A stretch of 27,558 nt of DNA, from IMG/VR virus record IMGVR_UViG_3300044911_000590, positions 1 to 27,558 of that record, one strand, 5' to 3'. The notes under the pieces were generated by a model. That model searched no databases and was not told where the DNA came from. It worked only from the letters and a program-made list of their open reading frames with translations. Origin of the DNA: a virus. The position numbers and the translations under genes are program-made. This document shows, in pieces, positions 1-27,558 of the stretch (positions are counted from its first letter, which is position 1; each line of letters opens with the position of its first letter).

Positions 1-2
1 GC

Positions 3-1331
3 ACCAGCGAGGTGGTGTTCAACGATGGCGGCGCTAATTATGATTTCCGCATTGAAGGCGATACAAACTCTTCGCTTTTCTTTGTTGATGCGTCAGCAGA
101 AGCGGTAGGGATTGGCACTACGAGTCCCAGTGCGTTACTCCACATTGAGCAAACTTCTCCAAGCGATGGAAGACTTGCTCGCATTGTTTCTGCTGGAGTT
201 GGTGCGGGTTTCCTGGGCGTAAAAAGTACTGGCAATACTTTTATTGATGCGAATACTTCTGCAACTGCGCTTGAATTCAGGACTCAAGATACAGAACGCG
301 CCCGCATTACATCCGATGGAAAACTTTTAGTTGGCACGTCTACTAGTCGTAGTGTTGGCACAATCCAAGCTTCAATTCAGGCTGAAGGAGCTGGCATGCT
401 GCCGTCTTCCCTCAACTTAACCAACACCGCAAACGACACTACCGGACCATCGCTGCGTTTTGGCAAAGTACGCTCGACCTCAGTTGTTCAAAATGGAGAT
501 ACTCTCGGATCAATTGCTTTTTGTGGTCATGATGGTACAGACCTAGACACACCTGGGGCATATGTACTTGCTGAAGTAGACGGAACCCCCGGATCAAATG
601 ACCTTCCGTCAAGACTAGTGTTCTCCACTACCGCCGACGGAGCGAGCAGCCCGACGGAGCGGATGAGGATTTCAAACGGCGGTGTAATCGGCATCGGACG
701 TACCAATCTTTCGCTAGATGGCACGGTTACTGGCATTGCATTGTCCCCAATAGGCTATGCAGAGCTTTCAAGAGAAAGTGGCGCACCAATGTACGTCAAC
801 AGAAAAACAAATGACGGCGACCTGGTGCAGTTTGCTCAAGATAATATAGGCGAAGGCAGTATTTCCGTTTCCGGTACTACCGTCAGCTACAACGGTGCTC
901 ACCTTTCCCGTTGGGCTCAGCTCCCTGGTGGCGCTGAACGCGAAGAGATCTTGCGTGGCACCGTACTGAGCAACATCGACGAGATGTGCGAATGGGGCGA
1001 TGAAGAGAACGAACAGCTCAACCGTATGAAGGTGAGCGACGTTGAAGGCGATCCCAACGTGTCCGGCGTGTTCCAAGCATGGGACGACGATGACGATACC
1101 TACACCGACGACTTCTACTGCGCGATGACGGGTGACTTCATCATCCGCATTGCAGAGGGCGTCACGGTGCAGCGCGGAGATCTTCTGATGTCCGCTGGTG
1201 ATGGCACCGCCAAGCCCCAGGTCGACGACATCATCCGCAGCAAAACCATCGCCAAGGTGACTTCAACTCACGTCACCTGCACCTATGACGATGGCAGCTA
1301 CTGCGTGCCCTGCGTGCTGATGGCTTGCTAG
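3..1331 (+). CDS. Tail fibre / appendage protein, C-terminal part (5' truncated)
   Basis: The frame is open from the first bases, so the gene begins upstream of the window; the GTG at 12 is only the first possible start inside it. The visible part has beta-rich, Gly/Thr/Ser-rich fibre sequence with the phage-fibre word VGIGTTSPSALLHI near its start and a related GGVIGIGRTNLS later. From about 890 on, the sequence YNGAHLSRWAQ, ILRGTVLSNIDEMCEW, GDLLMSAGDGTAKPQ and DIIRSKTIAKV matches my memory of the peptidase G2-type self-cleaving C-terminal domain (PF11962) of phage appendages. That domain is thought to assist trimer folding and then be cut off. Host recognition is the likely role. The first half is clearly more AT-rich than the C-terminal domain, suggesting modular exchange. 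The domain call rests on recalled motifs. Confidence 0.8.
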   Translation, partial: TSEVVFNDGGANYDFRIEGDTNSSLFFVDASAEAVGIGTTSPSALLHIEQTSPSDGRLARIVSAGVGAGFLGVKSTGNTFIDANTSATALEFRTQDTERARITSDGKLLVGTSTSRSVGTIQASIQAEGAGMLPSSLNLTNTANDTTGPSLRFGKVRSTSVVQNGDTLGSIAFCGHDGTDLDTPGAYVLAEVDGTPGSNDLPSRLVFSTTADGASSPTERMRISNGGVIGIGRTNLSLDGTVTGIALSPIGYAELSRESGAPMYVNRKTNDGDLVQFAQDNIGEGSISVSGTTVSYNGAHLSRWAQLPGGAEREEILRGTVLSNIDEMCEWGDEENEQLNRMKVSDVEGDPNVSGVFQAWDDDDDTYTDDFYCAMTGDFIIRIAEGVTVQRGDLLMSAGDGTAKPQVDDIIRSKTIAKVTSTHVTCTYDDGSYCVPCVLMAC

Positions 1332-1520
1332 GCCCAGTAGTCCTACTCTCCTCTGTGTCTGAGTTAGCTACAATGAAGCCGTCGCCGTTGCATGGACTGG
1401 AAGTGTCTGGTTGCTGCATCGGCTCTAAGTCCTAGCTTGCTAGGCCGGGAGGGTTGATCGCCTCCCGCAGAATTTGACAAGTAGCAGCAGTAGTCATTCC
1501 CACTTCTACGCTTAACCCAA
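1332..1520. other. Gene-free spacer between tail fibre and small ORF, with a repeated 12-mer
   Basis: No credible ORF. GCTTGCTAGGCC occurs at 1323-1334 (end of the fibre gene) and again at 1435-1446. The second copy is part of the inverted repeat CCTAGC-TT-GCTAGG. A TACAAT box at 1369-1374 could be a -10 element but has no good -35. A TTGACA at 1474-1479 has no good -10. The spacer separates late structural genes from the integrase region and would be a place to look for attP, but no tRNA-like sequence was recognised. Confidence 0.5.
1446..1467 (+). terminator. Terminator-like hairpin after the tail fibre gene
   Basis: CGGGAGG (1446-1452) pairs perfectly with CCTCCCG (1461-1467) around an 8-nt loop. 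It lies downstream of the fibre gene and before the integrase group, where a transcript end is expected. It is not followed by a run of T, so intrinsic termination is uncertain. Confidence 0.4.
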
Positions 1521-1712
1521 ATGACCAACTTTTACGACGAAGTATCTTCTAATTTTATGGCCGCTCTGACACAAACAAAACCACCGAACCTAAAAGAACA
1601 TTTACTGAAGAAGCTCGATCACGTCAGCTATGTAGCAGACACGAACCAAGAAACTCAATTCGCCATTGAAGATCTCCGTCTCGCCATAGAGCAACTGCCC
1701 GACGCCGAGTAG
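1521..1712 (+). CDS. Small hypothetical protein, 63 aa
   Basis: Not recognised. ATG start, no clear Shine-Dalgarno sequence, mixed helical sequence (LKEHLLKKLDHV, AIEDLRLAIEQL) with an acidic end and no membrane segment. It sits directly upstream of the integrase, with 20 nt between, in the same direction, so the two may be co-transcribed. Proteins in this position can be directionality factors or regulators, but nothing in the sequence shows that here. Confidence 0.5.
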   Translation: MTNFYDEVSSNFMAALTQTKPPNLKEHLLKKLDHVSYVADTNQETQFAIEDLRLAIEQLPDAE

Positions 1713-1732
1713 TCACCTTCACAAATGACACA

Positions 1733-2587
1733 GTGACACTGACAGTCAGCGAGCTATGGGACGCCTTCCTTGCGGAGCGTTCTATTTCGCTGTGCCCAAC
1801 CAGCCTGACGTCTGATTACCGTCAAGTCACCAAGTGGCTCAGGCGCTGCCCAGTGCAGGATATTGAGCAGGCACGGCAGGTGGTGATCTGGGTGTTGGGG
1901 CAAACCCCAGTGCTCACGTCTCGCCGCGTGGCGATGTACACCAAAAGCATGTACAAGTGGGCAGCGCAGGAAGACGTCGCGTATCTGGCACGCAACCCGC
2001 TGGCAAGTTTCAAGATGCCAAAGGCGCCGCAGCGGGACATCGACATCATCGTCATCCCGCGCAATGAGGTTGGCTTGGTGCTAGCTGCCCTGGCCGCGAA
2101 GTACACCTATTGCAGCGCTGACTGGTCGGCTTACACCGAGTTCATGCTGCAGACCGCCATGCGCACTGGTGAGGTGCGAGCCCTTAAGTGGTCAGACATC
2201 AAAGATGGCAAGATTCTTGTTCACAGCAATTGGACCCTGACGCACGGTTACAAAGACAGCACCAAGACCAACAAAAAGCGATGGGTGCCGCTCAACCGCA
2301 AATGCCAAACGATTCTTGACCAGTTACCAAAGGACGGCGAGTTTATTTTCCCTTGGGACCGGCTTGCATTTCAGAGCTACTTCAGGAAAAAGCTGCAGCC
2401 GCTTCATGCTGCTGGCCTGATCTCCCATGCTTACCGTCCATACGACTGTCGGCATACGGCAATCAGCCGTTGGATCGAAGCTGGCATCCCAGTGCCGCAG
2501 GTTGCAAACTGGGCGGGCAATACGGCTGAGGTGATCTTTAAGCACTACTGCAACACGACTCAGGAATACGAAGTTCCTGAGCTTTGA
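1733..2587 (+). CDS. int: Tyrosine recombinase / phage integrase
   Basis: The 284-residue protein has an N-terminal SAM-like DNA-binding half and a C-terminal catalytic half typical of phage integrases. Visible active-site elements are Arg144 in TAMRTGEVRALKW, Lys178 in the TKT beta-hairpin, Arg240 in YDCRHT and the tyrosine nucleophile Tyr272 in FKHYC. Two positions differ from the usual R-K-H-R-H-Y set: Tyr237 stands where HxxR normally has His, and Asn263 (WAGN) where LGH is usual. It would catalyse site-specific integration and excision between attP and attB. The GTG start gives the full N-terminal helix; the ATG at 1725 is out of frame and stops at once. The gene implies a temperate life cycle, although no repressor was recognised. 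Confidence 0.93.
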   Translation: MTLTVSELWDAFLAERSISLCPTSLTSDYRQVTKWLRRCPVQDIEQARQVVIWVLGQTPVLTSRRVAMYTKSMYKWAAQEDVAYLARNPLASFKMPKAPQRDIDIIVIPRNEVGLVLAALAAKYTYCSADWSAYTEFMLQTAMRTGEVRALKWSDIKDGKILVHSNWTLTHGYKDSTKTNKKRWVPLNRKCQTILDQLPKDGEFIFPWDRLAFQSYFRKKLQPLHAAGLISHAYRPYDCRHTAISRWIEAGIPVPQVANWAGNTAEVIFKHYCNTTQEYEVPEL

Positions 2588-2615
2588 CTTACACTGCTGC
2601 TACTGACCACCAATC

Positions 2616-2945
2616 ATGAGCATCACCTACAACTGGGCCATCGCCAACCTAGAACGCGAGGTTTCGGACGGTTACGTCTTTACCGCTCACTGGACGGTGG
2701 TGGGCATCTCTGATGAGGTTGACCCCGAAGGCAATCCCTACAACTCCGGTGCCTATGGCTCCATGGGTCTGGAGCGTCCTGAGGGCAGCATGATCCCGTT
2801 CAGCCAGCTCACCGAAGAGCTTTGCGTTCAGTGGGTCAAGGACAAGTTCGGCCCCGATAAGGTCACCGAGATCGAGGAAGCGCTCGCTGCACGGATCGTA
2901 GACCAGCAGTTTCCGACCGTTGAAGCTGGCGTCCCGTGGCAGTAA
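2616..2945 (+). CDS. Small phage protein, 109 aa (DUF7936-like)
   Basis: The sequence resembles a family of roughly 100-residue cyanophage proteins (I believe DUF7936) of unknown role: an N-terminal beta region beginning SITYNWAIANLE, a glycine-rich middle, and a helical end with FSQLTEELCVQWVKDKFG followed by EEALAARIVDQQ. No signal peptide, membrane helix or catalytic motif is visible. It starts 28 nt after the integrase and overlaps the next small basic gene by 10 nt, suggesting one transcript. The family name is from memory. Confidence 0.75.
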   Translation: MSITYNWAIANLEREVSDGYVFTAHWTVVGISDEVDPEGNPYNSGAYGSMGLERPEGSMIPFSQLTEELCVQWVKDKFGPDKVTEIEEALAARIVDQQFPTVEAGVPWQ

Positions 2946-3073
2946 AAGCAAAGGCTGGTCTAAGCGGCACCGTCCGCAAGAATCCTGTCCCCAAGACAAC
3001 CAGCCAAGGGCAAGGGCAGCGGTCCAGGCCGCGACGCCGTGGCCGCAAAAAGCTGCGCGGGCAGGGTCGTTAA
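2936..3073 (+). CDS. Small very basic protein, 45 aa
   Basis: A short ORF starting at a GTG that overlaps the preceding gene's stop by 10 nt. The product runs AVKAKAGLSGTVRKN, then GQGQRSRPRRRGRKK and ends RGQGR. Almost every C-terminal residue is Arg, Lys, Gly or Gln, as in nucleic-acid-binding tails. Similar short 'RGQG'-ending proteins occur in cyanophages as far as I recall; their role is unknown. It ends 9 nt before the next gene. Confidence 0.6.
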   Translation: MAVKAKAGLSGTVRKNPVPKTTSQGQGQRSRPRRRGRKKLRGQGR

Positions 3074-3082
3074 ACTGATTAC

Positions 3083-3331
3083 ATGATCGAGGTCATCGCT
3101 GCTATTGCTGGAGCGTCGATCTCCGTTGCCGCGATGGGCGCGATGGGCTTTAGCCGTCGCAACGATGAAGCACGCGAAGCTGTAATCAGACTGACCGCTG
3201 CCGTAGAGCATATTGCCACACAGCTAGAGGTGCTGCATACGGACATCAAGGAAGACCGTAAGGAAACTTTTTCACGTCTTAATGGCGTTGAGCAGCGCGT
3301 GACTATGCTTGAGGCACGGCCTACACGCTAA
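3083..3331 (+). CDS. Single-pass membrane protein with coiled coil, 82 aa
   Basis: An N-terminal hydrophobic helix (about residues 2-22, IEVIAAIAGASISVAAMGAM) is followed by a charged helical region with heptad character (about 30-76, including HIATQLEVLHTDIKEDRKE and VEQRVTMLEA). The membrane anchor plus coiled coil, placed three genes before the endolysin, fits a lysis accessory protein (holin, antiholin or spanin-like), but no family was recognised. It is followed 4 nt later by another small membrane protein. Confidence 0.65.
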   Translation: MIEVIAAIAGASISVAAMGAMGFSRRNDEAREAVIRLTAAVEHIATQLEVLHTDIKEDRKETFSRLNGVEQRVTMLEARPTR

Positions 3332-3335
3332 CCCC

Positions 3336-3476
3336 GTGGACTTCCTTTCTCATCCCGCCTTCTGGATTATCGTTGCTGCTGCTAGCGAGCTGATCGCCAT
3401 TAGCCCGCTGAAGAGCAACAGCATTGTGCAGCTGGTGTTTCAGGTACTGAACCTGCTGAAAGCAAAAAAGCGCTGA
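3336..3476 (+). CDS. Small membrane protein, 46 aa, with probable -1 frameshift extension
   Basis: GTG start 4 nt after the previous stop. The product has one long hydrophobic stretch (FWIIVAAASELIAIS), a second amphipathic segment (IVQLVFQVLNLL) and a basic end KAKKR. I recall similar short proteins next to cyanophage endolysins. A holin-like or lysis-regulating role is possible but unproven. The end of the gene carries the slippery heptamer A_AAA_AAG (3464-3470) in the correct phase, six bases before a stem-loop. A -1 shift would bypass the TGA at 3474 and continue to 3676, giving a 113-residue product. Confidence 0.65.
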   Translation: MDFLSHPAFWIIVAAASELIAISPLKSNSIVQLVFQVLNLLKAKKR

Positions 3477-3509
3477 CCTCGTTCGCTATTCGCAAACAGC
3501 GATTCGAGG
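3464..3509 (+). promoter_or_regulatory. Predicted -1 programmed ribosomal frameshift signal
   Basis: Slippery A_AAA_AAG at 3464-3470 is read in zero frame as gca-aaa-aag. A 6-nt spacer follows (3471-3476, containing the zero-frame stop). The stem-loop pairs CCTCG (3477-3481) with CGAGG (3505-3509) and TCGCT (3483-3487) with AGCGA (3498-3502) around a 10-nt loop, with a 1x2 internal loop. The heptamer is the dnaX-type shift site, and the spacing matches known stimulatory structures. The arrangement is directly visible; its function is inferred. Confidence 0.6.
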
Positions 3510-3676
3510 CCCAGTTGCCGGCCAAACTAGACCAAGCCGAAGCGGACTGGCACGCAGCGCAGCCCGTAGGCCCTGAGCCGGTGATTACGCATCACCCAGT
3601 AGACGACACACTGCAAACCGGAGATAGCCGCCTGCTTGGCGGTGCAATGGAGATCAAGTCACCATGGTCAAACTGA
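3470..3676 (+). CDS. Frameshift-only extension frame, 68 codons, before the endolysin
   Basis: In the -1 frame, 68 sense codons run from 3470 to a TGA at 3674-3676. The frame is open from about 3407 but has no ATG, GTG or TTG before the slippery site; the only ATG lies about 10 codons from its end. The product is soluble and protein-like: FAIRKQRFEAQLPAKLDQAE, then a Pro/His-rich part (PVGPEPVITHHPVDD) and LLGGAMEIKSPWSN. Its stop lies 10 nt inside the endolysin gene, so translation of the extension could couple to endolysin initiation. If the frameshift is not real, this is either a non-coding gap or the product of an indel in the A6 run. Confidence 0.5.
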   Translation, partial: ALTSFAIRKQRFEAQLPAKLDQAEADWHAAQPVGPEPVITHHPVDDTLQTGDSRLLGGAMEIKSPWSN

Positions 3677-4722
3677 GCGACCTGTTCCGGTACTACAAGC
3701 ACGGCACGCCACACCAAATGGCGGCCATCTCTGAATTGGAAGCGGAGCTATTAAAGGTTGCGCCTGCAATCTTGAATAGGGACCAAGCCTGGTACAAAAC
3801 CTGGCAGCAAGGCGGCAAGCTGCATAATTATGGGCCAGCGATAAAGCTGATAAAAGAGTTTGAGGGCTGCCACCTAAGCGCTTACCCTGATCCGCTTAGC
3901 GGCGGCGACCCGTGGACCATCGGCTATGGCACCACCAGGTACAGCGATGGCCGCAAGGTGCAACGCGGCGACAAGATTACAGTTATTGAAGCCAGCAGCC
4001 TGCTTGAACTTGAGATAGACCGCATTGCCGCCAAGCTGCGTGCGACGGTGCCGTTTTGGAATGCCATGAGCGGCAACCAGCAATGTGCGCTGATTAGCTT
4101 TGCCTACAACCTGGGCAGCGGGTTCTACGGATCCGAAGGATTTGAGACGATCAGCAAACGGCTGAAGGGCAAGGACTGGGCAGGCGTCCCTGATGCGCTG
4201 CTGCTGTACCGCAACCCCGGCACCAACGTCGAGGCTGGTTTGCTACGTCGCCGGCAGGCAGAAGGCAGGCTGTGGGTTGGCGATCAGCAGCAGGGAGCAG
4301 CCAAACTGACGCCTAGCAGTCCGTTCAGCGCACGGATCACGCCGCACATCCGAATCGGTGAGTTTGCGCTAGACCAAGAGGCACGGCGCTTTGATCACCA
4401 GTACCAAGTAGATACCGCAGCTGAGCTGGCAGCATTCCTAGAACGCGCTCGTGGTGCATTTGGCAACAAGCCGCTCATCATCACGTCGGGTTACAGACCA
4501 GCAGCCATCAATCGGCAGGTAGGTGGTGCCAGCGGCAGCGAGCACCTATTTAATGCGCCCGGCGTGGGTGCAGTTGACTGGTATATCAACGGCGTGGACA
4601 TCTATAAGCTGCAGGACTGGTGCGTCAAGCATTGGCCATACAGCACTGGACTAGGCGCACCCAAGGGCTTTATCCATACCGGCATCCGCCAAGGCAGGCC
4701 GCGTCTCACTTGGCCTTATTAG
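3664..4722 (+). CDS. Two-domain endolysin: GH24 lysozyme plus M15-type peptidase
   Basis: Residues about 57-205 are a T4/lambdoid-type GH24 muramidase: catalytic Glu67 in KEFEG, Asp76 in YPDP and Thr85 in PWTIGYGTT. Residues about 230-352 resemble D-Ala-D-Ala peptidases of the M15 family (YcbK-like): ITSGYRP, putative zinc ligands His294 (SEHLF), Asp305 (GAVDWY) and His338 (FIHTGI). It would cut both the glycan strand and the stem peptide of peptidoglycan at lysis. There is no signal peptide, so release should need a holin, and small membrane proteins lie just upstream. A weak GGAG at 3649-3652 is 11 nt from the ATG, and the gene overlaps the upstream -1-frame extension by 13 nt. Confidence 0.88.
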   Translation: MVKLSDLFRYYKHGTPHQMAAISELEAELLKVAPAILNRDQAWYKTWQQGGKLHNYGPAIKLIKEFEGCHLSAYPDPLSGGDPWTIGYGTTRYSDGRKVQRGDKITVIEASSLLELEIDRIAAKLRATVPFWNAMSGNQQCALISFAYNLGSGFYGSEGFETISKRLKGKDWAGVPDALLLYRNPGTNVEAGLLRRRQAEGRLWVGDQQQGAAKLTPSSPFSARITPHIRIGEFALDQEARRFDHQYQVDTAAELAAFLERARGAFGNKPLIITSGYRPAAINRQVGGASGSEHLFNAPGVGAVDWYINGVDIYKLQDWCVKHWPYSTGLGAPKGFIHTGIRQGRPRLTWPY

Positions 4723-4750
4723 ACTGCCTGTGTAAGCCGCTACCAACGGC

Positions 4751-5602
4751 ATGGCGATCACGTCTACGCGAGTATCGCCAGAGCTTTTGGAGATACGGAT
4801 ACCGTACAACAGCACCAAGGAAGAAGCAACCTTTCTGCTGCTGTCGGACATCCACCTAGACAACCCAAAGTGCAACCGCAAGCTGCTGCTGCAGCACCTG
4901 GATGAGTGCAAAGCGATTGGCGGCCATGCTTTGATGTTTGGCGACGTGCTTTGCCTGATGCAAGGCAAAAAGGATCGGCGCGGCAGCAAAGGCGACATCA
5001 GACCAGAGCACCTTGGCGGCAACTACTTTGATCTGGTGTTCCGCGAGTCAGCCGACCTGCTCCGGCCATACGGTGACATGATCCTGATGATGGGCGACGG
5101 CAACCACGAGACTGCCGTGCTCAACAATCAAGAGATCGACCCGCTAGAGAACGTGGTGCGGCTGATGCGCAACGATGGCGCGGTCACCGAACACATGGGC
5201 TACCAAGGCTTTGTGCGGTTTGCGTTCCGGCAGTCAGCCGGCCGTACACGCCGCTGCACATTGTTCTTCCACCACGGCGCATGGGGCGGCATCGTCACCA
5301 AAGGCACCATGGGGGGCGGCCGGTACGCGCAGATCGCACCTGATGCAGACATCATGCTTAACGGCCACAACCACGAGCGCAGCATTGTGGCACACCCGTG
5401 CTACCGCATCGCAGAAAACGGCAAGGCATGGATTGAGCAGCGCTGGCACTTGCAGACCGGCACCTATAAGCAGGAGTTTGGCGCTACAGGCGGCTGGGCG
5501 ATTGAGCGCATCGTAATGCCTAAGTCACTTGGCGGGATATGGCTAACGCTGCGGCCACGGGAGCGCGGCGGCGTTGACATCTCCTGCAGGCCAACCGTAT
5601 GA
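4751..5602 (+). CDS. Calcineurin-like metallophosphoesterase
   Basis: All signature motifs of the metallophosphoesterase superfamily are present in order: DIHLDN (Asp33, His35), GD at 64-65, GDGNHE (Asn118, His119), HHGAWGG (His174/175) and NGHNHE (His206, His208). These bind two metal ions and hydrolyse a phosphate mono- or diester. In phages such enzymes may repair nucleic-acid ends or cleave nucleotides; the substrate cannot be read from the sequence. The 283-residue length is usual. It lies 28 nt after the endolysin and overlaps the next gene by 4 nt (ATGA), so it belongs to the same operon. Confidence 0.85.
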   Translation: MAITSTRVSPELLEIRIPYNSTKEEATFLLLSDIHLDNPKCNRKLLLQHLDECKAIGGHALMFGDVLCLMQGKKDRRGSKGDIRPEHLGGNYFDLVFRESADLLRPYGDMILMMGDGNHETAVLNNQEIDPLENVVRLMRNDGAVTEHMGYQGFVRFAFRQSAGRTRRCTLFFHHGAWGGIVTKGTMGGGRYAQIAPDADIMLNGHNHERSIVAHPCYRIAENGKAWIEQRWHLQTGTYKQEFGATGGWAIERIVMPKSLGGIWLTLRPRERGGVDISCRPTV

Positions 5603-5781
5603 GACAGTACGTCCTTGAGATTGAGTACACCATTGTGGTGGAATCTGAAGACGACGACCCGGAAGAGGTATCGGACAATTTCGTGGCGCGGCTCACTGAG
5701 CTAGCGCCGTCCAACGATCACGTCCTGGGCCTCACGGTTCAGGTGTTACCCATCCCGGAACTGCGTGGATCATTTGATTGA
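5599..5781 (+). CDS. Small acidic hypothetical protein, 60 aa
   Basis: Not recognised. It starts at an ATGA overlap with the metallophosphoesterase stop and overlaps the HNH gene by 17 nt. The sequence is acidic (VVESEDDDPEEVSDNF) with a beta-like beginning (YVLEIEYTIVV) and a beta-like end (LGLTVQVLPIPEL). No membrane segment or known motif. The tight overlaps on both sides support it as a real gene. Confidence 0.6.
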   Translation: MRQYVLEIEYTIVVESEDDDPEEVSDNFVARLTELAPSNDHVLGLTVQVLPIPELRGSFD

Positions 5782-6064
5782 TGGCTCCAACCTCGTATCA
5801 AAACGCAGCGCAAAGCATCAATTTAGACAGCAAATCTTTGAAGCATGGGGCCATACATGCGCGTATTGCGGCGCCCCGGCTGACACGCTAGACCATGTGA
5901 AGCCACGCCATAAAGGTGGCGCTACTGTTGCTTGCAATCTTGTACCGGCGTGCAAGAATTGCAACCGTAAGAAAGGCAGCGAGGAATGGCGCGAATGGTT
6001 TAGCCGTCAAGATTCGTGGTCTGTTGATCGCGTTCTAAAGATTCAGGATTGGTTGGTTGATTGA
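5765..6064 (+). CDS. HNH endonuclease, 99 aa
   Basis: It contains a complete small HNH module: CAYCG (zinc knuckle Cys pair), TLDHVKPRHKGG (the DH of the nuclease), CNLVPACKNCN (second Cys pair and Asn), RKKGS. Similar stand-alone HNH proteins beginning KRSAKHQFR occur in cyanophages and cyanobacteria as far as I remember. It would nick or cut DNA; HNH proteins near packaging genes can assist terminase, but this one is in a lysis/early context. The GTG at 5765 is taken as start because it overlaps the previous gene; a TTG at 5771 is also possible. It is convergent with the sigma gene and overlaps its 3' end by 22 nt. Confidence 0.85.
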   Translation: MDHLIDGSNLVSKRSAKHQFRQQIFEAWGHTCAYCGAPADTLDHVKPRHKGGATVACNLVPACKNCNRKKGSEEWREWFSRQDSWSVDRVLKIQDWLVD

Positions 6065-7056
6065 GCATCTGATGGTAAAAAATTAGTGCTTGCCACTGCT
6101 GCCTGTGCTCTCGGCACATACCGTTGAAGCAAACCCTCCATACATCCTGATAGCGGCTGATTGTTGGTTTCGACATGGCCAAGCGGGGTATTGCTTAATG
6201 GGTTGCTCATCAGCATACGAAGGCGGCTAATGCCACGACGCTCTAAGTTTTGCAGCTTGGTGCGGCTGACGCCTGTTTGCTGTTCAAGTTGCGCCCAGGT
6301 AACAGGCCGCGCAAGGTTTCTGGCATGGATTACTTGTTTGGTCAACGGGTCTAAGTATTTGTTAAAACAATCCATCAATTCGCGTATCTCTTGCCGGGTT
6401 TCTATCAGGTCATTGTCATAGTTAGGGTCAGCAATGTTGTCACCGATGCATGTGGTCTCGGTGTCAGCAACCCGCTGGTCTAGGCTTGTCACTTTATAGG
6501 TTTGCTTTAACAAGTATGACAGTTCTTCTACGTCCATATCTAGCGCGTTAGATATTTCGCTCATGGTTGGCTGTCTGCCGATCTTATGGCTTAGATCCTG
6601 CATGGTGCGGTTTATCTTGTATAGCATCTCATGCAAACTGGTTGGCAGGCGAATTATGGAGTCATGCTGGATCAATGCCCGCGTAATGCCTTGCCTGATC
6701 CACCAATAGGCATAAGTTGAAAACTTGTAACCGCGTGACGGGTCGAATAGCTCAACCGCACGCGCAAGGCCGATATTGCCCTCTTGGATCAAGTCCATCA
6801 ACTCAAGCGTCTTGTTGCTGCGCTTGTCGTACTTGCGGGCTACATGGACTACAAGCTGCAGGTTGGACTTAATAAACCGTTGCCTAGCGCGTTCACCGCT
6901 TCGCAACTCGCGTTGCTCATCACGGGTTAGCTCCCTGTCGCATTGTCTTAATTCTTGCCATCTAATGACACGCCTGCCGAGTTGTATCTCTTGTTGCGGT
7001 GTCAGTAGTGGATATTTGGCGATACTGTTGAGGTAGTCTTTGATGCTGTCAGCCAT
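6043..7056 (-). CDS. RpoD-family (cyanobacterial group 1/2-like) sigma factor
   Basis: The 337-residue protein begins with region 1.2 (DSIKDYLNSIAKYPLLTPQQE). Region 2 follows, very similar to cyanobacterial primary and group 2 sigma factors: SNLQLVVHVARKYDKR, LELMDLIQEGNIGLARAVE, FDPSRGYKFSTYAYWWIRQG and TRALIQHDSIIRLPTSLHE. Region 3 is at about 150-190. Region 4 (about 225-285) is much more divergent: the usual LRFGL segment is replaced by DPLTKQVIHARNLARPVTW, while a helix-turn-helix with GVSRTKLQNLERRGISRLR remains. A Pro/Asn/Gln-rich tail of about 50 residues follows. It should bind host core RNA polymerase and could direct it to phage promoters, probably with altered -35 recognition. 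It could be phage-owned or recently captured from the host. Confidence 0.9.
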   Translation of the reverse strand: MADSIKDYLNSIAKYPLLTPQQEIQLGRRVIRWQELRQCDRELTRDEQRELRSGERARQRFIKSNLQLVVHVARKYDKRSNKTLELMDLIQEGNIGLARAVELFDPSRGYKFSTYAYWWIRQGITRALIQHDSIIRLPTSLHEMLYKINRTMQDLSHKIGRQPTMSEISNALDMDVEELSYLLKQTYKVTSLDQRVADTETTCIGDNIADPNYDNDLIETRQEIRELMDCFNKYLDPLTKQVIHARNLARPVTWAQLEQQTGVSRTKLQNLERRGISRLRMLMSNPLSNTPLGHVETNNQPLSGCMEGLLQRYVPRAQAAVASTNFLPSDAQSTNQS

Positions 7057-7057
7057 G

Positions 7058-7300
7058 ATGAATCCATTAGTTCACACAATGGAAGCACAGTTCCACGGCG
7101 CTGCCAACGCTAACATGTTGCGCCAGCTACATGCAGCAAAAGATTGGAATGCGTTACTTGAGTACAGCTTGCTACTGGCTGAGCAGGAGGCCAGCCAGCG
7201 CTCGCAAATTAAGTGGCTAGCTGCCGAGGCGATGCGCTCATGCAGCATCGAGCCTTGGCATTTGGCTGCGGCTCAGGAACTGCTTGGAGGCAGCCACTAG
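7058..7300 (+). CDS. Small helical protein, 80 aa, antisense to the surrounding cluster
   Basis: It is the only plus-strand gene inside a long minus-strand cluster. The core (MLRQLHAAKDWNALLEYS, EQEASQRSQIKWLAAEAM) resembles small cyanophage/cyanobacterial proteins I have seen but cannot name. ATG codons at 7055, 7058 and 7079 are possible starts; 7058 is the longest that does not overlap the sigma start codon. The 3' end overlaps the end of the dCTP deaminase gene by 63 nt on the other strand. With the sigma gene starting divergently at 7056, any promoters must lie inside coding sequence. Function unknown. Confidence 0.5.
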   Translation: MNPLVHTMEAQFHGAANANMLRQLHAAKDWNALLEYSLLLAEQEASQRSQIKWLAAEAMRSCSIEPWHLAAAQELLGGSH

Positions 7301-7792
7301 CTTGTCATTGTTGTAATGCCCAACCTGCGCATAGCTCAGCGCTGGCTGCTGGCTCATGCGAAAGAACACCATCTGACCAATCTTGAGCCCTGGGTAAATG
7401 GGCAGCGGCTGCAGCTGACGGGCGTTTTTCAGCTCTAGCGTTAGCGTGCTGCCATTCCAGCCGGGATCGGCATAGCCGGCGTGGAGGTTCTCATAGCCCT
7501 CCCTGGCGCGGCTTGACTTCAGGAAAAACAGGCCGGCGATATCTTCCGGCATGTAAAAGGTCTCGACCGTCTGGGCCAGCACAAACTGACCAGGCACCAA
7601 CTCGTATGGATGCTCCACGGTGTAACCGCTGATGTCAAGCGGAATCATCTGGTGCCCTTGGACCGATTCGAGCATGATCAGGTTGCCAAGCCGCAGGTCC
7701 AAGCTGGCAGGATTGATCAGCTCTGGGTCATGGCCCTGCACCATCCCCTGAGTGACGATCAGGTCTTCGATTTCGGTGTCAGATAGGATCAT
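7238..7792 (-). CDS. dcd: dCTP deaminase / dUTPase-like protein
   Basis: The 184-residue protein has the dUTPase/Dcd fold motifs: NPASLDLRLGN near the N-terminus, VLAQTVETFYMPEDIAG, LKSSRAREG with the phosphate-binding Ser/Arg, DPGWNGSTLTLELKN carrying the probable catalytic Glu120, and PGLKIGQMVFFRMS. It would make dUMP or dUTP from dCTP, or hydrolyse dUTP, to supply dTMP precursors and keep uracil out of phage DNA. The ATG start overlaps the upstream zinc-ribbon gene by 14 nt. Deaminase and dUTPase activity cannot be separated by eye. Confidence 0.88.
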   Translation of the reverse strand: MILSDTEIEDLIVTQGMVQGHDPELINPASLDLRLGNLIMLESVQGHQMIPLDISGYTVEHPYELVPGQFVLAQTVETFYMPEDIAGLFFLKSSRAREGYENLHAGYADPGWNGSTLTLELKNARQLQPLPIYPGLKIGQMVFFRMSQQPALSYAQVGHYNNDKLVAASKQFLSRSQMPRLDAA

Positions 7793-8012
7793 TGATGTCG
7801 ATAACGTGTTTACCAGTGCAGTGCTTAGATGCTGACCATTTCAGGTCATACTTTGAAATTTGAATTTCTGCCGGTTGCTTGGTGTACCAGCGGTGATTAC
7901 ACCCATCGCAGCGGCGACGCCTAACAATCGTACCGTCAGCCAATTGATTGGTCATAACGACATACGTCTGCTGGCATGAGCAGCTAGGGCATCGGACTTG
8001 AACTGCTGGCAC
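7779..8012 (-). CDS. NrdR-like zinc-ribbon protein, 77 aa
   Basis: Two cysteine knuckles, CPSCSC (residues 8-13) and RRRRCDGCNHRW (about 31-42), are separated by a strand pair with VVMTNQLADGTI. The pattern is that of the N-terminal zinc ribbon of NrdR and phage Ogr-like regulators. There is no ATP-cone domain, so it is not a full NrdR. A DNA-binding or regulatory role is plausible. GTG start inside the upstream gene (29-nt overlap), and a 14-nt overlap with dcd downstream, indicate translational coupling. Confidence 0.7.
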   Translation of the reverse strand: MPAVQVRCPSCSCQQTYVVMTNQLADGTIVRRRRCDGCNHRWYTKQPAEIQISKYDLKWSASKHCTGKHVIDINDPI

Positions 8013-8274
8013 GTCTAACTCGGCTCATAGCATCGGACCTGAATTGTTTGCATGTATCTTCTAAATCTTGGGCAAGGACGGCAGCCGAACGCAGCAGCGT
8101 TGTAAGCGTCACGGGCTTCATGTCACGATCCGTCGCATAGCGAATGGCGTGCCTGAAGCCTTGACTGATGTTGCCGCCGCCGAGTTTGCGGGCAGCTTCA
8201 ATCTCCTCGCGGCTCATGCGGATGTTCACCGTGTAGTTACGGCCGCGCTGCGTTGGTATGCGCGGGCTAGGCAT
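7984..8274 (-). CDS. Ribbon-helix-helix-like DNA-binding protein, 96 aa
   Basis: YTVNIRMSREEIEAARKLGG followed by NISQGFRHAIRYA has the strand-helix-helix layout of RHH (CopG/Arc) proteins. The C-terminal part (TTLLRSAAVLAQDLEDTCKQ) is helical. It is likely a small regulator acting as a dimer on DNA. It overlaps the genes on both sides (8 nt upstream, 29 nt downstream), so it belongs to the sigma/dcd operon. The RHH assignment rests on pattern only. Confidence 0.6.
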   Translation of the reverse strand: MPSPRIPTQRGRNYTVNIRMSREEIEAARKLGGGNISQGFRHAIRYATDRDMKPVTLTTLLRSAAVLAQDLEDTCKQFRSDAMSRVRRASSSSPMP

Positions 8275-8425
8275 TGCCCTCTAGTGCCTCCTCCATGTCG
8301 CGCTTTACCAAGTCAGCAATGCGCTGCTGGTACAGGCCGGTATAGGTTTCGCAGGTGCGGCCATAGTGGTGATACAACCACTCCAAGTAGTCCTGCCGTT
8401 GCTGGTCAGCTATTGGGTTGTTCAC
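8267..8425 (-). CDS. Small hypothetical protein, 52 aa
   Basis: GTG start. The product reads NNPIADQQRQDYLEWLYHHY, then GRTCETYTGLYQQRIADLV and a charged end. I remember short cyanophage proteins with the same DYLEWLY and TYTGL words, but no function. It overlaps the upstream 50-aa gene by 20 nt and the downstream RHH gene by 8 nt. The compact chain and the conserved-looking words support it as real. Confidence 0.6.
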   Translation of the reverse strand: MNNPIADQQRQDYLEWLYHHYGRTCETYTGLYQQRIADLVKRDMEEALEGNA

Positions 8426-8558
8426 TGATAAGCTCCATCAACTCAAGGACATGGGCCGCAAAGGCGGCATGGGTCATCACTGCATGGGTGCCAGGAGGGC
8501 GCCCGTAGGACGCCTCCCACCACTCCTTGAATGCAGCTTCAAGGCTAGTTTGGTTCAT
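8406..8558 (-). CDS. Small hypothetical protein, 50 aa
   Basis: ATG start overlapping the SSB stop by one base (TGATG). The product includes FKEWWEASYGRPPGTHAVM and FAAHVLELMELI, an aromatic, helical protein of a kind I recall from cyanophages (SYGRPPG...TH motif) without a known role. Neither membrane helix nor metal-binding cysteines. Co-transcribed with SSB by position. Confidence 0.6.
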   Translation of the reverse strand: MNQTSLEAAFKEWWEASYGRPPGTHAVMTHAAFAAHVLELMELISEQPNS

Positions 8559-8905
8559 CAGAATGCAGACTCCTCGCTAGCAGCAGCAGCACGCGGCAGG
8601 TATTCAAACCGGGTGACATTCAGCACATGCTTAGAGCGTTTAGCGCCGCTCTCCTTATCCTGCCAGTCCTGACGGCGAATGCCGCCGGTAACCATGATGC
8701 TGTCACCTTTTTTGCAGTTGTCGGCAATCATCTGACCGCCTTTACCCCAGACCTCTACGTCAATTGCATTGTTGATGTAGTTGCCGTCTTTATCTTTGCC
8801 TTCCTGAATGCCTGCACCAAAGTTGCAAACACAAGTACCGGAATCAAAAAACTTAATTTGCGGCTCGCTAATAATGCGCACGACGCCGGAAGCATACAAA
8901 CTCAT
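8558..8905 (-). CDS. ssb: Single-stranded DNA-binding protein
   Basis: The 115-residue OB-fold protein has typical SSB elements: GVVRIISEPQIKFFDSG, CNFGAGI, AIDVEVWGKGGQMIADNCKKGDS (the E-x-W-G-K word), IMVTGGIRRQDW and LNVTRFEYLP. The C-terminal tail is very short but ends EESAF, similar to the acidic tip through which bacterial SSBs bind partners. It would coat ssDNA for the adjacent Bet/exonuclease pair and the primase-helicase. Its start overlaps the HTH gene stop by 4 nt. Confidence 0.88.
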   Translation of the reverse strand: MSLYASGVVRIISEPQIKFFDSGTCVCNFGAGIQEGKDKDGNYINNAIDVEVWGKGGQMIADNCKKGDSIMVTGGIRRQDWQDKESGAKRSKHVLNVTRFEYLPRAAAASEESAF

Positions 8906-9108
8906 GGGTTGATTGGTGTAATGGAATGGGTTTCTTCAAAGGCCAGTACATCAGGCAGGTTGTACCTGACGCGGGACTGGCCGAGTGGACATCCTAGCCT
9001 CGGGACTGTGTAATAGCTAGGCCCTTGGCCGCGTAATCGTTGAGACTTAATGCTGGACGGCTTGAGGCCCCAACGCTCGGCTAGTTGCTCAGTTGTCAGA
9101 TAACTCAT
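8902..9108 (-). CDS. Excisionase-like helix-turn-helix protein, 68 aa
   Basis: [20 protein letters not shown] is a MerR/HTH_17-type helix-turn-helix. It is followed by a basic loop (QRLRGQGP) and a wing with [15 protein letters not shown], the layout of Xis/AlpA-like proteins. It could be the directionality factor for the integrase or a transcription regulator. The ATG at 9108 is chosen over an upstream TTG at 9120 because it gives the standard family N-terminus. It overlaps bet by 20 nt and ssb by 4 nt. Confidence 0.7.
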
Positions 9109-9835
9109 TCTCTTTTTCAAGCATTAGTTGCAAAAGTTGATCGTGCTGCTCTTGGCTGATCTCACCGGCTTCTAGCCGTGCCGCCATACGCGGTTGCAGG
9201 TCTTCTAGATCCTGCAGGGTTTTGGCCTTAGCGATGGCTGCCTTACCAGCGGTGAACGTCTTGCTGCTGTCTACCTTGGTGGTAGCAGGCAGCTTGACCT
9301 GCTCAGCTGGCGTGACCGTAACAGTCTCGGCTTGGTCCATTTCGTCGGTGCTGTACACACCAGACATGTCGGCAGGGAATGCCTTACGAAGCGCCAGCGC
9401 CTCGGAGCACTTGGCAATCATCGCGGCAGGCATCTTGGACCACAGCCCCTGACCGGCGTTGTAGTCAGCAAAGCGGGCAACACCAATAAAAGGATGCTGG
9501 CTGCCTTTGCGATGCACGATGGTCTTAGCTGCAGCGGGCGGCTTGCTGGAGAGCCATACATCGCGCCAGTCGCCATCTTCGCCGCACCAGTACGTCTCGC
9601 TGCCGTCCAGTTGTCCGGTGCGCTCGGCAATGGCACGCAGGCCATCAATGCCTGCTTGGATGGTCATTTTGCCGCCACGCTTGATGGCGTAGATCTGCTT
9701 GCTGAACGGGTCAAGGCCAGTGCGCTGGCACGCATAGGCAAACAGCCGTAGCTCATCATTGCTGCAACCTGGTGCAATGGTGCTGCTAATAAGCTGCGTT
9801 TGCTCTGGGGTCCAAAGGGTGATAGCGGTTGACAT
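9089..9835 (-). CDS. bet: RecT-family ssDNA annealing protein (phage Bet)
   Basis: The 248-residue protein carries the Bet/RecT signature: [51 protein letters not shown], then the conserved core [13 protein letters not shown] and [19 protein letters not shown]. The C-terminal third is helical and linker-like. It anneals complementary ssDNA during recombination, repair or concatemer formation. It follows the exonuclease gene directly (TGATG overlap) and precedes HTH and ssb, forming an exonuclease-annealase-SSB module. Confidence 0.92.
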
Positions 9836-10629
9836 CAGAACTCGATGGGTGATTGCTGGTTGGCATTAAGTGCCCAGCCGGGCAGGCTGAGCGTTTGGAC
9901 TGAGGTGTCGCCGTAGCCGGGCCACATGTCAGCGGCCTTGCAGGTGGCGATCACGTCCAGTGCATTATCGCGCATGGTCCGCCCTAATGCCATAGCGGCA
10001 TGGTCCAGTTCGTAGACGGCGACCGCATACGGCGCAGTCTTTTCCACTGCGATAAACACAAACCGGCCAGCGCCGTGCAGGCCAGTCAGGTAATGCGCTG
10101 CTTGGACGTGGTAGGCGAAGGTCGCCACGCTACGGGCAAACGCTGCAGGGCTGGCGTCTTGGCATGTCTTCAGGTCAACGATGGTGCTGCCTTGATACCA
10201 GTCTGGGCGGCATTTGCAGCGCAGTCCTGTTGGCAGGTCATCCCACCAGAACGACTGCTCGGCCTTGCCATGAGCGAGCAGCGCTGATGCAGCAGGATGC
10301 CGTCGGACGCTATCGGCCATGCAGTTAGCGGTCAGCATGTCGCCGGCCGTTACGGCTTCGATGCCAGCAGTAGCCATCTGCTCAGCCTGTTCCTTGCCTG
10401 CTTTGGTGTTGCGTGGCCCGCAGACGCCATAGCGGGATGACAGCTCATCAGGCTCCAGCACGGCGCAATGCACCAAGCTGCCTAGCTTCATCGCTGCTGT
10501 CGGTTCAACCGGCAAGCGATGCGGGTCCAGATATCGCGCCCAATAGTGGTAAGGCGATTGCATTACCGCTTTGAGGTGACTGGCGCTGATGGCTGGGTCA
10601 GCGTGATAGTCGGCATTAGAGATGGTCAT
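9835..10629 (-). CDS. PD-(D/E)XK exonuclease, RecE/exonuclease VIII-like (DUF3799 type)
   Basis: The 264-residue protein begins with the family's [17 protein letters not shown] and [10 protein letters not shown], then has His54 in [12 protein letters not shown]. The nuclease core is CRPDWY (Asp143), IVDLKT (Asp152, Lys154) and [10 protein letters not shown] (Gln176, Tyr180). It should degrade one strand of linear duplex DNA to give the ssDNA substrate for Bet. It is linked by overlaps to a small gene upstream and bet downstream. Confidence 0.88.
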
Positions 10630-10826
10630 GCTTCCACCCCCTCGCGCAGTTTGCGGTGCAGCCGGCTGCTAGGGCCATAGGTTGCGTAGATCTCCGGGAA
10701 TGCAAGCAGCAGGCGCTCGCGGTTGATCGGGTCAGCCTTGAGGCCGGCTTCAGCCAAGGCGGTAAAGAAGTTACCGGCATACTGCGCTGCAGTGATGAAA
10801 GTCCAGTAGCGGTCTGAGTCGGTCAT
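10626..10826 (-). CDS. Small hypothetical protein, 66 aa
   Basis: ATGA overlap with the exonuclease gene. The sequence AAQYAGNFFTALAEAGLKAD followed by NRERLLLAFPEIYATYGPSS and a basic end resembles small cyanophage proteins preceding recombination genes, role unknown. It is amphipathic helical without cysteines or membrane segment. It may be an accessory of the exonuclease because of the fixed overlap. Confidence 0.65.
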   Translation of the reverse strand: MTDSDRYWTFITAAQYAGNFFTALAEAGLKADPINRERLLLAFPEIYATYGPSSRLHRKLREGVEA

Positions 10827-10850
10827 AGAATTAACGCGGTGTGTTGAGGT

Positions 10851-10873
10851 GGGGCGGTTGGTGTGGCCGCCCC
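10851..10873 (+). terminator. GC-rich hairpin with T-tract on the plus strand
   Basis: GGGGCGG (10851-10857) pairs with CCGCCCC (10867-10873) over a 9-nt loop, followed on the plus strand by GTTTTCTTT. It therefore looks like an intrinsic terminator for plus-strand (antisense) transcription. On the minus strand, where the genes are, the hairpin lies between two genes but has no T-tract, so it could be a processing or attenuation structure instead. Confidence 0.4.
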
Positions 10874-10880
10874 GTTTTCT

Positions 10881-11060
10881 TTACGCCAGTGCTAAGCGGA
10901 CGCGGTAGCGGCTGATGCGCATGTGGTCTGCAATGCGGCGCTGCGTCCAGCCGTAACCACGCAGTCGCTTGGCGCGTTGCTCAGTGGACTCGGTTGCCCA
11001 GAGCAGGATGACCAGCGGCAGCAGGAGCAGGGCAAGAATCAGGGTCAGTGTGGTTGTCAT
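10881..11060 (-). CDS. Membrane-anchored helix-turn-helix protein, 59 aa
   Basis: Residues about 4-22 are one strongly hydrophobic helix (LTLILALLLLPLVILLWA). Residues about 29-58 are a resolvase-type helix-turn-helix: RAKRLRGYGWTQRRIADHM, then ISRYRVRLALA. Positive residues follow the membrane segment, so the HTH should face the cytoplasm. I remember similar short proteins from cyanophages but no assigned function. It could tether phage DNA or a regulator to the membrane. ATTCCACCC lies 11 nt before the ATG, a word also found before the next two genes. Confidence 0.65.
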   Translation of the reverse strand: MTTTLTLILALLLLPLVILLWATESTEQRAKRLRGYGWTQRRIADHMRISRYRVRLALA

Positions 11061-11120
11061 TTGCTTAAAGCGGGTGGAATGGTGCCGGGATTGGGTGCGG
11101 CTCCCGGTTGGCCGCGTGGG

Positions 11121-11309
11121 TCAGGCAGACTGCAGTGCAGCCAGTGCATCGTCTTTCGTCATGTATCCAGAGCGATTGCCGTAGCGATCGCAGATTTGCC
11201 AGCCATTGTTACGAGAGTCCTCTAATGCTTTAAGGCTCCAATCCGACCGGGCGTAACCGCGCTGCCAGATTTCGGAATCTTTGTCGTAGCCGAATTGAAT
11301 TAAGTTCAT
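11121..11309 (-). CDS. Small hypothetical protein, 62 aa
   Basis: The ATG at 11309 is preferred over longer readings because the word ATTCCACCC directly precedes it and the upstream gene stops 16 nt before. The product (NLIQFGYDKDSEIWQRGYAR, NNGWQICDRYGNRSGYM) is a compact, aromatic, beta-rich protein ending TKDDALAALQSA. No motif recognised. The word ICDRYGNRSGYMT resembles a two-strand repeat found in small phage proteins. Confidence 0.55.
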   Translation of the reverse strand: MNLIQFGYDKDSEIWQRGYARSDWSLKALEDSRNNGWQICDRYGNRSGYMTKDDALAALQSA

Positions 11310-11325
11310 GGGTGGAATGATGGGC

Positions 11326-11526
11326 TCAGTCGAGCCCGTAGACCCGACATAGGCGGCTGAACTCCGCCATGTCGAATTGAGGATGCGACATCCAGCGGTC
11401 AAGGCTGGCGCTCCAGCGGTCCCATGCTTCCATGTCTGACCCGACCGATGCGATGCAGGCCGACTGGCAGCGCACAGCCATGTTGGTGGCGCTGGAGGGG
11501 AGCATGGCGAGAGGTGTGCGGGTCAT
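11326..11526 (-). CDS. Small hypothetical protein, 66 aa
   Basis: The ATG at 11526 is chosen because ATTCCACCC directly precedes it and a promoter-like pair lies 27-54 bp upstream. The product has an N-terminal part with two Cys (VRCQSACIASVG) and a helical end (WDRWSASLDRWMSHPQF, FSRLCRVYGLD). No known family. It is the first gene after the presumed promoter at 11580-11553. Confidence 0.5.
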   Translation of the reverse strand: MTRTPLAMLPSSATNMAVRCQSACIASVGSDMEAWDRWSASLDRWMSHPQFDMAEFSRLCRVYGLD

Positions 11527-11552
11527 GGGTGGAATCCGTTTGGGACCCCCAT

Positions 11553-11580
11553 ATCCTACACCATGTGCCGCCATGGTCAA
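11553..11580 (-). promoter_or_regulatory. Sigma70-like promoter upstream of the 11526 gene
   Basis: Read on the minus strand: TTGACC (11580-11575), 16-nt spacer, TAGGAT (11558-11553), then 26 nt to the ATG. The -35 box extends into TTGACCATGG, a word repeated in the promoter-like site at 11779 and nearly repeated at 21634. It would drive the minus-strand genes below 11526, possibly into the recombination module. Confidence 0.5.
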
Positions 11581-11640
11581 GCGTGGTGAGGGGAATGGAT
11601 GAGGTCAGGTAACGCCCGACCCCCGAGGCGACCGACCTGC

Positions 11641-11746
11641 GTCGTCGGCGGGACTATCTCCGGCCCCTGCATCCGGCTTATGGGTGGTGATCAGCCTTCG
11701 TCGCTGACGGGACTAACTCCGGGCCATGCATCCGGCTTGTGGCTGG
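11641..11746. repeat. Imperfect direct repeat, two 47-bp copies, period 59 bp
   Basis: Copies at 11641-11687 and 11700-11746 match at about 39 of 47 positions and share the exact 12-mer TGCATCCGGCTT. The second copy encodes the C-terminal end of the VRR-NUC protein; the first lies just beyond its stop in a spacer without a gene (11527-11677). Both lie between the two minus-strand promoter-like sites, so regulatory binding or an old duplication of the gene end are both possible. Confidence 0.6.
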
Positions 11747-12106
11747 AGGAATACTACCACCGTGGTCAACCATGGTCAACCGTTGGGCATCCTCAACGCT
11801 GCGTGCCACACCAGCGATACCGCCTGCTGCCTGCACCGCATCAAGCCACTGCTGCTGCTCTAGCCTGAGCCTGCCGGTTGGGGTCTTGACCTCGATGCTG
11901 GTGAACACGGCGATGCGCTGTCCGACCATCTCCTGAGTGACCGTGCGCGTTGTCCAGCCGATCAGGTCAGCACTGCCTTTGCACAGGCCGAACTGCACAG
12001 GGCGGCCATGCTGGTCGCGCAGGGTGCCGGTGTTATTGCGGAAGACCTTGGTATCACCGTGGCTGATGGCTAGCCGGATCTCCTGCTGGATGCGCTGCTC
12101 GCTCAC
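11678..12106 (-). CDS. VRR-NUC domain nuclease, 142 aa
   Basis: Residues 1-105 form a stand-alone VRR-NUC domain: KVFRNNTG, FGLCKGSADLIG (Asp47), FTSIEVKTPTG (Glu72, Lys74) and EQQQWLDAV. Proteins of this type are structure-specific (Holliday-junction or flap) nucleases found in many phages near helicases. Residues after about 108 (TMVDHGGSIPPATSRM and on) look unlike the domain and come from a repeated DNA element, so the original gene may have ended earlier. Its start overlaps the HNH gene by 53 nt. Confidence 0.85.
   Translation of the reverse strand: MSEQRIQQEIRLAISHGDTKVFRNNTGTLRDQHGRPVQFGLCKGSADLIGWTTRTVTQEMVGQRIAVFTSIEVKTPTGRLRLEQQQWLDAVQAAGGIAGVARSVEDAQRLTMVDHGGSIPPATSRMHGPELVPSATKADHHP
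11751..11779 (-). promoter_or_regulatory. Promoter-like site inside the end of the VRR-NUC gene
   Basis: Minus strand: TTGACC (11779-11774), 17-nt spacer, TAGTAT (11756-11751). A second TTGACCACGG overlaps within the spacer, so TTGACCAYGG occurs twice in tandem. It lies in coding sequence but points toward the spacer and the small genes at 11526 and 11309. Confidence 0.4.
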
Positions 12107-12605
12107 TGCTCATGCTTGCGATGGCCATGGGTAGATCATGCCTAAGCCAAACGTAAAACTCGTCCGCAGTCATGTCGCCCTTGAGCATATTGACAGATGA
12201 ATGGCACCAAACAAGGTTGTCTGGATGAAAAACCTTGGCAGGTCCAAATGCCGACGCTCTTGAAACTGGAAGCATGTGATCCAATCCAGCAGTGGCACCT
12301 ATTTCAATTTGCAGGCCAGTGTAAAAGCATTTGCCGGTCCATTTATTTTTGATGTCATCTCGCCACTGCTTGCGCACAGCGATACAAAATTGATCGACAT
12401 AGCATGATCCTCGCTTTGCGGTGCTTCCAGGCATTTTGCGCCTGCGATCAAACTTAAATGCTTCTTGAATGACTGAATCCATTTGACAATCAGCGCATTG
12501 CTTGCGCTGTACCAATGCTGGCCTTTTGTAGCATTTTGTGCACATGCCGAGTTGCTTGCAGTGATCTCGGCGTTTTTTTGAATACTCAGCTTGATTCCAA
12601 GTCAT
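12054..12605 (-). CDS. HNH endonuclease with N-terminal zinc knuckle, 183 aa
   Basis: The N-terminal region has two cysteine pairs (GMCTKCYKRP and KQCADC), likely one zinc ribbon. The nuclease region has GLDHMLPVSRA and the later HPDNLVWCHSSVNMLKGDMT, giving the His and Asn of an HNH active site; a basic linker (KFDRRRKMPGS) lies between. It overlaps the helicase by 4 nt (ATGA) and VRR-NUC by 53 nt, yet the family is typical of mobile or homing nucleases, and its DNA is AT-richer than its neighbours. It may be a free-standing homing endonuclease that settled into the operon. Confidence 0.78.
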   Translation of the reverse strand: MTWNQAEYSKKRRDHCKQLGMCTKCYKRPALVQRKQCADCQMDSVIQEAFKFDRRRKMPGSTAKRGSCYVDQFCIAVRKQWRDDIKNKWTGKCFYTGLQIEIGATAGLDHMLPVSRASAFGPAKVFHPDNLVWCHSSVNMLKGDMTADEFYVWLRHDLPMAIASMSSERAAHPAGDPASHQPR

Positions 12606-13957
12606 AGTCCGTGCCTTTTAGCTAGACGTGCCTGATACACCCGCTCTGCCCAGCCGCGTTTGTAGCCGCGTTGCTGCGCCAGCTTGCGGAGGTCTTCGAG
12701 GGACTGGGCTGTGCCCTGCTCGCGTTTGCGCTCGCGTGTGGTTAGCTCCTGCAGTTCACCCTCGACCACCTTTAGCTCCCTGGTCTCCTGCGGTGCAAAC
12801 ACATGCCCGCAGTCAGAGCACACTTGCGCGGTGCTCATGCTGGTGCTGAAGCACACGGGGCACACCTTGACGCTGGGCGATTGGTCGCGGTCGCGTTTGC
12901 GGGCACCGTCCAGTGTCCAGTCGCGGTCTTCTAGGTGATGGCCTAGCCGCAACGTGTTGCCCACATGGTCCAGCACCACAGCGGTTTTGCCATGGCTTGG
13001 CCTCAGGCAGCGACCGATCATCTGCAGGTGCAAGCTGACCGACTGAGTTGGCCTGAGGAGAATGCACCCGCCGACGCTGGGCACGTCTACACCCTCACCG
13101 ATAAGGCTGCAGGATGTGAGCACCTTGATGCGACCAGTGCCCAGCGCTGTTAACAGGTCTCTGCGCTGGTCGGCGGTCATGGTGCCATCAATGCTGGCGG
13201 CTGGGATGCCCTGGCTCATGAATAGCGCCGCAACCGCTTCGGCATGCGCCACTGAGCAGCAGAAGGCAATAGCGGTCTGACCTGTTAGATGCTTGCGGTA
13301 GTGGCTAACGCAGTCGCCCATGATGGTCCCGACGCGCTCCTCTGCTTGCTTGGCGTCAAAGTCACCCATGCGCTTGCGCAGGCCAGCAGTATCGAACCCC
13401 GGTGGTGCCAGCACACGAGCACTGGCGAGGTAGCCGTTGTCGGTCAGCCACGCAGCGCTGGGGCCCTGCACCATGGCCTGGTAGTGGTCGCCAAGCCCAC
13501 GACCGTCGCCACGGCATGGCGTCGCTGTCACTCCTAAAACGTGCGCTATTTGGAAATGGCGAATGACCGTTGCCCACTGGCCTGCATTGGTGTGGTGTGC
13601 CTCGTCCACCACCAAGAGCTGAAAGAACTCCCCCGGCAGTTTGTGCAGCCTCCGGGCAAGGGTCTGGACTGAAGCAACCTGCACCGCATGGCTTAGGTCC
13701 ATGCTGCGGCCTGCTGCGATGCGGCCATGCGTGACACCCATGCCGGTCAGTGCTCGGCTGGCCTGGTCCAGCAGCTCTGCGCGGTGGACAAGTATGCAGA
13801 CACGGTTGCCCTTTTTGGCGGCAGCTTGGGCGATATAGCTGAAGCACACCGTCTTGCCGCCGCCGGTTGGCAGCACTGCTAGCACTGTGCGCTTGCCGAG
13901 CTGGTACTGCAGGCGGATATCGGTGATGAGTTGTTGCTGGTAGGGGCGGAGGTTCAT
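12602..13957 (-). CDS. Superfamily 2 DEAD/DEAH-box helicase with zinc ribbon
   Basis: Helicase motifs in order: LPTGGGKT (Walker A, 30-36), VVDEAHH (DEAH 118-121), VTATP (143-147), SLIGEGVDVP and QMIGRCLRP (motif VI, 312-320). A four-cysteine zinc ribbon follows (Cys366, 369, 380, 383), then a charged helical tail. The type is that of phage UvsW/RadD-like DNA-remodelling enzymes acting in recombination-dependent replication. It is the first core gene of the minus operon with VRR-NUC, Bet, exonuclease and SSB. An HNH-AP2 gene overlaps its start by 4 nt. Confidence 0.92.
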   Translation of the reverse strand: MNLRPYQQQLITDIRLQYQLGKRTVLAVLPTGGGKTVCFSYIAQAAAKKGNRVCILVHRAELLDQASRALTGMGVTHGRIAAGRSMDLSHAVQVASVQTLARRLHKLPGEFFQLLVVDEAHHTNAGQWATVIRHFQIAHVLGVTATPCRGDGRGLGDHYQAMVQGPSAAWLTDNGYLASARVLAPPGFDTAGLRKRMGDFDAKQAEERVGTIMGDCVSHYRKHLTGQTAIAFCCSVAHAEAVAALFMSQGIPAASIDGTMTADQRRDLLTALGTGRIKVLTSCSLIGEGVDVPSVGGCILLRPTQSVSLHLQMIGRCLRPSHGKTAVVLDHVGNTLRLGHHLEDRDWTLDGARKRDRDQSPSVKVCPVCFSTSMSTAQVCSDCGHVFAPQETRELKVVEGELQELTTRERKREQGTAQSLEDLRKLAQQRGYKRGWAERVYQARLAKRHGL

Positions 13958-14463
13958 AATCCTCTAGCAAAAACTCCGTGCAACTGTTGAGATGCTTTGC
14001 AATAAGCGGCGTGAGCATCCTCTGCCGTATCAAAATATCCAAGATTCTTTTTTACGCCATTTGATTGTATTTGCGCATTCCATTTGTTTTTCGATTTTTT
14101 CCAGCTTACGCCTTTGTAGCCGCTGCTGCTATTTTTTGGAGCGCCGCGATTGCAGGCATTTTCTGTATTACTTGCCAACCGAAGATTAACAAATGAATTG
14201 TCACTTGGATTTGAATTAATGTGGTCAACATGAAAGTCGCCAGGGTCTTCTCCTGTCGCCAATAGCCAAGCCAGTCTTTGCGCTTGATATTTGCGGCCAT
14301 TAATCCTGATGCGCTTGTATCCATTGGCATCAATACAACCAGCTTCGGCTCCTGCAGTTTTTCCTCCTGCAGCCTTTTTCCAAGAAAAAAATCCGGTTTC
14401 CTGATCGTACTGAATAAGTTCTGTAATCACCTCAAGAGGTGGTAATGGGACTGATTTGGTCAT
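13954..14463 (-). CDS. HNH-AP2 homing-type endonuclease, 169 aa
   Basis: It has HNH_3-type sequence (YDQETGFFSWKK, GYKRIRINGRKYQAQRLAW, VDHINSNPSDNSFVNLRL with the catalytic His and Asn), followed by an AP2 DNA-binding domain (SGYKGVSWKKSKNKWNAQI, GYFDTAEDAHAAYCKA). This pairing is classical for free-standing or intron homing endonucleases. The ATG at 14463 is preferred to a GTG at 14520 because it gives the usual family start. The gene is clearly more AT-rich than the helicase it touches, a sign of separate origin. It lies at the divergence point of the two transcription units. Confidence 0.85.
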   Translation of the reverse strand: MTKSVPLPPLEVITELIQYDQETGFFSWKKAAGGKTAGAEAGCIDANGYKRIRINGRKYQAQRLAWLLATGEDPGDFHVDHINSNPSDNSFVNLRLASNTENACNRGAPKNSSSGYKGVSWKKSKNKWNAQIQSNGVKKNLGYFDTAEDAHAAYCKASQQLHGVFARGL

Positions 14464-14531
14464 TGGCACTGCTGGTGGCCTTGCAACCTTAGCAAAAAGC
14501 GCTAGGCTGCGCAAGCCCACCGCTAAAACCC

Positions 14532-14705
14532 ATGGAGCTAGCTCACCCGCTTTCGGTCCAGTTCACGGCTGAACAGCTTGCTTGGCTTGATGCCCGTCGC
14601 GTCGCTGGCTTGTCCCGTAGTGCCGTGCTGCGACTCGTAGTCGAGCAGGCCATGCGCCTTGACAAGCAAGGCCTGCTGCCTGCTACGGGACGCCGCGAGT
14701 CATGA
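14532..14705 (+). CDS. Small RHH-like DNA-binding protein, 57 aa
   Basis: The sequence LSVQFTAEQLAWLDARRVAG then LSRSAVLRLVVEQAMRLD has the strand-helix-helix pattern of ribbon-helix-helix repressors. It is the first gene of the plus-strand replication unit and overlaps the primase start by 4 nt (ATGA), so it may autoregulate the operon or act at the origin. The divergent spacer 14464-14531 upstream holds no convincing promoter. Confidence 0.65.
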   Translation: MELAHPLSVQFTAEQLAWLDARRVAGLSRSAVLRLVVEQAMRLDKQGLLPATGRRES

Positions 14706-16744
14706 GCAGTGACCTGTTGGCGCAGCTCATGAAGCTGCCACGTGACTGGTCTTATGTGCCAGTTGATGGCGAAAAACGGCCATACATCAAGGATTGGCAG
14801 GATGGCCACATCACTCGCGCTCAGCTTGGCAATGAGCTGAAGTCTGGCCGCGCCAAGGCAATTGGCGTTTGTTGCGGCACCCTTAGCGGTGGCCTGCTGT
14901 TCGTTGACCATGACGGCAAGTCCGCGTCGCGGTTGTTCGATGAATGGGGCATCCCGGTCAGCTCGTTGCCGCAGTCTTGGACCGTAACCAGTGGCCGCGA
15001 CGGGCGGTTTCAGATCATTTACCAAGTGCCTCAGCAGTACTGGGCAGACATCCGCACTCGTAAGTACAAAACTGGCGTCATTGACAGCGAAGGCAAGCCC
15101 GAACAGGTTGAGCTGCGCTGGGATGGCTGCCAGTCCGTCATTGCCGGTGCGCACCCGCTTACCTCTGGCTATAGCTGGGTGCCAGGTCGATCGCCAAGCG
15201 ATGTGGACATTGCTGAGGCACCGGCGGATTTGTTAGCGCGGATGCTACGGCAGCCTGTGCAGGCGCCGTTGCCGTTGATGACTGCTGCCGGCAATGACGA
15301 CACAGCGCGGGCGCGGTCATATCTCGAAGCGCTGCAACCCAGCCGCGCTGATGACTATGACCAGTGGCTTGAGGTGGGCATGGCGCTACACAGCGTCGAC
15401 GATGCCCTGCTGGCTGACTGGATCAACTGGTCAGCGCAGTCATCCAAGTTCAAGCCTGGTGACTGCGAACACAAGTGGCGTGGCTTCAAGTCCGGCGGTG
15501 GCATCACCCTTGGCACCCTTGGTCAACTAGCCAAGCAAGATGGTTGGCGCGGCCGGCAGCAACTTGAGCCTGTCCGCCGTGAGCGGCCTGCAAGCAAGCA
15601 GCCGCCGTCAGCGGTGAACCCGCAACTGCAGCCCATGAATGCTGCAGAGCTGCTGAACCTGCTGCGGCACGGCGACAGCGCCTACCGCTACAACACCTTC
15701 ACCCAGCGCATTGAAGTAGACGGCGCTCCCATTGAAGGCGCCGAGCGGTTTTACCTCACCCTGGCAGAGATGGGTTACAAGGTCTCCAAGGAGGTTGCCC
15801 TGGACTGCATTGTGCAGGTGGCTAACGAGTCGCCTTATGACCCGGTTGTCGAGTACCTCGACCGGGTTGCCGCAACCGTTGCGCCTGCTTACATCGAAGC
15901 GCTTTCCACTGGCTACCTGCGACCTAGTGACACACCAGGCACCATCTACGACGAAATGCTAAAGCGCACGCTCATCGGTGCAGTTGCACGTGCCTACAAC
16001 CCTGGTTGCAAGCACGATACCGCTTGCGTGATCATGGGCGACCAAGGCGCTTACAAGTCATCATTCTGGAACTGCCTTGCCGGTGACTTCTTCAGTGATG
16101 CCTTAGGTGATATCAGCTCAAAAGATGACCTGATGGTATTACACCGCTCTTGGATTATGGAGTGGGCAGAGCTTGACCACGTAACCAATCGCAAGCACGC
16201 CGGTCAAGTCAAAGCGTTCCTATCGCAGGCGGTTGATATGTTCCGCGTGCCTTACGGCAAGTCAACTGAAGCATTCCCTAGGCGCGGAATTATTGTTGGC
16301 ACTACTAATCGAACGACCGGCTTTTTGGTGGATGAAACTGGCAACCGGCGGTTCTGGGTCATACCCACAACCAAGACGCAGGCTGACCAAATTGACACCG
16401 CCGCGCTATTACTGGAGCGTGATGCAATATGGTCCGCCGCTGTTGCTGCATACCGCAATGGTGAGACCAGCCGCCTGCCTGCTGACATGGAACGCCTCCT
16501 TGCAAGCGAAAACGAATCTTACGTCGTGGACAATCCTTGGCAGGCTGAAATTGAAGCTTGGTTAAAGAAGAATCCACTTACGGACATTACCACTGAGAAG
16601 TTGCTCACCGATGCCATTAAAAAGCCCGTTGAACGCCAAAGCAGGGGTGATCAGATGCAAGTGGCGGACGTGCTCAAGCGGCTGGGTTACAGGCGTTACC
16701 GAGGCAGTATCGGCGGAAGCAGGGCTTACGTCTACCGGCGGTGA
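14702..16744 (+). CDS. Primase-helicase: prim-pol, PriCT-2 and VirE-type ATPase domains
   Basis: Residues about 10-185 resemble the bifunctional primase/polymerase (prim-pol) domain, with LLFVDHDG (Asp69, Asp71) and TVTSGRDGRFQIIYQVP. The histidine usual after this GG/GR word is absent here. Residues about 203-282 are a PriCT-2 domain (DDYDQWLEVGMALHSV, DCEHKWRGFKSGGGITLGTL). Residues about 380-620 are a VirE/D5-like SF3-type ATPase: Walker A GDQGAYKS (447-453 region), Walker B WIMEWAEL, FPRRGIIVGTTN and ETGNRRFWVIP. It should unwind the origin and lay primers. It is followed directly by a repeat-rich gene-free stretch. The 680-residue length is normal. Confidence 0.9.
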   Translation: MSSDLLAQLMKLPRDWSYVPVDGEKRPYIKDWQDGHITRAQLGNELKSGRAKAIGVCCGTLSGGLLFVDHDGKSASRLFDEWGIPVSSLPQSWTVTSGRDGRFQIIYQVPQQYWADIRTRKYKTGVIDSEGKPEQVELRWDGCQSVIAGAHPLTSGYSWVPGRSPSDVDIAEAPADLLARMLRQPVQAPLPLMTAAGNDDTARARSYLEALQPSRADDYDQWLEVGMALHSVDDALLADWINWSAQSSKFKPGDCEHKWRGFKSGGGITLGTLGQLAKQDGWRGRQQLEPVRRERPASKQPPSAVNPQLQPMNAAELLNLLRHGDSAYRYNTFTQRIEVDGAPIEGAERFYLTLAEMGYKVSKEVALDCIVQVANESPYDPVVEYLDRVAATVAPAYIEALSTGYLRPSDTPGTIYDEMLKRTLIGAVARAYNPGCKHDTACVIMGDQGAYKSSFWNCLAGDFFSDALGDISSKDDLMVLHRSWIMEWAELDHVTNRKHAGQVKAFLSQAVDMFRVPYGKSTEAFPRRGIIVGTTNRTTGFLVDETGNRRFWVIPTTKTQADQIDTAALLLERDAIWSAAVAAYRNGETSRLPADMERLLASENESYVVDNPWQAEIEAWLKKNPLTDITTEKLLTDAIKKPVERQSRGDQMQVADVLKRLGYRRYRGSIGGSRAYVYRR

Positions 16745-17031
16745 TGTCCTACCTAGGTGGGGATGGTGTCCTACCTCAAAATCGCTGAGATCCTTTCCGG
16801 CGCAAGAGGTTTGGGGCAATCATCCCTACCTGCCAGTGTCCTACCTACTTCGCAGAATCCCCTACGCGCCCCTTTCCTTCTCTTCTTTTTATTACTCTTT
16901 AAGAGTAGGAGAGGAAGGTAGGACGGATGCCGAGAACGCCTGCGCTGCATGGGAACTGCCTTGTCCCACTTCTGCCCTACCTGCGTTTTGGGTGGGACAT
17001 GCCCTAATCTGCCGCCTTTGGAGCCCGCCTG
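16745..17031. other. Gene-free, repeat-rich stretch: candidate replication origin
   Basis: Between the primase-helicase and an RHH gene. GTCCTACCT occurs exactly at 16746-16754, 16768-16776 and 16838-16846, and inverted (AGGTAGGAC) at 16916-16924. Near-copies are TCCCTACCT (16823-16831), GTCCCACTT (16963-16971), GCCCTACCT (16974-16982) and inverted GGGTGGGAC (16990-16998). A pyrimidine/AT-rich tract at about 16870-16900 lies between them. Iterons, an AT-rich segment and an adjacent initiator-type helicase together suggest an origin. ORFs crossing this stretch have no protein-like features. Confidence 0.5.
16892..16906. repeat. Palindrome in the AT-rich part of the candidate origin
   Basis: TACTCTTTAAGAGTA is a perfect 7-bp inverted repeat around a single T. 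It is flanked by a CCTTCTCTTC-type tract on the left and GGAGAGGAAGG on the right that can partly pair to enlarge the stem. It could be a cruciform or hairpin at the origin or, less likely without a downstream T-run, a terminator for the primase transcript. Confidence 0.5.
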
Positions 17032-17307
17032 ATGCGTGAAGTCAAAGTCCGTTTTGAAGAGCCTGACCTGTTGGCACTAGACCAGCAGGCCGCAGCGGCT
17101 GGGGTGTCACGTGCGGAGTTGATCCGCAGCAGGGCGTTGGTGTCGAATTGCGACAGTGGCCTTACCGTTGCTGGTTATCACCGGCTAGTGTCCGATGCGA
17201 CCGCTTACCTGCGTGGTGACATTCCGCGACGGATGGTCGAACAGCTCACCGCTTTTGTTGTTACATGGATCTCGTCAACATCTCACCCAAGCAGCAACCA
17301 GTCCTGA
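17032..17307 (+). CDS. RHH (CopG-like) protein, 91 aa
   Basis: REVKVRFEEPDLLALDQQAAA followed by GVSRAELIRSRAL is a clear strand-helix-helix start. The second half (YHRLVSDATAYLRGDIPRRM, VEQLTAFVVTW) is helical and resembles C-terminal parts of small phage and plasmid accessory proteins. It lies directly after the iteron-like stretch, so binding there is a natural hypothesis. The end overlaps the next gene by 43 nt. Confidence 0.7.
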   Translation: MREVKVRFEEPDLLALDQQAAAAGVSRAELIRSRALVSNCDSGLTVAGYHRLVSDATAYLRGDIPRRMVEQLTAFVVTWISSTSHPSSNQS

Positions 17308-17477
17308 ATCGCCTCAGCGACACCATGGACCATGCACTTGCTTATGCCGCCGCAGTCGTGGATAATGCCACCGATGACGGCGTGCCCATACCCGCTGAAT
17401 TGGTCGCCAGCTTTGCTGCTGATTACGACCGCATCATCCTCTACCTCACCCAAGCGGCCAGTGTCGGATCCCGTTGA
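17265..17477 (+). CDS. Small helical hypothetical protein, 70 aa
   Basis: Not recognised. Two helices dominate (VLNRLSDTMDHALAYAAAVV, ELVASFAADYDRIILYL) and the protein is acidic. It overlaps the RHH gene by 43 nt and the DUF3310 gene by 17 nt, consistent with a compact translationally coupled operon. Its place between an origin-like region and the sliding clamp suggests a replication accessory, without direct evidence. Confidence 0.55.
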   Translation: MDLVNISPKQQPVLNRLSDTMDHALAYAAAVVDNATDDGVPIPAELVASFAADYDRIILYLTQAASVGSR

Positions 17478-17664
17478 CCACCCAAGCCACTACACCAGCA
17501 GCAGCATTGAATGCATTGATGCAATCCGCGCAGCACTCACACCAGAGGAATGGCGCGGTTACATCAAAGGCAATGTTATGAAATACTGCTGGCGCGAGAG
17601 GCTTAAGGCTGGCGACATTGACCTAGCCAAGGCTGCTTGGTATCTCACACACCTACACGAATGA
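17461..17664 (+). CDS. DUF3310 protein (phage SaV-like), 67 aa
   Basis: DPVDHPSHYT, SIECIDAIRAALTPEEWRGY, IKGNVMKYCWRERLK and DLAKAAWYLTHL are the family's hallmark words and span the whole protein. DUF3310 proteins are common in phages next to nucleotide and replication genes; their biochemical role is unknown to me. The GTG at 17461 is taken as start because homology begins there; a reading from further upstream would run through the preceding gene in a different frame. It overlaps the clamp gene by 4 nt (ATGA). Confidence 0.85.
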   Translation: MSDPVDHPSHYTSSSIECIDAIRAALTPEEWRGYIKGNVMKYCWRERLKAGDIDLAKAAWYLTHLHE

Positions 17665-18701
17665 AGCTCATTACCACACAGGGCGACCTCGCCCATGCGC
17701 TACGCACCATTGCCCCAGCCATCAGCACCAGCAACAGCCACCCGATCTTGAGCTGCTGCCTGCTTGCTGCCGATGGCGCAACCATGACCATCACCGGCTT
17801 CAACCTGGACCTTGGCATCAGCGTTACGGTCCCCGCAGCTGTAGAGGCATCTGGCACCGTCGCGTTGCCACACAGGCTGCTAGCGGGGCTTGTAAGCCGC
17901 TTTGAGGATGGCGAGGTCCTCACCCTGTCAGATGGGCTCCTGAGCGCCTGTGGGGCCTCCTACGGCCTTGCAGCGATGGATGCGGAGGATTACCCCGCCA
18001 TGCCGGTTGTAGAGGCACCTGGTGCTGAGCTATCGCTATCCGACGGTGTACGCGCCTGCCTGCCGTGTTGCAGTACAGACATCAGCAAGGCCATGCTCTC
18101 CGGCATTCACATGGCAGCCGGCTACATGGAGGCCACTGACGGCCACCGGCTCATGCGTATCCCCGTAGCGCTACCAGACGGCATTGACCTGGTGCTACCC
18201 GCCAGCACGATGAAGCTGCTGCAGGACCGCACCGTCACCGTGGCAGCAGCAGCCGGTCAGGCCGTCATCGATGCCGGTGATGGCATCACCATCTACAGCC
18301 GCATCCTTGATGGCAAGTATCCCAACGTGGCAGCGTTGGTGCCCGCCAGCTTTGAGCACACCATGACCCTGGACCGGCACCGCTTTGCCCGTTCGCTAGA
18401 GCGCGTCGCGCTGATTGCAGAGGCGCATAACTCTGTGGTTAAGCTCACCGCCGGCGCAGGCGCACTGGCCATCACCGCCGAGGCCGATGCCAACAATGGC
18501 AAGGAGCTGATCACCTACGAAGGCACCGCCGCCGGCGCATGGGCGTTCAACGTGCATTACCTGCTTGATGGCCTTAAAGCCATGCGGCAAGCGGAGACTG
18601 TTACAATGTCGGCCAATAGTGCAACAACGCCAGTCGTGCTGAGGCCGACTAGCATGACAGAGCAGACGTATCTCATCATGCCGATTCAAATCCGGGAGTA
18701 A
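17661..18701 (+). CDS. dnaN: DNA polymerase III beta subunit (sliding clamp)
   Basis: The 346-residue protein follows the bacterial beta-clamp over its whole length: an N-terminal domain with LAHALRTIAPAIS and HPILSCCLLAADG, a middle domain with ISKAMLSGIHMAAG and ATDGHRLMRIPV (the clamp word TDGHRL), ILDGKYPNVAALVP, and a C-terminal end EQTYLIMPIQIRE that matches the cleft-forming tail. It would ring duplex DNA and hold a polymerase. No DNA polymerase is visible in the window, so it probably recruits host Pol III. The ATG at 17661 is the start; the longer reading adds residues that belong to the overlapping DUF3310 gene. Confidence 0.92.
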   Translation: MKLITTQGDLAHALRTIAPAISTSNSHPILSCCLLAADGATMTITGFNLDLGISVTVPAAVEASGTVALPHRLLAGLVSRFEDGEVLTLSDGLLSACGASYGLAAMDAEDYPAMPVVEAPGAELSLSDGVRACLPCCSTDISKAMLSGIHMAAGYMEATDGHRLMRIPVALPDGIDLVLPASTMKLLQDRTVTVAAAAGQAVIDAGDGITIYSRILDGKYPNVAALVPASFEHTMTLDRHRFARSLERVALIAEAHNSVVKLTAGAGALAITAEADANNGKELITYEGTAAGAWAFNVHYLLDGLKAMRQAETVTMSANSATTPVVLRPTSMTEQTYLIMPIQIRE

Positions 18702-18705
18702 TACA

Positions 18706-19029
18706 ATGGCGCGTAAAAGCACTAAAGACGAGATCCAAAACCGCGTAAATGAGGTTTATGGATTACTTTTGCGTGCATGGAATCATAATCAAATTGTTCA
18801 ATACGGTTCCGAAAAGTGGGGAATAAGTGAACGTCAAGTGCGTGATTATTTGGCTGAAGCGCGTAAATTAATGGCGCTTGACGCTGAGCTGGAGCGGCCT
18901 CAGTGGCTTGAAGCTGCTTTAGCGCGGCTGCAAGATTACGAGCGCATTGCACGCGAGAACAATCAAGTCGGCCTTGCCATGACTGCAGTAGAGAAGCAAG
19001 CCAGGCTGCTGCGGTTTGAGATGTCGTGA
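18706..19029 (+). CDS. Probable terminase small subunit, 107 aa
   Basis: The N-terminal half contains a helix-turn-helix-like region (NQIVQYGSEKWGISERQVRD) and the C-terminal half is a long helix (EAALARLQDYERIARENNQV, GLAMTAVEKQARLLRFEM), the layout of small terminases that bind pac/cos DNA and assemble as rings. Its place just before the methyltransferase and the large terminase supports this. The first half is AT-richer than its surroundings. The stop overlaps the methyltransferase GTG by 4 nt. Confidence 0.7.
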   Translation: MARKSTKDEIQNRVNEVYGLLLRAWNHNQIVQYGSEKWGISERQVRDYLAEARKLMALDAELERPQWLEAALARLQDYERIARENNQVGLAMTAVEKQARLLRFEMS

Positions 19030-20285
19030 TTCAGTTACTACACGGCGACTGCTTAGAACGGCTGCGCGAGCTGCCGGACTGCAGCGTGGATGCGTGCGTG
19101 ACGGATCCGCCGTATGGGCTGAGCTTCATGGGCAAGGCGTGGGACTACGACGTGCCCACGGTGGAGGTGTGGCGCGAGGTGCTGCGGGTGCTGAAGCCTG
19201 GCGGGCACCTGCTGGCGTTCGCGGGCACCAGGACGCAGCACCGGATGGCGGTGCAGATCGAGGATGCCGGCTTTGAGATCCGCGACATGATCGCGTGGGT
19301 GTATGGGTCGGGGTTTCCGAAATCGCTGGATGTGAGCAAGGCGATCGACAAGCACGGTGGCGCATCGGTCGCATGGTTCGGCCCGTGGTTCCGCAAGTGG
19401 AGGACTGAGCACGGAATCACGCAAAAGCAGGTAGCGGCGCTGTTCCCGAGCAAGACTGGCGGGCTAACTGGCTGCGTGGCCAACTGGGAGCTGGGTTTCA
19501 ATCTGCCAACTCCTGATCAGTTCAACCTGATCCGCGACACCTTTGGGCTGCCGTTCGACAGCATCGAGGCAGCCGAGCGCGAAGTGGTGGGGCAGCAGCG
19601 CGGGACCGTGCTAGCTGTCGCACCCGGCCAAGACAACGACCGCAGCAGCACCACGCTGGACATCACCGCCCCCGCGACCCCTGCCGCGCAGCAATGGGCC
19701 GGCTGGGGCACAGCGCTGAAGCCAGCACTGGAGCCAATCACGGTGGCGCGCAAGCCGCTGATGGGCACGGTGGCGGCGAACGTGCTGGAGCACGGCACCG
19801 GGGCGATCAACGTGGATGGGTGTCGGGTGTCTCACGCGGAACCGTGCCGCATGATGCAGCCATCGCAGGCCAACATCGACAACCCCAGCGATAAGTGCCG
19901 GCAGGCCGGACGCCGCGAGGCTGTGCTGGAGCTAAAGCCAGAAGGCCGCTGGCCGGCGAACCTGATCCATGACGGCAGCGATGAGCCGTGCGAGCTGCTG
20001 GGCGATGCCGCCCGTTTCTTCTACTGCGCCAAGGCCAGCAAGTCTGACCGTGGCGACGGCAACGGGCACCCGACCGTCAAGCCAACCGAGCTGATGCGCT
20101 ATCTGTGCCGACTGGTGACACCACCGGGCGGCGTGGTGCTGGACCCGTTCATGGGCAGCGGCAGCACTGGCAAAGCTGCAGTGCTCGAGGGCTTCCGGTT
20201 TATCGGCATCGAGCGAGAGGCCGAGTATCTGGAGATTGCGCGCCAGCGAGTACAGGCGACTGACATGCAGGGAACGCTGTTGTGA
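19026..20285 (+). CDS. DNA methyltransferase with embedded helix-turn-helix
   Basis: Motif IV TDPPYGLSF (27-30) is near the N-terminus and the SAM-binding motif I LDPFMGSGSTG (375-382) near the C-terminus, with HPTVKPTELMRYL before it. This order fits beta-type N6-adenine or N4-cytosine enzymes. Residues about 118-190 are not part of the usual catalytic fold: WFRKWRTEHGITQKQVAALF and CVANWELGFNLPTPDQFN form an XRE-like helix-turn-helix inserted in the variable region, perhaps the target-recognition domain. The gene lies between the two terminase subunits with 4-nt overlaps on both sides. No restriction partner is visible, so self-protection or regulation is likely. Confidence 0.9.
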   Translation: MIQLLHGDCLERLRELPDCSVDACVTDPPYGLSFMGKAWDYDVPTVEVWREVLRVLKPGGHLLAFAGTRTQHRMAVQIEDAGFEIRDMIAWVYGSGFPKSLDVSKAIDKHGGASVAWFGPWFRKWRTEHGITQKQVAALFPSKTGGLTGCVANWELGFNLPTPDQFNLIRDTFGLPFDSIEAAEREVVGQQRGTVLAVAPGQDNDRSSTTLDITAPATPAAQQWAGWGTALKPALEPITVARKPLMGTVAANVLEHGTGAINVDGCRVSHAEPCRMMQPSQANIDNPSDKCRQAGRREAVLELKPEGRWPANLIHDGSDEPCELLGDAARFFYCAKASKSDRGDGNGHPTVKPTELMRYLCRLVTPPGGVVLDPFMGSGSTGKAAVLEGFRFIGIEREAEYLEIARQRVQATDMQGTLL

Positions 20286-21631
20286 GCATCGTCAGCGGCA
20301 TCTGCGAACCAGTGCCGCTGCTTGCATTCATGCAGCAGCAGACGCCAGAGGATACGGGTGACTTAGTTGCCCGCATCCGTGCTGACCTGCACCCTGGGCA
20401 GCTTGCGTTTGTCGATGACACCGCAACGCAGATCCTTGGCATCTCGGCTGGCTACGGCGCTGGCAAGACCAGGGCATTGTGCGCTAAGGCCGTGATGCTG
20501 GCAGCGGTCAATCAGGGCTTTATTGGCTGCGTCATGGAGCCGACCGGACCGCTGATCCGCGACATCTGGCAGACGGACTTCGAGGCATTCCTAGAGGCGT
20601 ACGACATCCCGTACACCTTCAGGGCTAGCCCGCTGCCGGAGTACATGCTGCACTTGCCGGGCGGTGACACCAAGATCCTGTGCCGCAGCTTTGAGAACTG
20701 GAGCCGCATCATCGGTTTGAACCTTGCCTGGGTGCTGGCTGATGAGATCGACACCGTGACGCCCAGCATTGCCAACAAGGCATTCCCAAAGATCCTTGGC
20801 CGACTCCGCAGCGGCAATGTCCGGCAGTTTGGTGCGGCATCGACGCCAGAGGGCTTCCGGTGGATGTGGAACACCTTCGGCAGCGACGAGGCCAAAGCAA
20901 GGCCTGACCGGCATCTGATCAAGATGCGCACGGTTGACAACCCGCACCTGCCACCGGATTTCATCGAGCGGCTGGAAGCCAACTACGACCCAAGCCTGCT
21001 GCGGGCGTACCTAGACGGAGAGTTTGTCAACCTGACAACTGGGCAGGTGTATGACCGTTTCGACCGGGCTAAGCATGTGGTCAGCGAGCTGCCGGATACT
21101 GACCGCGAACCGCTAAGGGTTGGCGTTGACTTCAACGTTGGCAACATGTCGGCGGTGATTGCTATCAGGCTTGGCAGCAGCCTGCTGGTAATTGATGAGA
21201 TTAGCGGCGCCCACGACACCGACGCACTGGCGCAGGAGGTGGTCAGGCGTTACCCCGATAGGCGGATGTACGCCTACCCAGACGCCAGCGGCGGCAACCG
21301 CAGCACCAACGCAAGCCAGACCGATGTGCAGATCCTTGAGAGCTATGGCATGTCCAACCAGTCGCCGCGAGCAAATCCTCCCGTTCGTGATCGGGTGGCT
21401 GCTGTTCAGGCTTTGCTGGAAAACGGCAAAGGGCAGGTCAGGTTGCAGGTGGCGCAGGGCTGCCGTCGCGTGATCGAATGCTTAGAGCTGCAGTGCTACA
21501 CCGACAAGGGCGAGCCGGACAAGGACGCGGGCTTTGACCACATGAACGACGCGCTCGGCTACCTGGTGTGGCGCGAGTTCAACCCGCTACACGCTGGCGC
21601 TGGACGCAGCACGGGCATTCGGCTCTACTAG
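20282..21631 (+). CDS. terL: Terminase large subunit
   Basis: ATPase part: Walker A SAGYGAGKTRA (57-63), Walker B WVLADEIDT (Asp154, Glu155) and the coupling word GAASTPEGFRW. Nuclease part (RNase H fold): VGVDFNVG (Asp283), AYPDASGG, and DHMNDALGYLVW near the end. It pumps DNA into the prohead and cuts concatemers. The gene overlaps the methyltransferase by 4 nt and is followed by a promoter-like spacer. Length 449 aa is usual. Confidence 0.93.
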   Translation: MSIVSGICEPVPLLAFMQQQTPEDTGDLVARIRADLHPGQLAFVDDTATQILGISAGYGAGKTRALCAKAVMLAAVNQGFIGCVMEPTGPLIRDIWQTDFEAFLEAYDIPYTFRASPLPEYMLHLPGGDTKILCRSFENWSRIIGLNLAWVLADEIDTVTPSIANKAFPKILGRLRSGNVRQFGAASTPEGFRWMWNTFGSDEAKARPDRHLIKMRTVDNPHLPPDFIERLEANYDPSLLRAYLDGEFVNLTTGQVYDRFDRAKHVVSELPDTDREPLRVGVDFNVGNMSAVIAIRLGSSLLVIDEISGAHDTDALAQEVVRRYPDRRMYAYPDASGGNRSTNASQTDVQILESYGMSNQSPRANPPVRDRVAAVQALLENGKGQVRLQVAQGCRRVIECLELQCYTDKGEPDKDAGFDHMNDALGYLVWREFNPLHAGAGRSTGIRLY

Positions 21632-21633
21632 GG

Positions 21634-21662
21634 TTGACCACGGCGGCAAACGCTGGTATCTT
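21634..21662 (+). promoter_or_regulatory. Promoter before the portal group
   Basis: TTGACC (21634-21639), 17-nt spacer, TATCTT (21657-21662), located 3 bp after the terL stop and 40 bp before a small ORF. This is the clearest sigma70-like promoter in the window. The word TTGACCACGG at its -35 is shared with the minus-strand sites near 11770, which suggests common recognition. Confidence 0.55.
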
Positions 21663-21702
21663 TTGCTCACGGCCAGCCGGCCGCCCATCTACCATCCCAA
21701 CC

Positions 21703-21846
21703 ATGACCATCAACCCCTGGCTCAATCGCTTCGCAGCCCTGACGCTGCTGTTCATGATGTACGGCGTCGGCATCAGCGTCGGCCGTGATCAAGCCGTTCA
21801 GGCGCATCACAACCACCCGGCCTGCCATCAGGGGCTGAAGCCGTAA
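21703..21846 (+). CDS. Small single-pass membrane protein, 47 aa
   Basis: An ATG at 21703 begins a product with one hydrophobic helix (FAALTLLFMMYGVGISVG) and a His-rich end (QAHHNHPACHQGLKP). It is the first ORF after the promoter at 21634. No family was recognised. A longer reading from 21568 would run through the terL end and the promoter and is rejected. Confidence 0.5.
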   Translation: MTINPWLNRFAALTLLFMMYGVGISVGRDQAVQAHHNHPACHQGLKP

Positions 21847-21847
21847 A

Positions 21848-21863
21848 CTGACACCATTGTCAG
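21848..21863. repeat. Inverted repeat just upstream of the portal start
   Basis: CTGACA (21848-21853) and TGTCAG (21858-21863) form a 6-bp inverted repeat around CCAT, 12 nt before the portal GTG. It could be an operator or a translation-control hairpin. No T-run follows. Confidence 0.35.
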
Positions 21864-21875
21864 CAGTTAGCGGTC

Positions 21876-23321
21876 GTGTATACAGGCTTTAATGCGTATG
21901 ACCGGCCGCTAGCGCAGCGCACCGTATCGAAGGTCAATGACCCTAATACAAGCTGGTACGCGCAAGAGCCACACTGGATCCTGATCGAGGATCTGCTGCA
22001 GGGCACCTACGGCATGCGCAAGAAGCATCGCCGTTACCTGCCGCAAGAACCACGCGAGCTAGACGAGTCCTACGACAACCGCCTAGCCCGTAGCGTCTGC
22101 CCGCCGTATTACATCCGCCTAGAGCGCATGTTGGCCGGCATGCTGACCCGCAAGCCCGTCCGACTGGATGACACCGCTGACGTCATCCGCGAGCAACTAT
22201 TCGACGTAGACCTGCAAGGCAATGACCTCAATGTCTGGACCTATGAAGCAGCCCGCAAAATGGTCCGTTATGGCCACATTGGTACATTGGTGGATGCACC
22301 GGCTAATGGGGGTCGACCCTATTGGGTGACCTACACGCCCCGGCAGATCCTTGGCTGGCGCACCGAGACGCAAGAGGGCAAGCAAGTGCTGACCCAGTTG
22401 CGGCTATCGGAAGTGGTCACAGTGCCAGATGGCGAGTTTGGCGAGAAAGCCGTCGAGCAGGTTCGTGTCCTAACGCCTGGCGAGTACCGCATCCACCGCA
22501 AGCAGGACAGCGGTGAGTTCACCGTTGTCGATGAAGGCCGCACCAGCCTTAGCCAGATCCCGTTCAGCATTGCCTACGCGCAACGGCATGGTTTTATGGA
22601 GTCGCGCCCGCCGCTGGAAGACATCGCAGAGCTGAACCTAAAGACCTATCAGATCCAGTCAGACCTCGACAATATCCTCCATGTCTCAGCGGTGCCCATG
22701 CTGGCGCTGTTCGGCTTCCCGTCAAGCGCTGAGGAGGTATCAGCCGGACCCGGCGAGGCGATTGCATTTCCTGCTGAAGGCCGCGCTGAGTACATCGAAC
22801 CAGCAGGCCGCAGCTTCGAGGCGCAGTTCCGCCGGCTTGAGCAGCTTGCGTTGCAGATCAATGAGCTAGGGCTGTCGGCAGTGCTAGGCCAAAAGCTGAG
22901 CGCCGAAACCGCCGAATCAAAACGAATCGACCGCAGCCAAGGCGACAGCACCATGATGGTGATTGCGCAAAACATGCAAGACATGATCGACAACTGCCTG
23001 CAGTTTCACGCGCAGTACCTCGGCAATGCCACTGCCGCCGGCAGCGCCTACGTCAACCGTGACTTCCTCGGCGCACGCCTTGAGCCGCAGGACATCGCCG
23101 CGCTGCTGTCGCTGTACACCGCTGGCACCATCTCGCAGGAGACATTGCTCCGCGAGCTTGCCGAAGGCGACGTGTTGGGCGATAACTTTGATGTGGACGA
23201 GGAGCTGGAGGCCACATCCAATGCGGGGCTTGATCTACCGTCTGCTGGACAATCTGACAGACTGGCTAGTGGACCTGATGATCTGGATGGAGCCGAAGAA
23301 GCCCAGGAAGCAGGAACTTGA
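21876..23321 (+). CDS. Portal protein, DUF4055 family
   Basis: The sequence follows DUF4055 phage proteins, now regarded as portals: HWILIEDLLQGTYGMRKKH, RYLPQEPRELDESYDNRLAR, MLTRKP, KMVRYGHIGTLVDAP, TPRQILGWRTE, PPLEDIAELNLKTYQIQSDL and SAETAESKRIDRSQGDSTM, which lies in the long helix facing the channel. Portals form the dodecameric DNA entry ring and dock the terminase. The GTG start is supported by the family-like N-terminus. The acidic, low-complexity tail (GPDDLDGAEEAQEA) is encoded in DNA that also carries the start of the next gene. Confidence 0.88.
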   Translation: MYTGFNAYDRPLAQRTVSKVNDPNTSWYAQEPHWILIEDLLQGTYGMRKKHRRYLPQEPRELDESYDNRLARSVCPPYYIRLERMLAGMLTRKPVRLDDTADVIREQLFDVDLQGNDLNVWTYEAARKMVRYGHIGTLVDAPANGGRPYWVTYTPRQILGWRTETQEGKQVLTQLRLSEVVTVPDGEFGEKAVEQVRVLTPGEYRIHRKQDSGEFTVVDEGRTSLSQIPFSIAYAQRHGFMESRPPLEDIAELNLKTYQIQSDLDNILHVSAVPMLALFGFPSSAEEVSAGPGEAIAFPAEGRAEYIEPAGRSFEAQFRRLEQLALQINELGLSAVLGQKLSAETAESKRIDRSQGDSTMMVIAQNMQDMIDNCLQFHAQYLGNATAAGSAYVNRDFLGARLEPQDIAALLSLYTAGTISQETLLRELAEGDVLGDNFDVDEELEATSNAGLDLPSAGQSDRLASGPDDLDGAEEAQEAGT

Positions 23322-23538
23322 TTACACCGTTTGCGACCTGCCTGATGAGGTGCTAGCTGTCATCCGGCTGACATGGTACAAAGACGGCAAAGCCGATGAA
23401 GTAGACGAGCTGCGCATTATGGAAGACGGCCAGAACGGTTACGACGCCTTCGCTGCAGCAGTGCAGGGCGCATTAACTCGTGGCGCGAATGTAAGCATCA
23501 GGTCTGGATACGCGCCGCAGCAATTGGGTATCATGTAA
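23221..23538 (+). CDS. Hypothetical protein, 105 aa, overlapping the portal gene by 101 nt
   Basis: The body LDYTVCDLPDEVLAVIRLTW, KDGKADEVDELRIMEDGQN and a helical/beta end is clearly protein-like and I recall related small proteins after cyanophage portals, role unknown. The N-terminal part (MRGLIYRLLDNLTDWLVDLM) is amphipathic and is encoded inside the portal gene in another frame. Downstream ATGs at 23278 and 23287 would reduce the overlap to 44 or 35 nt. It could be a head-completion or adaptor protein. Confidence 0.65.
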   Translation: MRGLIYRLLDNLTDWLVDLMIWMEPKKPRKQELDYTVCDLPDEVLAVIRLTWYKDGKADEVDELRIMEDGQNGYDAFAAAVQGALTRGANVSIRSGYAPQQLGIM

Positions 23539-23554
23539 AAAAAGAGTTATTACC

Positions 23555-23992
23555 ATGGCTGTCCGCAATCAAGTCCGTGACTCTCGTGGTCGCTTTGCCG
23601 GTGGTGGTACTGATGGAGTAATTAGCCGTCCAAAACCGTCAAAACCTCAGCCAAAAGGCGGCAGCATGACGCGTGCATTGCGTCGCGGTCAGCGTGATTT
23701 ATACAAGGCTGAGCAAATGCGCGTGCAATCATTGGGAGGCAATGTTGCAGGTATGCGCATTATTCGTCGTAACATTAAAAAAGGAGCCAATCAAAAAACT
23801 GCGGCATCTAGTAAACAAAGCCAAGGATCCGGCAAGGTATCGGACGCATTGCGGGGCACCTTGCGTCAGCTTGCTCAATCTGATGCAAGGTACTTTCGTG
23901 AACTTAACAACATTGTTGGTCAGCCAGCAAGTGCAGCACGTCGTGTCGCGGGTACTCGCAAGCCATCGCAAAAGCGTCTTAAAGGCGCATGA
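23555..23992 (+). CDS. Basic, probably head-associated protein, 145 aa
   Basis: It begins AVRNQVRDSRGRFAGGG, a phrase common to small phage structural proteins, and is rich in Lys, Arg, Gln and Ser throughout (RRNIKKGANQKTAASSK). A helical segment DALRGTLRQLAQSDARYF lies near the end. Strong positive charge suggests DNA contact or a role inside the head. Its DNA is AT-richer than the flanking genes. The stop overlaps the next start by 4 nt. Confidence 0.6.
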   Translation: MAVRNQVRDSRGRFAGGGTDGVISRPKPSKPQPKGGSMTRALRRGQRDLYKAEQMRVQSLGGNVAGMRIIRRNIKKGANQKTAASSKQSQGSGKVSDALRGTLRQLAQSDARYFRELNNIVGQPASAARRVAGTRKPSQKRLKGA

Positions 23993-25188
23993 GTACACCA
24001 GAATCGCTATACCGCAACGCCATTGACCTAAACAGGTTTAGCAATAGCGTTGGCCGGCGCATTATCAATGCCTATAACGACATCATCATTGATGCGGTCA
24101 ATCAGCTCCGCACTATTGATGAGCTAGCCGCTCCGGTCAAGGCTGCCAGACTGCGGGCGATCCTTGCGCAGCTAAAGGACAGCCTCGGCACCTGGGCTGG
24201 TGACGCAACCGAAATAACCGCAACCGAGCTGCAAGGCATCGCGCAGTTGCAGTCTGAGTTTGTGGCCGATCAGTTGCAACGTGCATTGCCTGCTGGCGCT
24301 CGTGATGCAGTGCGCACCGTGGAGATCAGCCCGCAGTTTGCGCAGTCGGTGGTCACAACTGACCCAACCCAAATCAACGTGGTGGCGCTTAGTGATGACC
24401 TGTTCGCTGCAGTGCAAGGCGCACCCGCAACGTTCAGCCTTACCGCTGCCCAGGGTGCCACCATCACACTGCCCAATGGCGAGGTGGTCAGCAAGGCATT
24501 TCGTGGCATCGCCGTTGATCAGGCCGAGCGGTTCTCGCAGGTGGTACGCCAAGGCCTGCTGACTGGCGAGCCGACTCCTGCTATTGCTAAGCGCCTGATC
24601 GGCAGCCTGCAGTTTGGCGAGGAGGCCAAAACCGTCAAGCAGCTTATCGCCGCAGGCGGGCAGGCAACAGCAGTGGCCGACAACCAAGTCATCGCCCTCG
24701 TTCGCACGAGCATCAATCAAGTGGCCAATACCGCCAGCCAGCAGGTGTACGAGGCGAACCAGGACATCACACCGCGTTATCGGTACGTCGCTACGCTTGA
24801 CACCCGCACCAGCGCGATCTGCCGGGCGCTGGATGGCCGTGAGTTTGAATACGGCAAAGGACCAACGCCGCCGCAGCACTTCAACTGTCGCAGCACGACC
24901 GTTCCGGTGATCGATTATGACGCCTTAGGCTTTGCCCCGCCGCCGCCGAGTAAACGCGCTGCAGCAGGCGGCATGGTGCCGGCAAATGAGTCCTATGGCC
25001 AGTGGCTTGCCAAGCAAGACCTGCCAACCAAAGCTAAGGCGCTCGGTGCAAACAAGGTTGCCTACTTCGACAAGCTGTCGGCTAAGTATGGACCTAAGGA
25101 CGCCATCGCCAAACTGGTTCGCGACGATGGGTCAGAGCTAACCTTGGATCAGTTGCGGGCTCGATACGGTGCCGTTAAAGAAAGGTAG
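23989..25188 (+). CDS. Phage head morphogenesis protein, SPP1 gp7-like
   Basis: The C-terminal half contains the gp7/Mu F-type signature: a helix with [20 protein letters not shown], then [34 protein letters not shown] with conserved Cys residues. The N-terminal half is helical with a central beta insertion. Such minor capsid proteins act in prohead assembly, often with a few copies near the portal. The position after the portal and before scaffold and capsid is standard. A lysine-rich gene starts within its last codons (20-nt overlap). Confidence 0.88.
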
Positions 25189-25312
25189 CTCGCAGAAGAC
25201 CATCTCAGCCAACATCAAAGCTGAGATGAAGGCCGGCAAGCCGCAAAAGCAAGCCGTTGCCATCGCCCTGTCCAAAGCCGGCAAAACCCGTAAACCCAAA
25301 GGTAAAAAGTGA
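25169..25312 (+). CDS. Lysine-rich small protein, 47 aa
   Basis: GTG start inside the gp7-like gene. The product reads [38 protein letters not shown] and a basic end. This is a widespread small phage/prophage protein pattern (I believe related to DUF6496) of unknown role. It overlaps the next small gene by one base (TGATG). Confidence 0.75.
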
Positions 25313-25380
25313 TGCCTAAGTACACCGGACCAGCCAAGCCTCAAAAGCCCATGCCTAAGAAAGGAGGCAAGAAAAAGTGA
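25312..25380 (+). CDS. Very short lysine-rich peptide, 22 aa
   Basis: ATG start in a one-base overlap with the previous stop; its own stop overlaps the next GTG by 4 nt. The product PKYTGPAKPQKPMPKKGGKK is all Lys, Pro and Gly. The precise stop/start overlaps argue that it is translated, possibly mainly to carry ribosomes to the next gene. Confidence 0.45.
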   Translation: MPKYTGPAKPQKPMPKKGGKKK

Positions 25381-25598
25381 AACGCGGCGACCGTGTTAGC
25401 TGGAACTACCAAGGCACGCGCACCTTTGGTGTGATCACCAGCATTGGCGGTGAACGGGCGACCATACCAACGCAAGGCGGCGGTAGCGTCACCCGCGTTG
25501 GCAGCATGGACGACCCCATCGTGCGGATCAAGTCCGAGTCAACCGGCAACGCGGTCATCAAAAAGCGGTCAGAGTTGAAACCTGCACCACGGCGATGA
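25377..25598 (+). CDS. HVA/Tudor-like small beta protein (DUF2945 type), 73 aa
   Basis: The words KRGDRVSWNYQGTRTFGVIT, PTQGGGSVTR, DDPIVRIKSE and AVIKKRSEL match the small Tudor-like barrel of hypervirulence-associated DUF2945 proteins known in bacteria and phages. Function in phage is unknown. The GTG start overlaps the preceding stop by 4 nt; the end overlaps the next ATG by 4 nt. Confidence 0.75.
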   Translation: MKRGDRVSWNYQGTRTFGVITSIGGERATIPTQGGGSVTRVGSMDDPIVRIKSESTGNAVIKKRSELKPAPRR

Positions 25599-25867
25599 TC
25601 ACCTATCGCGGCGAGGAGTTTGAGGGTTACAACAAACCCAAGCGGACGCCTAAGCATCCGACCAAATCGCATGCGGTACTGGCCAAGGATGGCGAGACCG
25701 TCAAGTTGATCAGGTTCGGCCAGCAGGGGGTATCTGGCTCACCACCACGAACAGGAGAAACAGCAGCAGCGAAGGCCAGACGGGCATCATTTAAGGCGCG
25801 TCATGCCGAGAATATCGCCAAGGGCAAATTGTCGGCGGCGTGGTGGTCAAATCGGGAAAAATGGTAG
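25595..25867 (+). CDS. DUF6321-like basic protein, 90 aa
   Basis: The layout SHAVLAKDGETVKLIRFGQQG, a Gly/Pro linker, ARRASFKARHAENIAKGKLS and AAWWSNREKW is that of a small phage family (DUF6321, from memory) of unknown function found among head genes. Basic and probably DNA- or capsid-associated. Its 3' end overlaps the antisense gene by 77 nt. Confidence 0.8.
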   Translation: MITYRGEEFEGYNKPKRTPKHPTKSHAVLAKDGETVKLIRFGQQGVSGSPPRTGETAAAKARRASFKARHAENIAKGKLSAAWWSNREKW

Positions 25868-26054
25868 CCCGCTCCTGCTGGTGTATCCACGTCTTCAGCT
25901 CGCATACATAACGCCGCAACTCATGCGCCTTAGCGGCGTGCCAGCCGTTGCCGGTGCTGCGGTACAGGTGCTCATGCCGGTCGATCGCATCTAGCGCCTG
26001 CTTGATCAGTGCATTCCACGGGCCGCGTATTGGTGTATCCCATTCGCGTGCCAT
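25791..26054 (-). CDS. Small antisense protein in the head module, 87 aa
   Basis: The only minus-strand gene among the head genes. REWDTPIRGPWNALIKQALD, AIDRHEHLYRSTGNGWHAAK and LRRYVCELKTWIHQQE are helical and match my memory of small cyanophage proteins, function unknown. The last part (TIFPDLTTTPPTICPWRYS) is encoded opposite the end of the DUF6321-like gene and looks less protein-like. The ATG at 26054 is chosen; 26063 is also possible. Antisense transcription from it could affect the upstream head genes. Confidence 0.6.
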   Translation of the reverse strand: MAREWDTPIRGPWNALIKQALDAIDRHEHLYRSTGNGWHAAKAHELRRYVCELKTWIHQQERATIFPDLTTTPPTICPWRYSRHDAP

Positions 26055-26066
26055 TATCGGCATAGC

Positions 26067-26100
26067 TGGTACGATGACAGCGTAATTAAGCCTGCGGCTT
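26067..26100 (+). promoter_or_regulatory. Extended -10 promoter and leader hairpin before scaffold/capsid
   Basis: TG-G-TACGAT (26067-26075) is an extended -10 element without a clear -35. Downstream, AAGCC (26088-26092) and GGCTT (26096-26100) form a small hairpin 4 nt before the scaffold ATG. A separate promoter here would allow high expression of scaffold and capsid independent of the antisense gene. Confidence 0.35.
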
Positions 26101-26104
26101 ATCC

Positions 26105-26785
26105 ATGTCCGATGAAACACAAACCCAGGAGCCTGCGGCTACCGGGGGTGACAATAACGACGCATTGCAACGCAGTGTGGAAGCGCTTGAGCGCAAAAAT
26201 AAAGAGCTGATTGCAGAATTGCGTGCTGCCAAAAAGGCGCCAGCATTGCCTGATGGGGTTGATGTCAATGAGCTATTGGAGTTCAAGCGCAACCACGAGC
26301 AACAGCAGCTTGAATCGCAAGGCAAGTATCAAGAGGCGCGACAAGCTCTGGAGCAGCAGTTCCGTGAGGCGACGGCGGAAAAGGACCAGCGCATTGCCGC
26401 ACTGGAAAGCCGCGTCCGCGAGCTGGAGTTGGTCACGCCAGCAGTGACGGCTCTAGCTGACATCGTGCATGACCCCGACCTGGTGCTCAAGACCAAGCTG
26501 AGCGCTGATCAAATTGAGCGCGACCCTGACGGCACCGTGGTAGTGGTTGATGGCTACCAGCGCACGCCAGTCAGCGAGTGGGCAAAGACGCTGCCGGCAT
26601 GGATGCAAAAGCAACCCAAGCCGCAGGGCAGTGGTGCACCATCAGCCGGTGCTAGCACTGGCGGCATCCCAGCAGGCATGGCAAACCCATTTAGCCGCGA
26701 TAGCTTCAATCTGACTGAACAGGCACGACTGTTCCGCACTGATCGTGATTTGTACGATCGCATGAAAGCAGCAGCTAACCGTTAA
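26105..26785 (+). CDS. Capsid scaffolding protein
   Basis: The sequence has an acidic start, then a long coiled coil (about 20-115: LQRSVEALERKNKELIAELR, YQEARQALEQQFREATAEKD, IAALESRVRELEL), a middle region, and a Pro/Gly-rich linker followed by a C-terminal helix (LTEQARLFRTDRDLYDRMKA) that would bind the capsid protein. Length (226 aa) and position right before the capsid gene are typical. The scaffold is expected to leave or be cleaved before DNA filling. Confidence 0.85.
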   Translation: MSDETQTQEPAATGGDNNDALQRSVEALERKNKELIAELRAAKKAPALPDGVDVNELLEFKRNHEQQQLESQGKYQEARQALEQQFREATAEKDQRIAALESRVRELELVTPAVTALADIVHDPDLVLKTKLSADQIERDPDGTVVVVDGYQRTPVSEWAKTLPAWMQKQPKPQGSGAPSAGASTGGIPAGMANPFSRDSFNLTEQARLFRTDRDLYDRMKAAANR

Positions 26786-26856
26786 GCTATTGCCAACCGG
26801 CTGCGCTGGTGCTTTGGGCTGCGCCCACACCGTAAACCATTCCCCCGAGATGAATC
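26786..26856 (+). other. Leader before the major capsid gene
   Basis: A 71-nt spacer with the octamer GGCTGCGC repeated at 26801-26808 and near 26818-26825, able to form alternative stems with nearby CGC words. No T-run. It may be a translation-enhancing or processing leader of the capsid gene. Confidence 0.3.
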
Positions 26857-27558
26857 ATGGCGACTCTTCGCTCTGACATCATCATCCCAGAGGTTTTTAC
26901 GCCTTACGTCATCGAGCAAACCACGCAGCGTGATGCCTTCCTGGCTAGCGGTGTGGTGCAGCCCCTGGCGGAGCTGAATGCAACTGAGGGTGGTGACTTT
27001 ATCAACGTCCCCTTCTGGAAAGCCAACCTGTCTGGCGACTTTGAAGTGCTGACCGATAGCACTTCGCTGAGCCCCGGCAAGATCACTGCTGACAAGCAAG
27101 TTGGCGTGATCCTGCATCGTGGCCGCGCCTTTGAGGCTCGCGACCTGGCAGCCCTGGCTGCTGGTGCCGATCCCATGGCCGCCATCGGCGCCAAGATCGC
27201 TGATTACGTTGCCAACCAGCGTCAGAAAGATCTGCTGTCCTGCCTTGCTGGTGTCTTCGGCACCCTCGGCACCACCAGCTCGTCTGCTGCTTTCTTTGGT
27301 CTGAGCATCGACGGCGAATCTGGTGACACCCCCACCACGCTGAGCCCCCGTCACGTCGCCGAAGCCCGCAGCCTGCTGGGCGATCAAGGCGACAAGCTGG
27401 CCGCTGTTGCCATGCACTCCAAGGTCTACTACGACCTGGTTGAGCGCAAGGCAATCGATTACGTCAGCACTGCTGAAGCACGCGGCACCACCACCACCCA
27501 ATCGGGCGGTTCGATGGCTGCAGCATTTGGCGGCGAAGTGAACGTGCCGACCTACATG
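26857..27558 (+). CDS. Major capsid protein (3' truncated)
   Basis: 234 codons are visible and the frame is open at the window end. The start RSDIIIPEVFTPYVIEQTTQ, then DFINVPFWKANLSGDFEVL, KITADKQVGVILHRGRAFE and DPMAAIGAKIADYVANQRQK match major coat proteins of tailed phages with an HK97-type fold; an inner segment YVANQRQKDLLSCLAGVFG would be the spine helix. It follows the scaffold in the normal order. The codon choice is very uniform with many GCC, GGC and CTG, as expected for a highly expressed gene. Confidence 0.9.
   Translation, partial: MATLRSDIIIPEVFTPYVIEQTTQRDAFLASGVVQPLAELNATEGGDFINVPFWKANLSGDFEVLTDSTSLSPGKITADKQVGVILHRGRAFEARDLAALAAGADPMAAIGAKIADYVANQRQKDLLSCLAGVFGTLGTTSSSAAFFGLSIDGESGDTPTTLSPRHVAEARSLLGDQGDKLAAVAMHSKVYYDLVERKAIDYVSTAEARGTTTTQSGGSMAAAFGGEVNVPTYM

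Follow-up and report, generated by a model that had tools for sequence, protein, structure and literature searches.

A conserved programmed −1 ribosomal frameshift at a slippery heptamer of the form X_XXA_AAG very probably extends a small phage membrane protein, as judged from comparative sequence analysis. Bacterial viruses would thereby gain a new and widespread family of recoded genes, seen in many phages of Synechococcus-type cyanobacteria and using a known mechanism. The sequence under study (hereafter the window) comprises the 27,558 bases of virus record IMGVR_UViG_3300044911_000590, which come from a cyanophage and include genes for a portal, a terminase, a sigma factor, a RecT-like annealing protein and an integrase. 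The features mapped between 3083 and 4722 lie on the plus strand.

The slippery site and the −1 frame in the window

The zero-frame gene (3336–3476) starts at a GTG and encodes a 46-aa membrane protein (VDFLSHPAFWIIVAAASELIAISPLKSNSIVQLVFQVLNLLKAKKR). Close to its end, the heptamer A_AAA_AAG (3464–3470) lies in phase (GCA AAA AAG, then CGC and TGA), placing the zero-frame stop (TGA, 3474–3476) one sense codon past the heptamer, a spacing shared by 186 of the 194 distinct loci described below. The −1 frame is open from 3404 and encodes a 68-aa tail after the heptamer (3471–3676; TGA 3674–3676), so that the fusion would be 45 + 68 = 113 aa long. No ATG, GTG or TTG precedes the heptamer in this frame; the first is the TTG at 3515. 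An earlier note on this DNA had placed the heptamer and the nearby stop correctly, and had rightly described the −1 frame as open to 3676 with no start before the site.

Heptamers of the class A_AAA_AAG, C_CCA_AAG or G_GGA_AAG were found in phase at only seven of 13,792 codon positions in window open frames of at least 100 codons. Set against this background, their presence near the gene end in 193 of 194 distinct loci puts the arrangement of heptamer and frames far beyond chance. In the available text of PMC4066793, these three heptamers rank highest in efficiency in E. coli when IS911 or IS3 stimulators are present.

The arrangement is conserved across phage lineages

We assembled related loci through a scan with the tail (best 80 of 120 viral contigs), a scan with the S-B28 membrane protein (best 80 of 106) and four further scans (49, 4, best 80 of 86, and 3 contigs). 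The loci are therefore related sequences retrieved by protein homology to a few queries, and two of the search peptides (KKALTSFA and INALKPKK) cover the KK of the slippery site, which introduces a mild retrieval bias. The sample comprised 323 sequences including the window. The membrane protein was present in 313 and a match to the tail profile in 285, with 281 combining the two; removal of identical stretches reduced these 281 to 194 distinct loci.

The tail stood in the −1 relation to the membrane protein in all 194; a continuous single frame, the arrangement that the earlier note had set against its own reading, was seen in none, nor was a +1 relation. Only in-phase heptamers were looked for, and these were A_AAA_AAG in 157 loci, C_CCA_AAG in 30, G_GGA_AAG in six and G_AAA_AAG in one. 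Locus L053 reads GGG AAA AAG, not a canonical heptamer, yet its tail is intact. With 194 of 194 tails in the −1 frame and 193 of 194 loci carrying a canonical heptamer, these comparisons strongly support the original proposal of a programmed −1 frameshift that would yield a 113-aa form besides the short one.

The membrane protein is conserved across loci, and the heptamer and the tail come and go together. A −1 tail is present in 292 of the 313 membrane-protein loci and absent from 21. Those 21 account for most of the 32 loci with no tail-profile match; the other 11, of S-B28 type, have A_AAA_AAG followed by a short −1 tail whose final motif resembles WSISLTSPW, and lie outside the 194 because the profile misses such short tails. 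In-phase X_XXA_AAG was absent from all 21 tailless loci, and none of the 313 loci had such a heptamer without a −1 tail, so that the search for relatives with the heptamer and a closed −1 frame came up empty.

The lineages lacking the −1 tail include a P60 type, whose charged tail is in frame, and an Oinezvirus type, with CCA AAG AAA/AAG at the corresponding place. The latter (L087, L124, L127, L131, L136, L138–L140, L145, L146, L149 and L172) keeps the membrane protein and has neither the slippery heptamer nor the −1 tail, making it a natural contrast to the frameshift loci. A smaller first set of 130 distinct zero-frame loci gave 110 with a tail (109 with a canonical heptamer), 19 with neither and one cut off (L114, which ends inside the tail and was excluded from the 110); L101 and L083, missed by the motif pattern, were added by hand. 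Four loci with the tail at the very end of the stretch but no zero-frame match (L049, L072, L080 and L194) were left uncounted.

Seven cultured phages have the same layout: S-CBS1, S-CBS3, KBS-S-2A, S-EIV1, S-B28, 7B11-B and WH11-B. S-CBS3 is the nearest annotated relative that we found, and its two frames are annotated as two genes, gp21 and gp22. Our reading would correct the annotation of all seven, the tail being called as a separate gene in S-CBS1, S-CBS3 and S-EIV1 and not called in the −1 frame in KBS-S-2A, S-B28, 7B11-B and WH11-B. Annotation gaps cover the tail of KBS-S-2A, the membrane protein and tail of S-B28 (NC_048171) and the membrane protein of S-EIV1 (L086:2633–2865, L090:2483–2814, L004:2199–2339). 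Cellular genomes yielded a single matching locus, on a contig in a Hyphomonadaceae MAG. A Microviridae genome from sea-squirt gut (H27/L092, L092:1486–1632) encodes a small hairpin weakly like the membrane protein (E 7e-3), and its locus has no canonical heptamer.

The heptamer and the −1 tail evolve under constraint

The residue before KK varies among loci (A, G, P, Q, E, S, V or T), yet among the 158 loci with AAA AAG at the site the preceding base is A in 157. Under a synonymous-codon null, the chance of such a heptamer is 0.045–0.146 per lineage. Summed across 15 tail clusters from the first 110 loci, log10 p was −14.5, for clusters that are not fully independent and with no phylogeny correction. 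The pair L259 and L312 is telling. Their membrane proteins are near-identical and their tails 93% identical, but the heptamer is A_AAA_AAG at one locus and G_GGA_AAG at the second, a comparison in which the sequence has changed and its slipperiness has been kept. The 194 distinct loci, with one of the three best heptamers in 193 and this near-identical swap pair among them, offer a natural sample for testing the rules of frameshifting by comparison beyond E. coli.

In 75 non-overlapping pairs of loci, changes at −1 codon positions 1/2/3 numbered 338/185/1020 (the test omits the last 12 tail codons and pairs differing by <3% or >30%). When only codons before any ATG, GTG or TTG of both members were counted, the same pairs gave 74/56/293 (p 2e-51), and 42 pairs of the smaller first set gave 51/32/164. 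The comparisons thus show a conserved coding arrangement that evolves as protein, with the −1 tail under purifying selection.

Three other origins of the layout have to be weighed against ribosomal frameshifting. The tail could be a separate gene with its own ATG, GTG or TTG, coupled to the end of the zero frame, with the heptamer incidental. Annotation takes this form in S-CBS3 (gp22, with its ATG 45 nt past the end of gp21), S-CBS1 (gp23) and S-EIV1; TTG 3515 has a GAGG upstream in the window and its closest relatives and could start a lone 53-aa tail; and in S-CRES1 the membrane-protein homologue is followed by a motif-bearing gene that is genuinely separate. However, a WHxxQP pattern is present in all but one of the 194 tails, and in 104 of these 193, spanning 20 of 29 clusters, no start codon lies between the heptamer and the pattern; an ATG does so in just 20 of 193. 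No start position is common across groups, the conserved heptamer would be left unexplained, and the codons that precede every start change in the manner of protein-coding sequence. Because the −1 frame behaves as protein from the site up to the first start codon available, we consider a separate start improbable.

The same observation excludes an A6-run indel introduced during sequencing or assembly. Such an error, which the earlier note had warned would give the same picture, would suit the window taken by itself, a single metagenomic contig with a homopolymer at the junction. The layout nevertheless recurs in 194 distinct loci, including 36 with no A6 run (C_CCA_AAG or G_GGA_AAG), and in the seven cultured phages, and a decayed gene is at odds with a conserved membrane protein and purifying selection on the tail; this explanation is already refuted for practical purposes. 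RNA polymerase stuttering on the A run might also make the fusion, and the A_AAA_AAG class does have runs of six or more A. Yet the longest run in the 36 loci of the C and G classes is three, which makes transcriptional slippage unlikely, and stuttering needs no codon phase, whereas 193 of 194 loci have an in-phase heptamer (only in-phase ones were searched). We rate it as somewhat less probable still than a separate start, and ribosomal frameshifting is the reading that we retain.

Candidate stimulatory structures differ between lineages

A candidate stem-loop lies just downstream of the zero-frame stop (3477–3509; 5+5 bp with a 1x2 internal loop, plus four outer pairs). The earlier note had described it as a 10-bp stem-loop, and it can indeed be drawn; its stability (−16.6 kcal/mol, z −1.15) was equaled or exceeded by 32 of 200 shuffles, so the window stem alone is not beyond chance. 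The stem group of the window, only three distinct and near-identical sequences, gave p 0.19 against column shuffles. Across 19 representatives, mean folding z in 50-nt windows 0–20 nt downstream was about −0.9 to −1.3, and upstream values were 0.1 to −0.2 just before the heptamer and −0.66 at 60 nt. Consensus folds by group beat column shuffles in four of nine groups (p 0.03 or less) and did not in five; the better-than-shuffle folds had broken pairs and few compensatory changes except in the largest group, whose alignment is mixed. A single downstream stem common to all groups was rejected, as the consensus folds differ between groups. In the comparison of homologues that the earlier note had proposed as a check on heptamer, stem and −1 frame, the heptamer and the frame were conserved and no one stem was shared.

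The E. coli dnaX frameshift uses an A_AAA_AAG heptamer with a Shine-Dalgarno-like element upstream. The window shares that heptamer with dnaX, but the dnaX shift shortens its product and the shift proposed here lengthens it. A Shine-Dalgarno-like element 6–17 nt upstream of the heptamer (a spacing from the available text of PMC4066793, where dnaX is named) was found at 0 of 194 loci, compared with 23 of 581 control windows. With no Shine-Dalgarno-like stimulator upstream, no shared stem and a lengthened product, the label "dnaX-type" first given to the site is unsupported. Together with the group-specific folds, the missing upstream element suggests a signal consisting of the heptamer and the nearby stop, with at most lineage-specific structure, which is not the dnaX arrangement.

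A predicted membrane hairpin with and without a tail

The 46-aa protein is modeled as a two-helix hairpin (helices 7–22 and 29–45; pLDDT 85.3) in which helix 7–22 is hydrophobic (mean hydropathy 1.94), helix 29–45 is amphipathic and the C-terminus reads KAKKR. It matches phrog_22542 at 5.6e-23. PHROG families 22542 and 15106, both of unknown function, and S-CRES1 gp105 are homologous to the membrane part. In PHROG 15106 (P60 type), however, that part continues into an in-frame charged tail with no heptamer, and in S-CRES1 the motif part is encoded as a gene of its own. Searches for a lysis or holin family gave no match in Pfam, one meaningless weak match in NCBIfam and only families of unknown function in PHROG.

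The tail was modeled separately as one helix followed by low-confidence coil (pLDDT 71.2, pTM 0.33). The predicted helix covers tail residues 2–32 (3467–3559; mean pLDDT of 81–89 per block in residues 1–30), and the second hairpin helix would continue into it in the long form. The conserved C-terminal motif, DDTLQTGDSRLLGGAMEIKSPW (residues 47–68; 3602–3667), lies within the coil.

These features point to the following mechanism. Most ribosomes would stop at the zero-frame TGA and release the 46-aa membrane hairpin. In a minority, and we infer at a useful rate, both tRNAs would re-pair one base back on the heptamer and translation would run on for 68 more codons, giving a 113-aa form with the same hairpin, a helix likely reaching into the cytoplasm and a flexible end with LGGxMxIxxPW.

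Two cyanophage proteins that are encoded in one frame, S-CAM7 gp243 and S-CRES1 gp104, end in a like motif; both belong to phrog_3316, which the tail of one surveyed locus (L160) matches at 1.4e-5. Cyanomyovirus T4-GC 410 proteins (phrog_6464) have a weaker version that is not at the very end, and the S-B28 tail matches them at 6.5e-4. S-CRES1 encodes the membrane-protein homologue (gp105) and the motif protein (gp104) as separate neighboring genes. The motif may be a shared docking peptide, and its presence in separate single-frame genes suggests that the tail is a separable module with more than one route to the membrane. Some of these single-frame motif proteins (L179:988–1374, L184:1000–1296, L180–L183 and L185) have hydrophobic N-terminal segments.

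Genomic setting and a possible role in lysis

In the window, the membrane-protein gene lies between a gene for an 82-aa protein (3083–3331) and an endolysin gene (3664–4722; Phage_lysozyme and Peptidase_M15_3). The 82-aa protein has a hydrophobic N-terminal stretch followed by a charged, coiled-coil-like part, and matches phrog_26178 at 4e-43 and, weakly, phrog_937 "hemolysin" at 8e-4. By our reading, a small protein of similar build also precedes the membrane protein in some other phages; no sequence similarity was found between the 82-aa protein and its counterparts in S-B28 and S-CBS4.

We lean toward assigning the gene to lysis on account of its position, next to the endolysin or, in podoviruses, a short way ahead of terS. 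A gene annotated as endolysin, lysozyme, muramidase or glycoside hydrolase is adjacent or one gene away in the window, S-CBS1, S-CBS3 and KBS-S-2A, and the same neighborhood recurs in relatives with no frameshift: P60, S-CBP1, S-CBP2, S-CBP42, S-SRP01 (annotated glycoside hydrolase) and S-CBS4. The genes that follow in S-EIV1 lie on the opposite strand, and the third of them is annotated lysozyme. In S-B28, 7B11-B and WH11-B, the gene lies shortly before terS or endonuclease genes, a slot that we take to correspond to that of T7 holin gene 17.5, before terS. Among marks of a holin, adjacency to the endolysin is seen in the window, S-CBS1, S-CBS3 and KBS-S-2A and not in the S-B28 type. The available part of PMC9096620 lists a charged C-terminus and one or more transmembrane helices as holin features; both are predicted for the 46-aa protein, which is smaller than the 65–95 aa quoted there for class II holins.

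The frameshift could instead be real and serve something other than lysis, such as a two-form protein in assembly, DNA packaging or host takeover, with the neighborhood coincidental. The position just before terS and endonuclease genes in podoviruses would fit such a role, as would the sharing of the motif with myovirus proteins that lie away from annotated lysis genes (in the stretches inspected) and the lack of a sequence match to any lysis family. Against it stand the lysis-enzyme genes adjacent or one gene away in the nine named phages listed above. We regard a role outside lysis as a real possibility, though not the one that we favor. Within the lysis reading, a tentative assignment would make the short form a holin-like protein, with the long form joining its oligomer at lower abundance as a regulator or anchor.

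The tail and the endolysin gene overlap. The earlier note had the tail ending on the endolysin start, and the endolysin ATG (3664) does lie within the last codons of the −1 tail, overlapping its end by 13 nt. Across 50 representatives, the tail overlaps an endolysin-like frame in 38, that frame starting 8–32 nt before the tail end (judged by N-terminus likeness, taking the first possible start); in S-CBS3, the annotated endolysin start overlaps the tail by 4 nt. The earlier note had proposed that the two forms are made in a fixed ratio and that ribosomes ending at 3676 may reinitiate at the endolysin ATG, which would tie lysis timing to the frameshift rate. Because S-B28, 7B11-B, WH11-B and S-EIV1 have the frameshift and not this coupling, coupling to the endolysin is not its general purpose. 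The overlap would allow such coupling, at most as an addition.

More speculatively, and with the whole chain rather unlikely to hold, Synechococcus phages of several families might set lysis by recoding. Frameshift efficiency would fix the ratio of a short hairpin holin to an extended form that restrains or positions it, and the extension would be a portable docking peptide (LGGxMxIxxPW), used too by separate, membrane-anchored-looking cyanomyovirus proteins. In siphovirus-type genomes, shifted ribosomes would also cross the endolysin start region, altering endolysin initiation. If the gene does act in lysis, the frameshift offers a handle on cyanophage lysis control.

Comparison with known recoded and lysis genes

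A close parallel in form is the lambda G/GT tail-assembly chaperone, in which, as here, a −1 shift on X_XXY_YYZ near the end of a small gene adds a C-terminal extension. The available text of PMC3483164, citing Xu, Hendrix and Duda (2004), gives AAAAAAG and GGGAAAC among G/GT-type sites. The G/GT gene, however, functions in tail assembly and is found close to the tape-measure gene, whereas the gene described here, for a membrane hairpin, sits next to the endolysin or a short way ahead of terS; its neighbors in the window, the 82-aa protein and the endolysin, include no tape-measure gene. A frameshift of T7 gene 10A/10B type in phage Privateer, at GGGAAAG (PMC7881722, available portion), shares the heptamer class and a minor extended product, but the protein is a capsid protein there and a membrane protein here.

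Dual-form lysis genes such as lambda S are another parallel, in that one gene here too would yield a small membrane protein in two lengths beside the endolysin. The holin/antiholin forms of lambda S arise from two starts (PMC6316719, PMC3091744, in the parts available), whereas the forms proposed here would differ at the C-terminus, by recoding. The portions available of PMC6157547, PMC3751600, PMC6316719, PMC3556154, PMC3091744, PMC4591317, PMC4299906, PMC3483164 and PMC7881722 do not mention a programmed frameshift in a lysis gene. Among the literature matches listed, available in part, we found no frameshift in a cyanophage membrane or lysis gene and no recoding in this setting, a small membrane protein often beside lysis genes, although earlier notice is possible.

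Other features of the window

The integrase gene (1733–2587) follows soon after a tail-fibre-like gene and is 85% identical to that of the freshwater siphovirus S-LBS1, the nearest isolate by this gene. The genes after the S-LBS1 integrase differ from those in the window, and S-LBS1 was not among the membrane-protein matches at E up to 1, in a search that may omit near records. Between the integrase and the lysis region, positions 2616–2945 encode a DUF7936 protein (phrog_7802). Finally, a DNA methyltransferase (19026–20285) aligns 416 residues to just 228 PHROG profile positions (123–350), which suggests that it carries a long insertion.
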